From assembly GCA_028710415.1 (NCBI GenBank), contig JAQTUE010000003.1:124001-188000 (forward strand): a stretch of DNA of 64,000 nt, written 5' to 3'. Positions 1 through 64,000 of the stretch are shown one piece after another; positions within the stretch are counted from its first letter, which is position 1, and every line of letters begins with the position of its first letter. The translations under genes and the position numbers were made by a program. The notes under the pieces are model-generated. The model ran no database searches, was not told the DNA's origin, and saw only the letters and a list, made by a program, of their open reading frames with translations. This DNA is from Paludibacter sp. (GTDB lineage: Bacteria; Bacteroidota; Bacteroidia; Bacteroidales; Paludibacteraceae).

Positions 1-828
1 GCAGGGAGAAAACAGAAAATTAAGTTTTCTGCAGTAAAACAATATGCTCTTGATCATAATTTGCCAATTCTTCAACCCGAAAGTTTGAAAGATGAAACTT
101 TTATAAAAGAGTTAGAAAGCTTAAACGCAGATTTACAAATTGTTGTTGCCTTCCGGATGTTGCCCGAAGTGGTTTGGAACATGCCCCAATACGGTACCTT
201 CAACCTGCATGCATCATTATTACCCCAGTACCGGGGTGCAGCGCCTATCAACTGGGCCATCATAAACGGTGAAAAGGAAACAGGGGCCACTACCTTTTTC
301 CTGACCCATGAGATCGATACGGGTAAAATCATTTTACAGGAAAAAATAGCGATTTCCGATACTGATAATGCAGGCATTGTTCACGATAAGTTGATGGCAA
401 TGGGAGCAGGGATGGTGAAAAAGACCGTTGACCTGCTGATGCAAGGTCAGATTGAAGGCATCGACCAGTCACAGTTCATGCATCCTGAAATGGAATTGAA
501 ACCTGCACCAAAAATCTTTAAGGATACCTGTGAGATTAAGCTGGACTGGACTGTCGATAAAGTCTATAATTTTGTACGTGGCTTATCCCCTTATCCTGCT
601 GCCTGGCTGGATATTCAATTCCCCGGACAACCGGATAAAGTGACATTGAAAGTCTATGAAACAGAAAAAGTACCGGAAGTGCATAACTTAACTGTCGGAA
701 CCCTTGAAACTGATGGTAAGAAATTTGCCCGCATAGCCTTGCATGATGGTTTTATAGGGTTGAAGTCAGTACAGGTTCCCGGCAAGAAGCGCATGGATAT
801 TGGCGAATTACTCCGTGGCATGCGCTAA
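1..828 (+). CDS. fmt: Methionyl-tRNA formyltransferase, 5' end cut by the window edge
   Basis: Transfers a formyl group from 10-formyl-tetrahydrofolate to initiator Met-tRNA in the cytoplasm. The frame is open from base 1, so the gene starts before the window; the TTG at 61 is not the start, because the 20 codons before it (including AGRKQK and AVKQYALDHN) fit the family. The visible 275 residues hold the formyltransferase core: FNLHASLLPQYRGAAP supplies the conserved Asn and His, and THEIDTG the catalytic Asp. After these come the linker KPAPKIFKDTCEI and the C-terminal OB-fold domain with VRGLSPYPAAW. It ends at a strong bidirectional hairpin shared with the convergent RidA gene. The N-terminal part of the Rossmann fold is outside the window. 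Identification is secure. Confidence 0.95.
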   Translation, partial: AGRKQKIKFSAVKQYALDHNLPILQPESLKDETFIKELESLNADLQIVVAFRMLPEVVWNMPQYGTFNLHASLLPQYRGAAPINWAIINGEKETGATTFFLTHEIDTGKIILQEKIAISDTDNAGIVHDKLMAMGAGMVKKTVDLLMQGQIEGIDQSQFMHPEMELKPAPKIFKDTCEIKLDWTVDKVYNFVRGLSPYPAAWLDIQFPGQPDKVTLKVYETEKVPEVHNLTVGTLETDGKKFARIALHDGFIGLKSVQVPGKKRMDIGELLRGMR

Positions 829-879
829 CCTCAAACCCCAAATTTCAAACTGTCAAACTCCAAACCTCAAACTTCAAAC

Positions 880-923
880 AAAAAAACGCTCAAAGGTGCT
901 TCGCACGCTTTGAGGTTTTTTAT
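880..923. terminator. Bidirectional terminator between fmt and ridA-like gene
   Basis: CTCAAAG (889-895) pairs with CTTTGAG (908-914), and an inner GTGC/GCAC stem closes on a TTC loop. A T-run follows on the plus strand (915-923) and an A-run precedes it (880-886), so it can stop transcription from both convergent genes. The stretch 830-879 before it is low-complexity, with repeated CAAAC words. Confidence 0.75.
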
Positions 924-925
924 TT

Positions 926-1303
926 TTATTTTACCGCAATCGTTTCAATCTCCACCAACGATCCCAATGGCAGTCCTTTCACAGCAAATGCTGCCCGTGC
1001 AGGACATTCCGCCTGATAATATTTTTTATACACATCATTCATCCCGGCAAAGTCTGCCATATCCGACAGGTATACCGTCGATTTTACCACATCCCCGAAA
1101 GTATATCCGGCTTCATCCAGAATAGCCTTTATATTTTCAAAAACCTGTTCCGTTTGTCCTGTAATATCGTTTGCTTCAATTTTACCCACTGCCGGATTAA
1201 TCGGTATCTGGCCTGATACATACAATGTCCCGTTCGCTTCTATTGCCTGGCTATACGGCCCAATGGCAGCCGGTGCCTTTGGGGTGTTGATTACTTTCTT
1301 CAT
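926..1303 (-). CDS. RidA/YjgF family enamine/imine deaminase
   Basis: Small cytoplasmic protein of the YjgF/YER057c/UK114 family, which hydrolyses reactive enamine/imine intermediates such as 2-aminoacrylate. The 125-residue length is normal for the family. Family motifs are visible: the N-terminal APAAIGPYSQAI, LYVSGQIPINPA, TGQTEQVFENIKAIL, and near the C-terminus CPARAAFAV (the conserved Arg that binds the substrate carboxylate) and GSLVEIETIA. An in-frame extension to 1369 exists, but the ATG at 1303 is chosen because the family starts there and AGGGAGA lies just upstream. Convergent with fmt. The family is sure; the exact metabolic role is not. Confidence 0.92.
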   Translation of the reverse strand: MKKVINTPKAPAAIGPYSQAIEANGTLYVSGQIPINPAVGKIEANDITGQTEQVFENIKAILDEAGYTFGDVVKSTVYLSDMADFAGMNDVYKKYYQAECPARAAFAVKGLPLGSLVEIETIAVK

Positions 1304-1866
1304 ATTCTCCCTTTTTATTTTTGTTAATGCAAAGATAATCATATTTCTGAATCGACGATTTGGAAACACATATTTTGATCCATTTCAAGTTTCAATTTTC
1401 TAAATTCCGCCAAATATAACAATCAAATTTCTATATGAAAATGGTCCTGATTTGTTCTCTTTTTGTTTTAGGTTGAGAGGGGGTTGGTATAGGGTTGGTA
1501 TAGGGTTAAGATAGGTAAACCCCTCTTTGCCCTATCTATGCCCTATCCAAACCTTCTCGGAGCCTCCTGTTTGCCTGGAATGAAAGCTATTTAATTTAAA
1601 TTAGAAAAGATATATTTTAAAAAATCCTTAAATTATGAATACTCTCAAGGAATAATGGAGATTTGTTTCTTAAAATATTTGTTTCAACTGATTATGGCAA
1701 TAAAACCTGTTGGTTATTTTGATGAACGGAGTTATAGGATACTATTTCCCTTTGTATTCACGTTATTTTACAACATTTTAATTTTTATTTCTTTGAAATG
1801 GCAGGGATATAATGCAGTAACGCAAACGTTTGCATTGAAATATGTTAAATATAAGTATTTAATAGA
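1304..1866. other. Gene-free stretch holding an 11-nt-period repeat
   Basis: About 560 bases between the divergent RidA and T9SS-protein genes. It holds the 11-nt repeat element listed separately at 1471-1553 and the motif CCGCCAAAT at 1407-1415, which recurs near two of the other 11-nt elements. A 75-codon open frame at 1655-1882 has no family features and a poor start, and overlaps the promoter of the next gene, so it is not called. Confidence 0.6.
1471..1553. repeat. Intergenic 11-nt-period repeat, copy A
   Basis: GGGTTGGTATA occurs twice exactly (1481-1491, 1492-1502), followed by the diverged unit GGGTTAAGATA (1503-1513). The next units run in the inverted sense (two steps of 11 with GCCCTAT, 1529-1546). 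The core AAGATAGGTAAACC is nearly the same as in copy B near 21818. Confidence 0.7.
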
Positions 1867-1896
1867 TTGTAATATTATATAATATTCCTACATTTG
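1867..1896 (+). promoter_or_regulatory. Bacteroidetes-type promoter for the T9SS-sorted protein
   Basis: TTG at 1867-1869, a 19-nt spacer, then TACATTTG at 1889-1896. This fits the Bacteroidetes primary sigma consensus (TTTG/TTG, 19-21 nt, TAnnTTTG). The predicted start of transcription is about 30 nt before the ATG at 1931. Confidence 0.6.
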
Positions 1897-1930
1897 CTTT
1901 TGAATAATTAACCCTTTAAAATTTATGTTT

Positions 1931-2731
1931 ATGAAAAAAATTACTATTTTGGTTTTTGCTTTCTCCTTAACTGTTACATTCGCTCACGCCGGTGGTAACT
2001 GGGCATCAACAGCAGTTTCCATCACAAAAGATGCCGGTACTGCTTATCTTTATCTACTTAATAATGAAGGTTGGGCTAAACCTGATGGAAATAATTATTC
2101 TGCAAATACGGCTTTTAACGCTTTTGATTTTGGTACGCCAGCAACATTAGTGTTAAATGGTGGAGCAGGATGCGCCTGGGCTGATGCGGGTGATTGGTAT
2201 GATGGTACCTCCTTTGTCATTTATTACAGGGTATATGTAAGCACAGAAACACCTGGCAGCTGGTCTCAAATTGCCCTTCCTGATCAAACATACAGTTCCG
2301 GAAATGACAGGCGGTATGATAAATCTGATGCTAATATTGATATTCTGGCCCTGGCAACAGCCGGGGGAACTAATACTTATACCCTGGAAGTAGTGATGTC
2401 AAAGAATCAGTTTTATACCGGAGGAAATTGGTTAAGTATGGTTCCGGGGGGACAAGGCGTAGCTTATAATTCGACAACAGCCGGTTATAAAGCAACTTTT
2501 GTAAAATCAATTACTACTCAGTTGGACCAAAAAAAAAAGGGGTTGACCATTATTACTGAAAATGGGAACATAAAGGTTAATGTTAATGGAGCAGCCAATG
2601 TCCAATTGTATACGGTAGCCGGCCAATTAATACGTTCTGCATCAGTTACGAACCAATTCACACATTCTGTGAAAAGCGGAGTTTATTTACTTAAAGTAAA
2701 CGGAGAAACTCGTAGAGTATTGGTACAATAA
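1931..2731 (+). CDS. Secreted protein of unknown function with type IX C-terminal sorting domain
   Basis: 266 residues. The signal peptide (MKKITILVFAFSLTVTFAHA) supports the start at 1931 rather than the in-frame ATG at 1925. The mature part is rich in Gly, Ala, Trp and Tyr (for example GNWASTAV, YLLNNEGWAKPDG, WADAGDWYDG) and looks like an all-beta, possibly carbohydrate-binding module, but I do not recognise the family. The last ~65 residues (VNVNGAANVQLYTVAGQLI, SGVYLLKVNGETRRVLVQ) are a typical type A C-terminal domain recognised by the type IX secretion system, so the protein should reach the cell surface or medium. It has a consensus promoter and its own terminator, so it is monocistronic. 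Function unknown. Confidence 0.8.
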   Translation: MKKITILVFAFSLTVTFAHAGGNWASTAVSITKDAGTAYLYLLNNEGWAKPDGNNYSANTAFNAFDFGTPATLVLNGGAGCAWADAGDWYDGTSFVIYYRVYVSTETPGSWSQIALPDQTYSSGNDRRYDKSDANIDILALATAGGTNTYTLEVVMSKNQFYTGGNWLSMVPGGQGVAYNSTTAGYKATFVKSITTQLDQKKKGLTIITENGNIKVNVNGAANVQLYTVAGQLIRSASVTNQFTHSVKSGVYLLKVNGETRRVLVQ

Positions 2732-2754
2732 TCATACTTACATTACTTAAGAGA

Positions 2755-2790
2755 GGTCATTTCAATCTAGTATTGAGATGGCCTTTTTTG
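2755..2790 (+). terminator. Rho-independent terminator of the T9SS-sorted protein
   Basis: A 12-bp stem (GGTCATTTCAAT with ATTGAGATGGCC, including two G-T pairs) is followed directly by six Ts. Confidence 0.85.
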
Positions 2791-2828
2791 TTTTTTGACG
2801 ATTCGTTTCACTAAACGTCTTTTTTTCT

Positions 2829-2836
2829 TACCTTTG
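2829..2836 (+). promoter_or_regulatory. Possible -7 element of the valS promoter
   Basis: TACCTTTG matches TAnnTTTG and is followed by a C as is common. No good TTG lies 19-21 nt upstream, so this is half a promoter match. It is placed about 110 nt before valS. Confidence 0.35.
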
Positions 2837-2946
2837 CATTTCGTTTTAAAGAATAATAGGGAAGGCTATCTGTCTGAAAAACAAGACATGTTTACTTATT
2901 TATTCCTATTTGTACATTGTAAATAAATAAATTGTAAATAAAAAAT

Positions 2947-5562
2947 ATGGAACTCGCAAGCAAATACAATCCCACCGACATCGAATCGAAATGGTATCAA
3001 TACTGGTTAGACAATGGCTTTTTTAAATCGCAACCTGATGGACGTGAACCGTATACCATTGTCATTCCACCGCCTAATGTGACCGGGGTATTGCACATGG
3101 GCCATATGTTGAACAATACCATCCAGGATATTCTGGTGCGCCGGGCGCGAATGTTGGGCAAAAATGCCTGTTGGGTGCCGGGAACGGACCATGCTTCCAT
3201 AGCCACCGAGGCAAAGGTAGTTGGGAAACTGGCTGCCGAAGGAATTAAGAAAACCGACCTGACACGTGAGGAATTCCTGTCGCATGCCTGGGACTGGACC
3301 CATAAACACGGGGGCATTATTCTGGAACAATTAAAGAAACTGGGTGCTTCGTGTGACTGGGATCGTACTGCTTTTACTATGGACGAAGCCCGCTCGGAAA
3401 GTGTGATCAAAGTATTCTGCGACTTGCACAATAAAGGAAATATCTACCGGGGGGTGCGCATGGTGAACTGGGATCCAAAGGCATTGACTGCTTTGTCGGA
3501 CGAAGAAGTGATTTTTAAAGAACAACAGGGAAAATTATTTTACCTGAAATATAAAATTGAGGGTGAAGAAGGTTTTGCGGTGGTTGCTACTACTCGTCCT
3601 GAAACCATTATGGGCGATACCGCCATGTGTATCAACCCTAATGATCCCAAAAATGCATACCTGCGCGGTAAAAAAGTTATCGTTCCATTGATTAACCGGG
3701 TGATTCCGGTTATTGAAGATGACTATGTGGATATTGAATTCGGAACTGGATGCCTGAAAGTAACCCCGGCCCATGATGTGAATGACTACATGCTGGGTGA
3801 AAAATACAATTTGCCATCCATTGATATTTTCAATGATAACGGTACATTGAATGAAAATGGTGCCCAATATGCCGGTATGGATCGTTTTGATGTCCGCAAG
3901 CAAATTGAAAAAGACCTTGAAACAGCAGGTTTGCTTGAAAAGACAGAGCCGTATACCAATAAGGTCGGATTTTCGGAACGTACTGATGCCGTGATTGAAC
4001 CAAAGCTTTCTATGCAATGGTTTATTAAAATGGAAGAATTAGCCAAACCTGCCCTAAAAGCAGTGATGGAAGACGATATTAAATTATACCCTCCGAAATT
4101 CAAGAACACCTACCGTCACTGGATGGAAAATGTTAAGGACTGGTGTATCTCACGCCAGCTATGGTGGGGGCACCGGATTCCTGCTTATTTCCTGCCACAA
4201 GGTGGATATGTGGTGGCTTCAACAATTGAAGAAGCTTACCAAAAAGCATTGTTGATGGTAAATTATCCATTGACAATGGACGATCTGCGTCAGGATGAAG
4301 ATGTGCTGGATACCTGGTTCTCCTCGTGGTTGTGGCCGATATCCGTGTTCGATGGCATCAACAATCCCGATAATGCAGACATAAAATATTATTATCCTAC
4401 AAATGATCTGGTTACAGCCCCTGAGATCCTGTTCTTCTGGGTAGCCCGAATGATCATTGCCGGATACGAATACCGGAAAGATCTGCCGTTTAAGAATGTC
4501 TATCTGACGGGTATTGTACGCGACAAACAAGGGCGCAAAATGTCCAAATCATTGGGTAACTCGCCTGATCCACTCGACCTGATTGCACACTTTGGTGCTG
4601 ATGCAGTTCGCTTGGGTATGTTACTTACATCGCCTGCGGGAAATGATTTGCCGTATGATGATAGCCTTTGCGAACAGGGACGTAACTTCAATAATAAAAT
4701 ATGGAATGCATTCCGCCTGGTAAAAGGGTGGGAGGTAGCCGAGATAGCACAGCCTGAATCAGCGAAGTTAGCTGTGAAATGGTTTGAAGCTCAACTTGGC
4801 AAGACTTTGCTTGAAATTGAAGACCTGTTTGAGAAATACCGGTTGTCGGAAGCATTGATGGCGGTATATAAACTGTTCTGGGATGAATTCTCGGCCTGGT
4901 ACCTGGAAATGGCAAAACCTGCCTACCTACAACCCATTGATCGCACGACCTATGAGGCTACCCTTGGTTTCTTTGATACGCTTTTAAAAGTATTGCACCC
5001 GTTCATGCCATTTATCACCGAAGAACTGTGGCAGGCCCTGGAAGAACGCAAGGACGGTGAAAGCATCATGATCCAGTTGCAACCAACAGCTGGTGAGGTA
5101 GATGAAACATTGATTTCAAACGTGGAATATGCAAAAGAAATTATTGCCGGAGTGCGGGCAGTCCGTTTGCAAAAGAATATCCCGAATAAGGAACACTTAA
5201 ATTTGCAGATTATTGGTGGGCACAGTGCTGAAATGAATGCCATAATCTCCAAACTGGGTAACCTGGAAAGCATTCAAACCGTCACTGAAAAGGCTGCAGG
5301 TTCTATTTCATTCCTTGTTGGTACCACAGAATTTGCCATTCCGATGGGAAGCCTGATCAACGTGAAGGAAGAAATTGAGAAAATGGAAGCGGACATTCTT
5401 TACTACCAGGGCTTTTTAGAATCGGTAGCTAAAAAGCTAAGCAACGAACGTTTTGTAGCCAATGCAAAACCTGAAGTGGTAGATGCAGAACGTAAAAAAC
5501 AGGCGGATGCCGAAAGCAAGATTGCGTCGTTGAAAGAAGGAATTGCAGGGTTGTTGAAGTAA
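2947..5562 (+). CDS. valS: Valyl-tRNA synthetase
   Basis: Class I aminoacyl-tRNA synthetase that charges tRNA-Val in the cytoplasm; 871 residues, the usual length for Bacteroidetes ValS. The ATP-binding HIGH signature is HMGH at residues 50-53, after PPPNVTGVL. The KMSKS loop is at residues 531-535 within [10 protein letters not shown]. Between them lies the CP1 editing domain, with [12 protein letters not shown]. The anticodon-binding domain follows, and the last ~65 residues are a charged coiled coil ([16 protein letters not shown] onward) typical of the ValS C-terminal arm. Long antisense frames over this gene are shadows. Transcribed alone, ending at a hairpin shared with the convergent lipoprotein gene. 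Confidence 0.98.
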
Positions 5563-5593
5563 ATACTTTTTTTTCTACATAAAGGAAAATAAT

Positions 5594-5640
5594 AACCGGA
5601 CAAATCTAAAGCGTGACTTTGGGTTTGTCCGGTTTCTTTA
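5594..5640. terminator. Hairpin terminator between valS and the convergent lipoprotein gene
   Basis: AACCGGACAAA (5594-5604) pairs exactly with TTTGTCCGGTT (5624-5634), with a second small AAAG/CTTT stem inside the loop. T-rich sequence follows on the plus strand and A-rich sequence precedes it. Confidence 0.75.
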
Positions 5641-5667
5641 TACTGAATTTTTTACTATTATCTTGCT

Positions 5668-6834
5668 TTAACCAACTTTTTTACCTGGATTCCATAAAAA
5701 ACTTCCAACAGCAATCAGAATAATAATTCCTGTTAGAATAAATGCCCAGATATTTACTTTACGCGATTGTGCTTCGATAATGTAATCGGCTGGAATCATT
5801 CGGTAAGCTGTAAGTTTCCAGGATAATGTATCACCATGAATAGTTGCATCAGTTGAATTGATTACTTTTCCAGGGAGGATTAATTTATAAGTTGTTGACT
5901 TTGTAAAATATTGAACATAGTTCTGATCCTCAAAGGCTTTTTCGTATTTTTTCATTGGACTGTTCTCATTCTTCCATAACTCAGAAAATACATCGGTTTT
6001 AAAGTATTTATTCAGGCTATACTCCATTTTATTATCCGATTTATTACCTGAGAAACTATTGAAAATGGTGTCCCTCATAAGTATCAACCGTTTTTTGGAG
6101 ACAGGTTTGCGATCAATTCGGTCGTAGTTCTTGATTAATACTTTGTATTCATTATTCCATGTGTTTTGACTAAACCATTCGTTGAAATTGTCTTCTATAT
6201 TACCAATATAATCACGAACTTCGACTCCGTTTTTCCCTTGCATGATATTTGGTTTTCCCGTAAACCAATATAGGGCTTCATTTTTAGTCAAATATTTTTC
6301 TATTGGAATTTCAAAATTGAGTTTCATTTTAGGATAAGTCTCCTGATAAGTAAAATAAGTATAAAACCATCGGAATTTCTTTATCAGTTTGTATTTTACC
6401 TTCATTTTACTCCATGCGTCAGAATGTTTAAACTTGAATTGATCGGCCATTTCCGGAACAGATTTATAATTGTGGCAGGCATAAATTAATAATTCAGTTG
6501 ATGTGTTCCCGGTAGAACCATGTTTTTGGAGTTCTTTATTCTGTTTTATTTTATTATTAATCGAATCGTAGACCGATTTTTTTATGGGAAAGTCAGAATG
6601 TAGTTTAGAGTTTTTAAACTTCCAGGTAATTTTCCAGTTGCCATCAATCTCAACAGGGAAAGGATTCAGTTTTGCAGCAGTATCCCCTAAAAGAAATTGC
6701 GGGTTGCCATTGGCTGTAAACTCCCGGTAGCAGGAACCATCAGAATTAATGACTGTTAACATGTCATTTGGATGAATACATGATACAGCGAATAAAATAG
6801 CAAAATAAATCAGAAGTTTAAGTGCTGAGTTCAT
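5668..6834 (-). CDS. Lipoprotein with C-terminal membrane anchor, unknown function, in an ECF sigma operon
   Basis: 388 residues, family not recognised. The N-terminus (ALKLLIYFAILFAVSC) is a lipoprotein signal with Cys19 as the likely acylation site. Near the C-terminus there is a second hydrophobic segment (IWAFILTGIIILIAVGSFL) followed by a basic tail. The region between is hydrophilic and rich in Lys, Asn and aromatic residues. A lipid anchor plus a C-terminal helix is an unusual combination. It is the last gene of a three-gene unit, five bases after the anti-sigma-like gene, so it is probably controlled by the ECF factor and may sense or answer an envelope signal. That role is inference only. 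Confidence 0.7.
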   Translation of the reverse strand: MNSALKLLIYFAILFAVSCIHPNDMLTVINSDGSCYREFTANGNPQFLLGDTAAKLNPFPVEIDGNWKITWKFKNSKLHSDFPIKKSVYDSINNKIKQNKELQKHGSTGNTSTELLIYACHNYKSVPEMADQFKFKHSDAWSKMKVKYKLIKKFRWFYTYFTYQETYPKMKLNFEIPIEKYLTKNEALYWFTGKPNIMQGKNGVEVRDYIGNIEDNFNEWFSQNTWNNEYKVLIKNYDRIDRKPVSKKRLILMRDTIFNSFSGNKSDNKMEYSLNKYFKTDVFSELWKNENSPMKKYEKAFEDQNYVQYFTKSTTYKLILPGKVINSTDATIHGDTLSWKLTAYRMIPADYIIEAQSRKVNIWAFILTGIIILIAVGSFLWNPGKKVG

Positions 6835-6839
6835 AATGT

Positions 6840-7244
6840 TTAATTGGTTAAAGATTGAGTGAATGATTGTAACTGTTTATTCTTGATTGAATTTTGTTGC
6901 ATATAACATAAATAGGTTTCCAACAAATCAACCTGTTTGTTACTTTGATGTTGAATGCATATTGAATCAATATTGATCATATAATCATTCAAATGTGTCA
7001 GTGTATTATTTGTAGCTACTGTATTATCTTCATTTTGTTGTATAATAAATAAACCCAGTAACAAAATGGCAGCTGCACTCGAAATAACACGAATCATTTT
7101 CAAAAAACTGATACCTTGACGACGGGGTTTATTTCTTATTTTGAACATTATTTTGTTGGTAAGTGCTTCTGCTTCATTTAATTCTGGTTTTTGTTCCTGA
7201 AGTTTACCTATCAAAATATCAAATTTATCTTCTCTATTCTTCAT
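6840..7244 (-). CDS. Small single-pass membrane protein, possible anti-sigma factor
   Basis: 134 residues: a charged cytoplasmic N-terminus (~50 residues, with a PELNEAEALTNKIM segment), one transmembrane helix (ISSAAAILLLGLFII), and a short periplasmic tail rich in Gln and Asn. No zinc-binding HxxxCxxC anti-sigma motif and no FecR domain is visible. Its size and topology, and its position 11 bases after an ECF sigma gene and before a lipoprotein gene, are what one expects of a Bacteroidetes anti-sigma factor, but sequence alone does not prove it. Confidence 0.6.
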   Translation of the reverse strand: MKNREDKFDILIGKLQEQKPELNEAEALTNKIMFKIRNKPRRQGISFLKMIRVISSAAAILLLGLFIIQQNEDNTVATNNTLTHLNDYMINIDSICIQHQSNKQVDLLETYLCYMQQNSIKNKQLQSFTQSLTN

Positions 7245-7255
7245 AACTTTGTTTC

Positions 7256-7801
7256 TTAAAGAGTTTCTAATTTCCTGCGAATTGATTGGCGTGCCAGAAA
7301 CAGATTGCTTTTTATCTTATTTGGTGGCATTCCTGTGATCTGAACTATCTCATTGACCTCTATATCTTCCAGATAACGTAGAATAAATACTATTTTTTGT
7401 TTTGGGGTAAGATTATCTGTGAGCTTTAAAATGATTTCTGCAAGTTCCTTATTGATTATTGTTTGTTCGATATTATCGGAAGAGATCATGTAGTTTATTG
7501 ATTCATCATTCGAATTGCTACATTGATTATGTTTTAAGTTCTTTAGTTTGTCCAGGCACAGATTAGAAGCAATGGCATATATCCAGGTACTGAACTTTTT
7601 GTCAGACTGGTATTTGTTTAAATTTAACCAGACCCTAAGAAACGTTTCCTGAACAGTATCTTTCGCTTCTTCTTCGTTGCATAATAACCTAAAAGATAAT
7701 GAATAAATCATAGATTGATAAGTTTCTACGATTATTCGAAATGCTTTTTCATCATTCCGTATACTCGATGTTATCAAGTCGTTTAAAGTTGATTTATCCA
7801 T
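7256..7801 (-). CDS. ECF-family RNA polymerase sigma factor
   Basis: 181 residues with the two-domain ECF layout. Region 2 covers about residues 20-90 (FRIIVETYQSMIYSLSFRLL, EEAKDTVQETFLRVW, KFSTWIYAIASNLCLDKLK). Region 4 covers about 120-178 (LTPKQKIVFILRYLEDIEVN, a helix-turn-helix around EIVQITGMPPNKIKSNLFLA). It directs RNA polymerase to a small regulon, probably including this operon. The sequence TACATTTG on the minus strand (7833-7840) could be a -7 element, but no matching -33 is seen. No TonB-dependent receptor with an STN domain lies nearby, so this is not a FecI/FecR/receptor set. Confidence 0.92.
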   Translation of the reverse strand: MDKSTLNDLITSSIRNDEKAFRIIVETYQSMIYSLSFRLLCNEEEAKDTVQETFLRVWLNLNKYQSDKKFSTWIYAIASNLCLDKLKNLKHNQCSNSNDESINYMISSDNIEQTIINKELAEIILKLTDNLTPKQKIVFILRYLEDIEVNEIVQITGMPPNKIKSNLFLARQSIRRKLETL

Positions 7802-8158
7802 TTTATAAATTTTGTTTGTATATATGATACGACAAATGTAATAAATGGTCGAAAAATATTGTGTGTTTTATTAAATAAATATTTTATTTATGAATAATAC
7901 CATTTTTATTTTGAAATAATGAAGAGCCATATCAATCAGCTCAGTGGTAGTTTATTTGATGTAAGTTATTATAAGCTTTTGAGTTATCTTATTTGATACT
8001 TATCAGATAATAATAAAAGGATAAATGTGAGGTTATAAATTTAGGTTGGCTGTTTTTTATTGAACTATTTTGAATCAAATGTGGTTAAATGATTAATAAT
8101 AAAACAATGAATTATTTTTATGTGATCAATGCCTGATTAATTTATCAACCTCAAAATT
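7802..8158. other. AT-rich intergenic stretch
   Basis: About 360 bases between the divergent sigma-factor gene and the small antitoxin-like gene. Apart from the possible -7 element at 7833-7840 (minus strand) I see no structured feature. Confidence 0.5.
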
Positions 8159-8404
8159 ATGAGAGCAATAGAAATTAACGCAAAAACTGATAATCAAGGT
8201 CAATTAATTTTGAATTATCCTTTGCATAAAAAGGAACAGAATGTACGGATTATCATTCTTGTAGAAGATAATACAGATATTGATGTGGAAGAGAAGTTGT
8301 GGCTGAATGCTGTGTCTTTGGATCCTGCATTTGATTTTTTAAAAGAACCGGAAGATTATATCTATTCAATTAATGGTGGAGAATCTTTTAGTTATAAAAA
8401 ATAG
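8159..8404 (+). CDS. Small antitoxin-like protein without a toxin partner
   Basis: 81 residues. The N-terminal half (MRAIEINAKTDNQGQLILNY, then VRIIILVEDN) looks like the beta-rich start seen in small antitoxin-type proteins, and the C-terminal half (EEKLWLNAVSLDPAFDFL, EDYIYSINGGESF) matches a widespread small-protein family whose members often sit directly before a PemK/MazF or RelE-type toxin gene. Here the next gene is a KilA-N protein 147 bases away and no toxin-sized frame follows, so it appears to be an orphan. The assignment comes from remembered family pattern, not from a search. Confidence 0.55.
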   Translation: MRAIEINAKTDNQGQLILNYPLHKKEQNVRIIILVEDNTDIDVEEKLWLNAVSLDPAFDFLKEPEDYIYSINGGESFSYKK

Positions 8405-8451
8405 TTTTATTCTGGTTCCATTCCCTTTTGATGATTTTTCACATTCAATTT

Positions 8452-8477
8452 TAAACCCGTCGAATTCGACGGGTTTA
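8452..8477. repeat. 26-bp perfect palindrome, intergenic copy
   Basis: TAAACCCGTCGAA followed by its exact reverse complement, centred on GAATTC. A 26-bp relative lies inside the KilA-N coding sequence at 8749-8774. Between the two copies one G-C pair in the stem has become C-G, which keeps the pairing. Confidence 0.8.
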
Positions 8478-8551
8478 GAATATACCTCCAATTATTAGAA
8501 CTTGAATTCAACACTATTAACAACTTGTAATTCTTACTAAATCTTGAACTT

Positions 8552-9385
8552 ATGAAAAATAATAAGATCGTTGTAAAAGGTTCAGAAATATCGATATTGC
8601 ATATTGATACAGAAGATTTTATTTCGTTGACTGATATTGCGAAGCATAAAGATGCAGAACGTACAGATTATGTAATTCAGAATTGGTTACGAAACAGAAA
8701 CACGGTGGAACTGCTTGGTTTCTGGGAGCAACTATATAATCCGAAATTTAACCCCCTCGAATTCGAGGGGTTTAGAAAGCAAGCAGGACTTAATAGCTTT
8801 GTGCTTAGTCCTAAACAATGGATTGAGAAAACAAATGCTATTGGTTTGATTTCTAAGCCTGGAAGGTATGGCGGGACTTATGCACACAAAGATATTGCAT
8901 TTGAGTTTGCTTCGTGGATATCCATTGAATTTAAATTGTATGTTACAAAAGAATTCCAACGTCTTAAGAACGAAGAAAGTGACCGGTTACAATTGAATTG
9001 GAACCTGCAACGAACGATTTCAAAGATCAACTATAAGATCCATACCGACGCCATAAAACAAAGCCTGATTCCAAAAGAAGTAACCAAAATGCAGGCAGGA
9101 ATGGTTTATGCATCGGAAGCCGACTTGCTGAATGTGGCATTGTTCGGAATGACAGCTAAACATTGGAGGGAGGGTCATCCCGATGAAAAAGGAAATATCA
9201 GGGATACAGCTACCATAGAGCAGCTCGTCGTACTGAGCAACCTGGAAAGCATCAATGCCTTGTTGGTTTCGCAAGGGTTGCCACAAAGCATACGGCTGGT
9301 ACAGCTGAACAAAGTTGCCATAACACAAATGAAATCCATACTGGGAAATACACCTGTTTCGGGATTGAAACAACTTGATAAATAG
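8552..9385 (+). CDS. KilA-N domain protein
   Basis: 277 residues. The KilA-N DNA-binding domain, typical of phages and mobile elements, fills about residues 15-135 (FISLTDIAKHKDAERTDYVI, NWLRNRNTVELLGFWEQL, GGTYAHKDIAFEFASWIS, FKLYVTKEFQRLK). The C-terminal part (NYKIHTDAIKQSLIP, AEADLLNVALFGMTAKHW-type sequence) is the conserved tail of a Bacteroidetes-wide family usually annotated only as KilA-N. Residues 67-74 (NPLEFEGF) are encoded by the 26-bp palindrome at 8749-8774, which relates to a repeat just upstream of the gene. No other phage genes lie nearby. Possible roles are as a regulator or a remnant of mobile DNA; function unknown. Confidence 0.85.
   Translation: MKNNKIVVKGSEISILHIDTEDFISLTDIAKHKDAERTDYVIQNWLRNRNTVELLGFWEQLYNPKFNPLEFEGFRKQAGLNSFVLSPKQWIEKTNAIGLISKPGRYGGTYAHKDIAFEFASWISIEFKLYVTKEFQRLKNEESDRLQLNWNLQRTISKINYKIHTDAIKQSLIPKEVTKMQAGMVYASEADLLNVALFGMTAKHWREGHPDEKGNIRDTATIEQLVVLSNLESINALLVSQGLPQSIRLVQLNKVAITQMKSILGNTPVSGLKQLDK
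8749..8774. repeat. 26-bp palindrome inside the KilA-N coding sequence
   Basis: An 18-bp perfect core (CCCCTCGAATTCGAGGGG, 8753-8770) with TAAC on one side and TTTA on the other, giving one mismatch over 26 bp. It is in frame and adds no stop codon. Confidence 0.75.
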
Positions 9386-9527
9386 CCTGGGATTGCTCGA
9401 TAAAATAAATGATGCAGATTGTATCGTGAAAGAAAAGATTGAATATTTGGTGAACTGAAATATTATACTCTAAATTTGATACCAAAAAAAATGATTCTAT
9501 TGTTACTGAAATTTACTCAACCATATA

Positions 9528-9563
9528 AAATGGACAAATCCGAAACTTCGAATTTGTCCATTT
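9528..9563 (-). terminator. Hairpin terminator, mainly for the M16 peptidase gene
   Basis: AAATGGACAAAT pairs with ATTTGTCCATTT, with an inner CGAA-AC-TTCG stem. On the minus strand it is followed by TTTTAT, which suits the peptidase gene. It lies between two convergent genes. Confidence 0.65.
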
Positions 9564-9640
9564 GTATAAGTGCGATATAGGAATCATTTCATTAGTGATC
9601 TTTATAGATTCTATGAATATTAATTGATTCCGGATATTTC

Positions 9641-12349
9641 TTATTTCTTTGTAAAGTCACCTGCATAGATTAATACGAATTTGTTCATATCAAAATACTT
9701 TTTCAGAGTGGCATTTACTTTGTTTACATCCAACGCTTTTACTTTATTCTCATAATCAGAATAATCTTTAAATGTTTTATCCTGTTCCAAATACTGAATA
9801 AACTGATAGGATAAGAAGTTGTCCATGCTCAGGTTGGTTTGCCTGCCCTGCAGCCATGATTTCAGAGAACTATCAAATTCTTCTTTTGTAAATCCTTTAT
9901 CAATAGCTTTTTGAATCTCTTCTTTTATTGCACCTTCCATTTTGGCTTTGAATGTTGGATTGAAGAATGCATAAATACCCCAGTTTCCGGTTTGGTCAAA
10001 ATGATTGCCTGATACCCAAGTTCCGGCGCCATAGCTCATTCCTTCAGCTTCGCGTAACCGTTGTGGAATTCTGGATGATAAAAATGCTCCACCACCCAAC
10101 ATTTCATTTGCAATATCTACTGCAGGATAATCGGGGTGGTTTTCACCAATCTTCAGATTCAAATTGCCTAAAACTGCTGCATTTGTTTTATCATTTATTT
10201 GAACAGATTGAGATTGCGATTTTACCTCAAAATACTGAGTGGCTATCCGTTTGTAAGCTATTCGAGGAGACCAGTTTCCAAAGGTGGTATTAATAAATTC
10301 CTTTGCAGCCTGTTTGTCTACTTCTCCAACAAAAGTTGTAAAAGTGGCTGACCCTCCATAAAACGTATCATAAAACGCTTTTATCTCGTCTAGCTTCACA
10401 TTACTCAGTTTTGTCAGACTTTCATCTGTTGTTGCTGAATAGTAGGGATGTGTTTTTGGATATTTGGCAGTTGCTGCAAGTAACTTTTCATTTGCAACCA
10501 TTTGGGGTTCACTTTTGTATGTTTCCAGTTCTGCTTTCATTTCTAATTTCACCTTTTCAAATTCATCCGCATTAAAAGTTGGATTTCGAAGTATATCATT
10601 CACCATATCCATTGCATTCTTGAAATTTGATTTGTCAGTACTTAAATTGACAAATAATCCATCAACGTTGGCATAGATTGATAAATTCGTTTTATACTGA
10701 TCCAGCAAGTCATTAATCTGTTGTTTGGTTTTTGTCTTAGTTCCTGTTTTAAGCATTCTGGCTGTCAGACCAGCGATAAGAGATTTTTCACTTAACGAAG
10801 TTTCATTGCCCATACGCATTAATATTTTCCCTTCAATTTTATCACCCTTTGTTGGCTTTTCTAAGATTGCATACTTACCACCTGAGGTTAATTTACCCTC
10901 TTCGGTTCCTTTTAATATGTTTTCAATTGAAGCATTGAAGTTCCCGGCACTTTTATCCTGAATCTTACCTTTGTAATTGTTTACCATACCAGAAATGTCA
11001 CCTGATTCAGAAACTTTTGTACGTAGAGTAATGGTATCGGGAATGAATTTACCCCATGTCCTGTTTGTTGTCAAATAATAGTTTTTAGCGGCTCTTTGAA
11101 TGTCTGATAAAGTTAGTTTTTCTACATTGTCACGGTATAAAAAGAATAAACGCCAGTCGCCAGCCCCTATAAATTCAGTTAATGCAATGGTAAAGTTGAC
11201 AGTTTTATTATACGTGTTTTCAACGTTTTTGAGTAATTCGTTTTTAGCCCTTGTTAAATCTGCTTCAGTGAGAATCATTTCAGGCACTTTAGTCATTGTT
11301 TCTAAAAAAGCTTTCTGAGCAAGACCTAAATCTTTATCTTTAGGAACATCGCAGGCAAAGTAACTAAAACCGGGATCTTTCAACGTTAGAGTATATCCAT
11401 AAACCTTACTCGCCAGTTTCGTGTCTACCAATGCTTTATAGAGTACTCCGGATGGATTGTTTGTCAGAATGGATAGTAAGGCATCATTTGCAGCATAATC
11501 TTTATTTGAAAAACAAGGAGTGTGATACGCCATACCTACATACTGGATATCCCCGTTTCGTCTTAGTTCCACATAACGTTCACCATCCTGAGGAGGTTCC
11601 ACCGTATAAGTTTGTTCAATGACTGTTGTTGGTTTTGGAATTGAAGCAAAATATTGCTCTATCCATGTCAGTGTTTGCTTTTCATCGAATTTTCCACCAA
11701 CAATCAGGGTGGCATTATTAGGTTGATAATATTTTTGATAGAACTTCTTTAATCTGTTTGCAGGCACTCTTTCAATGTCTTCTTTACTTCCTATTGTTGA
11801 TTTGCCATAATTATGCCATAAGAAAGCAGTGGATAGTATCCTTTCTTCGAGTATTGAAGCAGGGTTGTTTTCACCAATTTCAAATTCATTGCGTACTACA
11901 CTAAATTCCTTGTCTAAATCTGATTGCAAAATGGCAGAGGTAACCATTCTGTCGGCTTCCATATCTAATGCCCATTTAAGATTTTCATCAGTAGCTGGAA
12001 GGATTTCATAATAATTTGTCCTGTCATACCAGGTTGTTCCATTGGCATAAGCACCTTTGTCAGCAATAGTTTTTTTAATGTCAGTAAATTTAGCGGATCG
12101 TTTAAACATCATGTGTTCAATTAAATGAGCCATTCCGGTTTCACCATAACCTTCATGTCTTGAACCGACATTGTAAACAATATTAACTACTACGTTCGAT
12201 TGGGTTTGATCGGGTATTAATAAAATTTTTAATCCATTGGGTAAATTATAAGATTTTACCCCTTCCACTGAAGTTTCAAATGTGCATGTTTGTGCATTAC
12301 CTGTGGTAATAAGTATGAATGCAAAGAAAAGAAATAAGATTTTTTTCAT
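9641..12349 (-). CDS. Exported M16 family zinc peptidase
   Basis: 902 residues, a full tandem M16 protein (two pairs of M16 domains). The signal peptide (KKILFLFFAFILITTGNAQ) sends it to the periplasm or outer membrane. The inverted zinc motif is HLIEH at residues 75-79, and the third ligand is Glu155 in VVRNE, at the family spacing of 76 residues. The second half (from about residue 510) is the inactive partner domain without a zinc motif, with the M16 R/Y-type segment RLREAEGMSYGAGTW near residue 760. It probably degrades peptides in the envelope. Transcribed alone. An AT-rich 500-base gap precedes it. Confidence 0.93.
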   Translation of the reverse strand: MKKILFLFFAFILITTGNAQTCTFETSVEGVKSYNLPNGLKILLIPDQTQSNVVVNIVYNVGSRHEGYGETGMAHLIEHMMFKRSAKFTDIKKTIADKGAYANGTTWYDRTNYYEILPATDENLKWALDMEADRMVTSAILQSDLDKEFSVVRNEFEIGENNPASILEERILSTAFLWHNYGKSTIGSKEDIERVPANRLKKFYQKYYQPNNATLIVGGKFDEKQTLTWIEQYFASIPKPTTVIEQTYTVEPPQDGERYVELRRNGDIQYVGMAYHTPCFSNKDYAANDALLSILTNNPSGVLYKALVDTKLASKVYGYTLTLKDPGFSYFACDVPKDKDLGLAQKAFLETMTKVPEMILTEADLTRAKNELLKNVENTYNKTVNFTIALTEFIGAGDWRLFFLYRDNVEKLTLSDIQRAAKNYYLTTNRTWGKFIPDTITLRTKVSESGDISGMVNNYKGKIQDKSAGNFNASIENILKGTEEGKLTSGGKYAILEKPTKGDKIEGKILMRMGNETSLSEKSLIAGLTARMLKTGTKTKTKQQINDLLDQYKTNLSIYANVDGLFVNLSTDKSNFKNAMDMVNDILRNPTFNADEFEKVKLEMKAELETYKSEPQMVANEKLLAATAKYPKTHPYYSATTDESLTKLSNVKLDEIKAFYDTFYGGSATFTTFVGEVDKQAAKEFINTTFGNWSPRIAYKRIATQYFEVKSQSQSVQINDKTNAAVLGNLNLKIGENHPDYPAVDIANEMLGGGAFLSSRIPQRLREAEGMSYGAGTWVSGNHFDQTGNWGIYAFFNPTFKAKMEGAIKEEIQKAIDKGFTKEEFDSSLKSWLQGRQTNLSMDNFLSYQFIQYLEQDKTFKDYSDYENKVKALDVNKVNATLKKYFDMNKFVLIYAGDFTKK

Positions 12350-12793
12350 TTGTTGTTGGTTTTAAAGTGTTTATAATGAATTCCTTGAATAACATTTAAT
12401 TGCATTTAAAGATATTGTAGCCTTTAAAATATAAGAAACGAGAAGAATTAAAGAAGAAACTTTTAATAATGTTGACTAAAAAATTGGGAATGATGATTGC
12501 ATGTTTAGTCTTGTAATCAATAAATGAGAGGAATCGGGATATTTATCAAAATATATATTAATAGAAACAAAAATATACTATTAAAATATATAAACAACTT
12601 TTTGTTAAGAAAAATTATGACAATAAATTAAAAACAATGAATAATAATGTATTGTTTATTCACTACCATTGAAAACAACTGATTTAACCCATTTTGATAA
12701 ATGAATTACAATTCATCTTAAGGTGTTCTCTAAAATGGATATAACTTCATCTTATTACTTTAAATTCATATTCCGATATTCTGGTACAATTCC
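12350..12793. other. AT-rich divergent intergenic stretch
   Basis: About 440 very AT-rich bases between the divergent M16 peptidase and monophosphatase genes. I see no repeat, RNA gene or open frame worth calling; the promoter of the plus-strand gene begins at its end. Confidence 0.5.
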
Positions 12794-12824
12794 TTGCCAG
12801 TTAAATTTGAAAACTCTAACTTTG
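12794..12824 (+). promoter_or_regulatory. Bacteroidetes-type promoter of the monophosphatase gene
   Basis: TTG at 12794-12796, a 20-nt spacer, and TAACTTTG at 12817-12824 fit the Bacteroidetes consensus. The TTG is also a possible upstream start codon; its use as a promoter element supports the ATG at 12851 instead. Confidence 0.6.
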
Positions 12825-12850
12825 CATTGATATTATTAAATGTAAACTTT

Positions 12851-13648
12851 ATGTCAGCTACCTACCGGCAACTTTGCGAACTTACCTGTGAAATAGCCCG
12901 TTCTGCGGGAAAGTTCATGGCTGGGGAACGCAAGAGTTTTGATATATCCATGATTGAAACAAAGGGACTGCACGATCTGGTGAGTTATGTGGACAAGGAA
13001 TCGGAAAAGCAAATAATCGAGCAACTGTCGAAGATATTGCCCGAATCGGGATTTATTGCCGAGGAAGGAACAAGCTCCAAACATGGTGAACGGTATAACT
13101 GGGTGATTGATCCGCTCGATGGAACCACTAATTTTATACAGGGTGTGCCTATTTATGCTGTCAGTATCGGATTAATGGATGGTGATGAATTGGTGGTGGG
13201 TGTGGTGTATGAAGTGGGGCTCGACGAATGTTTTTATGCCTGGAAAGAGGGCGGTGCTTATTTGAATGGCAAAGCTATCAGGGTGTCCGAAAGGGATAAT
13301 ATTCATGATGCGTTACTGGCTACAGGTTTTCCATATAACGATTTTAGTAAACTGGATGAATACCTGGAGCTCCTGAAATGGACCATGACCAATGCCCGTG
13401 GGGTTCGCAGGCTTGGTTCGGCTGCTACCGACCTGGCTTATGTGGCCTGTGGCAGGTTTGATTCTTTCTGGGAATATGACCTGAAACCCTGGGATGTTGC
13501 TGCAGGTGCTTTGATTGTAAGAGAAGCCGGTGGAGTAGTCACTGATTTTAAGGGCGGGAAAGACTATATTTTTGGTGGGGAGATTATTGCTTCCAATGCC
13601 TTACTGGCAGAATTGATGCTTGAAAAGGTTGGAAATTATATGGAATGA
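12851..13648 (+). CDS. Inositol-monophosphatase family phosphatase
   Basis: 265 residues, the normal length for the family. Mg-dependent hydrolysis of a small phosphomonoester is expected; substrates in this family include inositol-1-phosphate and 3'-phosphoadenosine 5'-phosphate. Visible metal-binding motifs are the EE pair at 71-72, WVIDPLDGTTNFIQG at 84-98, and near the C-terminus KPWDVAAGALIVREAGG. The start at 12851 is chosen over a TTG 57 bases upstream because the domain begins here and the promoter overlaps the longer form. Followed by a palindromic repeat region, then a DUF2148 gene. Family sure, substrate unknown. Confidence 0.92.
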   Translation: MSATYRQLCELTCEIARSAGKFMAGERKSFDISMIETKGLHDLVSYVDKESEKQIIEQLSKILPESGFIAEEGTSSKHGERYNWVIDPLDGTTNFIQGVPIYAVSIGLMDGDELVVGVVYEVGLDECFYAWKEGGAYLNGKAIRVSERDNIHDALLATGFPYNDFSKLDEYLELLKWTMTNARGVRRLGSAATDLAYVACGRFDSFWEYDLKPWDVAAGALIVREAGGVVTDFKGGKDYIFGGEIIASNALLAELMLEKVGNYME

Positions 13649-13649
13649 C

Positions 13650-13752
13650 CCTCAACCCCCTAAAGGGGAGTAAAAGGTTACAATCGGTTATTATTTTCTA
13701 AATAATTACTATTCAATTATTTCTTATCCCCCTTTAGGGGCTAGGGGTTCTT
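13650..13752. repeat. Pair of inverted CCCCTAAAGGGG palindromes
   Basis: CCCCCTAAAGGGG just after the monophosphatase stop and CCCCCTTTAGGGGCTAGGGG just before the next gene face each other across about 65 AT-rich bases. Together they can form one long stem (AACCCC arms) or two short hairpins. This resembles REP-type repeats and may also end transcription. Confidence 0.6.
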
Positions 13753-13764
13753 TTTATTTATATT

Positions 13765-14316
13765 ATGCTAATCAACGAACGGGATACACGCCACGAACGC
13801 CTGCTGCAAGTGGCCAATGAAATGATGACAGCAGCACGTACCGCCCCGAAAGGGAAAGGAATTGATATCATCGAAGTCATGATGGTAACAGGTGAAACCA
13901 TCGATTATCTGTCGAAAGCCATGCTTAAATACTCCCAGGAAACAGGGATGAAATTTGTGATCCGGGATGCAAAAAATATCCTTGAGGCTGAAGCGATTGT
14001 TCTTATCGGGACTAAATCAAAAGTACAGAACCTGAATTGCGGCTACTGCGGGTTTGATACCTGTGCCGAAAAACTGACGTATCCTGAAGTTCCCTGTGAT
14101 TTGAACACTGTTGATGTAGGAATTGCTGTCGGTTCAGCCTGTTCGGTGGCAGCAGATCACCGTGTGGACAGCAGGGTCATGTTCTCCGTAGGAAGGGTAG
14201 CCCAGGAATTAAACATGATGCCCGGTTGCAGTTCTATTTTCGGAATCCCAATCAGCGGATCCACTAAGAACCCTTTCTTTGACAGGGTATTTAAACCAAC
14301 AGTGATTTCTGAATAA
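13765..14316 (+). CDS. DUF2148 ferredoxin-like protein
   Basis: 183 residues, matching the DUF2148 family of small, probably iron-sulphur, proteins. Cysteines cluster in NCGYCGFDTC (Cys92, 95, 100), with further Cys at 111 and 126 (GSACSVAADH), giving a plausible cluster site. The N-terminal half (VANEMMTAARTAPKGKGID) is the conserved family start, where a nitroreductase-like fold has been suggested. No partner redox gene adjoins it. Role unknown, though family conservation in anaerobes suggests redox or metal-related work. Confidence 0.88.
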   Translation: MLINERDTRHERLLQVANEMMTAARTAPKGKGIDIIEVMMVTGETIDYLSKAMLKYSQETGMKFVIRDAKNILEAEAIVLIGTKSKVQNLNCGYCGFDTCAEKLTYPEVPCDLNTVDVGIAVGSACSVAADHRVDSRVMFSVGRVAQELNMMPGCSSIFGIPISGSTKNPFFDRVFKPTVISE

Positions 14317-14493
14317 AAAAACACTTTAATTTCCATATGCTTTAACAGAAAAATTCACATTCAATTCAAGTTCATAGATTCATTTGTTATTTTTATTGCT
14401 AAATTGCTGAATAATTGAATTTATAGTTGTTGTTATGTTTGTTTGCACCGGTTCATTGTTTCATGAATTACTGGCCGGTTAATTTATAGTTTT

Positions 14494-15714
14494 ATGGATA
14501 AAGATAATTTTTTACAAAAGGATAGACTCTGGACGCAAAGCTTTATAAGCGCCTGCACCAGTAACTTCCTTCTTTTCTTTGCATTTTATTTGTTATTGCC
14601 TGTTCTTCCGTTATATTTAATTGAAGAATTTCATACCTCGAAATCATTTGTTGGTATCATTCTGTCGTGTTACACCCTGGCAGCATTACTGATACGTCCC
14701 GCAGCAGGGTTTATCCTGGATATGTTCAAGCGTAAGCCAATCTACACCATTGCCTATTTCTTTTTTATACTTTCGTTTGTAGGCTACCCTCTTGCATCTG
14801 TTGTGAGCATGTTTCTATTCCTGCGTATCGTTCATGGATTTACTTTCGGAATGGTAACAACAGCCGGGAACAGCCTGATCGTAGATATTATGCCTGCTTC
14901 GCGAAGGGGAGAGGGGTTAGGGTATTTTGGGGTGGCAAATAATCTGGCCATGGCCATTGGTCCTATGATCAGCCTGTTCATGCACGACTATTATAGCTTT
15001 AATGCCATTTTCTATACGGCTATTGCCAGTGGGGTACTTGGATTCCTGGTTGTATTTACCATAAAATCGGATAAGACATTTGTACGAAGCCAGAAACAAC
15101 CCATTGCTTTTGACCGCTTCTTTCTGTTGAAAGGATTTTACTCAGGGTTATGCCTGTTAATGTTGGGAATCCCTTATGGAATGTTGACAACCTATGTGGC
15201 CATTTATGGCAAGGAATTAGGTATAACCAGCGGGATGGGTATCTTCTTTTCGCTTATGGCAGTCGGACTGATTGGATCGCGCTTGTTTGCAGGCAAGCTG
15301 GTCGATCGTGGAAGAATGATTCCTGTCATCGGTTACGGAACCCTGGTATGTTTGATTGGCTTTTTTATATTGGCAGCGCTGAAAAGCATTGAATTTTACA
15401 ATGCACAGTTGGTGGAAGGATTGTTCTATTTAATTGCCATTGTCCTGGGAGTTGGTTATGGAATGTTATTCCCTGCTTACAATACCCTGTTTGTAAATCT
15501 GGCGCAGAATAACCGTCGTGCAACAGCTAGTTCAACTTATCTAACCAGTTGGGATTTGGGTGTTGGATTAGGCCTTGTAATGGGTGGCACGTTGGCTGAT
15601 GCCCATGGCGGGTTGCCATTGGCTTATCTGGTAGGGGCTTTTACAACAGGATTCTCTTTATTGTTTTTCATGCGGATAGCAGGACCGCATTATGACCGGT
15701 ATAAACTGCGATGA
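14494..15714 (+). CDS. Major facilitator superfamily transporter
   Basis: 406 residues with about 12 hydrophobic helices in two six-helix halves. Typical MFS sequences are GFILDMFKRKPIYTIAYF after helix 2 (the motif A-like loop) and GRLFAGKLVDRGRMIP-type sequence in the second half (SRLFAGKLVDRGRM). It sits in the inner membrane and resembles sugar/drug efflux members, but no substrate can be read from the sequence. Convergent with the GGGP synthase operon across a repeat-rich hairpin. Confidence 0.9.
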   Translation: MDKDNFLQKDRLWTQSFISACTSNFLLFFAFYLLLPVLPLYLIEEFHTSKSFVGIILSCYTLAALLIRPAAGFILDMFKRKPIYTIAYFFFILSFVGYPLASVVSMFLFLRIVHGFTFGMVTTAGNSLIVDIMPASRRGEGLGYFGVANNLAMAIGPMISLFMHDYYSFNAIFYTAIASGVLGFLVVFTIKSDKTFVRSQKQPIAFDRFFLLKGFYSGLCLLMLGIPYGMLTTYVAIYGKELGITSGMGIFFSLMAVGLIGSRLFAGKLVDRGRMIPVIGYGTLVCLIGFFILAALKSIEFYNAQLVEGLFYLIAIVLGVGYGMLFPAYNTLFVNLAQNNRRATASSTYLTSWDLGVGLGLVMGGTLADAHGGLPLAYLVGAFTTGFSLLFFMRIAGPHYDRYKLR

Positions 15715-15718
15715 CTAA

Positions 15719-15810
15719 GGACTAAGGTCAAAGGACAAAAGTCATAAGACTCAAGACTCAAGACTCAAGACTCAAGACTCAAGACATTTGTCCTTTGACC
15801 TTAGACTTTA
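15719..15810. repeat. Hairpin with a five-copy GACTCAA tandem repeat in the loop
   Basis: AAGGTCAAAGGACAAA (15724-15739) pairs exactly with TTTGTCCTTTGACCTT (15787-15802), with related GGACTAA/TTAGTCC words outside. Between the arms lie five exact copies of the 7-mer GACTCAA (15748-15782). It separates two convergent genes and may act as a terminator. Confidence 0.8.
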
Positions 15811-15824
15811 GTCCTTGAAAAGCA

Positions 15825-16574
15825 TTATTCTTCGATGCCATAGTTTCTTGTGAAGGCAACAAAATCAGAAATCATGGAAGGTACAGTTTCAAAAATGTTA
15901 CCTACAACTACAACATCAGCACCTGAATCGAATGCATCTTTTAATTGCGGGATGGTTTTAATGCCACCACCAACCAGGAGTGGCAGTGATAAACCGGCCT
16001 TTACATACTCAATCATTTCTGAAGGAACAGGATTGTCAGCACCACTTCCTGCTTCAAGATAGATTAATTTCAGGCCTAATAATTCTCCTGCAACTGCTGT
16101 GGATAGTGCAATTTCCTTTTTGTCACGCGGAATGGGGCGTGTATTGCTGATATATTCCACGGATGTGTGTTTCCCTCCATCAATCAGTAAATAACCGGTA
16201 GGGAGTACTTCTACTTTTGATTTTTTGATAGCTACTGCAGACCCTACATGCTGCCCAATCAGGAATTCGGCATTACGACCGGATATGAGCGACAGGTAAA
16301 GCAATGCATCAGCATTAGAACTAAATTGCATAGCATTTCCCGGAAATAAAACAACCGAAGTTTTGATTTCATCCTTCAGCAATTCAATCAATGAATCAAC
16401 AGAATTTACGGTGTGACTGCCCCCCACAAAAATAAAATCAGGAACATTACTTTTTAATGCGGCAATGGTACAAGCTAATACACTTCCCCAACACTGATCA
16501 GGATCCAATAGGACTGCCAGCATTTTATGGTTTTTTTCCCTGTTTACAAGAATGGTTTTGTAGATGTTTTTCAC
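15825..16574 (-). CDS. Geranylgeranylglyceryl-phosphate synthase-like prenyltransferase (PcrB/GGGPS family)
   Basis: 249 residues, full length for the family. It joins a polyprenyl diphosphate to sn-glycerol-1-phosphate; Bacteroidetes carry a GGGPS form close to the archaeal one. Visible motifs are AVLLDPDQ near residue 20 (Asp for Mg), DFIFVGGSHTV, FPGNAMQFSSNADALL, LIYLEAGSGADNPVP and LPLLVGGGIKT (glycerol-phosphate binding), and DVVVVGNIFE. It is the last gene of gldD-PPTase-GGGPS, 14 bases after the PPTase stop. The natural lipid product in Bacteroidetes is not settled. Confidence 0.9.
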   Translation of the reverse strand: MKNIYKTILVNREKNHKMLAVLLDPDQCWGSVLACTIAALKSNVPDFIFVGGSHTVNSVDSLIELLKDEIKTSVVLFPGNAMQFSSNADALLYLSLISGRNAEFLIGQHVGSAVAIKKSKVEVLPTGYLLIDGGKHTSVEYISNTRPIPRDKKEIALSTAVAGELLGLKLIYLEAGSGADNPVPSEMIEYVKAGLSLPLLVGGGIKTIPQLKDAFDSGADVVVVGNIFETVPSMISDFVAFTRNYGIEE

Positions 16575-16588
16575 GTCGTATTATGTTT

Positions 16589-17209
16589 TTAAGCGAGGCA
16601 ATACACCAGCGCGTAATGTTCCGTTAGATGGTAAAATAACTGGTAATCAGTATTCGAAGGAATATGTTGTGCTTTCATTTCTCCTGAAGGCTTCACTTCA
16701 AAAGGGAAAATCCTCAGTTGGTTTGCAAAGTCGATGGCTTCTTTCCCGATAATTTTGTACAAAGCTTCTTTCCCTGACCATGCCAGCAACATCTGCCTGA
16801 TATCTTTCCCGTCGGAAAGTTCCTTTTGTTCAGTAAGGCTTAGGAAACGCCGGTATAACTTTTGTATCTTATCGGTCGGACATTCAATGTCGATGCCTGT
16901 TATTCTGGAAGGATGCGTGATTACGGCAATCCACCTGTTGCTGTGCGAAACGCTGATATGATAACTCCGATCCAAAAGATGAGGCTTGCCATCAGTGTCA
17001 TAATCAATTTGAATTTCTTTTCCAAGCAATGCTTTCAGTGCTACCCGGATCCCCAGGAATTCAAGCCTGCGTTTATCGGATACTATTTTTTCAAATGCAA
17101 GCAGGTCCTGTTTACTAAGATTCAATTGTTCATTCAGGGTTTCTACACTCTCGGTAAGTTCCCAAACCAATATATTGGCGTCTTTATATGCAATCACTTC
17201 GTGTATCAT
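16589..17209 (-). CDS. 4'-phosphopantetheinyl transferase
   Basis: 206 residues, Sfp/AcpT-type size. It transfers the 4'-phosphopantetheine arm from CoA to carrier proteins. The signatures are GIDIE (residues 105-109, Mg-binding Asp and Glu) and WSGKEALYKIIG (from residue 144), with YHISVSHSNRWIAV before them. The start is placed at the ATG at 17209, which overlaps the gldD stop in an ATGA arrangement, rather than at the GTG at 17218; this suggests translational coupling with gldD. Family sure. Its target carrier protein is not visible here. Confidence 0.93.
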   Translation of the reverse strand: MIHEVIAYKDANILVWELTESVETLNEQLNLSKQDLLAFEKIVSDKRRLEFLGIRVALKALLGKEIQIDYDTDGKPHLLDRSYHISVSHSNRWIAVITHPSRITGIDIECPTDKIQKLYRRFLSLTEQKELSDGKDIRQMLLAWSGKEALYKIIGKEAIDFANQLRIFPFEVKPSGEMKAQHIPSNTDYQLFYHLTEHYALVYCLA

Positions 17210-17790
17210 CGTTTCCACTCAAAACTTTCCATCATTCTGATGACATCTTCGCGAATATAATTCTCCATTGGAGCAATAGAATCTTTGTTTGGTACGTTGT
17301 TGAAGTATAAGGCTCCACGGAAAAAATTGCGTGTGCTGTCGGTTAATACAAACTGTACATAAGAGGCGGTATTTCCTTTTAAATCATAGAGTATGCCATG
17401 TACGTTTTTTTCGGTATGATCAAAGACCCTCTCGCTGATGCCATCGGCACGGACACTGTGTTTGTAAACGATTTTACGGGTGTCCTCCAGTAAATTAACC
17501 AGGTTTCCTTTTACAGGCTTATAGCTGCAATAAATGCTTGCATTCAGTGAGGGATAGTATAAATCAATCCAATACATTTCACCTTCAGCTTTGCGATTGA
17601 TTAACTTAGCATTTAGAGGTAATTCAAATCGGTATGGCAAATTGAGGGTGTCGATGGTCCTATACGCATGCGGGGGTAAATCGACCCTGAAATATCCGTA
17701 AGGCCGGGGAATTTCTGTTTTATTGCAGGAGCTGAACAGACTTGCAAATGCAAGGAGCAGTAGTATAGTTGTAGGACGAAACAATTTCAT
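17206..17790 (-). CDS. gldD: Gliding motility lipoprotein GldD
   Basis: 194 residues. The signal peptide ends in the lipobox LFSSC, giving Cys22 as the lipidated residue. The GldD signature follows at once (RPYGYFRVDLPPHAYRT), then a compact domain with GEMYWIDLYYPSLNASIYCS and the C-terminal FRGALYFNNVPNKDSIAP. GldD is needed for gliding in flavobacteria and is kept next to gldE, as here, also in non-gliding Bacteroidales with type IX secretion. It probably acts in the envelope with GldE. The stop codon overlaps the PPTase start. Confidence 0.93.
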   Translation of the reverse strand: MKLFRPTTILLLLAFASLFSSCNKTEIPRPYGYFRVDLPPHAYRTIDTLNLPYRFELPLNAKLINRKAEGEMYWIDLYYPSLNASIYCSYKPVKGNLVNLLEDTRKIVYKHSVRADGISERVFDHTEKNVHGILYDLKGNTASYVQFVLTDSTRNFFRGALYFNNVPNKDSIAPMENYIREDVIRMMESFEWKR

Positions 17791-17871
17791 TTACAAAAGT
17801 TTATAATTTACGATTTGCCATTTGTTTAAGAATGGAATTATTTATCAGTTTGTCATTTCAACAGGATGGCA

Positions 17872-19218
17872 TCAGGCATCCTCTTTGTCGAAATCATTTT
17901 TAATAAACAATTTTACTTTTTTTATTCTACGGTTGTCAACAGAGGTGATTTCAAAAACATAACGGCCATAATCAATCCGTTCGTTCTTTGCCGGAATGTC
18001 GCCTTTTAATTCAAGGATGAGTCCTGCCAGGGTTTCAACTTCATCGATAATCTTTATAAAATCTTCTTTTTCAATTTCTGCAATTTTAAAGAAATCATTG
18101 AGAAGAATTTTAGCTTCAAAAATAAAGGTGTGATTATCGATTTTAGTAAACAATTGTTCTTCATCATCATATTCATCGCTGATATCGCCTACAATTTCTT
18201 CCAGGATGTCCTCCAGGGTTATCAATCCGGAAGTACCGCCGTATTCATCAACCACCAGTGCCAAATGTATTTTATTTGACTGGAACTCACTCAGCAGATC
18301 ATCAATCATTTTAGTCTCAGGCACGAAATATGCCTGGCGTACCAGGCTTTGCCAACGGAAATTAGCAGGTTTGTCCAAATGAGGCAACAAATCCTTGCTG
18401 TACAGCAATCCTTTGATATTATCCCGGTTTTCGCTGTAGACCGGTATGCGCGAATAGCCTGATTTGATAATAATATCCAGCAATTGTTTGTAATTTGTTT
18501 TAATATCTGCCACCACCATGTCCAACCGGGATGTCATAATGTCCACCACCTGGATATTCCCGAATTTGATGATCCCTTCCAGAATTTCAGTGTCTTCGTC
18601 CTTGCTGTTTGAGGTAAGTTCCAGTGCATGCGACAATTCATCCATGGAAATATTTGAACGGGTATGTTTTGCAAGCTTGTTGTTGACTATTGACGTTGAG
18701 TTTACCAGCAGGCTTACAAACGGACTTACCAATTTGCCCAACGAGGTAATTAAAGGGCCGGTTTTCAAAGCTGTTTTCTTGGCAAACTGAGTTGCATACA
18801 CTTTGGGCATGATTTCTCCAAAGAGTAATATTAAAAAAGTAATAAAGATGGCCTGGAAAATAAACCCAAGTATCGGTGCTGCCTCAAAATTCAGAATGGA
18901 AGTCGTAAAATGGGTAAGCAGCAGAATGACAGCAACATTCACAAAATTGCTGCCAATCAGAATAGTTGCCAGCAGGCGTTGAGGGGTTTGCAGCAACCGC
19001 AGGATGTCCTTGTCGGTTTTTCGCTCACTTTCTTCCATTTCATTTATAGTCTGGGGGTCAAGTGAAAAGAATGCAACTTCGGCAGCCGAGATTAGTGCCG
19101 AAAGTCCGAGGAGCAGAAGGCTGACAGTCAAAGATATGATGGCCGATAGTAAGTCGGTAGTAGATAAAGAGTGAACCGTAATGCCCCCGAAGGTAGAATA
19201 TAAAGCGTCCGTTTCCAA
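17872..19218 (-). CDS. gldE: Gliding motility-associated protein GldE (CNNM/CBS/CorC type)
   Basis: 448 residues. The N-terminal DUF21/CNNM membrane domain has about four hydrophobic helices (from SLTVSLLLLGLSALISAAEV; the ...FGEIMPKVYATQFA motif near residue 160). A CBS pair occupies about residues 215-340 (VDIMTSRLDMVVADI, HLALVVDEYGGTSGLITLED, EEIVGDISDEYDDE), and a CorC/HlyC C-terminal domain follows. It is an inner-membrane protein. The family is linked to divalent-ion transport and, through the gldD neighbour, to gliding/type IX secretion. A minus-strand TACTTTTG at 19267-19274 could be its -7 element. Confidence 0.93.
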   Translation of the reverse strand: METDALYSTFGGITVHSLSTTDLLSAIISLTVSLLLLGLSALISAAEVAFFSLDPQTINEMEESERKTDKDILRLLQTPQRLLATILIGSNFVNVAVILLLTHFTTSILNFEAAPILGFIFQAIFITFLILLFGEIMPKVYATQFAKKTALKTGPLITSLGKLVSPFVSLLVNSTSIVNNKLAKHTRSNISMDELSHALELTSNSKDEDTEILEGIIKFGNIQVVDIMTSRLDMVVADIKTNYKQLLDIIIKSGYSRIPVYSENRDNIKGLLYSKDLLPHLDKPANFRWQSLVRQAYFVPETKMIDDLLSEFQSNKIHLALVVDEYGGTSGLITLEDILEEIVGDISDEYDDEEQLFTKIDNHTFIFEAKILLNDFFKIAEIEKEDFIKIIDEVETLAGLILELKGDIPAKNERIDYGRYVFEITSVDNRRIKKVKLFIKNDFDKEDA

Positions 19219-19398
19219 TGAAATACGTATTAATGAATAATTCGCAGAGATTCAATTCCGCTTCTGCAAAAGTAGTTATTTTTTTCGAGATGTTATAAAG
19301 GTCCCCGGATCAAGAATTCTCAGGCAATGAAATGGCCAACGGATAATTAGTTTTATTCTTCGCATGATCTCATCAACCCATGATCCCTTTCATTCCAT

Positions 19399-19776
19399 TT
19401 ATTTGACAGAAACGATTTTATCTACCACAAATTTATTTACTCCTCTCCAGGGTAGTGTACCCAGGTATTCTTTATAATGTAATTCAACCTGTTTGCCACT
19501 GCATCGCATCAATGAATCGGCAACAACTTTATCTTCCACTGAAAATGGAAATTCATACGACTGGATGGTTCCGCTGGTTTGTGACCGAAAGCCCGATTGA
19601 ATCATTTTACCCTCATAAGTCTTGAAAATATAGCCTTTATGCACAAAATAATTCAACTCACCGGCTTTAACTCCCTCGCCAAACACAAAATAAAATTTGA
19701 AAATAATAAATAGTGCGAACACAATAACACTTACAAGTGTTGCAATAGTGAGGCTCTTTTTAATTTTTGGATTCAT
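19399..19776 (-). CDS. Conserved Bacteroidetes protein with one N-terminal membrane helix
   Basis: 125 residues: a short basic start, one helix (LTIATLVSVIVFALFIIFKF), and an extracytoplasmic domain with GELNYFVHKGYIFKTYEGKM, FPFSVEDKVVADSL and VELHYKEYLGTLPWRG. Similar proteins are common in Bacteroidales, often next to gldE, and some carry a doubtful 6-phosphogluconate dehydrogenase label that nothing here supports. CAAATGTA at 19804-19811 is a minus-strand TACATTTG and may be its -7 element. Function unknown. Confidence 0.8.
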   Translation of the reverse strand: MNPKIKKSLTIATLVSVIVFALFIIFKFYFVFGEGVKAGELNYFVHKGYIFKTYEGKMIQSGFRSQTSGTIQSYEFPFSVEDKVVADSLMRCSGKQVELHYKEYLGTLPWRGVNKFVVDKIVSVK

Positions 19777-19961
19777 GTTTTCAATTATTAATAGATAATG
19801 TTACAAATGTAAGTCATTTTTTCGATTTCTTTAAAATTTAATCGGAAAATAAACGATCAATTAGTTAATTTTGGCTATCTTTACCAAGTCTTCGGACCGT
19901 TGTGGAATCAACTTAAAAAACATTCAATATTGAGTTGTAAATCGATAAATAATAAACTATT

Positions 19962-21065
19962 ATGGAAGACAAATTGGTTACCCTCGCAATTCGCACTTTT
20001 AAAAGGGCACAAATGATTAAAACCGTTTTGGAAGAAAATGGTATTGAGACTGTTATTCACAACCTGAATCTGGATCAACCGGAAATGTCAGTAGGAGTAA
20101 GGGTTCGTATCAAAGAGAGCGATTTACCCAGAGCCTTGAAAATTGTGGAAGAAATGGAAAGTGCATGGGAACATGAGCCTGCTACCGGAAGTACCTCCAC
20201 ACAAAAAGTGCTAATCCCAATTGATTTCTCTGACCAGGTACCTAAAGCTACAGATTTTGGATTCCACTTTGCAGATTTGCTTGCAGCGGAAGTAATCTAT
20301 CTGTATGTTTATTTTAGCCCCGCATTTACCATATCGTCCAATAATGATATGAGTACGTACAGTATTAGTGACAGTGAGTTGCTTAAAAAGATCCTGAGTA
20401 CTGCCAATGCCGAAATCGAAATCATGACTAAGCGTATTCACGACAGGATTGCTAACGGAGAACTGCCAAATATCCCATTCAGTTTTGAAATGAAAGAAGG
20501 AGTACCCGAAGATCAGATACAGGACTATTGTAAAAAACATAAGCCCGCCCTGGTAGTTATGGGAACACATGGACGTAAACTGACCAACGAACTGGTGGGA
20601 AGTGTTACCGCTGAAGTTATGGAAGCATGTGTTTCGCCTGTGTTTGCAGTGCCAACCTTAATGACCATGCAATCGCCTGATGATATTAAAAGGGTTGCTT
20701 TCCTCACAAACTTCGATCAGAAAGATCTCATATCCGTTGATCGTGCAATTTCATTATTTGGACCTGAGAATATTGAACTCTACTTTATTCATGCCTCCGA
20801 TAAAAATGTTGCCTGGAATGAAGTAATGCTTGCCGGTATTAAATCCTATTTTGCAAACCATTATCCTCAGCTGGTTGCCAATTATGATTTGTTGAATGCA
20901 AACGATACCCCTGAATTCCTGAATAATTATATGACAAACCACCAGATTAATGTGCTGGCATTTAATTCTCACCGCCGGAATTTATTTGCAAGGCTATTTA
21001 ACCCTGGATTGGCCTACAAAATGGTTCTTCATTCAGATATCCCATTGTTTGTTACCCACGTATAA
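19962..21065 (+). CDS. DUF2007-tandem universal stress protein
   Basis: 367 residues, cytoplasmic. Residues 1-68 are a DUF2007-type putative signalling domain (LAIRTFKRAQMIKTVLEENG, VRVRIKESDLPRALKIVEEM). Two UspA-like domains follow. The first (about 80-217) starts KVLIPIDFSDQVPKATDFG and ends in the nucleotide-type motif VVMGTHGRKLTNELVGSVTA. The second (about 228-367) is more diverged and lacks a clear G-2x-G-9x-G motif (its equivalent is FNSHRRNLFARLFNPG). The DUF2007 plus double-Usp fusion suggests a stress sensor or regulator. Single gene with its own strong terminator. Confidence 0.88.
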   Translation: MEDKLVTLAIRTFKRAQMIKTVLEENGIETVIHNLNLDQPEMSVGVRVRIKESDLPRALKIVEEMESAWEHEPATGSTSTQKVLIPIDFSDQVPKATDFGFHFADLLAAEVIYLYVYFSPAFTISSNNDMSTYSISDSELLKKILSTANAEIEIMTKRIHDRIANGELPNIPFSFEMKEGVPEDQIQDYCKKHKPALVVMGTHGRKLTNELVGSVTAEVMEACVSPVFAVPTLMTMQSPDDIKRVAFLTNFDQKDLISVDRAISLFGPENIELYFIHASDKNVAWNEVMLAGIKSYFANHYPQLVANYDLLNANDTPEFLNNYMTNHQINVLAFNSHRRNLFARLFNPGLAYKMVLHSDIPLFVTHV

Positions 21066-21098
21066 AAAAAAGACCCGATCGATCGGGTCTTTTTTTTA
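21064..21098 (+). terminator. Terminator of the universal stress protein gene
   Basis: AAAAGACCCGATCGATCGGGTCTTTT is a perfect palindrome (stem at 21071-21090) followed by a run of Ts and preceded by As. Confidence 0.9.
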
Positions 21099-21192
21099 TA
21101 CCATACATGTTGAGTAATTGACACTGGTATATATTGCATTTTAAATTTAAAAGTATGTTGTTTGGAAAGATTCAACTACTTTCTATTTTTAT

Positions 21193-21604
21193 AAATGATT
21201 ATCGGCTTTTGCACCCAACTTTCAGTTATTTCTTAATTTACCTCTGAATTGACAGTTATAATCTATTATGAAGCTCCAAATTACACCGTAGGTGTAACCT
21301 TTGAGTAACCCCCAGTGAAGCCTGCGGAACTGGGGGAAAATAAAATAGAAACTACCCAACTCCAGAGGAGTTGACCAAAAGAGAAAGTACTTAAACACTT
21401 GGTTCTGTTGGAGAACTCCTACAGAGTTCTGTCTTTGATTTCATTCATTACCCCCCAGTTTCGCAGGCTCAACTGGGGGGTATGTACAGAATACTCCTAC
21501 GGAGTAATTATCGATAGAATGGTTATTTCAATAAAAATCCAAAGAACAGATCATTACTAAAGGATAAAAAAACAAACTATGGGTGCAAAAGTCGATAGTC
21601 ATTT
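21193..21604. mobile_element. Fold-back, MITE-like element (412 bp) without coding capacity
   Basis: 25-bp terminal inverted repeats (21193-21217 and 21580-21604) match at 23 of 25 positions. Both ends are directly flanked by TTTTAT (21187-21192 and 21605-21610), a possible 6-bp target duplication, though in AT-rich DNA. The whole element is an imperfect inverted repeat about its centre near 21395: a CCCCCAGT...ACTGGGGG hairpin at 21309-21336 recurs reversed at 21451-21480, and small palindromes at 21281-21297, 21358-21372, 21414-21428 and 21492-21506 are placed symmetrically. No open frame encodes a transposase, so it would depend on one elsewhere. Confidence 0.7.
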
Positions 21605-21779
21605 TTTTATATTATCCTTTTATTTTATTGTCCCCAAAACTACTCATCCCAACTGACAGATTCAACTGGTGAAAATCTTAACTGAATTCTGAAAATAGAA
21701 GAAAAACTGACCGAAATTGCAGCACTTTTTCAAAAACGGATGCTCTGAATTCTGTCTTTATTTGTTCTTTACCTGTTCG

Positions 21780-21857
21780 GGGTTCAGTTAGGGTTCAGTT
21801 AGGGTTCAGTGAGGGTAAGGATAGGTAAACCTCATTGAACCCTCACTGAACCCCCTC
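21780..21857. repeat. Intergenic 11-nt-period repeat, copy B
   Basis: GGGTTCAGTTA twice exactly (21780-21790, 21791-21801), then GGGTTCAGTGA and GGGTAAGGATA, then inverted units. GGTTCAGTGAGGG (21803-21815) pairs exactly with CCCTCACTGAACC (21840-21852). The turn region AAGGATAGGTAAACC matches copy A. Confidence 0.75.
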
Positions 21858-21937
21858 TCAACTCCCTTTGAAAGGTCTCTCAACAAAGAATGGATTGAGT
21901 TCAAATTCAAAATAACCGCCAAATGCATAAAATGCAA

Positions 21938-21975
21938 AACCCGAATCAAAATCAGATGTAATTTTGATTCGGGTT
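21938..21975. repeat. Perfect 15-bp hairpin
   Basis: AACCCGAATCAAAAT (21938-21952), loop CAGATGTA, and the exact complement 21961-21975. No gene ends nearby on either strand, so it is not an obvious terminator of a known gene. Confidence 0.7.
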
Positions 21976-22303
21976 AAACATCGGGTTCAATTCCACATAA
22001 AGTTTTTCAGCCGTCTGAGACATATGTCATGGTTTCGTTCCTTATTTTGGTAAAATAGAATTAGTAAGAGTATTAGAAATAATACATTCATTTAATCCGT
22101 CTGTTTTTGCTTCAATTAACAGTCTAAATTCATTTTAAATAATTACATTTGTGTGTGGAAGTAACCAACCCGTATTTAATAAAACTCATTCCCGGTATTC
22201 AAGGATTTTAGAATGCTTTTTAATAAATAGTCGTTTCAATTTAATACTTTTGTCTGACAGCATTCTCAAAATCCAATCAGAACGAAATTTCACATCAATA
22301 CTT

Positions 22304-24535
22304 ATGAAAAGAAATCTCATATTCGTTTTTCTACTTACCTTCTATAGCTTAAATTCAAACGCTGACAACCAATTGGTACAACAATTAAAGGACAGGATCA
22401 TTGAATTAAACCGCACTCCTTTTTTTCAAACAAACGACCATTATAATTTAGCTTCAGTGATTTCGAATAAAGGGAATACAACTGACCTAAGCTTGCGTGA
22501 ATTATACTGGAATACATTCCAACAGAATTCCGATCTGGACAAATTTATTAAAACCCAACAACCTGATGGTTCCTGGTTGGATATTGATTACACAGACTCT
22601 GCACGCAGCAGCTGGGGTCCTACCAACCATGTTTCTCGCATATTGTACTTAAGCAGAGCCTATATCACCCCAAATTCAAAATTCTATCAACAGAAATACG
22701 TTTCGGAAGTCATTCATCGTGGATTAAATTATTGGTTTACTGTCAAACCGGTTTGTCCAAACTGGTGGTATAACCAGATCGGAGTACCACGATTTATGGG
22801 GTTGATTTTCATATTTATTGAAAATGAATTAACTCAAAAAGAAAAAACCAAAGCTGTTACAGTAATGAATAATTCCGGTTTTAGAATGACCGGACAAAAC
22901 AAAGTCTGGTTGGCCGGAAATGTCATGTTGAAAGCTTTGTTGATCAATGACGAAAAACTGGCTCTCAGGGCACGTGATTCGATCGCTTCCGAAATATTTG
23001 TCACCTCAAAGGAAGGTATTCAGGCAGATTATAGTTTTCACCAGCACGGTCCGCAACAACAATTTGGGAACTACGGACTGGCATTTATATCCAGCATGGC
23101 CTATTACACCAATGTTTTTGGAGGATCATCACTTGCATTCTCACCGGATCAAATGGGCATATTGCGGAATTATATTTTAGATGGTGAAAACTGGATTGTC
23201 TGGAAGGGTGCGATGGATGTCAGTGCCTGTAACCGCCAGATGTTTAAACAGGCCCAGGTGGGAAAGGCTATGGCACTTTGTGTTGCGGTAAGCCAGTTTA
23301 AACAGGTAGACACGGTTTATGCAGAAAAATACAATGATTTTTTGAAACGTAATCTGAAACCTGAAGGCCTGATTGAAAACCCAATGGCAAAGCATTTCTG
23401 GAGATCAGACTTAACTGTTTTTCGTGGTAGTAGAAGCTATGTATCTGTCAGAGCCTGTTCCCCCAGGGTAAAAGGAACTGAATTTACAAATAATGAAAAT
23501 AAGAAAGGTCATTTTATATCGGATGGTTGTACTATATTCATGAGAAATGGGGATGAATACAAGGATATATTTCCTGTCTGGGACTGGAATAAATTGCCCG
23601 GAGTCACTGCACCACTTATTGATCCGGTTAAAGCTAATACCAAAGATGATGATTGCCATAATCCAAATCCTTTTGTGGGTGGATTAGCTCATACCGGCAA
23701 TGGACTATCCACTTTCCACTTGAACCGTAATGGAATAGATGCTAAGAAATCATGGTTTTATTTGAACAGTGTTTTCGTTTGTCTGGGAACAGATATAAAA
23801 GCAAATAAAGGAAAAGAAATTGTTACCGCTGTAAACCAATGCAATCAGAAAGGGAAAGCGATAATAACCTTCCGTGAAAGTAAGGCAATTTCGGTAACTG
23901 ATACCTTGATTTATTCCACTTCGGTTCAATCAGTGTGGCATGATTCAATTGGTTATTATTTTCCGGAACAATCAGCCATATCGCTTTCTGTCAACAAACA
24001 AAACGGCACCTGGCATGATATTGCAGATCCATATTCTACTGATTTAATTTCGGGAAATGTTTTTAAGCTATGGATCGATCATGGGGTTGATGCTAAAATC
24101 CCTGCCTATGAGTATCTTGTACTACCATCCGTTTCCTCAAAACAACTAACTGATTACATTAAAAATCCGAATGTTGTTATCCTTGCTAACAGTAAAACGA
24201 TTCAGGCAGTAAAGCTGAAAGATAATACATTGTTTCAATTTGTTTTTCATAAACCGGCACGAATAAATACTTATTCTGATACTGAATTTATTGAAACAGA
24301 AACACCGGGTTTGATAATGATAGAAAGAAACGGGACAACCAACCTGACCATCACAGTTGTCGATCCAACTCAACTACAGAAGACATTTAAATTAATGGTG
24401 AGTGGAAGATATGTGTCAAAATACGCAACATATAATCGTGTAAAAAACCAGACTGAACTTGTCATTCCATTGCCACAGGAAGTTTATGCCGGAAGTGCGG
24501 TGACTGTGGAGTTGAAACAAAAGATTCAAAAATAG
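22304..24535 (+). CDS. Polysaccharide lyase family 8 (hyaluronate/chondroitin/xanthan/alginate lyase type)
   Basis: 743 residues from the ATG at 22304, which starts a clear signal peptide (MKRNLIFVFLLTFYSLNSNA). The N-terminal (alpha/alpha) toroid of PL8 holds NWWYNQIGVPR (153-163), the likely catalytic Asn in GQNKVWLAGN (near 198-206), His248 in FHQHG and Tyr257 in FGNYG, in the order expected of the Asn-His-Tyr set. The supersandwich and C-terminal beta domains follow (from about 350), with no sorting domain at the end. It cleaves uronic-acid-containing polymers by beta-elimination; the substrate cannot be read. It stands alone, about 7 kb before the pectin locus and without a SusCD pair of its own. 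Confidence 0.88.
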   Translation: MKRNLIFVFLLTFYSLNSNADNQLVQQLKDRIIELNRTPFFQTNDHYNLASVISNKGNTTDLSLRELYWNTFQQNSDLDKFIKTQQPDGSWLDIDYTDSARSSWGPTNHVSRILYLSRAYITPNSKFYQQKYVSEVIHRGLNYWFTVKPVCPNWWYNQIGVPRFMGLIFIFIENELTQKEKTKAVTVMNNSGFRMTGQNKVWLAGNVMLKALLINDEKLALRARDSIASEIFVTSKEGIQADYSFHQHGPQQQFGNYGLAFISSMAYYTNVFGGSSLAFSPDQMGILRNYILDGENWIVWKGAMDVSACNRQMFKQAQVGKAMALCVAVSQFKQVDTVYAEKYNDFLKRNLKPEGLIENPMAKHFWRSDLTVFRGSRSYVSVRACSPRVKGTEFTNNENKKGHFISDGCTIFMRNGDEYKDIFPVWDWNKLPGVTAPLIDPVKANTKDDDCHNPNPFVGGLAHTGNGLSTFHLNRNGIDAKKSWFYLNSVFVCLGTDIKANKGKEIVTAVNQCNQKGKAIITFRESKAISVTDTLIYSTSVQSVWHDSIGYYFPEQSAISLSVNKQNGTWHDIADPYSTDLISGNVFKLWIDHGVDAKIPAYEYLVLPSVSSKQLTDYIKNPNVVILANSKTIQAVKLKDNTLFQFVFHKPARINTYSDTEFIETETPGLIMIERNGTTNLTITVVDPTQLQKTFKLMVSGRYVSKYATYNRVKNQTELVIPLPQEVYAGSAVTVELKQKIQK

Positions 24536-24565
24536 GATTTAAACTGGTCTAAAAGTTTATCATGC

Positions 24566-25288
24566 CTACAAACCGCTTGCCAGAATATCGGCAATGTGTA
24601 TACCTTTGATGGGAAGTTTGTTTTTTTTGCAGTATGCATTGATATTCATTAGGCAGGATGCTTCGGTACTGATGATATAATCAACCCCGGTAGCCAATGC
24701 ATTCAGTACTTTTTTCTCAACCATTGCTGTAGATATTGCATTGTTCTTTACTGCAAATGTACCTCCAAAACCACAACAGGTTTCACTTTCTTCCATCTCT
24801 ACAAGTTCCAGCCCTTCCACATGGGATAGTAAAATCCTTGGCTCATCTTTAATACCATACTCGCGCAAGGCAGAACAGGAATCATGGAAAGTTACTTTGT
24901 GAGGAAATATGGCACCCAGATCTACAACCTTTAGCACATTTACAAGAAAATCGGTTAATTCATAGATGGTGTTTTTCATCTGTGCATGACGTTCCAACAG
25001 ATCAGGACGTTCAGCCAGGACTTTGTGATAATGATGAATGATAAAGCTGGAACAGGAACCGGAAGGTGAAACAATGGGCATATCCGGATTGAAATCAGTC
25101 AGAAATTTCTCTGCCAGGCTTGCTGTTTCTTTCCAATAGCCACTATTGAAGGCAGGTTGGCCACAACAGGTTTGTTTGGGGTTATAATGGACCGTGCAGC
25201 CTGCTTTTTCAAGTATTTTGACTGTATTGAATCCTGTTTGGGGATAAAGTTGATCTATGTAGCAAGGAATGAAAAGTTGAATATCCAT
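24566..25288 (-). CDS. LutA/LldE-like cysteine-rich (CCG domain) protein
   Basis: 240 residues. Two CCG-type cysteine motifs are visible: FIPCYIDQLYPQTG with NPKQTCCGQPAFNSGYW, and FHDSCSALREYG with EMEESETCCGFGGTFAVK. These bind a special iron-sulphur cluster in subunits of lactate-oxidising (LutABC) and heterodisulfide reductase-type complexes. The length and motif spacing fit LutA. LutB and LutC should normally follow but are absent; the neighbour is a secreted endonuclease-family gene. Electron-transfer role in lactate or glycolate oxidation inferred from family. Confidence 0.87.
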   Translation of the reverse strand: MDIQLFIPCYIDQLYPQTGFNTVKILEKAGCTVHYNPKQTCCGQPAFNSGYWKETASLAEKFLTDFNPDMPIVSPSGSCSSFIIHHYHKVLAERPDLLERHAQMKNTIYELTDFLVNVLKVVDLGAIFPHKVTFHDSCSALREYGIKDEPRILLSHVEGLELVEMEESETCCGFGGTFAVKNNAISTAMVEKKVLNALATGVDYIISTEASCLMNINAYCKKNKLPIKGIHIADILASGL

Positions 25289-25307
25289 ATTTTATAATTG
25301 AAATTAT

Positions 25308-26330
25308 TTAATACCAAAAATCGGCATAAACCGGTAAATGATCTGAAAAACCTTCCTGATATTTAAAACCTGTGTAGGTTCTAAAAGGCTGTTGCCCCAT
25401 AAATGAACGATCGTTTTCAAGTAAAAAACCGGCATCGAATATATGTGCATGCTCCTGTGATGTAATAAATGACCCAGTATTCAGTAGATCCCCGGAAATA
25501 ATAATCTGGTCCAAGGCACCCCATTCACCTTTGTATTTATTGGTGCCTTTACCTTCCACATGCATTTTGTACATCAAATTATATAAATTGTTCGATGAAA
25601 GGGAACCTGTCAGAGGCTTTGCGTTTAAAACATCACTGATGCTTGAATTCGTCGGGTAATCATTAAAGTCACCCATGATTATGATTTTGGGATGTTTGCC
25701 GGCACTGAATATGCTATCCACTTTCGTTCGTAATACCGAGGCAACAAACTTTCTTTTATCCTGGGATTCTTTTTCACCATCCAGCCTTGATGGGAAATGG
25801 CACACAAAAACATTCAGTGTATCGCCCGTAGGTATTAATCCGGAAACAAATAAAATATCCCTTGTTTTCAGCTCCGGGTTTAATGGATATTGAATCCTTA
25901 TTGCCTGTTGATGTATTGGCTTAAACTGAATGGGCTGATAAAGTAATGCTACATCAATCCCCCTTGGATCTGGCGAGTCATAATGGATGTAGTTGTACCT
26001 GAAATTTTTCAAACCTGAATAATGAGTCAGATCATAAAGGCATTTGTTACTTTCGACTTCACACAATCCAACCAAAGCAGGTGCTTCCCAACCCCCGATA
26101 GCAGTAATTACTTTTGCAATATTTGCTTGTTTTTTCTGGTATTTAGCGTAATTCCATGCTCGTGTACCTGTAGGTAGAAATTCAGTGTCATTGGATACTG
26201 AATCGTGGACACAATCGAAGAAATTATCTACATTATAACACATGATCCTGAAATTCTGCTTATCCTGCTTTTGGGCAACGAGCTGAAAAGTCAACAACAG
26301 AGTTATTTGTAAAATAATCCCTTTATTCAT
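25308..26330 (-). CDS. Secreted endonuclease/exonuclease/phosphatase family protein
   Basis: 340 residues. The ATG at 26330 is chosen over one at 26357 because AGGAG lies five bases before it, the signal peptide then starts properly (MNKGIILQITLLLTFQLVAQ), and the longer form would overlap the preceding gene. The DNase I-like fold shows NVDNFFD, PALVGLCEVESN (catalytic Glu), DPRGIDVALLYQP, KIIIMGDFNDYPTNSS (Asp/Asn metal site) and EGFSDHLPVYADFW (catalytic His). An exported nuclease or phosphodiesterase for phosphate or nucleotide scavenging is likely. It follows a beta-helix lipoprotein gene by eight bases, so they share an operon. Confidence 0.9.
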   Translation of the reverse strand: MNKGIILQITLLLTFQLVAQKQDKQNFRIMCYNVDNFFDCVHDSVSNDTEFLPTGTRAWNYAKYQKKQANIAKVITAIGGWEAPALVGLCEVESNKCLYDLTHYSGLKNFRYNYIHYDSPDPRGIDVALLYQPIQFKPIHQQAIRIQYPLNPELKTRDILFVSGLIPTGDTLNVFVCHFPSRLDGEKESQDKRKFVASVLRTKVDSIFSAGKHPKIIIMGDFNDYPTNSSISDVLNAKPLTGSLSSNNLYNLMYKMHVEGKGTNKYKGEWGALDQIIISGDLLNTGSFITSQEHAHIFDAGFLLENDRSFMGQQPFRTYTGFKYQEGFSDHLPVYADFWY

Positions 26331-26338
26331 GCTCCTAA

Positions 26339-27808
26339 TTATTTTGTAGGTTGCCATTCATACGCACCGGCATCAGGAGCTCCATCGCTTAAACGGCTCT
26401 TCCCATTCAAATCAAGGGGATACTGAGCTGCAACATTCGGGTCTGCCAATCCACGGACCGGAGATACCGAATCAGGCATGAAATTAAAATACGTGTTTTC
26501 CTCTAAATTGTAACGTGTGCTTTTAAATATTGTATCTTTCCTTTCGGCCCAACGGATTTTAGTAAACTGGGGCAATTTTAGCGAGTCAGCTTTCTTAATA
26601 TAACAATGATCGAAAATTCCTTTGTATTGATCAAGAAATCTGGATGCTAAGCTGAATTCATTATCTTCATTACCACTGATCACGCAATTCCTGAAAACAG
26701 TTTCCATGGGTGATACACGATTCAAATTCATAATCATTACTGCTGGCTTCTTGTCCCTGGATATTGGTTCTACAGTACTGTTGTCGAAATAATTGGCAAT
26801 AGTACATTGTATAAAACTATGTTTTCCACCACTTAAATAGACGCTGTAGCTACTGGTATTTGATATTTCAGTATTTACAACCTGCACATTTCCATTCTGT
26901 ACGACTAATCCATAGAAATAGAAATTCTGAATACGGCAATCTGATATTTCTAAATTAGGGTTTGCATTTCTGTCATTATTAGAAAAATAAATCCCGACAT
27001 AGCCACTGTTCATATTTACATGTCTCAGAACATGTTTTCCGTCTTTCCCTAATAAATAAACTCCATCCCATTGACCGGCAATATTGTTGTAAGGAAACGG
27101 AGTTGCAAACTTGATTTTATCAAGACGGTCTCCACGCATAATAATAGGTTTCTCAGCAGTTCCTATTGCATTCAGATTCCCATAAACTTTCAGGTTGGCA
27201 TTATTATGAAAATATATTTTGCAGCCGGGATTTAATGTCAGGGTTTTATTTTGTGAGACAATCAAACTATCGTAAACCAGATACGGTAGGTCTTCTTTTA
27301 ATATAGTATCATCATTGTATCTTTTACCACGAAGGATTATAATATTTTGCCCGTAGGCCTGAAGTTTTACATTTTGCAAGACACCATTGGTCTGTAAAAC
27401 CAATGAATCTTTGATAATTACCGGTGAATTTGCATTGGTGGGATTTACGGTTACCGAAACAAAAACATACATGCTGTCTTTAGCCCGAATCTCGATATCA
27501 TTAAACTGGTTGTCAGCATTAATACTACCATCTACATTGATCTTGAACGAGGAAGTTTTACCTCCGGCAACTCCTATGTGGCTAATCTTTAAAGCGACAT
27601 TGTTATGATTGTAAATCATTATTTTTGAAGTTGCACTGCCCAAGGTGGTAAAGACAGTATCGAAATTCAACGTGTCATTGGAGAATGAAAGCTGGTATTT
27701 TGAATTTGTAGAAAAGTTCTCGTCATTACAAGCTGTAAATCCAATTGACATTATAAATAGAATTACAACAATGAACGAGAAATTTATTTTTCCTGAAATT
27801 GAGCTCAT
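26339..27808 (-). CDS. Right-handed beta-helix lipoprotein
   Basis: 489 residues. The signal segment ends in the lipobox IGFTAC. The N-terminal ~150 residues form a beta domain (YQLSFSNDTLNFDTVFTTLG, KDSMYVFVSVTVNPT) of a kind common in Bacteroidetes surface proteins. From about 170 to 470 the chain shows parallel beta-helix repeats with many Asn and Val (CKIYFHNNANLKVYGNLNAI, GYVGIYFSNNDRN). The end DAGAYEW is typical of this group. The protein is probably on the cell surface; no catalytic site is evident. Operon with the endonuclease-family gene downstream. Confidence 0.82.
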   Translation of the reverse strand: MSSISGKINFSFIVVILFIMSIGFTACNDENFSTNSKYQLSFSNDTLNFDTVFTTLGSATSKIMIYNHNNVALKISHIGVAGGKTSSFKINVDGSINADNQFNDIEIRAKDSMYVFVSVTVNPTNANSPVIIKDSLVLQTNGVLQNVKLQAYGQNIIILRGKRYNDDTILKEDLPYLVYDSLIVSQNKTLTLNPGCKIYFHNNANLKVYGNLNAIGTAEKPIIMRGDRLDKIKFATPFPYNNIAGQWDGVYLLGKDGKHVLRHVNMNSGYVGIYFSNNDRNANPNLEISDCRIQNFYFYGLVVQNGNVQVVNTEISNTSSYSVYLSGGKHSFIQCTIANYFDNSTVEPISRDKKPAVMIMNLNRVSPMETVFRNCVISGNEDNEFSLASRFLDQYKGIFDHCYIKKADSLKLPQFTKIRWAERKDTIFKSTRYNLEENTYFNFMPDSVSPVRGLADPNVAAQYPLDLNGKSRLSDGAPDAGAYEWQPTK

Positions 27809-27936
27809 ATAGTGCAGAATAGATTTTTTTGATATCTGTAAATAGGTTCAGTTATTTTTATGCAAATTTACGGTAAAAGATGGCATTATCATAATAATGA
27901 CTTACTTTTGTAGACCTAATTAAAAAAAATAATCCA

Positions 27937-28215
27937 ATGGCAAGCCGTAGAAAATTAAAAAAAACCATTAAATTTGTTTCATTTGAATTGATTACTGATA
28001 TTTATTTTCGGTATTTGACCTCAAAAGATACCGAAGCTAAAAAGATTGACGATTTAGTTGTTGACATTATGTCGCTGAATCGTGAGTATGTATTACGTGC
28101 TAATCGTCCTGATGGTAAAGACAATCCAAAACTTGTAAAAGCTTATTTCAGCAAATTGTTTGGTGATTGGCAAGCCGCCATGGAAAAAGTAATTAAAGAA
28201 ATTGAAAAGATTTAA
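27937..28215 (+). CDS. Small conserved basic protein, unknown function
   Basis: 92 residues, all predicted helix, strongly basic at the start (MASRRKLKKTIKF), with FELITDIYFRYL and KLVKAYFSKLFGDWQAAMEK. I recall this as a conserved Bacteroidales hypothetical family but know no function. A TACTTTTG element at 27903-27910 lies just upstream, with a poor TGG in place of the -33 TTG. It ends in a terminator shared with the convergent porT gene. Confidence 0.75.
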   Translation: MASRRKLKKTIKFVSFELITDIYFRYLTSKDTEAKKIDDLVVDIMSLNREYVLRANRPDGKDNPKLVKAYFSKLFGDWQAAMEKVIKEIEKI

Positions 28216-28221
28216 TACATA

Positions 28222-28259
28222 AAAAGAAACAATAGAACTATCTGTTGTTTCTTTTTTTT
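28222..28259. terminator. Terminator between the small basic protein gene and porT
   Basis: AAAGAAACAATAG pairs with CTGTTGTTTCTTT (one G-T pair) and is followed by Ts on the plus strand; As precede it, so it could also serve the minus-strand porT gene. Confidence 0.75.
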
Positions 28260-28279
28260 AACTCTCTTTTATAATGTTC

Positions 28280-28972
28280 TTATTCAAAATTAAAACTCAA
28301 CGTGATCATTCTTGAAGTCAGCCGCTGTATTATCTTTGTATAAACTTCATCTTTCGGGTTTAGCCCGGAACGTTGGTGAGTTAACATGTCATTAAATCCG
28401 ATAGAGTATTTTAATTCAGGTGCCAGTTTGAAAAACGAAAAATAAATATCGCACCCTACTCCAAATTCTGTATAAAAATCAAATGGTTTTAATAGCACCG
28501 GATTCTCAGCATTAGCTGCAGTTGCTAAATCGTAACTAATTCCCACACCACCAATTAAATAAGGACGGTAATTCCCTTTCCTCTCAGCACTGTATTTCAA
28601 ATAGATTGGCAGGCAAATTGGAATCGAAGATATAGTCAATGATCTGGTTGAAGTTAAGTCAGTGAATATACTATCAGGATAACTTAATTCCCTCTCGCCA
28701 AAATGTAGTGTTGGAGTAAAGCGAAGGTTCAAATAGCGGTTCAGCCTCAGGTCACTAATAATCCCTACCGTAAATCCTGGTTTAAGCGTTGAAATTCTCG
28801 CACTCTCAGTGGGCGTAACACTGAAATCCATGGTGTTGATCCCGAGTAAAAACCCAAAATGAATAGTTTTTTGATCCACGTAAGGCAAATTTCCTTCTGC
28901 CTGCATTGTCGTGCATATTCCTAGCATAATGTATGCCAACAGAATATATTTCTTAAGATTATGAATGACCAT
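28280..28972 (-). CDS. porT: Type IX secretion system outer-membrane protein PorT
   Basis: 230 residues. A signal segment (ILLAYIMLGICTTMQA) leads into an eight-stranded outer-membrane beta-barrel ending in Phe (MITLSFNFE). PorT/SprT features are TIHFGFLLGINTMDFSV at the first strand, LRLNRYLNLRFTPTLHFGER, YLKYSAERKGNYRPYLIGGV and the C-terminal strands. PorT is a required accessory of type IX secretion, which agrees with the several sorting domains encoded in this window. It has a consensus promoter of its own and is not next to the menaquinone methyltransferase gene often found beside it. Confidence 0.88.
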   Translation of the reverse strand: MVIHNLKKYILLAYIMLGICTTMQAEGNLPYVDQKTIHFGFLLGINTMDFSVTPTESARISTLKPGFTVGIISDLRLNRYLNLRFTPTLHFGERELSYPDSIFTDLTSTRSLTISSIPICLPIYLKYSAERKGNYRPYLIGGVGISYDLATAANAENPVLLKPFDFYTEFGVGCDIYFSFFKLAPELKYSIGFNDMLTHQRSGLNPKDEVYTKIIQRLTSRMITLSFNFE

Positions 28973-28996
28973 ATTTTTCGTTCGTTAAGTAAAATA

Positions 28997-29027
28997 CAAA
29001 CGTACAATAATATAGATTATTGCACAA
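28997..29027 (-). promoter_or_regulatory. Bacteroidetes-type promoter of porT
   Basis: On the minus strand: TTG (29027-29025), a 20-nt spacer, TACGTTTG (29004-28997). An exact fit to the Bacteroidetes consensus, just upstream of the porT start. Confidence 0.65.
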
Positions 29028-29030
29028 TAA

Positions 29031-29414
29031 TTTGAGGAACTATTTTAATTCATTTTATTAATTTATGTTGAAAGCAGACCATAAAACCCGAATGACCTCA
29101 GAACATACTGTTTTTCAATCCCGATATGAAAATAATACAAAAGGTCAGGTTAGGAGTATTATAATGCTATATAAAAGGAAGCCAGGGTTCTTAAACTGCC
29201 TACCTGAAAAGCAATCCGTGATAGAGCCAGACCATTTTCATTCATTTGATTCTGTGTTTTTTGATGTTTAGCACGATAACATTAATATCAAAAAACAAAT
29301 TATAACAATCAAAACACCCATATTTTGTGGTTTGCTTACCGCCTATCTTTGGCTCGGAAATAAATCAATTATTTCCAAATACCTTTTATTCATCTAATAC
29401 TAATTTAATTTATT
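29031..29414. other. Intergenic stretch before the secreted module protein
   Basis: About 380 bases. A 68-codon open frame at 29065-29271 has no recognisable features and is not called. TATCTTTG at 29344-29351 is a likely -7 element for the next gene, with a TTTTG 16 nt upstream instead of the usual 19-21. Confidence 0.45.
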
Positions 29415-31361
29415 ATGAAAAAAATTACATTCTTAGGGATTCTTATGTTCCTGTCTCTTTTTAGCTTTACAGCAAATTCACAAATCTATTTTGATTTATC
29501 TACTGTTGGAGGTTCAATAAGTATGGGCTATGATGCTGTAAATACAGAACAAGCAAAAGCTGTTGATGTTCGTTGGATAACCGCAGTAAGTTTTCCTGGA
29601 TCCAATACTTCCGGCAAATGTTCTTCTGTAACTTCAACATTTAATATTATTAATACCCGTTCACTTGAATTTTGGTTAGCTAAGTGTGATGTCATGGTTA
29701 TTAATGCCAATATTGCTACAGGTCGTGGGATAACTTATTCCATAGATGGCGCAAGTGCAGTAACACTCAATGGTACTAATGCTTGTAATGATTTTTCTAT
29801 TGCTATAAACAAAGAAGTGCCTTGTAAAATCAAAATTACGGGTATAAATTCTAGCAGTGCATATGTTTCATTATTCAATTTTTCATATACATCTAAAACA
29901 ACACCTTCAGTTTTTTTAACATCCGGTTCAAATGCACAAACATTGTATCAAACACAAACAATTAAATCAATAGTCTATCAATATGCAGGCACAGCAATTT
30001 CTGGGACCTTAACATGGACTGGTACTAATGATAGCAACACGCCACCCGATGGAATAACAGTTACAACAAATACGACTGCTAAAACTATCACAATTTCCGG
30101 AGCATTAAATGCTTTAGGAACTTACGGATATTCTGTTACTTCTACGGATGGTACAAATACAACAGCTGCACTTACAGGAACATTAAATACAAAAACTACC
30201 ACGAAATATAAGATGGCCTATATTTCTAACGTGACAAGTGGTGCACCTGCAGCAGGAGACTTATATTTTATAAACGGTTTTAGCAATAATCCTGGTAATG
30301 ACGGCCTTTCGAAAGATTTCGACCTGACATATATTAATGCAACTGATACCGGAATTGATTATTCTATCTATGATGTCATCCTTGAGAGTTCAATTCCAGC
30401 TTCTGGTAGTGCCGGATTAGCTGAACTTAAAACAAAATGTTTGTCAAAACCATTTGTAAACATGAAGGAATTTCAGTTACAAGCATCAGCCTGGGCCTGG
30501 GGAATTCCAGCCAATACTTCTGTTACGACTATCGTTGTTCCTGATGCAGCAAAAATACATCCAATGTATTCCGGTATAACTTTTAGTGGTGCATTATCCA
30601 ATGAAATAATATTGACAACTGCTACTTCAGGAAATATGGCTGTAAATTTAACTGCTTGGTCGGGAACTCCAACTCCTGTAGTTCCAACAGTTTTATCTTC
30701 AGTGAAAGGAATAACCGGACTTGGTGGTTATTTCGAAATTCCTGTTGGAACAACCATGAATGGAATGTCAACACCTACTTCAGCAAAACAAATAGTTTTA
30801 GGTTTAAGTGAAGCTACCTTCAATACCACTAATCTTCTAACAGCAGATGCAATTGCTTTAGCAGTTAATGCTGCAAAGTATGTTATCGCACCTGTACCAA
30901 CAATAAGTTTAACTTCAGGCTCAAGTGCACAAACTAAACTTCCAAATACTGCGATTACAAATGTAATTTATACCTATGGTGGAACCGTATCGTCAACAAA
31001 TATTATATGGACCGGCACAGCTAATTCTACAACAGCTCCTGATGGCATTACGGTTACTACTGATGGCGCTGCTAAAACAATTTCAATTAGTGGCACTCCA
31101 ACTACCGAAGGTGTTTATGGGTATACTGTTTCTGCTACAGACGGTGCTTTAGCACCTTCACTCTCTGGATTATTTACAATCACCATTAATACCGGCGTTC
31201 AAAGTTTTCAGAATTCTAAAACAATATCTTCTAAAGAATTTTTTGATATCACTGGTAAAAAAGTAAATGAATACAGTCGTGGTTTGTTGATTGAAAAATC
31301 AATTTATACCGATGGGTCAAACTCTTTTAAAAAGGTTTATCGTGGTGAAATTCAACAATAA
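29415..31361 (+). CDS. Secreted multidomain protein with two immunoglobulin-like modules, unknown function
   Basis: 648 residues. After a signal peptide (MKKITFLGILMFLSLFSFTA) comes a ~140-residue beta domain (YFDLSTVGGSISMGYDA) that may bind carbohydrate. Then an Ig-like module (about 165-255), a ~235-residue middle domain that I do not recognise (YKMAYISNVTSGAPAAGDLY to LLTADAIALAVNAAKYVI, alpha/beta in character), and a second Ig-like module (about 497-592). The modules match those of the PL1 protein at the far end of the locus (WTGT, GITVTT, KTISISG). The C-terminal EFFDITGKKVNEYSRGLLIE resembles a short type IX sorting domain. First gene of the pectin locus; a surface role in glycan binding or breakdown is inferred. 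Confidence 0.75.
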   Translation: MKKITFLGILMFLSLFSFTANSQIYFDLSTVGGSISMGYDAVNTEQAKAVDVRWITAVSFPGSNTSGKCSSVTSTFNIINTRSLEFWLAKCDVMVINANIATGRGITYSIDGASAVTLNGTNACNDFSIAINKEVPCKIKITGINSSSAYVSLFNFSYTSKTTPSVFLTSGSNAQTLYQTQTIKSIVYQYAGTAISGTLTWTGTNDSNTPPDGITVTTNTTAKTITISGALNALGTYGYSVTSTDGTNTTAALTGTLNTKTTTKYKMAYISNVTSGAPAAGDLYFINGFSNNPGNDGLSKDFDLTYINATDTGIDYSIYDVILESSIPASGSAGLAELKTKCLSKPFVNMKEFQLQASAWAWGIPANTSVTTIVVPDAAKIHPMYSGITFSGALSNEIILTTATSGNMAVNLTAWSGTPTPVVPTVLSSVKGITGLGGYFEIPVGTTMNGMSTPTSAKQIVLGLSEATFNTTNLLTADAIALAVNAAKYVIAPVPTISLTSGSSAQTKLPNTAITNVIYTYGGTVSSTNIIWTGTANSTTAPDGITVTTDGAAKTISISGTPTTEGVYGYTVSATDGALAPSLSGLFTITINTGVQSFQNSKTISSKEFFDITGKKVNEYSRGLLIEKSIYTDGSNSFKKVYRGEIQQ

Positions 31362-31388
31362 TCAATAAGTATTTTTTTTAATTTATTT

Positions 31389-31420
31389 TTACGCGTTGCA
31401 AGTCACTTTGTAACGCGTAA
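31389..31420. terminator. Hairpin after the module protein gene
   Basis: TTACGCGTT (31389-31397) pairs with AACGCGTAA (31412-31420), and pairing continues with small gaps into the loop. The T-run after it is weak, so it may be a terminator or a processing/attenuation site before the GH105 gene. Confidence 0.55.
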
Positions 31421-31461
31421 TTACTTTTAATATCAAAATAAGATAGGTTCAACAAAGTTCT

Positions 31462-32901
31462 ATGAAAAAATATTTCTTGCTTTTAATTATTTGCAGTTAT
31501 CAAGTTGGTGTATCAAATGCCCAGGTTCTACCTACCAGGCAACAGGTCCTGGAAAAAATGATATCTGCCAATTCCTATTTTATAGCGAAATGGCCGGATC
31601 CCTCTGTTAACATCGTGACTAATAAGAGCCGTCCAAGTAATTTATGGACACGGGGAACATATTATGAAGGTTTGATGCAGCTTTATTACCTGACCCAGGA
31701 TGCATCGCTTTATAAATATTCTGTTGATTGGGGTACTTCCCACTTGTGGCAACCTACCTATACAGGAACTGTGGCAACCCGGATTGCTGATAATCAGTGT
31801 TGCGGACAGACATACCTTGAGCTCTTTAATTTAGATCCAACAGAAACTGAACGTATTGCTACCATGCAAACCAGTATCGATGCCATGGTAAATTCCACGA
31901 AAGTGAATGACTGGTGGTGGGTTGATGCTTTGCAAATGGCTATGCCGGTGTTTGCAAAATTCGGGGTCATCAAGAATGATGCAAAGTATTTTGAGAAAAT
32001 GTATGATTTGTACAACTATACGAAAAATCTTGCCAAAGGTTCAGGCCTGTACAATTCGTCCGACTCACTTTGGTATCGCGACAGTACGTATTTACCCCCA
32101 AAAACAAGTCCTAACGGGTTGCCTGTTTATTGGTCCAGAGGGAATGGTTGGGTTTTTGCAGCATTGACCCGCACGCTGGATGTACTCCCGTTCAGTGCAC
32201 CCCACCGGGATGATTATGTGGTTACTTTCAAACAAATGGCTGCCAAGCTAATCAGGCTTCAACGTCCCGATGGATTTTGGAATTGCAACCTGGGCGATCC
32301 GAATGATTTTGGAGGTAAGGAAAGTTCCGGAACCGTTTTCTTTACATTCGGTTTGGCCTGGGGAATTAATCATGGCCTGCTGGATTCAATAACTTATTCA
32401 CCCTATGTAGCTAAAGCCTGGAATGGCCTGGTTAATGATGCTCTTCACACGGATGGCAGCATTGGGTATATGCAATCTTCCGGAAGTAAACCGGCGGATG
32501 GGCAACCTTTATCGTATACAAAAATGTCCGATTTTGAAGATTTTGGATTAGGTGGCTTTCTGCTGGCAGGTAGTGAAGTCTATCGATTGTGCTCCGATAC
32601 AAAGAATTCAACAGGCATTAATCTCCAGGGGAATAACGAATTCAAACTGTGTGCATACCCAAATCCGTTTTCGGATCAGCTCAATATAAAATGTACCACG
32701 AAATCAAAAAATCCTGTTTTAATAATCCTGAATGCATCAGGTGAACAGGTTTATAGATTTAATTCAGCAACTAAGATCGGTGATACTTTGATTTGGAATG
32801 GAAAATCTAATAATGGTACATTACTTTCCAACGGAATGTATTTTATTTATCTTCAGGATGGTGACAAAAGACAATTGATAAAAATAGTTTTGATGAGGTA
32901 A
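31462..32901 (+). CDS. GH105/GH88-type unsaturated (rhamno)galacturonyl hydrolase with type IX sorting domain
   Basis: 479 residues. It removes the unsaturated uronic acid left at the non-reducing end of oligosaccharides by pectin lyases. The signal peptide ends near residue 20. The (alpha/alpha)6 domain (about 25-375) shows LWTRGTYYEGL, RIADNQCCGQTYL (Asp110), DWWWVDALQMAMP (Asp155, matching the catalytic Asp of YteR-type enzymes), YWSRGNGWVFAAL and FEDFGLGGFLLA. The last ~80 residues (YPNPFSDQLNIKC to KIVLMR) are a type A type IX sorting domain. Surface display of a GH105 enzyme is unusual, since many are periplasmic, so cleavage may happen outside the cell. Confidence 0.92.
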   Translation: MKKYFLLLIICSYQVGVSNAQVLPTRQQVLEKMISANSYFIAKWPDPSVNIVTNKSRPSNLWTRGTYYEGLMQLYYLTQDASLYKYSVDWGTSHLWQPTYTGTVATRIADNQCCGQTYLELFNLDPTETERIATMQTSIDAMVNSTKVNDWWWVDALQMAMPVFAKFGVIKNDAKYFEKMYDLYNYTKNLAKGSGLYNSSDSLWYRDSTYLPPKTSPNGLPVYWSRGNGWVFAALTRTLDVLPFSAPHRDDYVVTFKQMAAKLIRLQRPDGFWNCNLGDPNDFGGKESSGTVFFTFGLAWGINHGLLDSITYSPYVAKAWNGLVNDALHTDGSIGYMQSSGSKPADGQPLSYTKMSDFEDFGLGGFLLAGSEVYRLCSDTKNSTGINLQGNNEFKLCAYPNPFSDQLNIKCTTKSKNPVLIILNASGEQVYRFNSATKIGDTLIWNGKSNNGTLLSNGMYFIYLQDGDKRQLIKIVLMR

Positions 32902-33365
32902 TCAGGATATTATGAATTTAAAATATTCGAAATTATTAGGACTTTTTTATACAGACGGGAAACGATCCTGTTGATTTCGATGGGTTTTCTGCAATGACTA
33001 AGGACACTTCCCAAAACAGGAACTTGAATGGCTGGTGGTTGAATTTATTGCGATGTATTTCAGGTCTAATCTCAACTATATAGCTGTCTTAAACTGTACA
33101 ATTGATCATATTGGTTTTATTAATTTCAAGAAATATACTTTAGTGGAGGTGTCCGGATAAAAAATAATATCTTTTAATTATCATTTTTGTAGAGATGCAA
33201 ACTCACGGGTGGTTAAATTCGGTATAAACCAGAATGAATAAGCGATTAGCATTAAACCATAGGGTGTAAATTCAGTCTGATGATACTCATATCCATACAT
33301 TTTCAAAATAATCAATTCTAATAATTTTTATTCTTCTTTTTCGAGAAGAAAATTCTTTTTTTATC
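32902..33365. other. Gene-free stretch with a possible decayed coding remnant
   Basis: About 460 bases. Between about 32950 and 33140 the base composition and short frames (for example DFDGFSAMTKDTSQNRN in one frame) look like decayed coding DNA, but stops interrupt every frame and I cannot name a parent gene. No strong promoter match was found before the PL1 gene. Confidence 0.35.
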
Positions 33366-34619
33366 ATGAAAAAATTCTTTTTATTTTTGGGTTTAGCTCT
33401 TTGTGTCAGTTTTCTATCAGCCCAACAAATTGCATTCCCCGGTGCAGATGGTTTTGGTAAATATGCCAAAGGTGGTCGTGGAGGATCAGTATATCATGTT
33501 ACCAACCTGAATGATTCAGGGACGGGTTCCTTCAGGGATGCTGTGAGTCAACCCAAACGTACTGTAGTATTTGATGTTAACGGAGTGGTTAAGATTCAAA
33601 GCAAAGTGACTGTTTCTTCTTTTATTACCATTGCAGGTCAAACGGCTCCCGGTGATGGCATTGTAGTATATGGCAATGGCATTTCAATGACCGGTGCAAC
33701 TGATGTTATCATTCGGTATATCCGTTTCAGAGGCTCAGTTACGATGGGTAAAGGAGTTTGTACCGTTTCCTCAGATAATACAAAAGATATCATTTTTGAT
33801 CATGTGTCAATTGAATGGGGGCGTTGGGATAATTTTCACATCAAAGACAGCAAGGATATCACTGTTCAGTATTGTTTGTTAGGGGAAGGTATCAACCCGC
33901 AAATGTTTGGTGCACTGCTCGAAAATCCAACAAATATAACCATACACCATTGCCTGTGGGTGGACAATCAAAGCCGCAATCCAAAAGCAAAGGCAGGAAT
34001 TGAAATCATCAATAATGTTATTTATAATTGGGGCAGTAATGGTCTGGTAGGTGGCCATTCAGGAGCCTTGCATCATCAGGATATCATAAACAATTATTTT
34101 ATTGCAGGACCTAATTCCAGCCATGCTTTTATAGGAATGTTCTCGGCTACCGATCATGTTTATCATTCCGGGAATAAAGTGGATATGAACAAAGATGGAG
34201 CCTTGAATGGTCGTGTAATAACCGACGAGGATTTTATAAAAACAGGAGCTACACTTGAACCAAAAACTCAAAACTCTTCATTTGCATTATCGGGCATTGA
34301 ACTGCCGGAAGTTGCCTACAAAAATGTGTTGGCTCAGGCAGGAGCTTCATTAAAGCGTGATGATATCGACAGTCGACTTGTTGGTTATGTGAAAACCCTG
34401 GGAACAAATGGGATGGTTATTAAAGCTGAAGCTGAAGTGGGTGGACAAAAGGAGTATAAACCGGCAAAAGCAAAGAATGATACCGATGGTGATGGGATTC
34501 CGGATAGTTGGGAATCAAAGCATCATTTAAACCCGAAAGATCCGGCAGATGCTGTTTTAGTTAAGCAAGATGGATTTACAAATCTTGAAGAATACTTAAA
34601 TGAATTAGCTATCAAGTAA
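33366..34619 (+). CDS. Pectate lyase family 1 protein
   Basis: 417 residues. Cleaves polygalacturonate by beta-elimination with calcium. The signal peptide ends at about residue 20 (SFLSAQ), followed at once by the Bacteroidetes PL1 start FPGADGFGKYAKGGRGG and VYHVTNLNDSGTGSFRDA. The parallel beta-helix carries ITIAGQTAPGDGIVVYGN, DIIFDHVSIEWGRWDNF (Ca-binding Asp) and HHCLWVDNQSRNPKAK, with Arg204 the likely catalytic base. The C-terminus has an EF-hand/thrombospondin-3-like Ca motif (NDTDGDGIPDSWE). There is no type IX domain, so it may be periplasmic, unlike the large PL1 at 59927. Confidence 0.93.
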   Translation: MKKFFLFLGLALCVSFLSAQQIAFPGADGFGKYAKGGRGGSVYHVTNLNDSGTGSFRDAVSQPKRTVVFDVNGVVKIQSKVTVSSFITIAGQTAPGDGIVVYGNGISMTGATDVIIRYIRFRGSVTMGKGVCTVSSDNTKDIIFDHVSIEWGRWDNFHIKDSKDITVQYCLLGEGINPQMFGALLENPTNITIHHCLWVDNQSRNPKAKAGIEIINNVIYNWGSNGLVGGHSGALHHQDIINNYFIAGPNSSHAFIGMFSATDHVYHSGNKVDMNKDGALNGRVITDEDFIKTGATLEPKTQNSSFALSGIELPEVAYKNVLAQAGASLKRDDIDSRLVGYVKTLGTNGMVIKAEAEVGGQKEYKPAKAKNDTDGDGIPDSWESKHHLNPKDPADAVLVKQDGFTNLEEYLNELAIK

Positions 34620-34774
34620 TAAAGAATCATCTTAATATAGAATTAATAATGGGTATTTCATTTTCTTCTTATACCTTAGCGTATTAGTTTCATTCAGGTG
34701 AGTTCTATTGAAATATTCAAAATACACCTCGGTTTGAAGAAAAACAAATCTTTAAAGTTTAAAAATATCATTCC

Positions 34775-36007
34775 ATGAAAAATAAATTCAGTCTGATTTT
34801 AATATCAATTTTCATTTCAATTTCTTATTTAGCCGCTCAACCAATCATTCAAACAGGTGGAATGAAAATGCCCGCTGTTTGGATTGACAAAGATACTCAT
34901 CACAAAGTTATGCGACTCACCCAACGCGAAGGCAATAGCGCCAGTTTCTATTTCCATAACAATCCGTTTATCTCTGGTGATGGAAAAAATGAAGATCGAA
35001 TGGTGTTTTATGGGAATGATGTCTATAAGGCGGATGGAGTCGGAATGCAATTGTTCACCGTTAATCTTTCGGATTTTAAGATCACACAATTGACGGATAA
35101 AAGTTTTCGTAAAAATGGAGAAATAGTTGGTAAGAAAAATCATAATGTTTATTATCAGGTAAACGATTCGGTTTTTTCAATCAATATTGATACCCGCATG
35201 GCAATTCTGGTATTTGTTTTTCCAACAGATTTCAAGGGGGCAATTACAACATTAAATGCCGACGAAACACTGTTAGGTGGCGTTTGTGCTTCAAATGAAG
35301 AAAAAGAAATATCACGCAAAAATCCATTAAAGCATGATTATTTCAATAAAATCTATGATGCCAAACTTAAACGAACCTTATTTACCATTGATCTTAAAAC
35401 AAAAGTATTGACAAAACTTTTCTCTGATAATGCATGGCTGAATCACGTTCAGTTTTCACCTGCCGATCCGAAATTAATGATGTTTTGTCATGAAGGTCCC
35501 TGGCATAAAGTAGACCGGATATGGACCATTCAGTTAGATACAAAAGAAGTAAAACTGATGCACAAGCGTACGGTAGATATGGAAATTGCAGGCCATGAAT
35601 GGTTCAGCCCGGATGGTAAGATTATCTGGTATGATTTGCAACAACCTCGTGGTGGAACTTTCTTTGTAGGAGGGACTGATGTGAAAAGTGGAAAAGAAAT
35701 TAAATATAAATTGGAACGGAATCAATGGAGTGTCCATTATACTATTTCCTGGGATCAAAAACTCTTTGCCGGTGATGGAGGAGACTCAACAGCAGTTGCC
35801 AAAGCAAAAGATGGAAAATGGATAAACTTGTTTACTCCAATGGGTACTCATTTTAGTTTCGAACGTCTTGTCAATATGAAATACCATCAGTATCATCTGG
35901 AGCCAAACGTTCATTTTTCCCCGGATGGGAAATGGATCATCTTCAGAGCCAATTTTGAAGGGTTTGAAAGTGTTTACGCAGTAGAGATTGCAAAAAGCAA
36001 TAAATAG
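34775..36007 (+). CDS. Oligogalacturonide lyase-like protein (PL22 type)
   Basis: 410 residues. PL22 enzymes act on short galacturonides and deliver unsaturated monosaccharide units; the fold is a seven-bladed beta-propeller with a metal site built from His residues. The signal peptide (KFSLILISIFISISYLAAQ) is followed by blades with repeated FSPDGK-type turns: GHEWFSPDGKIIWYDLQ, YHQYHLEPNVHFSPDGKW and FRANFEGFESVYAVEI, plus HNNPFISGDGKNEDRMVF near the start. The His residues in these segments fit the metal site. It completes a PL1, PL22 and GH105 degradation set, and is probably periplasmic. Confidence 0.88.
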   Translation: MKNKFSLILISIFISISYLAAQPIIQTGGMKMPAVWIDKDTHHKVMRLTQREGNSASFYFHNNPFISGDGKNEDRMVFYGNDVYKADGVGMQLFTVNLSDFKITQLTDKSFRKNGEIVGKKNHNVYYQVNDSVFSINIDTRMAILVFVFPTDFKGAITTLNADETLLGGVCASNEEKEISRKNPLKHDYFNKIYDAKLKRTLFTIDLKTKVLTKLFSDNAWLNHVQFSPADPKLMMFCHEGPWHKVDRIWTIQLDTKEVKLMHKRTVDMEIAGHEWFSPDGKIIWYDLQQPRGGTFFVGGTDVKSGKEIKYKLERNQWSVHYTISWDQKLFAGDGGDSTAVAKAKDGKWINLFTPMGTHFSFERLVNMKYHQYHLEPNVHFSPDGKWIIFRANFEGFESVYAVEIAKSNK

Positions 36008-36426
36008 AATATTAGATTACTGGAGACACAGAAAGCTTCAGCAGGTTGTTTCCTTTTCAGGGGTAATGTAACTTTAGGGTGTACTTTTGTAATTTCAGCA
36101 AAAGGCCTTGATTTAGTTAGTGCAAGTGCAAAATAACTTAAAATAATTCATGCATAAATAGAACTCCGTAAATATTCAGAAATGATCTTTATAACTATAA
36201 AAGCATATCATTCAGTTCGTTAATTCCATTTTAAATTATTCATTTATCAAGGTAGATCAATTCCAAAATATTGCAATTTAATTTAAAGTAAAGATGATTA
36301 TTATTCTCTCAAGTAATCATGTAATTTGTTAGACAAATAAACGGTATTGTAATAATTAACAGACATTGATGTCGGAAAATTGAGAAATTGTTTTAGATTT
36401 GTATTGTTTAATTTTAAAAATCACAA
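36008..36426. other. Intergenic stretch before the AraC-type regulator
   Basis: About 420 AT-rich bases. TAGATTTG at 36394-36401 matches a -7 element just before the regulator gene, but the nearest TTG is 25 nt upstream, too far for the consensus. No repeat or RNA gene seen. Confidence 0.45.
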
Positions 36427-37350
36427 ATGACTATGAATTTTAATGATTTGGGTGTTGAGTTTAAATATCTGATTGTAAACGATAAAGATAAGAAATTCGG
36501 AATATCGGTCAATACGGTAGGATTTCAATCGATACAACCAAACTCACCATATCCAATATCAGATCATCCATCCGGCTATTTTTTCAACTCTGCAAAAGGA
36601 CGGATTTTAAGAGAATATCAATTCCTTTATATTACAAAAGGCAAAGGTGTGCTTTCATTCGATAATGAAACAGAAATTCCTATTTCAAAAGGACTTCTTT
36701 TTATAATTTTCCCTGGACAATGGCATACTTATCATCCTTCTCTCAAAACAGGCTGGAATGAGTATTATATAGGTTTCGAAGGGCCAATAATTGATAGTAT
36801 TGTTGAAAATGATTTCATATCGAAAAATAATCAGGTATTGGAAGTCGGATTTAATGAAGAATTAGTCAATCTGTTTACCCGGGCATTGGAAGTTGCCGAA
36901 TTAGATAAAATATCTTCCCAGCAATATCTGTCCGGGATAGTATTGCATATTTTGGGCCTGGTGCAATCTGTTTCTCAGAATAAAATATTCGAAGTTGGTG
37001 ATGTAGTTCAAAAAATTGAACAGGCTAAAATAATCATGAATGAGAATGTTTTTAAAAACATTGACCCGGAAGAACTGGCAGAAAATTTAAATACCAGCTA
37101 TTCCTGGTTTCGAAAAGTGTTTAAAGATTATACCGGCTATGCACCTGCCAAGTATTTCCAGGAATTAAAAATCAGAAAAGCAAAACAACTGCTGGTGGGA
37201 ACCTCCCATACTGTGAAAGAAATTTCCTTTATGCTCGATTATAATTCAACCGAACATTTCTTTTCGTTATTTAAAAAAATGACTGGCTACACTCCGTTGG
37301 AATACCGTTTGTTCGGGCGGGAAACTGCTGATTTTAAAGAAGAATTGTAA
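36427..37350 (+). CDS. AraC-family transcriptional regulator
   Basis: 307 residues (an ATG six bases downstream, at 36433, is also possible). The N-terminal cupin-like sensing domain (about 15-170) contains LREYQFLYITKGKGVLSFDN and FIIFPGQWHTYHPS, the usual sugar-binding region of AraC proteins. The C-terminal DNA-binding domain (about 200-300) has two helix-turn-helix units: LAENLNTSYSWFRKVFKDYT and the signature KEISFMLDYNSTEHFFSLFK followed by TGYTPLEYR. Set in the middle of the pectin genes and with no hybrid two-component or SusR-type gene present, it is the best candidate for control of the locus by a galacturonate-derived signal (inference). Confidence 0.92.
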   Translation: MTMNFNDLGVEFKYLIVNDKDKKFGISVNTVGFQSIQPNSPYPISDHPSGYFFNSAKGRILREYQFLYITKGKGVLSFDNETEIPISKGLLFIIFPGQWHTYHPSLKTGWNEYYIGFEGPIIDSIVENDFISKNNQVLEVGFNEELVNLFTRALEVAELDKISSQQYLSGIVLHILGLVQSVSQNKIFEVGDVVQKIEQAKIIMNENVFKNIDPEELAENLNTSYSWFRKVFKDYTGYAPAKYFQELKIRKAKQLLVGTSHTVKEISFMLDYNSTEHFFSLFKKMTGYTPLEYRLFGRETADFKEEL

Positions 37351-38299
37351 GCTTTTTATTCCCTGGAAATAGCCGTTCTATAAATGCATGAATTAATTGT
37401 AGGGCCCGGTTAGAATCCTTCCCAATATTCTTTTGATTTAATCGGTCCCGGTTTCTGTCGTTCCGTATTTTATTAATCCGTTTGAAATCAAGACGGTAAA
37501 GAGTGCCCCTAATACTCCTGTAAATCGGCGTTGATTTAGAAATCTCTAAATTTCACGTCTTCATACTTCTATTCTCTGAATTCGATATTGCATCCCATTA
37601 AGTACTTTCCTTTAAATTTTCTGACAGTAATCTTTGCCTGTATTGTCTGTCCTGTAATAAGTTTGATTATTAGCCAAATATTTACTTCCATGTATAAATA
37701 TTCATTATCTGGTGATGTAACTGTGATATTGCTACGATATCGCCATGATGTTGTATATAATCCATATATAATCCATATATAATCCAATAATAATCCATAT
37801 ATAATCCATACTTATATAGATATGGAATATATCTGGATTATTATTGGTTTACGATTAAGTTATTAATAAATTATAAGTAATGGGATGACGACATCATGAA
37901 GACATCTTTCCGGGTTTAATGTTTCAACTTTTGCGGTCGAAAAGTAGGAAGTCACGAAAAATCAGGATTTGCTTTCATATCTGATTTGAAAAGATTATTT
38001 AGATTTTTGCAATAAAGTTAAATTGTTGGTTTTAAGATTCAAAATATGCGACGATTAGAATTTGAATGAACAATTAATGTCAGTTAATCAGTTATTTAAA
38101 GCCAATTAATACCGGGACTTCAGATAAATATTCTTTCTTCACGTAACTCCGTAGGCGATTTTAATATTGAAGTATTGTTAAATTAAATACAAAATAGACA
38201 ATCAAATTCAATAGGATTAATATCATTCGATATACAAAATTAGTGCCACTGACCTCTTATATTTGTCATACTTTAAATCAATGAACTGAAAAAAACGCT
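37351..38299. other. 950-bp gene-free stretch before the six-hairpin gene
   Basis: Holds the 11-nt repeat copy C near 37754-37852 and its boundary repeats. TATATTTG at 38258-38265 is a possible -7 element of the next gene without a clear -33. Open frames here are short and built largely from the repeat. Confidence 0.55.
37736..37906. repeat. Intergenic 11-nt-period repeat, copy C, with inverted boundaries
   Basis: Five consecutive 11-nt units, TATATAATCCA or one variant, at 37754-37764, -775, -786, -797 and -808. These are followed by inverted units: CCAATAATAATCCA (37784-37797) pairs exactly with TGGATTATTATTGG (37834-37847). Outer boundaries at 37736-37754 and 37888-37906 are inverted repeats of each other at 15 of 19 positions, and the left one shares GCCATGATGTTG with copy D. 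Confidence 0.8.
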
Positions 38300-40405
38300 A
38301 TGAGTAAAATTTTCTATGTAATTATTTTAATCTTTTCGCTGACTTATTTTAACGCAGAAGCTACAATAATTGATCGTAAAGCATTAGTATCCAGAAATAA
38401 TCCACAAATAAATTCGTTTGATTCCCTATCCTCATTATCAGTTGGTAATGGAGAATTTGCATTTACAGTAGATGCCACGGGGCTCCAGACATTTCCGCAA
38501 AAATACACTACCGGCGTTCCACTCGGAACACAAAGCCAATGGGGATGGCATAGTTTTGCAAACCCAAACAACTATCGTCACGAAGAAACTCTTAAAAATT
38601 ATAACTTCAGAGGCAAGGTTGAACCTTACTCCACACAATTCAACGAACCCGGCAGGCCAAAAGAAGCCTCCGAATGGTTTCGCATCAATTCACACCGACT
38701 TCATCTAGGGATTGTAGGATTCGAACTTTCCGATCCGAAAGATTTTAAAGCCATCACTGAACTACATCAACACCTGGACTTATGGAATGGTGAGATTGCC
38801 AGCAAGTTTAATTTAAACGGAAAAGCTGTTTCAGTTCAAACCAGCTGTCATCCAACCGATGACATGATTTGTGTCCGCATACAATCAGTGACTCATACCG
38901 GAATTAAATTTCATTTTCCCTATCCTTCAGGTGGCCATACCGATGATGCCTGCGACTGGGATAGTAATAATAAGCACAGTACATCACTTGTCGAGCAAAC
39001 CGAAAACTCTGCATTGTTGGAACGTAAAGTTGATGAAACCATTTACTATGTCAAAATAAGTTGGGAAGGAAAAGCAAAACTTATTGAAAAAGAAAAAAAC
39101 TATTTCGTTTTACAACCAACATCTGATGATTTTTCGTTTACAGCATCGTTTACGCCCATAAAACCAGGGGAGAAAGTGCAACCGACTGTTTCAGAAACAA
39201 TGCTTGCTTCTGAAAAATATTGGAATTCATTTTGGACAACCGGAGGAGCAATTGATTTTTCCGCCTGCAAGGACAAACGGGCACCCGAGCTTGAAAGACG
39301 CGTTGTATTATCACAATATCTGTTGGCCATTCAATGTGCAGGGTCTGTGCCCCCTCAGGAAACCGGTTTGACCTACAATTCCTGGTATGGCAAATTTCAT
39401 CTGGAAATGATCTGGTGGCATGAAGCCCAGTTTGCCCTTTGGGGACGATCAGCATTATTGGAACGGACATTGGAATGGTACAAAAAAGCGTTGCCAATAG
39501 CCAAAGAAATTGCACAAAGGCAAGGATTTGAAGGAGTAAGATGGATGAAAATGACTGATCCTTCGGGCATTGAAGCACCATCAAAAGTAGGATCATTCCT
39601 GATCTGGCAACAGCCACATATCATTTACATGGCTGAGTTGGTTTACCGGAGTCATCCTTCAACAGAAGTCCTGCAAAAATATGGTGAGTTGATTGAAGAG
39701 TCGGCTAAGTTCATGTATTCATTTGCTACTTATGATCAAAAGAATGGACGTTTTATTTTAAAAGGTGCAATTCCGGCACAGGAAACACTGCGTGCCTCGG
39801 AAACAACCAATCCTCCTTTCGAACTTTCTTATTGGCATTTCGCTATGAGTACAGCCCAGAAATGGCGTGAAAGAACCGGCAAAAAGCGTAACCCGCAATG
39901 GGATGAACTGATCAACAAACTCTCACCCCTGGCTGCGAAGGATGGCCTATACCTGGCAGCCGAAACTGCCACGGATACTTATAAGGATATCCGTTTCACG
40001 TCAGATCATATGGCTGTTTTGGGGGCATACGGTATTTTACCTAAATGCTCTTTGGTTCGATCTGATTATATGCAAAATACATTAAACTGGATTTGGACAA
40101 ATTGGAACTGGGATAAAACATGGGGCTGGGATTTTCCAATGACTGCCATGAATGCAGCGCGTCTGGGTGATACCGAAAAAGCAGTGGGAGCCTTGTTAAT
40201 GGATAAGCGAACAAACACCTATTTGCCGAACGGACATAATTATCAGGATAGCAGACTTCGGATCTATCTCCCCGGGAATGGAGGATTACTTACTGCAGTA
40301 GCCATGATGTGTGCCGGTTGGGATGGCAATAAACTTAAAAATCCGGGATTCCCTAACGATGGAAATTGGGATGTGAAATGGGAAGGATTAGCACCACTGC
40401 CGTGA
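38300..40405 (+). CDS. Exported six-hairpin glycosidase-like protein
   Basis: 701 residues. Signal peptide (KIFYVIILIFSLTYFNAEA), then a beta-sandwich N-terminal domain (to about 300; SLSSLSVGNGEFAFTVDATG, HLHQHLDLWNGEI-type sequence ELHQHLDLWNGEIAS), then an (alpha/alpha)6 domain (about 310-690) with LSQYLLAIQCAGSVPPQETG, GKFHLEMIWWHEAQFALWGR and FPMTAMNAARLGDTEKAVGA. This layout is that of GH65/GH95/GH127-like enzymes. I cannot name the family; conserved acidic residues near HLEMIWWHEAQF are candidate catalytic sites. Found within a pectin locus, it may act on a side-chain sugar. It is about 160 bases before the SusCD operon across a short tandem-repeat stretch. Confidence 0.78.
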   Translation: MSKIFYVIILIFSLTYFNAEATIIDRKALVSRNNPQINSFDSLSSLSVGNGEFAFTVDATGLQTFPQKYTTGVPLGTQSQWGWHSFANPNNYRHEETLKNYNFRGKVEPYSTQFNEPGRPKEASEWFRINSHRLHLGIVGFELSDPKDFKAITELHQHLDLWNGEIASKFNLNGKAVSVQTSCHPTDDMICVRIQSVTHTGIKFHFPYPSGGHTDDACDWDSNNKHSTSLVEQTENSALLERKVDETIYYVKISWEGKAKLIEKEKNYFVLQPTSDDFSFTASFTPIKPGEKVQPTVSETMLASEKYWNSFWTTGGAIDFSACKDKRAPELERRVVLSQYLLAIQCAGSVPPQETGLTYNSWYGKFHLEMIWWHEAQFALWGRSALLERTLEWYKKALPIAKEIAQRQGFEGVRWMKMTDPSGIEAPSKVGSFLIWQQPHIIYMAELVYRSHPSTEVLQKYGELIEESAKFMYSFATYDQKNGRFILKGAIPAQETLRASETTNPPFELSYWHFAMSTAQKWRERTGKKRNPQWDELINKLSPLAAKDGLYLAAETATDTYKDIRFTSDHMAVLGAYGILPKCSLVRSDYMQNTLNWIWTNWNWDKTWGWDFPMTAMNAARLGDTEKAVGALLMDKRTNTYLPNGHNYQDSRLRIYLPGNGGLLTAVAMMCAGWDGNKLKNPGFPNDGNWDVKWEGLAPLP

Positions 40406-40410
40406 TAGAA

Positions 40411-40506
40411 GAACCAAGAACCAAGAACCAAGAGGCAAGAAGTAGGTAGTAAGCAGTAAGTAGTTGGTTGGTAACCAGCATATAGTATACAGGACTCAAG
40501 ACTCAA
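40411..40506. repeat. Short 7-nt tandem repeats before the SusCD operon
   Basis: Three exact GAACCAA units (40411-40431), then AGTAGGTAGTAAGCAGTAAG-type low-complexity sequence, then two GACTCAA units (40493-40506). GACTCAA is the same 7-mer that repeats five times at 15748. Confidence 0.65.
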
Positions 40507-40563
40507 TACAAAAGACTTTTGACATTAGACATTAGACAAAATAAAATCAACAAATCAATATAT

Positions 40564-42777
40564 ATGGAAAAAATAATGAGAAAATGGACTCCAATTTTAG
40601 TATGTATCCTGATTGCACTTACATCCTGTGTGAGTGAATTAGATAAATACTACACAACACCTGCCGGGCTGAAAGGAAATGCCTGGGAAGTAATGGAAGC
40701 AAAAGGCAATTATAAGTTATTTCAGTCAGCAGTTGCTAAGTCAGCTTTCAAAGATTTAGTTCAGGGGAAAGGTCAAATCACAGTAATGGCTCCAACTGAT
40801 TCTGCTTTTCAAGTGTATTTGGATAAACACAAGTATGCAACAGTAGCTGATATTCCACAAGATGTGTTGGAAAAGTTGGTTGGTTATCATTTGGTATATT
40901 ATTCATTTAATAAAGAGGCATTTGAAAATTACAAGCCCTTTGGCGTTGAATCTGAGAATTTCGCCAAAGGTATTTATTATAAATTCAGGACCAAAAGTAA
41001 GGATGCTATCTCTAAGATGAATGATCCATCAGTATCTACTCTTGATTCGGTAAAAGTGATTCATAAGGAACGGTTTCTACCGGTATTCTCATTTAATTTG
41101 TTTACATCATTAGGAATTGATGCCAAATCAAATTATGAATTCTTTTATCCAAATTCAACATGGAACGGTGCAACCGGATTTAATGTCTCAAATGCCAGTG
41201 TCAAAGAGTATGCCATCGTAACTGACAACGGATATGTATATTCGATTAATCAGGTACTTGAGCCACTCGAAACGGTGTATACCCAATTGAGTAAATCCCC
41301 TGATTTCAGCATCTTTAAACAAGCTTATGACCGGTTTGTGTCATTTGTTTATGATGCCCAGTCGACAACTGATTATGGGAAAGGAGATTCATTATTTGTA
41401 CAATATCACAGCACCCTTCCCCAGATTGGTTCGGAATGGACCAGTTCGTCGATAGGATCTTTAGATTACACTCAATTATCGACTCTGGCATATGGTGCTA
41501 ATAATGTTTTTTCACCCGATAATACTTCCATGCAGGCTTTTTTCAATACGTACTGGGCTCCTTATTACAGCAGTATCAATGATGTTAATTTTTTACCATT
41601 ATATTATTTGCTGAGCAATCATGTTTACAGCGGAGTACCATTATTCCCTGAACCAATAGAAAAAGGACTCTTTCTATCGAGTCAGGGAACCGCTATTCAA
41701 TTTAACCGCTCATCAGCTAAAATGAAAAGTATGTGTGTGAACGGAACTCTTTACGGAATAGATCATGTTATGGTACCTCCCGTTTTCACTAAAGTGACAT
41801 CACCGATGTTCTGTGATTCGACTTATTCAACCATATTGGATATGATGGTGTATTCTTCCTTAATTTCTACCCTGACAACCAACCAGATGAAATTCAGCGT
41901 GTACTATCCGAACAATAAAATGATTTCGTTGAATACTACATTGGAAGGGAAGAGAATTCAATATATGAATACAAATAAGAAAAAATTTGGTGCCCAGGAG
42001 CTTGATATTGAAGGTGATGTAATCCCTTTTGTACCAATGCAGGTGTCCCAGAAGAAAAGTTTTGCCGGAGGGCATGTTGCAACCCAGCAAATTTCAAGCC
42101 AGGGTGACCAGGCTATTTACAGAACCTTGAATCCATTCAATTACCTGTATATAAAAGGCGATAAAATTTATTCGTCGGCCATATTCAATAGTGGTGATGT
42201 TAACAAAGCACCCACTTTTACAAAAATACCAGGTAACTGGACAAATGGCGATGCGTATTCATTGTCCGGAGGCACTGCTTCGGCCTTAGTTCCTGAGTCC
42301 AATCAATTTAAAAATGTGATTACTTCACTGGCATGTCCAACAGATTATACTTATTTTAAGGCTGTTATCTCTTCTTCGGGCATGAGTGCCTCATCACCAC
42401 CTTATAGTTTTATGCAGGGTGCACGATTTATAGTACTGATACCTACTTCGGCAGCAATTTTAGCAGGTTATGCTGCAAAACAAATCCCAACAACCCCTGC
42501 AGAAAAAGTAGTGAGTTTTTTAAAACCTTATTTTATAGATGTAAATGCCAGTAATTTGGTGGATTATCCATTCCCGGGTGAAGGCGTCCAGGGGAAACTG
42601 GTATCATTTGGAACAAAATCCAATGGCCAACCGGCAACATTTACATTAGTTGATACCGGGACAGGTTTACAAATAATAGATGCAAAAGGAAATATAGCAA
42701 ATGTATTAAGCTATTTCCCCCGTATCTATGCTGATGGTGCCGCTTACCTTATTGATAAATTATTGGTTGTAGAATAA
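40564..42777 (+). CDS. FAS1 (fasciclin) domain lipoprotein, first gene of the SusCD operon
   Basis: 737 residues from the ATG at 40564 (the ATG at 40576 is an alternative). Lipobox LTSC with Cys22. Two FAS1-like domains are seen in the first half: NYKLFQSAVAKSAFKDLV with GQITVMAPTDSAFQVYL and a second set near residue 245 (FSIFKQAYDRFVSFV). The second FAS1-type part shows YYLLSNHVYSGVPLFPE and GTLYGIDHVMVPP. The C-terminal third has no family I know. In Bacteroidetes PULs such surface lipoproteins take the place of SusE/SusF glycan-binding proteins. Its stop is 16 bases before susC. Confidence 0.82.
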   Translation: MEKIMRKWTPILVCILIALTSCVSELDKYYTTPAGLKGNAWEVMEAKGNYKLFQSAVAKSAFKDLVQGKGQITVMAPTDSAFQVYLDKHKYATVADIPQDVLEKLVGYHLVYYSFNKEAFENYKPFGVESENFAKGIYYKFRTKSKDAISKMNDPSVSTLDSVKVIHKERFLPVFSFNLFTSLGIDAKSNYEFFYPNSTWNGATGFNVSNASVKEYAIVTDNGYVYSINQVLEPLETVYTQLSKSPDFSIFKQAYDRFVSFVYDAQSTTDYGKGDSLFVQYHSTLPQIGSEWTSSSIGSLDYTQLSTLAYGANNVFSPDNTSMQAFFNTYWAPYYSSINDVNFLPLYYLLSNHVYSGVPLFPEPIEKGLFLSSQGTAIQFNRSSAKMKSMCVNGTLYGIDHVMVPPVFTKVTSPMFCDSTYSTILDMMVYSSLISTLTTNQMKFSVYYPNNKMISLNTTLEGKRIQYMNTNKKKFGAQELDIEGDVIPFVPMQVSQKKSFAGGHVATQQISSQGDQAIYRTLNPFNYLYIKGDKIYSSAIFNSGDVNKAPTFTKIPGNWTNGDAYSLSGGTASALVPESNQFKNVITSLACPTDYTYFKAVISSSGMSASSPPYSFMQGARFIVLIPTSAAILAGYAAKQIPTTPAEKVVSFLKPYFIDVNASNLVDYPFPGEGVQGKLVSFGTKSNGQPATFTLVDTGTGLQIIDAKGNIANVLSYFPRIYADGAAYLIDKLLVVE

Positions 42778-42793
42778 CATTAATAGAAAAAAC

Positions 42794-45700
42794 ATGAAAA
42801 TATTTCGAAAATATCTCACCTTGTTTTTTGTTCTAATTGCAGTTCAGTCCATGGCACAGACAGTAATTACCGGAACAATAAAAGATTCAAAAGACTCCGG
42901 GCCATTACCCGGGGCAAATATCTATGTCGTGAATTCAAGCAATCGTTCATTAGGAGGTTGTATCGCTGATTTAAACGGTGAATTCCGTTTAAAAATTCCA
43001 AATCAAAAGAATTTAACCATTACTTTTTCATTTGTTGGATATAAATCACAGTCAATGAAATATACCGGACAAAAGACTTTTGACGTTTCGTTGGATGATG
43101 CTTATGTATTAAATAATGTAGAAGTCACAGCCAAAAAGATTGAACGGAATTCATTTGGACAGACGCCTAAGGAGCTGGTTTCGGCGACACAGAAATTATC
43201 CATGGAAGGACTTGAGTCGGCAGGTGTTGCGAATGTAACTGAAGCCTTGCAAGGAGCGATGGCTAATGTGGATATCTTAACCGGTGCCGACCCGGGTTCG
43301 GGAAGTACCATCCGTATTCGTGGAACTTCTTCACTGAGTGCTTCCTCGGAACCGTTATTTGTAGTTGATGGAGTGCCACTTCCAGTGAATATATCTTCTG
43401 ATTTTAGTTTTGCTACAGCAAATTCTGAAGATTACGGGCAACTTTTAAATATTTCACCCAGTGATATTCAAAGCATTGAAGTATTAAAAGATGCAGCTGC
43501 AACGGCAGTCTGGGGATCAAAAGGAGCAAATGGAGTTCTTTTATTTACGACTAAAAAGGGGTCAAAAGGAAGGACTACTTTTTCGTATAACTCAAAATAT
43601 GAATATAGTAAGGAAGGCAGTTCAATTCCCTTGTTGAATGCAAACCAATATACCTCCATGGTTCAGGATGCCATCTGGAATTCAATAAATGTTGTCGGCC
43701 AGGGTAGCAGCCAATCCACTACATTACTTGGATTATTGTATAATACCAAGGAAATTGGCTTCGACCCGACCTGGGTAAACTTTAAGGAATACAATCAGAA
43801 TACCAACTGGTTGAATTTGATTACACAACCCGGATTATCGTTGGATAATAATTTGTCCATTTCCGGAGGTGGTGATAAGGCTGATTTCAGATTATCATTG
43901 GATCATTTATTGCAGGATGGAACTACCATTGGTACAAAATACCAACGATTTAGCGCTTCGTTTAACATGCGATATAAATTCTCCAACAAACTGGACATTG
44001 AAGCAAATTATAGTTTTACAAGAGGTATTAAAGATGCAAATTATTCGGATAGCTATGTCGATGGTTCAAAAGTACGTGGACAGGCACTTACCAAAATGCC
44101 AAATATGAGTCCGTATACGATAGGTTTGGATGGAAATCCTACCAGTGAATATTTTACTCCTTTTTCATATTTCCAGGGATCATTCGCAACAAATAAGCTA
44201 TATAATCCGGTGGCCATGGTGAATGAGAGCCAGAACAGGACAACTGCCATATCCAGTCGAATGATTTTCAATTTACACTATAATTTCTTTAAAGGATTGG
44301 ATTATTTCGGAGTTGTAGGATTTAATGCCACGGGTAATAATACTCAAAAGTACTTGCCTCAGTCAGTAACAGGTGAGTCATATATAAACAAGTATGTAAA
44401 TATAAGTTCTGATGGTGGATCAGACGTGTTATTTTTAACAACGGAAAACAGATTAAATTTTGGTAAAGCCATTACCGATAACCAAAGGATATCACTTAGT
44501 GCCGTGTGGCAAACAAATGATCAGACATCGTCATCCTATACGAGTATTACCACCGGAAATGCAAGTGCAGGATTGTCCGATCCAATCGTAGGGAGTAATA
44601 CCCAAAACTATGCCGGAGGATCAGGAAGAGTCATGACAAGAGATGTAGGTGGCATTGTAAATGCACAATACACTGTTTCAGATAAATATATCCTGAATGC
44701 AGGTTATCGTTTGGAAGCAAATTCCAGTTTGGATGTAAACAGCCGTTGGGGTGGTTTCCCAACCATTGGAGCAGCCTGGCAACTGGGGGATGAAGATTTC
44801 ATCAAGAAACTTAAAATTATTTCAGTTGCCAAAATAAGGGCCAACTGGGGTCAGAGTGGAAATTCACCATCAGGTGCTTCGCCTTATGTCGGTACATTTA
44901 GTGCTATCCCGAACGGATATGGAGAAATCTCAGCGATACAACCTGTTAAAATACAGCTTGAAAATCTAAAGTTCGAAACAATTACACAAACAAACTTAGG
45001 AGTTGATGTCGGGTTCTTCGATAACCGATTGAACTTTACTGTCGATTTATATAAAAAGGTTACATCCAATTTATTACAAAAAGACATCGATTTACCTACT
45101 TCAACCGGATATACCACGGTAGCGTATTATAATTCAGGTAAAATTTCAAATCAGGGTTGGGAGTTTCGTACCGATATTGATGTAATCCGGAAAAAAGATT
45201 GGAAATTCTCCCTGAATTTCAATATCTCTCAAAACAAAAATCAAATCCTGGATCTGCCAACAAACAAGCAGAGCGTAAATTATACCTTTGGGAATAAAAA
45301 TTATGCATATAAATTTGTCGTAGGAGATCCACTAGGTTCATTTTACGGGTATAAATATAAGGGAGTTTATCAAAATGTAACCGAGACTTATGCCCATGAT
45401 TTGAATGGGAATATCATTAATGATATAAATGGCACGCCGGTAATCATGAAGAACGGATCGGCCAAGGCTTATCCGGGTGATGCAAAATATCAGGATGTCA
45501 ATGGCGATGGAGTTATTGATAAGAACGATATTGTTTATATTGGCAACTCGAATCCCCTTTTCACAGGTGGTGGAGGTTTTAATGTCAGTTATAAAGGAAT
45601 CGCACTGGTTGCAAGCTTTCAGGGACGTGCCGGTCAAAAAGTTATAAACCAGGCCCAGATGAATGATGAGTATATGTATGGTACCGATAACCAAAGCGTT

Positions 45701-46054
45701 GCAGTGTTAACCCGTTGGAGGCATGAGGGGGACAATACTCAAATCCCGAGGGCTCTTTACCAACTTGGATACAATACATTGGGATCAGACCGTTTTGTGG
45801 AGGATGCATCATTCATACGAATGAAAACATTAACATTGAAATATGATTTGCCGAGAAAGATGGTTCAAAAAATTGGTATACAAAGGTTGCAGGTTTATGT
45901 AACGGGTTATGATTTACTTACATTCACCAAATATATCGGACAGGATCCTGAAATAAATTTGTCCTATGTTGATAAATTGTATCCGGTTTATCTGGATGGT
46001 GCTCAAACTCCAAAACCACTTAGAATAGCATGTGGTTTTAATCTTAACTTATAA
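42794..46054 (+). CDS. SusC/RagA-family TonB-dependent transporter (first of two)
   Basis: 1086 residues. The signal peptide ends near residue 21 (SMAQ). A carboxypeptidase-regulatory-like domain (about 22-105, VITGTIKDSKDSGPLPGANI) comes before the plug (KLSMEGLESAGVANVTEALQ, PGSGSTIRIRGTSSLSASSE, VLKDAAATAVWGSKGANGVL), then a 22-strand beta-barrel ending in a terminal aromatic-rich strand. There is no N-terminal STN domain, so it is not coupled to an ECF/anti-sigma pair. It imports oligosaccharides across the outer membrane with the SusD partner that follows 12 bases later. Confidence 0.95.
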   Translation: MKIFRKYLTLFFVLIAVQSMAQTVITGTIKDSKDSGPLPGANIYVVNSSNRSLGGCIADLNGEFRLKIPNQKNLTITFSFVGYKSQSMKYTGQKTFDVSLDDAYVLNNVEVTAKKIERNSFGQTPKELVSATQKLSMEGLESAGVANVTEALQGAMANVDILTGADPGSGSTIRIRGTSSLSASSEPLFVVDGVPLPVNISSDFSFATANSEDYGQLLNISPSDIQSIEVLKDAAATAVWGSKGANGVLLFTTKKGSKGRTTFSYNSKYEYSKEGSSIPLLNANQYTSMVQDAIWNSINVVGQGSSQSTTLLGLLYNTKEIGFDPTWVNFKEYNQNTNWLNLITQPGLSLDNNLSISGGGDKADFRLSLDHLLQDGTTIGTKYQRFSASFNMRYKFSNKLDIEANYSFTRGIKDANYSDSYVDGSKVRGQALTKMPNMSPYTIGLDGNPTSEYFTPFSYFQGSFATNKLYNPVAMVNESQNRTTAISSRMIFNLHYNFFKGLDYFGVVGFNATGNNTQKYLPQSVTGESYINKYVNISSDGGSDVLFLTTENRLNFGKAITDNQRISLSAVWQTNDQTSSSYTSITTGNASAGLSDPIVGSNTQNYAGGSGRVMTRDVGGIVNAQYTVSDKYILNAGYRLEANSSLDVNSRWGGFPTIGAAWQLGDEDFIKKLKIISVAKIRANWGQSGNSPSGASPYVGTFSAIPNGYGEISAIQPVKIQLENLKFETITQTNLGVDVGFFDNRLNFTVDLYKKVTSNLLQKDIDLPTSTGYTTVAYYNSGKISNQGWEFRTDIDVIRKKDWKFSLNFNISQNKNQILDLPTNKQSVNYTFGNKNYAYKFVVGDPLGSFYGYKYKGVYQNVTETYAHDLNGNIINDINGTPVIMKNGSAKAYPGDAKYQDVNGDGVIDKNDIVYIGNSNPLFTGGGGFNVSYKGIALVASFQGRAGQKVINQAQMNDEYMYGTDNQSVAVLTRWRHEGDNTQIPRALYQLGYNTLGSDRFVEDASFIRMKTLTLKYDLPRKMVQKIGIQRLQVYVTGYDLLTFTKYIGQDPEINLSYVDKLYPVYLDGAQTPKPLRIACGFNLNL

Positions 46055-46066
46055 AAAAATACAGAT

Positions 46067-47554
46067 ATGAAAATAAATAAATTTTTAATATCAATGCTTA
46101 TTCTTTCATTATCATGTACATCGTGTAAAGATTATCTTTCGATATTACCAGAGAATAATCAAAGCAGTGCTCAATACTGGCAAAATAAAGAAGAAGTGGA
46201 AGCCGTTTTAGGGGCTGGCTATGTGAAACTAAGATCGAGCCAGGAGTATCTGTTTTTATGGGGTGAAGCAAGAGGGAATGGCATTTACTTAACCGGTAAC
46301 GGTTCTGAGGGTGAATTAGCTGCTCAAAAACTCCAGAATATGGACATACTCCCAACGAATGCTTTAGCTAAATGGGATCAGCTTTATACTGCTATCAATA
46401 TGGCAAATTCAGTTATAAAATATGGACCATCAGTAGTCGATAAAGATAAGTCTTTCAATATTAATGTCATGAATTCAGATTTGTCAGAAGCCTATTTTCA
46501 ACGGTCATTGGCTTATTTTTATCTGGTGCGTCTGTGGAAAGATGTACCATTTGTAAAAGAACCCTATGTGAATGATGCTGCGCCTTATGCTTTACCCAAA
46601 ACGGATGGAAATGAAATTTTGAAAAGTTGTCTGACTGACCTGACAGCAGCTCTGGAATCAGCAAAAGAGATTTTTCCGGAGAGTTCACTGACAAATCCCA
46701 TGAATACAAAAGGACGAGCAACAAAATGGGCCATCTATTCATTGATAGCGGATATAAACCTGTGGTTGGGGAATTATGATGAATCAGTTGCAGCTTGCGA
46801 TCATGTTATAAATTCAGGACGTGTTGGTTTAATCAGCGGATCGTTATGGTTTACAAACTTCTTTCCGGGAAACAGCAATGAAAGTATTTTTGAATTACAA
46901 TTCAGCAAGCCATTGTCACAAACAAATTCATTTATTTCCTGGTTTGACACAAACAACTATTATAATATATCTCCATACACTCAGTCATTATTTGAATCGA
47001 GTGAACTGGACCTGAGAGGATTAAACGCATCATATATCCCAACAGGAAAAATCTGGAAATATATAGGTATAAATCCTGATGGATCTACAAAACGAAACAG
47101 TACATTGCAAAATGACCAGAACTGGATTATTTATCGCCTGGCAGATATTTATTTAATGGAAGCTGAAGCATACATAATGAAAGGAACAGAATCAGAAATG
47201 AATACCGGGTTAGGGTTTATCAATGCAGTCAGAAACAGGGCAGGTATTTCGCCGGTAACAGGGAGCTCTGATCAGATAAATATGATGACTTTATTATTGG
47301 AAGAACGTCAACGGGAATTCTTTGCTGAAGGAAAAAACTGGTTCGACTTATTGAGAGTTGGAAGAAGATCGGGTACAGGATTTAAAGATTTATTTATTAA
47401 TCAGGTATTGCAGGTAGCATCTGCAAACAATATCGGTATGCTTAGAGCGAAACTTGGAGATTCTAATTCGTGGTATTTACCAATTCATGCCGATGAACTA
47501 AGTGCTAACCCTGATTTGGTCCAAAATCCATATTACAACAATTTAGGTAACTAA
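46067..47554 (+). CDS. SusD/RagB-family surface glycan-binding lipoprotein (first of two)
   Basis: 495 residues. Lipobox SCTSC with Cys20. The SusD TPR scaffold shows YWQNKEEVEAVLGAGYVKLR, AYFQRSLAYFYLVRLWKDVP, RATKWAIYSLIADINLWLGN and the C-terminal signatures DWIIYRLADIYLMEAEA-type (NWIIYRLADIYLMEAEA), VRNRAGI and ERQREFFAEGKNWFDLLR. It acts as the lid of the preceding SusC channel. Next gene is a FAS1 lipoprotein 17 bases on. Confidence 0.95.
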   Translation: MKINKFLISMLILSLSCTSCKDYLSILPENNQSSAQYWQNKEEVEAVLGAGYVKLRSSQEYLFLWGEARGNGIYLTGNGSEGELAAQKLQNMDILPTNALAKWDQLYTAINMANSVIKYGPSVVDKDKSFNINVMNSDLSEAYFQRSLAYFYLVRLWKDVPFVKEPYVNDAAPYALPKTDGNEILKSCLTDLTAALESAKEIFPESSLTNPMNTKGRATKWAIYSLIADINLWLGNYDESVAACDHVINSGRVGLISGSLWFTNFFPGNSNESIFELQFSKPLSQTNSFISWFDTNNYYNISPYTQSLFESSELDLRGLNASYIPTGKIWKYIGINPDGSTKRNSTLQNDQNWIIYRLADIYLMEAEAYIMKGTESEMNTGLGFINAVRNRAGISPVTGSSDQINMMTLLLEERQREFFAEGKNWFDLLRVGRRSGTGFKDLFINQVLQVASANNIGMLRAKLGDSNSWYLPIHADELSANPDLVQNPYYNNLGN

Positions 47555-47571
47555 CAAATTGAAATATCAAA

Positions 47572-49158
47572 ATGAAAAAATTAATAAACTTATTAATCTT
47601 ATCAACAGTCATATTTTGTTCCTGTACAGATCCATTTGACAACAGTACGTATTCTACTACTGCCGCAAATCTTCCTGCTGCAACTTATATGGAAAAAACG
47701 GATTCTTTAAAGGTTTCGTTGTGGGTTGATTTACTTAAATATACTGATTTATTCAACACGATAAATCTACAGGCCAGTTATACCTGTTTTGTGCCGAGTA
47801 ATAATGCCATGCAAGCTTATTTGGCATTAAAAGGAGTCACTTCAGTGAACCAATTGAATAAAGACGATGCCAGGTTGTTGGTACGCTATCATACCATCAA
47901 AGGAGCATTATACAGTTCTGTTGATTTTACAGATGGTGTCATGCCGGATACTACCGCTACCGGGGACTATCTGAGCTCTGCCTTTATACCAACAAGCGGG
48001 GCAATTCAAATAAATATGGAATCATCGATCTCGAAGACAATTAAAGTAACGAATGGGTATATCCATATTCTCGATAAAGTACTGACTCCTGTGACAGAAA
48101 CAATTTGGGATAAAATGCAAGCTCCTGAATTTTCAATTTTCAAACAGGCAATTGAAGCAACCGGATTCAAAAACATACTTAATACTGTGATTACCGTTGA
48201 TACAATGGCTGGTTATCTTGTTCATAAATACCGGTATACATTATTTGCAGTTCCGAATGATGTTTTCATTGCGAACAATATTACGGATTTGAATTCTTTG
48301 GTAATTTATTTGAATGCAGGTAGTGATTATACTTCTCCGCAAAACGCACTCAGCAATTATGTTGCTTATCACCTTTTAAACCAGCAGGTTTCTTATTCTG
48401 ACTTGTCTGCATTTAGTCTAAATGATACAGTACGTTCAAAAAATATGAGTACAATGGCTCCAAATCAATTGATTAACATTAAAGATGTATCCAAGGTGCT
48501 CAATATTAATTATGATGCTACAACACTGACTGGAGTTAAATTAGTGCAATTGAATCGAAATTGTAAGAATGGAGTCATGCACGTGGTAGATGGGTTAATG
48601 CCGGTAAAGTCACCTAAGCCCAATAAAATACAGTGGGAATTAACGGATTTCCCTCAATTAGCATCAATAATTCCAAATTACAGGGTTGCATCAGGCACTT
48701 CCAATTACTTATATTATTTTTCACCTACAGCCTTGACCTGTTACAATTGGCTTTCAGTACCCGAATCAAAAGTAGGATTGTATTATGAAATATCCAATAA
48801 AAATGATGCCGTCAGGATCAAAGCAATACATTCGGATTATCTGGTTCTCTCATTAGGAATGTTTGGGTGGGTAGAAATGCAGTCACCTGCCATCGTTGCA
48901 GGTAAATACAATGTTTTCATTGAACATTTCAATCCTAAAAATGCTGTGTTACAAGGGAAACTATCCTTTATCCTGGATGGAGCATTTGTTGGGAGTCAGA
49001 TTACAACCATCGGTTCATCTGCAAAAGCAGATGCATTCCTAAAAACGTTAATCGGAACAGTGACTTTTACTTCCACGACAACACATAAATTAAGAATTTT
49101 GGCAGGTGATACTTACGAGTCTACATTAGATTGTTTGACATTTGAACCAACAAAATAA
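47572..49158 (+). CDS. FAS1 domain lipoprotein (second in the operon)
   Basis: 528 residues. Lipobox FCSC with Cys18. Two FAS1 domains: about 30-185 (VDLLKYTDLFNTINL, YTCFVPSNNAMQAYLALKG, VTNGYIHILDKVLTPV) and about 190-345 (FSIFKQAIEATGFKNIL, TLFAVPNDVFIANN, CKNGVMHVVDGLMPVK). The C-terminal ~170 residues have a beta-sandwich character (KYNVFIEHFNPKNAVLQGKL, HKLRILAGDTYESTLDCLTF) and may bind glycan. Surface lipoprotein serving the SusCD transporter (inference). Confidence 0.85.
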   Translation: MKKLINLLILSTVIFCSCTDPFDNSTYSTTAANLPAATYMEKTDSLKVSLWVDLLKYTDLFNTINLQASYTCFVPSNNAMQAYLALKGVTSVNQLNKDDARLLVRYHTIKGALYSSVDFTDGVMPDTTATGDYLSSAFIPTSGAIQINMESSISKTIKVTNGYIHILDKVLTPVTETIWDKMQAPEFSIFKQAIEATGFKNILNTVITVDTMAGYLVHKYRYTLFAVPNDVFIANNITDLNSLVIYLNAGSDYTSPQNALSNYVAYHLLNQQVSYSDLSAFSLNDTVRSKNMSTMAPNQLINIKDVSKVLNINYDATTLTGVKLVQLNRNCKNGVMHVVDGLMPVKSPKPNKIQWELTDFPQLASIIPNYRVASGTSNYLYYFSPTALTCYNWLSVPESKVGLYYEISNKNDAVRIKAIHSDYLVLSLGMFGWVEMQSPAIVAGKYNVFIEHFNPKNAVLQGKLSFILDGAFVGSQITTIGSSAKADAFLKTLIGTVTFTSTTTHKLRILAGDTYESTLDCLTFEPTK

Positions 49159-49169
49159 AAGAAGCCGAT

Positions 49170-50789
49170 ATGAAAAAGATATATATATTAATTGCATTAG
49201 CTGCATTTGTCTTCTCATCGTGTAATGATAAATGGTCAGAATACTATTTTGGGGCGCCAAAAGGTGAGGTTCAACTCTCAATAACCATTACAGAGTTTTT
49301 CAATGGTCATCCGGAGTATTCGAAATATTATGAAATGCTAAAGAAAACCGGATTGGACAAAGAACTTACGAAAGACCAGCAAATTACAATTTGGGTGGTT
49401 AAAAATGAGGGCATGGATGTTTCCGGAATTACTGACACTGATACCTTGCGTATGAAATATCATATGAACTATTTGCCACTATTACAATCTGATTTAAAAA
49501 GTGGATTAAGGGTTCGTTCATTGAATGGCATCTATTTTCAAATTACAAAAAATACTGATGGCTTATTTGCTAATAATTCTCAAATAACAAAGTCGTTCCG
49601 TTTAAATAATGGTGTAGTACATGAACTTAATTCATTGATGAAATCAAAGATTAACATGTATGATTATTTAAAACAATTAGGGTCGGATTATTCTATCATT
49701 CGTGATTCAATTTTTAAATACAATGTTCAATTATTTGACAGGGCAAATTCAATACCCGTTAGCGTTGATAAAACAGGAAATACGGTTTATGACTCTGTTT
49801 TTTATGTTTCAAACCCACTGTTTGCTACAGTGCCTTTCAATTCGGAATTCAGTCAGTTTACTGCATTTTTACCAAACAATCAAGTAATTACCAATTGTTT
49901 TAATGAGCTGAATGCCCAGTATCAAAAAATGGGAAAAGTTGTTTCGAAAAGTGATACCATTTTAGCATTTACGTGGATTAAACAAGCCATGTTCTATAAT
50001 GGAACATTGACTCAAACAAATTTAAGTGCAATTGATATCAACTCTGCATTTGGCAAGGTATGGCGTACAACGATTCAACAATTGGATTTAAATAATCCTG
50101 TAGAACTAAGTAATGGAAGACTCTTTAATGTTACAAAAATTAAAATTCCAAACAATGTGATCATTACTAAGATAAAATCATTGGTAGAATATTGGGAATA
50201 TCAGGAGAAAGTGTATCCTGATCCGGCAGATCTTTATGTTTTCAAAGGTATGGTTGGAACTCCCTCTACATTTGTTGATTCGGCAACTCCAAAACCAGCT
50301 GTACTTCCTAACTACATTACGTTAAACATATCCGGAAATACTGCTACTACCGATGAGTTTTCCATGGAATTTCCACCGTTGGAAAAATATGTTGAAAATG
50401 GAGTGACTAAAGTCAGGGTCATGGAAGTTCCAACCGGAGAATATAATCTGTATATGGGCTTTCACAGTGCCGGGCATCCGTTTGTAGATATCTTTTTTAA
50501 TGATGTGCAGGTCAATACACAAGGTACAATTGCAGTCGATCTATCGACTCCATGGAACTTTGACCGTGTCAATGAAACTGATAAAGATTTAAATCCAATA
50601 AGTGGGATCGCGAAATGGGATGGCCTTGGTGGACCAGTTGGTGTAGTTCATGTAGTAAGGGCTGATGGAGAAGCAGGCCTGGCTTCTTTCAGAATTAAAG
50701 TTAAATTTAACGCGCTCGAAGCTGCCGGAGGAGTCAAGAGTCTTCGTGTCTACCATTGGGCTTTGAAACCAACTGCAAACAATTATTAA
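49170..50789 (+). CDS. FAS1-like lipoprotein (third in the operon)
   Basis: 539 residues. Lipobox FSSC with Cys18, then KWSEYYFG. A diverged pair of FAS1-like domains is suggested by KYYEMLKKTGLDKEL, QITIWVVKNEGMDVSG, FRLNNGVVHELNSLMKSKI, and later FTAFLPNNQVITNC with LSNGRLFNVTKIKIP. The C-terminal domain (from about 370) has GEYNLYMGFHSAGHPFVDIF and SLRVYHWALKP, like the C-terminal domain of the preceding FAS1 protein. Its end lies 11 bases before the second susC start. Probably a surface glycan-binding lipoprotein. Confidence 0.78.
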   Translation: MKKIYILIALAAFVFSSCNDKWSEYYFGAPKGEVQLSITITEFFNGHPEYSKYYEMLKKTGLDKELTKDQQITIWVVKNEGMDVSGITDTDTLRMKYHMNYLPLLQSDLKSGLRVRSLNGIYFQITKNTDGLFANNSQITKSFRLNNGVVHELNSLMKSKINMYDYLKQLGSDYSIIRDSIFKYNVQLFDRANSIPVSVDKTGNTVYDSVFYVSNPLFATVPFNSEFSQFTAFLPNNQVITNCFNELNAQYQKMGKVVSKSDTILAFTWIKQAMFYNGTLTQTNLSAIDINSAFGKVWRTTIQQLDLNNPVELSNGRLFNVTKIKIPNNVIITKIKSLVEYWEYQEKVYPDPADLYVFKGMVGTPSTFVDSATPKPAVLPNYITLNISGNTATTDEFSMEFPPLEKYVENGVTKVRVMEVPTGEYNLYMGFHSAGHPFVDIFFNDVQVNTQGTIAVDLSTPWNFDRVNETDKDLNPISGIAKWDGLGGPVGVVHVVRADGEAGLASFRIKVKFNALEAAGGVKSLRVYHWALKPTANNY

Positions 50790-50800
50790 TCGAAAAATCT

Positions 50801-53800
50801 ATGTACAGTATGAATAAGTATAAAATTATAACACTTACATTTACACTGATTATCAGTTGTATTTCAGTTTTTGGACAAAAAGATTCTATTAAATTGGAAG
50901 GATTGGTGGTTGACCCTTTTAAAAACTCACCGATAGAAGGTGCTATTGTAAGTGTTTCAGGTCACGAGCCTTCTTTAAAAACAGATAAAGATGGAAAATT
51001 CTTTGTAAAATTAGTTTCAGGCAAGGGATTAATCAGTGTCTGGTACCCCGGATACTATACCAATTTGCAACCAATTGCCAACCGGACTAAGATTAAGTTT
51101 GTTTTGATTTCTGAGAATAAACCAGGGTATTCGGATAATATGCTTTTACCTTTTAAAGGGCTGACTAATATCCGGGAGAAACAGACCAATCTTTATTCAA
51201 TTCAAAAGAGTGATATCAATCTGAATAAAACAGAAGTAACCCAGGCATTTAATAATATTCCCGGACTACAGGTAATTGGTAAGAGTGGAATGCCCGGTGA
51301 AGGAAATTATTTTAGTTTGAGAGGGATTAATACGATTTCGGCCAATTCTTCGCCATTAGTTGTTATCAATGGAGTGCCCTATATGCCAAATATGCATGAG
51401 TCAGGAATTATAGGCGGATTCTCCAAGGATGCTTTGGGGGCACTTAATCCTCAGGATATACAAAATATCACCGTTCTAAAAGGTGCAGATGCTACTATGT
51501 ATGGCTCTTTAGGTTCAAATGGTGTGATCATGATTGAAACTGATAAAGCAGTCGATTTAGATACTAAAGTTGAATTTATTGGTCAATATGGAATTGACAT
51601 GAATCAATCAACTTTACCTGTTATGGGAGTAAAGGATTATAAAAGTTATATTGGCAATGAAGCTCTGACTAAATACGATGACATGGCAAACGTATTAAGT
51701 AAATTTCCTTTCCTGATAGATGATCCTACTTATTACTATAATTTTAAATACAATAACAACACGAACTGGCAAAAACAAATTTATTCACCGGGTCTAACGA
51801 CTGATAATGTCTTAAAGATAAAAGGGGGTGATGCAGTTGCCAAATATGACTTGTCAATTGGGTACAAAAAGAAGACAGGACAATTAAAAGGTACAGACTA
51901 TAACAGGTACTATACCCGAATTAATTCAGACGTAAATTTGAGTAGAAAAGTATCGTTCTTTTCAGCAATTTCTATGGCATATCAAAATAATAATGTTCAG
52001 GAACAGGGAATAGTTCCGGAAACGAATCCTATTTTGGCAGCTATGAAAAAAGGTCCGATATTTTCCCCATTTGAAAAGGATGCATCCAATAATTTGCTCC
52101 CAAATTATGCAACTATTCGTGATGCAGACGGTAATTTAATTGAAAACAACATGGTCAGTAATCCGTTAGCAATCGTAAATTCAGTTGTTGCTAAGGAACA
52201 TTCATACGATATTCAAATTAATGCAGGTTTAAATTATAAAATTTCAGATTATTTTAGTTTGAAAGGGCAGGTAGGTTTATATTATTATTTAAGCCGTGAA
52301 GATTTATTTGTTCCCGGTGTCACCGATCAGACAGTAATGCCACTGACAAATCAACTTGCCATCAATACAGTCCGTTCTGCACAAGCTATTACCTACAATA
52401 CGTATTATAATCTGAATGCTAATTATAACAGGACATTTAATAGCATTCATACATTCAAGGCTTCAATAGGTGCCCAGGTAGCAATGAACAGTGACCTGTA
52501 TGATGCCGGGACAGGTTATAATACAGCAAACGATTTTTATAAAACATTGAATAATGTAAGTTCAAATGGCCGGACATACTTTGGGTATAACGATATCTGG
52601 AATTGGATGAACTATAATGCCAATGCCCAATATATTTATAACCATCAAATTGCGTTGGGAGCAAGCCTTTCGGTTGATGGTTCATCAACAACAGGACCAG
52701 ATGCCCAACAGATGCAGGTTTACCCGGCAATAAATGTTGCCTGGTTAGCAAAAAATTCAATCTTGAAAGATATAGATCAAATTAATAAATTGACATTTCG
52801 TGCAGAATATGTTACGACAGGGAATAGCCGGTTTTCTTCCACATTGAGTAAATATGGATATGTAAATAAAGTTTTTCAACAACTTTCAGGTCTTACCCGT
52901 GCTGGAATTCCGAATACCAATATCGTTCCGGAATTAAACAAGACTCTTGGATTCGGATTTGACTTGTCAATGTTAAACAATCGATTGGATTTGACATTTG
53001 ATTATTTTAATACGACTAACAGTAATCTGATCATGCCAATTTCCATTTCTTCAGCATATGGGTTTAATTATTTATACAGCAATGTAGCTTCAACCCGGAA
53101 TAGCGGAATTGAAACAGGGGTGCAATTTGCAGTAATCCAAACTAAAAATTTAAAATGGAATGTAGGCGGAACTTTTACACTTAACAAAAACAAGGTGTTA
53201 TCATTGGGTAATCAGGATAACCTGAAACTCTCCATGGATGATGGTTCTGCTATTATCACCGAAGTTGGCAAACAGACGTATTGTTTTTACGGATACCAGA
53301 CTCAAGGTGTTTTCGCAACAACGCAAGAAGCAGCTATTGCAGGTTTAAATGGAACTGCACCATTGACGAATGCTGTTGGTAAAGCTTATCAGGCCGGTGA
53401 TATGCATTTTGTTGATCAAAACCACGATGGAGTAATCGATGATCGTGATAAAGTAAATCTAGGCAGTGCAGATCCGACTTTCTTCGGGAACTTTAATACA
53501 TCACTTCAATATAAGAATTTTGAATTAACAGCAAATTTTGCTTATAGTGTTGGGAACAAAATGTACAATGCGACCCGTAGAAATCTTGAGTCAATGAGTG
53601 ATTTTAGCAATCAAATGATTTCAGTAAACAGGCGTTGGATGAGTGAAGGACAAATTACAGATATTCCCCGGGCAGCCTATGGCGATCCAATGGGAAACAG
53701 TAGTTTCTCAGATCGTTGGATTGAAAATGCATCTTTCTTAAAACTTAAGGAGGTAATGTTAAGTTATAAATTTAATTTTATGTCTGGTACAACAGTATTT

Positions 53801-53950
53801 ATTGCGGGTGAAAACTTATTGACCTTCACCAATTATCTGGGCATGGATCCTGAGAATATGTTTTCATATGATGCCTCATTAAGGGGATTTGATTATGCAA
53901 AAGTTGCTCTGCCACGTTCAATTAAATTAGGTTTCAAACTTCAGTTATAA
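50801..53950 (+). CDS. SusC/RagA-family TonB-dependent transporter (second of two)
   Basis: 1049 residues from the ATG at 50801 (50810 is possible; an in-frame start at 50756 would overlap the preceding gene and lacks a signal peptide). Signal peptide ending SVFGQ, carboxypeptidase-regulatory-like domain (LEGLVVDPFKNSPIEGAIVS), plug (QAFNNIPGLQVIGKSGMPGE, YFSLRGINTISANSSPLVVI, VLKGADATMYGSLGSNGVIM) and a long barrel. No STN domain. It differs strongly from the first SusC in the plug and barrel, so it probably takes a different oligosaccharide. Paired with the SusD gene eight bases downstream. Confidence 0.94.
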   Translation: MYSMNKYKIITLTFTLIISCISVFGQKDSIKLEGLVVDPFKNSPIEGAIVSVSGHEPSLKTDKDGKFFVKLVSGKGLISVWYPGYYTNLQPIANRTKIKFVLISENKPGYSDNMLLPFKGLTNIREKQTNLYSIQKSDINLNKTEVTQAFNNIPGLQVIGKSGMPGEGNYFSLRGINTISANSSPLVVINGVPYMPNMHESGIIGGFSKDALGALNPQDIQNITVLKGADATMYGSLGSNGVIMIETDKAVDLDTKVEFIGQYGIDMNQSTLPVMGVKDYKSYIGNEALTKYDDMANVLSKFPFLIDDPTYYYNFKYNNNTNWQKQIYSPGLTTDNVLKIKGGDAVAKYDLSIGYKKKTGQLKGTDYNRYYTRINSDVNLSRKVSFFSAISMAYQNNNVQEQGIVPETNPILAAMKKGPIFSPFEKDASNNLLPNYATIRDADGNLIENNMVSNPLAIVNSVVAKEHSYDIQINAGLNYKISDYFSLKGQVGLYYYLSREDLFVPGVTDQTVMPLTNQLAINTVRSAQAITYNTYYNLNANYNRTFNSIHTFKASIGAQVAMNSDLYDAGTGYNTANDFYKTLNNVSSNGRTYFGYNDIWNWMNYNANAQYIYNHQIALGASLSVDGSSTTGPDAQQMQVYPAINVAWLAKNSILKDIDQINKLTFRAEYVTTGNSRFSSTLSKYGYVNKVFQQLSGLTRAGIPNTNIVPELNKTLGFGFDLSMLNNRLDLTFDYFNTTNSNLIMPISISSAYGFNYLYSNVASTRNSGIETGVQFAVIQTKNLKWNVGGTFTLNKNKVLSLGNQDNLKLSMDDGSAIITEVGKQTYCFYGYQTQGVFATTQEAAIAGLNGTAPLTNAVGKAYQAGDMHFVDQNHDGVIDDRDKVNLGSADPTFFGNFNTSLQYKNFELTANFAYSVGNKMYNATRRNLESMSDFSNQMISVNRRWMSEGQITDIPRAAYGDPMGNSSFSDRWIENASFLKLKEVMLSYKFNFMSGTTVFIAGENLLTFTNYLGMDPENMFSYDASLRGFDYAKVALPRSIKLGFKLQL

Positions 53951-53958
53951 TAAGATAT

Positions 53959-55671
53959 ATGAAAAAAATAATATATTCAATCGCCATATTTATGGCAGTA
54001 GTATCATTCTCCGGGTGTACCGATTTTTTTAATCCGGTCACGAACGATGTCCTGCTTGAAAAAAGTTATGTTGGTCAGTACGGAGAATTGTACTCCGGAT
54101 ATATGGGTATTACAGCCAGTGTTCAGGCTGTTGCCGATAAAGGTTCTTTTTTGGAAGGATTGCAGGGTGATCTATTGGAGCCAACCGATAATGCTCCCCG
54201 GGAAATGTGGGATGTCTATAATCATGCAACTGATTTAAATAATAATACCCTGGCTGATCCTAAGGGTTATTACAATGTAATATTAAATGCAAATGATTAT
54301 ATCAATCATATATTTAAATATTATCAAAAAGACTCGGCTACATTAAGCAAGACAACCCTTGATGGTTTGGTCGGAGGAGCATTGCGATATAAAGCATGGG
54401 CTTATTTAATGCTGGCCAAAATTTATGGAGAAGCAATATACCTGGATAATCCCCTGACATCCTATCAGGATATTAATCAATATCCGGTATTGAAATTTGA
54501 TGAAATAATCGAAAAATGCCGTCAATTAGTTGAAACAGGGGTGAATGGAGTAAATGGAAAAGGTGATATCCAATGGTCCGCAGCTCTGTTTCCAAATCAG
54601 GGTGCTTCTGCTACTTCCCTTTCATGGGATAGAATCTGTCCACCGGCAGAATGTTTATTAGCAGAAATTTATCTGTATCAAAATGATTATCAAAAAGTAA
54701 AAGAAAACTGTTTAAAATTGATCACCAGTGGAGGTGCACAACAGTCATATCAATTAAACCTCTGGGGTGGTAACGGACAATGGGCACCAAATAATTATGC
54801 TTTTGCACGGTATGAACATATTGCTGTAGCTTTTTATAACTATTCACTGCACCAAACGAATCACCTGATAGATTACTATTCGAATACATATCCGAATAAG
54901 TATTATTTGCGTCCAACTACAGTCGCGATGAAACGTTTTGAAAACCAGTATACCAGTGGCGGGGCTCTGGGCGATAAATACCGTGGCAATGGTGTAACCT
55001 ATAAGATGGTAAATGGTGCATGGGTTCTTGAAAAATTCCTGGCTGGAAATGAAACTTCAACAACCATTTATACCAATGATGTTCAATTTTGTCTTTACCG
55101 TGCAGCCGATATTCATATGTACCTGATTGAAGCATTAATTGGATTAGGACAGTTTGATCAGGCACTTCCATTATTAAACAATGGAATAGGTTCATACTAT
55201 GATAACACAGCGGGTAAATTTAATCATCCTTTCGAAGGTTATCCAGCTACTTTATTTAAAGCAGATAATACCAGGGGAGCAAATCAAGGGGTTCGTTTCC
55301 GTGTCTCCCTGGGAAATGTTGGACTTTTTGCATTAAATTCTAAAACTGCAATTGATACTCTGGTAAACATGCGGCGCTTGGATTCGTTACTTGTAGAAGA
55401 AGAATGCCTGGAATTTGCAGGTGAAGCTAAAGCTTTTTATACCATGAACCGTATGGCCAGAAGATGGAGCAATACTGCTCAAAATTCATGGGCTCAAAAA
55501 TGGATTGATCGCGTTGGAACAGCTAATCCCAATAATTTATGGGGATCTGATGTTCAGAATGTTTGGGCCGGGAAAGTCGGGGCTAAATATACCAATGGTT
55601 CAGGTACAAAAGTAGCATCATCATTATCAACTGATTTAAATAATTGGTTTATAAAATATAAACTGAATTAA
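53959..55671 (+). CDS. SusD/RagB-family surface glycan-binding lipoprotein (second of two)
   Basis: 570 residues. Lipobox FSGC with Cys20, then TDFFNPVTNDVLLE. SusD helical features: GALRYKAWAYLMLAKIYGEA, CPPAECLLAEIYLYQNDYQK, FCLYRAADIHMYLIEALIGL and VNMRRLDSLLVEEECLEFAG, the last being the usual end motif. It is longer than the first SusD because of a ~75-residue insertion around residues 240-330. Last gene of the six-gene run; a hairpin with a T-run follows. Confidence 0.93.
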   Translation: MKKIIYSIAIFMAVVSFSGCTDFFNPVTNDVLLEKSYVGQYGELYSGYMGITASVQAVADKGSFLEGLQGDLLEPTDNAPREMWDVYNHATDLNNNTLADPKGYYNVILNANDYINHIFKYYQKDSATLSKTTLDGLVGGALRYKAWAYLMLAKIYGEAIYLDNPLTSYQDINQYPVLKFDEIIEKCRQLVETGVNGVNGKGDIQWSAALFPNQGASATSLSWDRICPPAECLLAEIYLYQNDYQKVKENCLKLITSGGAQQSYQLNLWGGNGQWAPNNYAFARYEHIAVAFYNYSLHQTNHLIDYYSNTYPNKYYLRPTTVAMKRFENQYTSGGALGDKYRGNGVTYKMVNGAWVLEKFLAGNETSTTIYTNDVQFCLYRAADIHMYLIEALIGLGQFDQALPLLNNGIGSYYDNTAGKFNHPFEGYPATLFKADNTRGANQGVRFRVSLGNVGLFALNSKTAIDTLVNMRRLDSLLVEEECLEFAGEAKAFYTMNRMARRWSNTAQNSWAQKWIDRVGTANPNNLWGSDVQNVWAGKVGAKYTNGSGTKVASSLSTDLNNWFIKYKLN

Positions 55672-55692
55672 TAAACATATAACAATGAAACT

Positions 55693-55736
55693 AAAGGTTC
55701 AGGATTACACTTCAAAGTGACTCTTGGACCTTTTTT
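55693..55736 (+). terminator. Terminator or attenuator between susD2 and the DUF4450 gene
   Basis: AAAGGTTCA pairs with TTGGACCTTT (one G-T pair), with an inner CACTT/AAGTG stem, and six Ts follow (55731-55736). It lies only 22 bases before the next start, so it could partly reduce transcription of the downstream gene rather than end the operon completely. Confidence 0.75.
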
Positions 55737-55758
55737 GTCATCATTAATTAGTAAAGCA

Positions 55759-58700
55759 ATGAATAGATTTAATTTTATTCCCATTATAGTTACAATACTA
55801 AGTTTTAGCTTCCAGACTCTTACAGCCCAGGATACAAAAGGTAGGATTTTTGATCCCGAGCTAAATCAATATGTGGCACGTAAAGAAATAACTGTCAAAG
55901 AACGTAGCTTAAGCTATAAGCCTGAAGGACAGGATTTTGTAATTGTGAATGGAAAGAATAAATTTAATCGTGCCCTTTATAGTACAAATACCGGTTTTAG
56001 GGTTGAAACAGGTGATGTCCCTGAATTTGCCATGTACTTGCCTCGAATGGGAGGGAATCTTAGTTTCTCAATTGGGGATAGCCAGAAAACAATTTCTTTA
56101 AATGATGCTGCTACTATTGAAAGCCGATACAGGGCAGGAACACGCATCTACAATATTTCAGATCCAATGCTTCTAAAAGGGAATCTGAATCTTACAGTAT
56201 TGCCGATCAATGACGCAAAAGGATTAATTATTAAAATTGAAACATTCAATATCCCTGATAATATTAAACTATCCTGGAAATTTGGTGGTGCAGCCGATAA
56301 AAGGTTCAGCCGTGAAGGTGATTTAGGTGTGGATCCTTTTGATTGTTTCTATTTAAAGCCTGAATATTGCAAAGGGAACGTAATCTCAATTGACAAGAAT
56401 AGTTTCAATCTTATTTTTGGAAGTAAGAAAGATAGAAAACTAATAGGTACCTTTCCCACAGACGCACAATTATCCGTCGATAACAGTTTGCCAGTACTCT
56501 TGGGTAAAATGTCGTTGAGCAGGTCCAAAACGTATTATTTGGCAATAAAAGTATCGGATAAACCGGAACAGTTATCCTATTCCACCCTTTCATCCATTTT
56601 TGACAGATCGGAAGCATATAGAAAGAATCTGGCAAATCAAATAATAATAGATACCCCCGATCCATACTTCAATACACTTGGAGGAACACTGTCGGTTGCT
56701 GCCGATGCCATCTGGAGCGGAGAAACATGGTTGCATGGTGCAGTTGGCTGGAGGATGCCCTTGAGTGGATGGCGTGCTGCCTATGTAGGTGATGCGCTTG
56801 GCTGGCATGATCGTGCACAAAAACATTTCGATGCATACGCCGATTCCCAGGTTACATCTATTGAACCAATTTATCCTCATCCAAATCAGGATACAGCATT
56901 AAACCTTGCACGTGCAGAAAAAAAATGGGGAACACAAATGTATAGTAACGGTTATATTTGCCGCAATCCTCATGACAACAATAAGATGCATCATTATGAC
57001 ATGAATCTTTGTTATATAGACGAACTGTTATGGCATTTAAACTGGACAGGCGATTTAGACTATGCAAAAAAAATATGGCCGGTAATTACAAGTAGTTTAG
57101 CCTGGGAGAAACGAAATTTTGATCCGGATAATGACGGGCTTTATGATGCTTATTGTTGCATTTGGGCCAGTGATGCCTTGTATTATAATAGTGGTGCGGT
57201 TACCCATTCTTCAGCCTACAATTACAGGGCAAACAAAATGGCTGCAGAAATTGCACTTAAAATTGGTAAGGATCCAAAACCATATTCTGATGAAGCAGCT
57301 AAAATCCTTACTGGTCTGAATAGCCGGCTTTGGTTGCCTTCCAAAGGACATTGGGCAGAATATCAGGATTTCATGGGTGAGAAGAAACTTCATGAAAGCG
57401 CTGCCATCTGGACTATTTACCATGCCATTGATTCGGATATTCAGGATCCGTTCCAGGGCTATCAGGCTACCCGGTATGTTGATACGGAAATACCACATAT
57501 TCCTGTTTTAGCCAAAGGTTTAAAGGACGAAGGGTACGCTACCATTTCAACCAGCAATTGGATGCCATATTCATGGTCCATCAACAACGTGGCTTTTGCT
57601 GAAGTCATGCATACTTCCCTGTCGTACTGGCAGGTGGGACGGAGTGAAGAAGCTTTTAAACTATTGAAGAGTTCAATATTGGATGGTATGTACCTGGGTG
57701 ATAGTCCGGGTAATGTTGGGCAGATTAGTTATTATGATGTTGCCAGGGGTGAAAGTTACCGTGATTTTGGTGATCCGATAGGAGTAGCTTCCCGCGCATT
57801 GGTTCAGGGACTTTTCGGGTTAATTCCCGATGCCATGAACGGGAAGTTGATTGTTCGTCCGGGCTTCCCTGCATTATGGGATCATGCTTCCATTAAAACT
57901 CCTGATATCGATTTTAATTATAAACGAACCAATAATTCTGATACTTATAATATTAAACAACACTTTCAAAAAAGATTATCTGTTGAATTACAGGTGAAAG
58001 CTTATTACGATAAAGTAGTTTCAGTAAGTATCAAAGGGATTAATTTACACTGGAAACAGGTAGAATCTGCAACTGGTTTTCCTATGATAAGCATCACTAT
58101 CCCTGATTCATTATCAGGAATTGTTGAAATAAAATGGGGTGGTGCTGCAATAGAAAAACCTGTACAGGAAACTACTATTCATGCAGATGATAAATTTAGC
58201 TTTACTTCAACATCAAAAGTACTGAATGTTTTTGATCCCCAACGGACTCTGAAACAGTCTGTCAAAACTAATAATTCAATTACAGGTATAGTTTCAGCGA
58301 ATGCCGGGCATCATACTTTGTTCGTCCAACTTTCACGCGGACAAATGACCTGGTGGCAGCCTCTTAATTATTTTATAATCACTACTGAAACTAAACCAAC
58401 AGCAGATTTTTCAGAATTAGTTTCATCAACCTGCGAAGTTGTAAATATCGATAAATATTTAAATGATTCCGTCAATAACATTTTCAAAAACAAATATCTT
58501 TCACCTCGATCTCCCTATACAACGCTTCAGATGCCTACCCAGGGTATTGGAGAATGGTGTCATCCAACACTTACGGCTGATATAGATGATTCAGGGTTAA
58601 GAAAAAAGGTTCAAAATGATCAAATAAAACTAAAACTTGGATTTCCATTCAGGACCCCTTCAACCGGTAAGAATATTGCATTTACAGCCCTTTGGTCAAA

Positions 58701-59142
58701 TTTTCCAAAGAAAATTGAAATACCGCTTTCAGGTACTGCTACCCATGCCTATTTGCTCCTGGCAGGAACCACCAACCACATGCAAACACATTTTGAAAAC
58801 GGGCGTATTGTTGTAAAATACATGGATGGAACCTGTGATACATTAAAGCTCATTAATCCCGAGAATTGGTGTCCCATTGAGCAGGATTATTTTGATAACG
58901 GCCTTGCATTTAAATTAAATGCACCACGTCCTTATCGACTTCATTTCAAAACAGGATTGGTCAGTAACAATCTTGAAAAAGAGTTGAATATAGAGGGGGT
59001 ATATGGAAGAAAAATTGAGGGTGGAGCTGGTATTCTTCTCGATATGCCGTTGAATAAATCGAAAATATTATCTCACTTACAGATTGAAACGGTGGCGAAT
59101 GATGTTATTATCGGTTTAATGTCTGTTACATTACAACGTTAA
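55759..59142 (+). CDS. DUF4450 / six-hairpin glycosidase-like secreted protein
   Basis: 1127 residues from the ATG at 55759, which opens the signal peptide (MNRFNFIPIIVTILSFSF); the longer frame from 55717 runs through the terminator. The N-terminal DUF4450 domain has the family start (LSYKPEGQDFVIVNGKNKFN, FRVETGDVPEFAMYLPRMGG). A large (alpha/alpha)6-type domain spans about 310-720 (LSVAADAIWSGETWLHGAVG, GWRMPLSGWRAAYVGDALGW, MHHYDMNLCYIDELLWHLNW, GGAVTHSSAYN-like, SWSINNVAFAEVMHTSLSYW). Beta domains follow to the end. Members occur in Bacteroidetes loci for complex pectic glycans. The activity is not known to me; a glycosidase is inferred. Confidence 0.82.
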   Translation: MNRFNFIPIIVTILSFSFQTLTAQDTKGRIFDPELNQYVARKEITVKERSLSYKPEGQDFVIVNGKNKFNRALYSTNTGFRVETGDVPEFAMYLPRMGGNLSFSIGDSQKTISLNDAATIESRYRAGTRIYNISDPMLLKGNLNLTVLPINDAKGLIIKIETFNIPDNIKLSWKFGGAADKRFSREGDLGVDPFDCFYLKPEYCKGNVISIDKNSFNLIFGSKKDRKLIGTFPTDAQLSVDNSLPVLLGKMSLSRSKTYYLAIKVSDKPEQLSYSTLSSIFDRSEAYRKNLANQIIIDTPDPYFNTLGGTLSVAADAIWSGETWLHGAVGWRMPLSGWRAAYVGDALGWHDRAQKHFDAYADSQVTSIEPIYPHPNQDTALNLARAEKKWGTQMYSNGYICRNPHDNNKMHHYDMNLCYIDELLWHLNWTGDLDYAKKIWPVITSSLAWEKRNFDPDNDGLYDAYCCIWASDALYYNSGAVTHSSAYNYRANKMAAEIALKIGKDPKPYSDEAAKILTGLNSRLWLPSKGHWAEYQDFMGEKKLHESAAIWTIYHAIDSDIQDPFQGYQATRYVDTEIPHIPVLAKGLKDEGYATISTSNWMPYSWSINNVAFAEVMHTSLSYWQVGRSEEAFKLLKSSILDGMYLGDSPGNVGQISYYDVARGESYRDFGDPIGVASRALVQGLFGLIPDAMNGKLIVRPGFPALWDHASIKTPDIDFNYKRTNNSDTYNIKQHFQKRLSVELQVKAYYDKVVSVSIKGINLHWKQVESATGFPMISITIPDSLSGIVEIKWGGAAIEKPVQETTIHADDKFSFTSTSKVLNVFDPQRTLKQSVKTNNSITGIVSANAGHHTLFVQLSRGQMTWWQPLNYFIITTETKPTADFSELVSSTCEVVNIDKYLNDSVNNIFKNKYLSPRSPYTTLQMPTQGIGEWCHPTLTADIDDSGLRKKVQNDQIKLKLGFPFRTPSTGKNIAFTALWSNFPKKIEIPLSGTATHAYLLLAGTTNHMQTHFENGRIVVKYMDGTCDTLKLINPENWCPIEQDYFDNGLAFKLNAPRPYRLHFKTGLVSNNLEKELNIEGVYGRKIEGGAGILLDMPLNKSKILSHLQIETVANDVIIGLMSVTLQR

Positions 59143-59926
59143 TGTTTAAAAGTTTACAATTTTAAATGGTGAATTAATATTATAACTTGAAATACTAAGT
59201 ACATGACAAAAAAAGCAATAATCACAAAATAGATTTATATTGAGTGACTTACAAAGAAAAGACTAACCACAAAAGTCACAAAAGAATCACAAAAGCAATT
59301 AGGTTTTACAAGAAAGAATACGAAAAATGAAAATACTAAAAGCATTTAAAATCTGATATTAAAAACAGAAGGTTCTTATGTGCACTTAATATTGACTTTG
59401 GTTGAATGTAAGTTTAACTTTTGTGATTTTTTTGTGACTTTTGTGGTGATGTTTTGCTTTAATATATTTATTTTGCGACTGTTAGTGATGATACTATTTT
59501 TTGTCATGGACTAAACTTGAAATAGAACAAATCATACTGGTTAGAGCAAGTTTTGATTAATTATTACAGGGAACGCTTTTTAAATTAGGGTGCAGATTCT
59601 GATTTATAAAGCGTTATCTGTTATTTGTAAGTTTGTTGTAGCAAAATAATACCTGTATCCAAATACCATAAATAATTATATATCAAATATCGAAGTTTAA
59701 AAGTCAATTACGATATTTATTTTATCCTTAGAATAAGGATTTTTGTACATGAGATTTTTTGTTTCCTGTCGATTGAGTATTTATCAGTAAATAAGCAGTT
59801 TGGAAAACCCGAAATCAATTACGCTAACCTTTGAGCTTAAACATACAATTATACATCAAAATTTTTGAGTACCCATAAATCTATTTTTAAACGATTTAAT
59901 CTTTTACTATTTAAACACATTTTACA
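59143..59926. other. 784-bp gene-free stretch before the large PL1 gene
   Basis: Holds the 30-bp inverted repeat listed separately. The rest is AT-rich, with no convincing promoter or terminator match and no open frame of interest. Confidence 0.5.
59266..59447. repeat. 30-bp inverted repeat of CACAAAAG words enclosing about 120 bp
   Basis: 59266-59295 and 59418-59447 are reverse complements at 29 of 30 positions; each arm is built from three CACAAAAG-like words. The enclosed ~120 bases have no open frame. It could form a long cruciform or be a small fold-back element. Confidence 0.75.
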
Positions 59927-62900
59927 ATGAGAAAAAATTACTTGCTTTGCCTGATCTTTGTATTATCGGCATGCTTTTTTTCTGTAAATGCAGCAAATGT
60001 TCCAAAAAGAGCCATTGCTTCTGTAACAGAAGTATCGACTGATACCCTTTTTTATGTCGATTTCAATACTAAACCCGGGACATTTACTACCGGAGATATT
60101 TATACTGCTTCTACCGGGAATGCAAACAAAACAAACACAATTAATTCTGTAGTCTTTGGTGCAGGACCTAATGGAGAACGTATCAATATGAATGCCGGAC
60201 AAAGCGCCAGCCAGTTTGGAAGTGGTGCAACTTCATACGTATCGGCAACAGCCAATGATGATGGAGCTACAAAAGGAGCATTTAGTTTCCTGAAAGCCGG
60301 TGCTTCGGCAGCAGCAGGTGGATACATCACTTTGCCACAGGTTCAGGGGCCTGCCGATATCACTGTTTGGAGTGCTTCGGGTAACTCAACAACCCAGAAA
60401 TATGATATGTATTTTAGTACTGACGGCGGAACTACCTATGTTTCACAAGGGAGTACTTCGGTCGGTCCGAATAAATTTATTTACAAGAATATCTTCACGT
60501 ATCAGGGTATTGACAAGTTGCTGGTTAAGCTGGTATGTACAACTTCCAGCAATACGAACTCCAATTTATATATTTATGATGTGCTGGTGACTGCTCAACC
60601 TGCATTGAACCTGACTTCCGGAATCGGGACGGATAATCAAACTGTCACAACAGCTTTAACTGAATCGATCAGCAACATTGTTTATACCTGGGGAAGCATT
60701 GCTACTTCGGCTTCTGTCAGCTGGACTGGTACGGCAGATGCCAGCACTCCGCCTGCCGGCATAATCGTAACTACCGATCCTGTTTCAAAAACTGTTACCC
60801 TTTCTGGTACCCCAACTTCCGTTGGAAACTATGGGTACAACATGACTTCCACAAATGGTATTATTAATTCAAGGGTATTAACCGGAACTATCAAAGTAGT
60901 GAATACTCCTGTTCCATTAATATCCCTGACCTCGGTAGCCGGAACGAACGTTCAAAAAGCAACTGCCGGTGGTGCTATGACGGATATTCAATACACCTGG
61001 GGAGGTTCTGCTACTTCAGCCACTATCATCTGGACAGGTACTGAAAACGCTTCTACACCACCCTCAGGAATAATTGTAACCAGTGATGCAGTAAATGAAA
61101 AGATGACTATTTCCGGTAGCCCGTTAATCCCGGGAACCTATAGCTGGATTATTTCATCGACGGATGGAACATTGGTAAGTGGTTTCTTAACAGGTACTTT
61201 GACAGTAGTTCCTCCTCCGACCTTGTCATTAACTTCAGGGTCTGACAATCAAACCGTTCCTTTTTGTAGTGGAATTACCGGTATAGTTTATACTTTTGGT
61301 GGATCTGCGACCTCTGCATCTATACTATGGACCGGAACATCAGCTTCCAGTACTTCACCTGCCGGAATTACCGTTACAACTGATAATACGGCTAAAACAG
61401 TTACAATTTCCGGAATGCCATACGTAACCGGAAACTACGGTTACAGTATTACTTCTACCGATGGCATTCTTGTTACACCCGCTTTAACGGGTAAAATCGT
61501 ATCCTCTGCCACTGCTGCTGTATTACCATCATTTCCGGGTGCAGTTGGATATGGGTCCCATGCCACCGGTGGACGTTTCGGGTCGGTGTATCATGTGACG
61601 AATCTGAATGACAGTGGAACCGGTTCATTCCGCGATGCAGTTAGTGTTTCAAACCGTATTATTGTTTTTGATGTGAGTGGCTATATAAATTTAATTACTG
61701 CCGTTTCAGCTAAAAGCAATCTGACCATAGCCGGGCAAACCGCCCCCGGAGAAGGTATCGGGTTCCGTGGAGGTGAAATATCCTTCGCCAATCAATCCAA
61801 TATTATATGCCGGAATATCCGGATTCGTCCGGGAAGTGAAACTCCCAGTACCGGTGATGATGCCTTGAGCCTGTATCTTGCCCGGAATGTAATTGTGGAC
61901 CATTGTTCTTTTGAATTTGCACCCTGGAATAATATTGATGGTGTTAGTGACAACTATACCGTATATCCTGTTACCGGCATTACAATTCAAAATTGTATTG
62001 ATGCAAATCCTACTTATCAACAATTTGGGGCACATTGCGAATCGGTCATCAGCCAATGGACTTTTTACAGGAATATCTTTGCTAATTCACACAATAGAAA
62101 CCCGTTGGCAAAAATAAACGAAGAGTTTATCAATAATGTGCATTATAACAATGAAGCCGGATTTACTACCCATACCAGTACAACATTTAAACATGATATT
62201 GTAAATAATTATTTTGTTCATGGACCGGCTTCAACAAGTACCGATAATACCTGGTTTCAGGTTGATGCCAATCAAAGTATTTATTATTCCGGTAATTTGA
62301 AGGATAAAAACCTGGATGGTATATTAAATGGAAGTGAAACTACTCCTTACTGGTATTCAGGTGTTGGCACGTTATTAACAGTACCCTGGTCTCCTTTGAC
62401 TTCAATGATTCCAACCGTAAGTGCCCCTTCAGCTTATCGCATTGCCACTTCGTCAACCGGTACGCTTCCTTATGACCAAATGGATTCATTGATCATCAAC
62501 CAGGTTAAAACACTCGGTTTAGGGACAGTGGGCTTTACAGCAGGAACGGTTGGCCCATCAGGTGGACTTTATACCGATCAGACACAATTGGGCCTTTCGA
62601 ACAATGGCTATGGAATTATCCGCAGCGGTGTGAAGGATGTCGATTCTGATAATGACGGTATGCCCGATTATTGGGAAGTTGCCACCGGCTCGAATGTCAA
62701 TGTCAATGATGCAATGACGATAGCCCCTGACGGATATTCATTGATTGAACATTACCTGAATTGGTTGGCTGGAATTCGTTCAGTATCTAAAATCAATGCT
62801 TCAGTCGATATCGATCTGAATCAATTCACTGGTGGTTTCAGTTCTGTTTCTCCGGTTTTTGAGATCAGTAATAACCTGAATGGTACAGCGGTACTAACCA

Positions 62901-63286
62901 ATAATCATACGGTGCATTTTATACCTGCTGCAAATTTCTCAGGATTGGGAGGATTTAAGTTCACTGTAACTGGATCGGATAACACTTCCTATACGGATTC
63001 TGTTGTTGTATTGGTTACAAATAACGTTTCGGACGGCATTAATGAGCTGAAAAATGCGGTCAGTATTTATCCTAATCCGGCATCTCATGTTCTTATATTA
63101 CAAAATACAGATGCCGCTACTTACGAGATTTATGATATTTCAGGAAGGCTGGCATTGAAAGGCCAAACCAAACAAGCAGGTTCGAATCAACAAATTGATA
63201 TTTCGAAACTAAATGATGGTGCTTTCATGCTAAAAGTTACAACCAACCATTCAAATTCATCTTTTAATTTTATCAAAAAGAATTAG
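59927..63286 (+). CDS. Large secreted pectate lyase (PL1) with Ig-like modules and type IX sorting domain
   Basis: 1119 residues. The signal peptide ends near residue 23. An N-terminal beta domain (about 30-225, TLFYVDFNTKPGTFTTGDIY) comes first, then three ~100-residue Ig-like modules (starting near 228, 334 and 434; shared words WTGT, GITVTTD, TISG). The PL1 beta-helix starts near 534 (LPSFPGAVGYGSHATGGRFG, VYHVTNLNDSGTGSFRDAVS, LTIAGQTAPGEGIGFRGGE, NVIVDHCSFEFAPWNN, FANSHNRNPLAK with the likely catalytic Arg). A Ca-binding DVDSDNDGMPDYWE follows near 905, then a cadherin-like domain and a type A sorting domain (SIYPNPASHVLILQN to FNFIKKN). Extracellular first cut of pectin is inferred. Confidence 0.92.
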   Translation: MRKNYLLCLIFVLSACFFSVNAANVPKRAIASVTEVSTDTLFYVDFNTKPGTFTTGDIYTASTGNANKTNTINSVVFGAGPNGERINMNAGQSASQFGSGATSYVSATANDDGATKGAFSFLKAGASAAAGGYITLPQVQGPADITVWSASGNSTTQKYDMYFSTDGGTTYVSQGSTSVGPNKFIYKNIFTYQGIDKLLVKLVCTTSSNTNSNLYIYDVLVTAQPALNLTSGIGTDNQTVTTALTESISNIVYTWGSIATSASVSWTGTADASTPPAGIIVTTDPVSKTVTLSGTPTSVGNYGYNMTSTNGIINSRVLTGTIKVVNTPVPLISLTSVAGTNVQKATAGGAMTDIQYTWGGSATSATIIWTGTENASTPPSGIIVTSDAVNEKMTISGSPLIPGTYSWIISSTDGTLVSGFLTGTLTVVPPPTLSLTSGSDNQTVPFCSGITGIVYTFGGSATSASILWTGTSASSTSPAGITVTTDNTAKTVTISGMPYVTGNYGYSITSTDGILVTPALTGKIVSSATAAVLPSFPGAVGYGSHATGGRFGSVYHVTNLNDSGTGSFRDAVSVSNRIIVFDVSGYINLITAVSAKSNLTIAGQTAPGEGIGFRGGEISFANQSNIICRNIRIRPGSETPSTGDDALSLYLARNVIVDHCSFEFAPWNNIDGVSDNYTVYPVTGITIQNCIDANPTYQQFGAHCESVISQWTFYRNIFANSHNRNPLAKINEEFINNVHYNNEAGFTTHTSTTFKHDIVNNYFVHGPASTSTDNTWFQVDANQSIYYSGNLKDKNLDGILNGSETTPYWYSGVGTLLTVPWSPLTSMIPTVSAPSAYRIATSSTGTLPYDQMDSLIINQVKTLGLGTVGFTAGTVGPSGGLYTDQTQLGLSNNGYGIIRSGVKDVDSDNDGMPDYWEVATGSNVNVNDAMTIAPDGYSLIEHYLNWLAGIRSVSKINASVDIDLNQFTGGFSSVSPVFEISNNLNGTAVLTNNHTVHFIPAANFSGLGGFKFTVTGSDNTSYTDSVVVLVTNNVSDGINELKNAVSIYPNPASHVLILQNTDAATYEIYDISGRLALKGQTKQAGSNQQIDISKLNDGAFMLKVTTNHSNSSFNFIKKN

Positions 63287-63309
63287 AACAGATCTGAAAA
63301 TGGTATTAG

Positions 63310-63356
63310 AATCCGGTTGTAATAAATGATTTATTCATTTATGTCAACCGGATTTT
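63310..63356 (+). terminator. Terminator of the large PL1 gene
   Basis: AATCCGGTTG (63310-63319) pairs exactly with CAACCGGATT (63345-63354), with an additional ATAAATGA/TCATTTAT stem inside; TTTT follows. Confidence 0.8.
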
Positions 63357-63538
63357 AAATGCTTATATGTAAACTCTTTGGTCGATTCAACACGCAATTG
63401 TAAATTAGATTTGAATTGAATAATTCCAAAGAATAAAATCAAATAATAACAGTTTGAAATTAATACCGGATAGTCTTCAAAATCACAACTGAAAATCCCG
63501 AATGTCCACCAAATGCATCATTTGCCCCCTTCCATATA

Positions 63539-63591
63539 TTTCAAACCTTTCAAACCTTTCAAACTTTTCAAACTCTTCAAACTCTTCAAAC
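63539..63591. repeat. Tandem 9-nt tract of TTCAAAC words
   Basis: Six successive units of the form N-N-TTCAAAC with a 9-nt step (two CTTTCAAAC, one TTTTCAAAC, two TCTTCAAAC). It lies directly before the 11-nt repeat copy D. Similar but irregular TCAAAC words are at 830-879. Confidence 0.7.
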
Positions 63592-63617
63592 ACGGAACGT
63601 TTTCTTGATGATATTGC

Positions 63618-63783
63618 CATGATGTTTTCATGATGTTGCACGTATTACGTGGTAGATACGTGGCAGATACGTATATGTCTCGTATATGTCCCGTGCCTAT
63701 AAAGGAGCGTAATATGTACGTATCTGCCGCATAAGGTTGCGGAAACTATAACGCAATACGTGCAACATCATGAAAACATCATG
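63618..63783. repeat. Intergenic 11-nt-period repeat, copy D, inside a 29-bp perfect inverted repeat
   Basis: The arms 63618-63646 and 63755-63783 are exact reverse complements over 29 bases. Within lie 11-nt steps ending in CGT: 63640-63650, GGTAGATACGT, GGCAGATACGT, ATATGTCTCGT, ATATGTCCCGT (to 63694). The left arm contains TTGCCATGATGTT, as the left boundary of copy C does. Confidence 0.85.
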
Positions 63784-63958
63784 TCATTGTCATAAAGAAT
63801 TAATGCATGGCTGCACTTCAACAGGTAGTAACTGCAGAAAATGTCAGAATCAAGATTGTTTTTGTCAAATAATCTATATATAGGATGTAGTATTGCAAGT
63901 ATTTTTGACTCGATAAGTAGTATCCTTGAATCTCATATTTTATTTAACTTCATAGTGC

Positions 63959-64000
63959 ATGAAAAAATTCCTCTCCTTCCTGTTCATTATTGCATTTTGT
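63959..64000 (+). CDS. Start of an exported protein, cut by the window edge
   Basis: Only 14 codons are visible. They read as a typical start of a signal peptide (MKKFLSFLFIIAFC), and no stop occurs before the edge. It follows the pectin locus in the same direction and may belong to it; the product cannot be told. Confidence 0.6.
   Translation, partial: MKKFLSFLFIIAFC

Follow-up and report, generated by a model that had tools for sequence, protein, structure and literature searches.

As far as the published descriptions reach, the systems closest to the elements analysed here are BrickBuilt and PINSR within Bacteroidales and, by architecture, the eukaryotic foldback transposons, of which FB of Drosophila is one. 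BrickBuilt, MITEPgRS and MITE464 of Porphyromonas gingivalis (Bacteroidales) are described as intergenic, non-coding, dispersed elements with tandem repeats, having direct-repeat units of 23 and 41 nt, IS5-like short terminal inverted repeats and a widely variable unit number; BrickBuilt is present in 19 copies in ATCC 33277, at 49–591 nt from genes, with predicted long stem-loops (PMC4596501). The PINSR repeat of Prevotella intermedia and Prevotella nigrescens is 188 bp long, intergenic and lineage-restricted, with 177 and 184 copies in two strains, and is described as having no terminal inverted repeats (PMC4755523). The foldback transposons Galileo and Tetris carry long inverted arms with internal tandem repeats and have non-autonomous forms (PMC4079207, PMC3688188, PMC3573991). 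The tandem units of Tetris are about 220 bp long (PMC4079207), and multiple binding sites of the transposase domain are reported in the long inverted repeats of Galileo (PMC3688188/PMC3573991). The REP/REPIN-RAYT systems consist of intergenic palindromic repeats in high copy (PMC3733652, PMC2817692, PMC3116915, PMC12306157), the REPs being 20–40 bp in length (PMC3733652). No description of 11-nt palindromic arrays or of such a design was found in the literature search, within the text available from its sources (PMC4596501, PMC8794818, PMC4079207, PMC4755523 and PMC5771137 among them); the words "11-bp repeats" occur in a paper on light regulation in Myxococcales (PMC9304148).

The window, i.e. 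the whole 64,000-nt stretch of DNA analysed, corresponds to positions 124001–188000 of contig C101 of the Paludibacter sp. assembly (G000; 6.28 Mb in 104 contigs, rated 100% complete and 6.3% contaminated), and its genes, which encode a TonB-receptor plug domain and a Por secretion tail among others, are of Bacteroidales appearance. The initial annotation had proposed four 11-nt tracts that continue as their own inverted complement. All four, A–D, were found where it had placed them, with period 11 determined by Tandem Repeats Finder at 1481–1507, 21780–21816, 37754–37810 and 63646–63672; the elements themselves were larger than had been claimed. No strand is assigned to any of them. Element A (1468–1569, ends taken from the fold) is a hairpin of 11-nt GGGTTGGTATA units belonging to the GGGTT family; its palindrome was recognised by folding, its complementary tract lies downstream in coordinates at 1524–1547, and it is located in the gap between a RidA-like ORF (926–1369, minus strand) and an ORF at 1925. 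Element B, of the same family, has a palindromic core at 21779–21865 composed of GGGTTCAGTTA units, the turn AAGGATAGGTAAACC and a complementary arm (arms 21779–21814/21830–21865, complementary 11-nt tract 21830–21853). This core is surrounded by a dispersed repeat of about 320 nt (21653–21973): at least two matches to other copies cover −174 to +146 of the centre at 21827, and the outer reach is about −180 to +170 nt. Element C, the palindrome at 37725–37906, contains TATATAATCCA units and outer modules of the GCCATGATGTT/AACATC type, and 73.7% similarity to the TTCCATATATA family was determined over 118 nt without gaps. Element D (63607–63794) is a 188-nt full-length, palindromic copy of family V in a 17 x 11-nt register, with 87% complementary arms at 63602–63655/63746–63799; it is abutted by an array (63539–63600, likewise without strand) of 9-nt TTTCAAACT units and the 7-nt-type sequence AACACGGAACG. 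The boundary word noted for C and D is indeed shared by them; it is GCCATGATGTT, an 11-nt outer module which recurs in other copies.

Further inverted repeats were observed in the window. A second large one (21279–21509; 66-nt arms, 77% complementary, 99 nt apart) lies in the gap of element B itself. The arms of another, at 59253–59460, measure 43 nt (86%), enclose a loop of 122 nt and hold CACAAAAG-type short tandem units. The palindrome at 15713–15813 is built of 7-nt units (AAGACTC and GACTAAG types; 46-nt arms, 80% complementary) and is one of the few such cases among 7-nt arrays.

The 11-nt architecture was detected in several families of the genome, namely GGGTTnnnnnA (A and B), CCCTCGATACC, TTCCATATATA/TATATAATCCA (C), ATCTAAGATAC, CTCCTATATAT and the family of D, family V, with ACGTATCTACC units and outer CATGATGTT modules. 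Since some families have outer modules in common, the elements look modular. In the GGGTT family the unit number differs among copies and the arms can be unequal in length, and therefore a fixed length is not general to these elements. The GTCTC-containing end motif of this family gave 4 matches in an 864-kb sample of the genome, all single and never as a close pair; an autonomous partner with GGGTT-family ends was not found in that sample. The view of the initial annotation that the constant step arose by something other than simple copying was not borne out, because copying contributes much: at least 20 dispersed full-length relatives exist for D, and B lies within a larger dispersed repeat. 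Nothing in these results points to a dedicated polymerase or reverse transcriptase, also proposed there, or to transcription.

In comparison with BrickBuilt as described, these elements occur in the same order of bacteria and are also intergenic, non-coding, dispersed and rich in tandem repeats. The differences are that BrickBuilt has 23-nt tandem units and GAGACC...-type ends, whereas here the units are of 11 nt, both arms of a palindrome are built from them and, in family V, the length is fixed; ends of the IS type were not found. A GAGACC-like sequence was detected on one side only of some GGGTT-family copies. PINSR, compared by description only, resembles family V in size, intergenic location and lineage restriction, but 11-nt modules are not part of its description. 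With the foldback transposons the elements share long inverted arms holding internal tandem repeats; in contrast to the published eukaryotic cases the units here are shorter (11 nt). REP/REPIN elements are similarly intergenic, palindromic and of high copy, but the REPs, as they are described, are without arrays of 11-nt modules. The elements of the genome are inverted repeats throughout and are present, as MITEs are, in many short non-coding dispersed copies (21 in family V), whereas a target-site duplication was not found in those 21 copies (best z of 1.92 in 3960 boundary/length tests).

The abundance of the 11-nt step was determined in the 864-kb sample (41 stretches, about 14% of the 6.28-Mb assembly, 800 kb of it beyond the window). 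Intergenic tracts with a score of at least 11 numbered 51 for period 11, compared with 9, 2 and 1 for periods 10, 12 and 13; periods 7, 8 and 9 were likewise abundant, with 62, 41 and 40 tracts. The comparison set in advance, whether the 11-nt step is commoner than other short periods, was thus positive against 10, 12 and 13 and negative against 7, 8 and 9. The proposition that 11 is the sole abundant period is ruled out, the 7-, 8- and 9-nt arrays being about equally common and mostly non-palindromic. What distinguishes period 11 is palindromy, not abundance: 44 of its 52 tracts lay in palindromes (A and D, with tandem-tract scores of 11 and 12 against a cut-off of 14 in the palindromy screen, being tallied among the 8 non-palindromic ones), as compared with 7/58, 5/33 and 14/35 for periods 7, 8 and 9. 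When palindromes were selected blind to period (at least 60 nt, n = 58), the best period was 11 in 23, 7 in 5 and none in 19, so that period 11 is both the palindromic class and the leading period among palindromes. The rarity of periods 10, 12 and 13 together with these two values rules out a chance origin of the tracts, and the constant 11-nt step with changing sequence, as first noted, belongs to a real intergenic family rather than a chance set.

Short tandemly repeated repetitive (STRR) sequences of cyanobacteria are unidirectional arrays rather than palindromes, and heptamer repeats are also known from cyanobacteria. The 11-nt class differs from the STRR type by its palindromy in 44/52 tracts, whereas the 7- and 8-nt arrays here are mostly non-palindromic. 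Long intergenic arrays with 8-nt (CCAATCAA), 7-nt (AACACGG, GTAGTAG) and 9-nt (TCAACTTAA-type) units were observed, for example at L060:4588–4830, L045:17324–17417 and L038:1532–1689 of the own-genome sample; these resemble the cyanobacterial heptamer repeats.

Length rigidity and arm covariation were measured in family V only. By DNA search, at least 21 distinct full-length copies of about 187 nt (17 x 11) were found at different loci of the genome, with 68–100% identity to D, and a covariance model, by which at most 43 candidates per genome were scored, added two further places. In the aligned block the 21 copies are 188–190 nt long and the sole internal gap is a 2-nt difference at the centre, which divides the family into subfamilies of 13 and 8. 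The 210 pairs differ by 48 substitutions on average (at most 77) and by 0.5 gap events, and the parsimony tree contains 398 substitutions and one indel event. In non-coding DNA of G000 and the relative G006, 1650 substitutions and 190 gaps were counted, i.e. 8.7 substitutions per gap; at this baseline 45.7 gap events would be expected in family V compared with the one observed, the ratio being approximate, as the indel count depends on the alignment (a raised gap penalty in MAFFT, BLAST for the baseline), and the difference large. The same single internal gap was obtained under the alignment tool's own settings. For the TTCCATATATA family, alignment with its best-matching places was likewise free of gaps. 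Of the mechanisms originally proposed, helical phasing is consistent with this near-absence of indels in family V (1 versus about 46).

While the unit sequence drifts in family V, the 11-nt register, the total length and the complementarity of the arms stay. The consensus matches itself at 0.49 at lag 11 and 0.42 at lag 22, with no other lag between 1 and 39 above 0.34. The best symmetry axis was determined at 217 (67 of 106 columns), and the next two, 206 and 228 (48 and 47 of 101 columns), are shifts of 11 from it; a fourth, shifted by 22, is barely above those that follow. In column pairs where both sides vary, 506 of 672 cells pair, compared with 472.8 ± 6.8 after permutation within the subfamilies (0 of 2000 permutations as high). 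Doubly changed cells numbered 65, compared with 24.8 ± 3.8 after shuffling (0/500 as high), and 17 pairs have changes on both sides; most of this signal is lost when the partners are slid by 1–3 columns. Between the two subfamilies, multi-base block changes are present on both arms. The mismatches comprise 62 GT/TG and 64 AC/CA, and similar counts were obtained for the 864-kb sample, 99 of the G-T type and 94 of the A-C type (5 weak elements of 40 dropped, 2 counted twice); in tandem gaps the wobble-type mismatches were 39 in gene sense and 58 in antisense. As no wobble bias is present, the symmetry of family V seems to be kept at the level of DNA and not as an RNA hairpin.

The genomic position was determined for 36 of 40 screened elements, the 4 without a neighbour on one side being left out; the automated screen, which also supplied the sample's wobble counts and the exported-gene and flank-array counts, omits A and D, as their short tracts are below its cut-off. 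Tandem gaps hold 21 of the 36, divergent gaps 11 and convergent gaps 4. The median distance to the gene is 398 nt on the left and 427 nt on the right, with 18/36 elements at 300–500 nt on each side, which disfavours a terminator or a 5'UTR/leader element. Tandem CAAAC/GGAAC arrays occur on one side of 14 of the 21 family V copies, the side on which the array abuts D, and on the other side of 1 of 21 (background 8/732 windows), so the copied unit probably includes these flanking arrays. The location upstream of genes for exported proteins, noted for all four elements, is not an enrichment: by a crude signal-peptide rule, 18 of 44 facing ORFs were positive compared with 257 of 605 ORFs in total. 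The CCRCCAAAT motif is indeed found close to A, B and D (at less than 200 nt), as had been observed, but the remaining screened elements have no copy of it nearby; of 40 sites in the sample, 3 are near elements, compared with 0.9 expected. As general traits both links were discarded, since they do not extend beyond the A–D cases.

The occurrence of related elements is patchy, in few members of the genus. The turn region common to A and B is the centre of the GGGTT family, whose pattern was present in 3 of 100 genomes, with 162 overlapping matches in the own genome, 214 in G006, 38 in G008 and 0 in the 97 other relatives. The reversed pattern gave 0 matches in these three genomes and 1 in each of two others. 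Among the matches listed, ordinary 11-nt arrays of unrelated taxa are also matched by the pattern, and a looser form of it was found in 21 viral stretches, of which at least three (L196, L197, L202) reached a complementary score of 16, a moderate value. Phage and plasmid records gave no match to family V, nor did viral contigs by pattern. At the threshold applied to G000, no 11-nt tract was detected in samples of six relatives (G015, 200 kb; G001, 160 kb; G061 and G074, 100 kb each; G027 and G067, 40 kb each). With the covariance model (E ≤ 0.01, at most 43 candidates per genome, strict filters), family V-like matches were obtained in at least 6 of 60 genomes; outside G000 these were at least 22 matches at 15 places in G008 (both strands counted), 3 in G006, 2 in G029, 1 in G004 and 1 weak in G064.

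The 14 folded copies of G008 have in common an inner core of GTTACATACAT-like units. Their outer arms are, by eye, of about three types (TTCGTGG units; CCTGCCTTTG/GGTCTTTA; CCTGTACAGATCC), which are largely paired within their own copy; the outer pairing of copy L386 is partial, and nearly perfect non-repetitive inverted arms of about 45 and 35 nt are present in L373 and L389. In G029 the unit is 22 nt (L364/L369), the self-match being 0.69–0.71 at lag 22 and 0.19–0.22 at lag 11, and a palindromic array with 21-nt units was found in G015 (L219:3227–3344). Judged from these few sequences, the 21- and 22-nt units may be multiples of about one helical turn. Arrays of 11 nt with complementary tracts and other unit sequences were also observed in two more distant Bacteroidota, Flavihumibacter sp. 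ZG627 (L107) and Prevotella sp. P2-180 (L142). Among 8 palindromes in 280 kb of ZG627, 2 had period 11 and 4 period 7, rates that are biased because the stretches of this organism, as well as those of G006 and Prevotella, were partly picked for holding pattern matches.

Few elements could be compared between G000 and G006 by synteny, in blocks 77–87% identical. In one case the G000 element has no counterpart in the syntenic gap of G006, but with the spacer diverged throughout this does not amount to a clean empty-site pair. In two gaps, that of element A and another fetched because of a pattern match and hence a biased choice, 11-nt palindromes are found in G000 as well as in G006, but their sequences differ. 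The same family was thus present in recognisable form in 0 of 3 comparable gaps. Different palindromes at one site would look like this either after unit turnover or after repeated insertion at tolerated sites, two histories that the data do not separate. In four relatives (L207, L209, L212, L214) the RidA and valS matches are about 115–215 nt apart. In the window this gap (1370–2946) contains element A together with a gene that matches DUF6383 weakly, and a related gene is found in G006, so that a larger insertion is present.

The elements are best interpreted as a superfamily of non-autonomous, foldback/MITE-like DNA repeats built from helical-turn modules, with a putative reader and mobiliser, a reading to which we give a probability of slightly below one half (about 0.48). 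On this reading they are several related families of short, non-coding, dispersed elements, each a near-palindrome of about 100–350 bp in which a short centre is flanked by arms of successive 11-bp modules, each module spanning about one helical turn. Copying of whole elements to new intergenic sites is evident from the dispersed copies, at least 21 for D and 162 overlapping pattern matches for the GGGTT family. A protein, most likely a putative transposition enzyme or a partner of one, would recognise the modules in register, either in duplex DNA or in a DNA hairpin, and by such in-register reading indels would be eliminated. Replication slippage could spread a unit variant along one arm and template switching between the arms could carry it to the opposite one, and in this way the unit sequence would turn over while period and symmetry remained fixed.

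The last two processes might suffice by themselves. In a purely mutational upkeep, template switching would correct one arm from the other and slippage would keep the units alike, with neither protein nor selection involved. In the published account, template switching is able to create and fix hairpin stems (PMC8794818), and the block changes on both arms between the family V subfamilies, the nearly perfect non-repetitive outer arms of two G008 copies and the variable unit number of the GGGTT family all point in this direction. However, slippage should alter unit number and length, yet family V has one indel where about 46 are expected. An 11-nt unit across several unrelated unit sequences and several genomes is left unexplained, as is the absence of 11-nt tracts from the samples of six relatives, and we consider this explanation rather unlikely. 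If the length constraint, far above that of non-coding DNA in family V, were instead imposed by the host, the elements could be sites of chromosomal architecture, inverted arrays of 11-bp modules bound by a nucleoid or segregation protein and kept by host selection. That they sit well within long intergenic stretches, the neighbouring genes being at median distances of about 400 nt on one side and 430 nt on the other, would agree with such a role. It is nevertheless quite improbable, given the restriction to few members of one genus (3/100 genomes for the GGGTT pattern, 6/60 for family V-like matches among the candidates scored) and the failure to recognise the same family in any of the three syntenic gaps; dissimilar unit sequences within one genome also fit poorly with one conserved host protein.

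The A-form helix has 11 bp per turn. This periodicity would match the step exactly if the elements were transcribed into long double-stranded RNA hairpins, and the predicted folds are strong, as computed without a shuffled control. That origin of the step was regarded as very unlikely, as G-U-type mismatches are not in excess over the A-C type in either orientation, the window has 0 Rfam matches at gathering score and the elements lie far from the flanking genes. Movement as REP/REPIN elements by a RAYT (Y1) transposase has been largely refuted. Y1_Tnp genes do exist in the own genome, with 10 matches, and 34 of the 40 genomes that were searched, the own included, have them; one Y1 match has a non-palindromic 11-nt array of TTCGTAAACCT-type units (L301:1796–1830, contig C44 of G000) at a distance of about 230 nt, and another has an 11-nt palindromic tract (L297:162–209) at about 1.9 kb. 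Yet at none of 17 Y1 loci, a subset of the matches (8 own, 3 each in G006, G008 and G015), does an 11-nt palindrome adjoin the gene; several of these loci are flanked by small ordinary hairpins, and most genomes that lack the elements carry Y1 genes as well. Loss of SbcCD as a permissive condition was considered separately and is not required: an sbcD match above the family cut-off is absent from G000 and G008 and present in G006.

Against the reading as non-autonomous, foldback/MITE-like repeats, which we prefer, it counts that no transposase or other mobilising gene was linked to a copy at the loci examined, that family V yielded no target-site duplication and that the assembly is rated 6.3% contaminated. 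The strong length constraint is also unusual if the repeats are purely parasitic, and a host function could be possible. A bolder version, which we regard as unlikely, is that only the geometry is constant: hairpins or cruciforms would be read one 11-bp turn at a time, almost any unit sequence would be tolerated as long as the arms match and the register is kept, and a dedicated copying process would rewrite both arms together. Relatives may then use units of two turns, 22 nt in G029 and 21 nt in G015.

Dispersed bacterial repeats are normally defined by their sequence, whereas step length and symmetry are what define this group, its sequence being free to turn over. This suggests that repeat searches based on sequence only would split or miss such families. 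The elements offer a natural test of how palindromes, which are known to be unstable, arise and persist in bacterial chromosomes, and of whether DNA is read by a protein in units of the helical turn.
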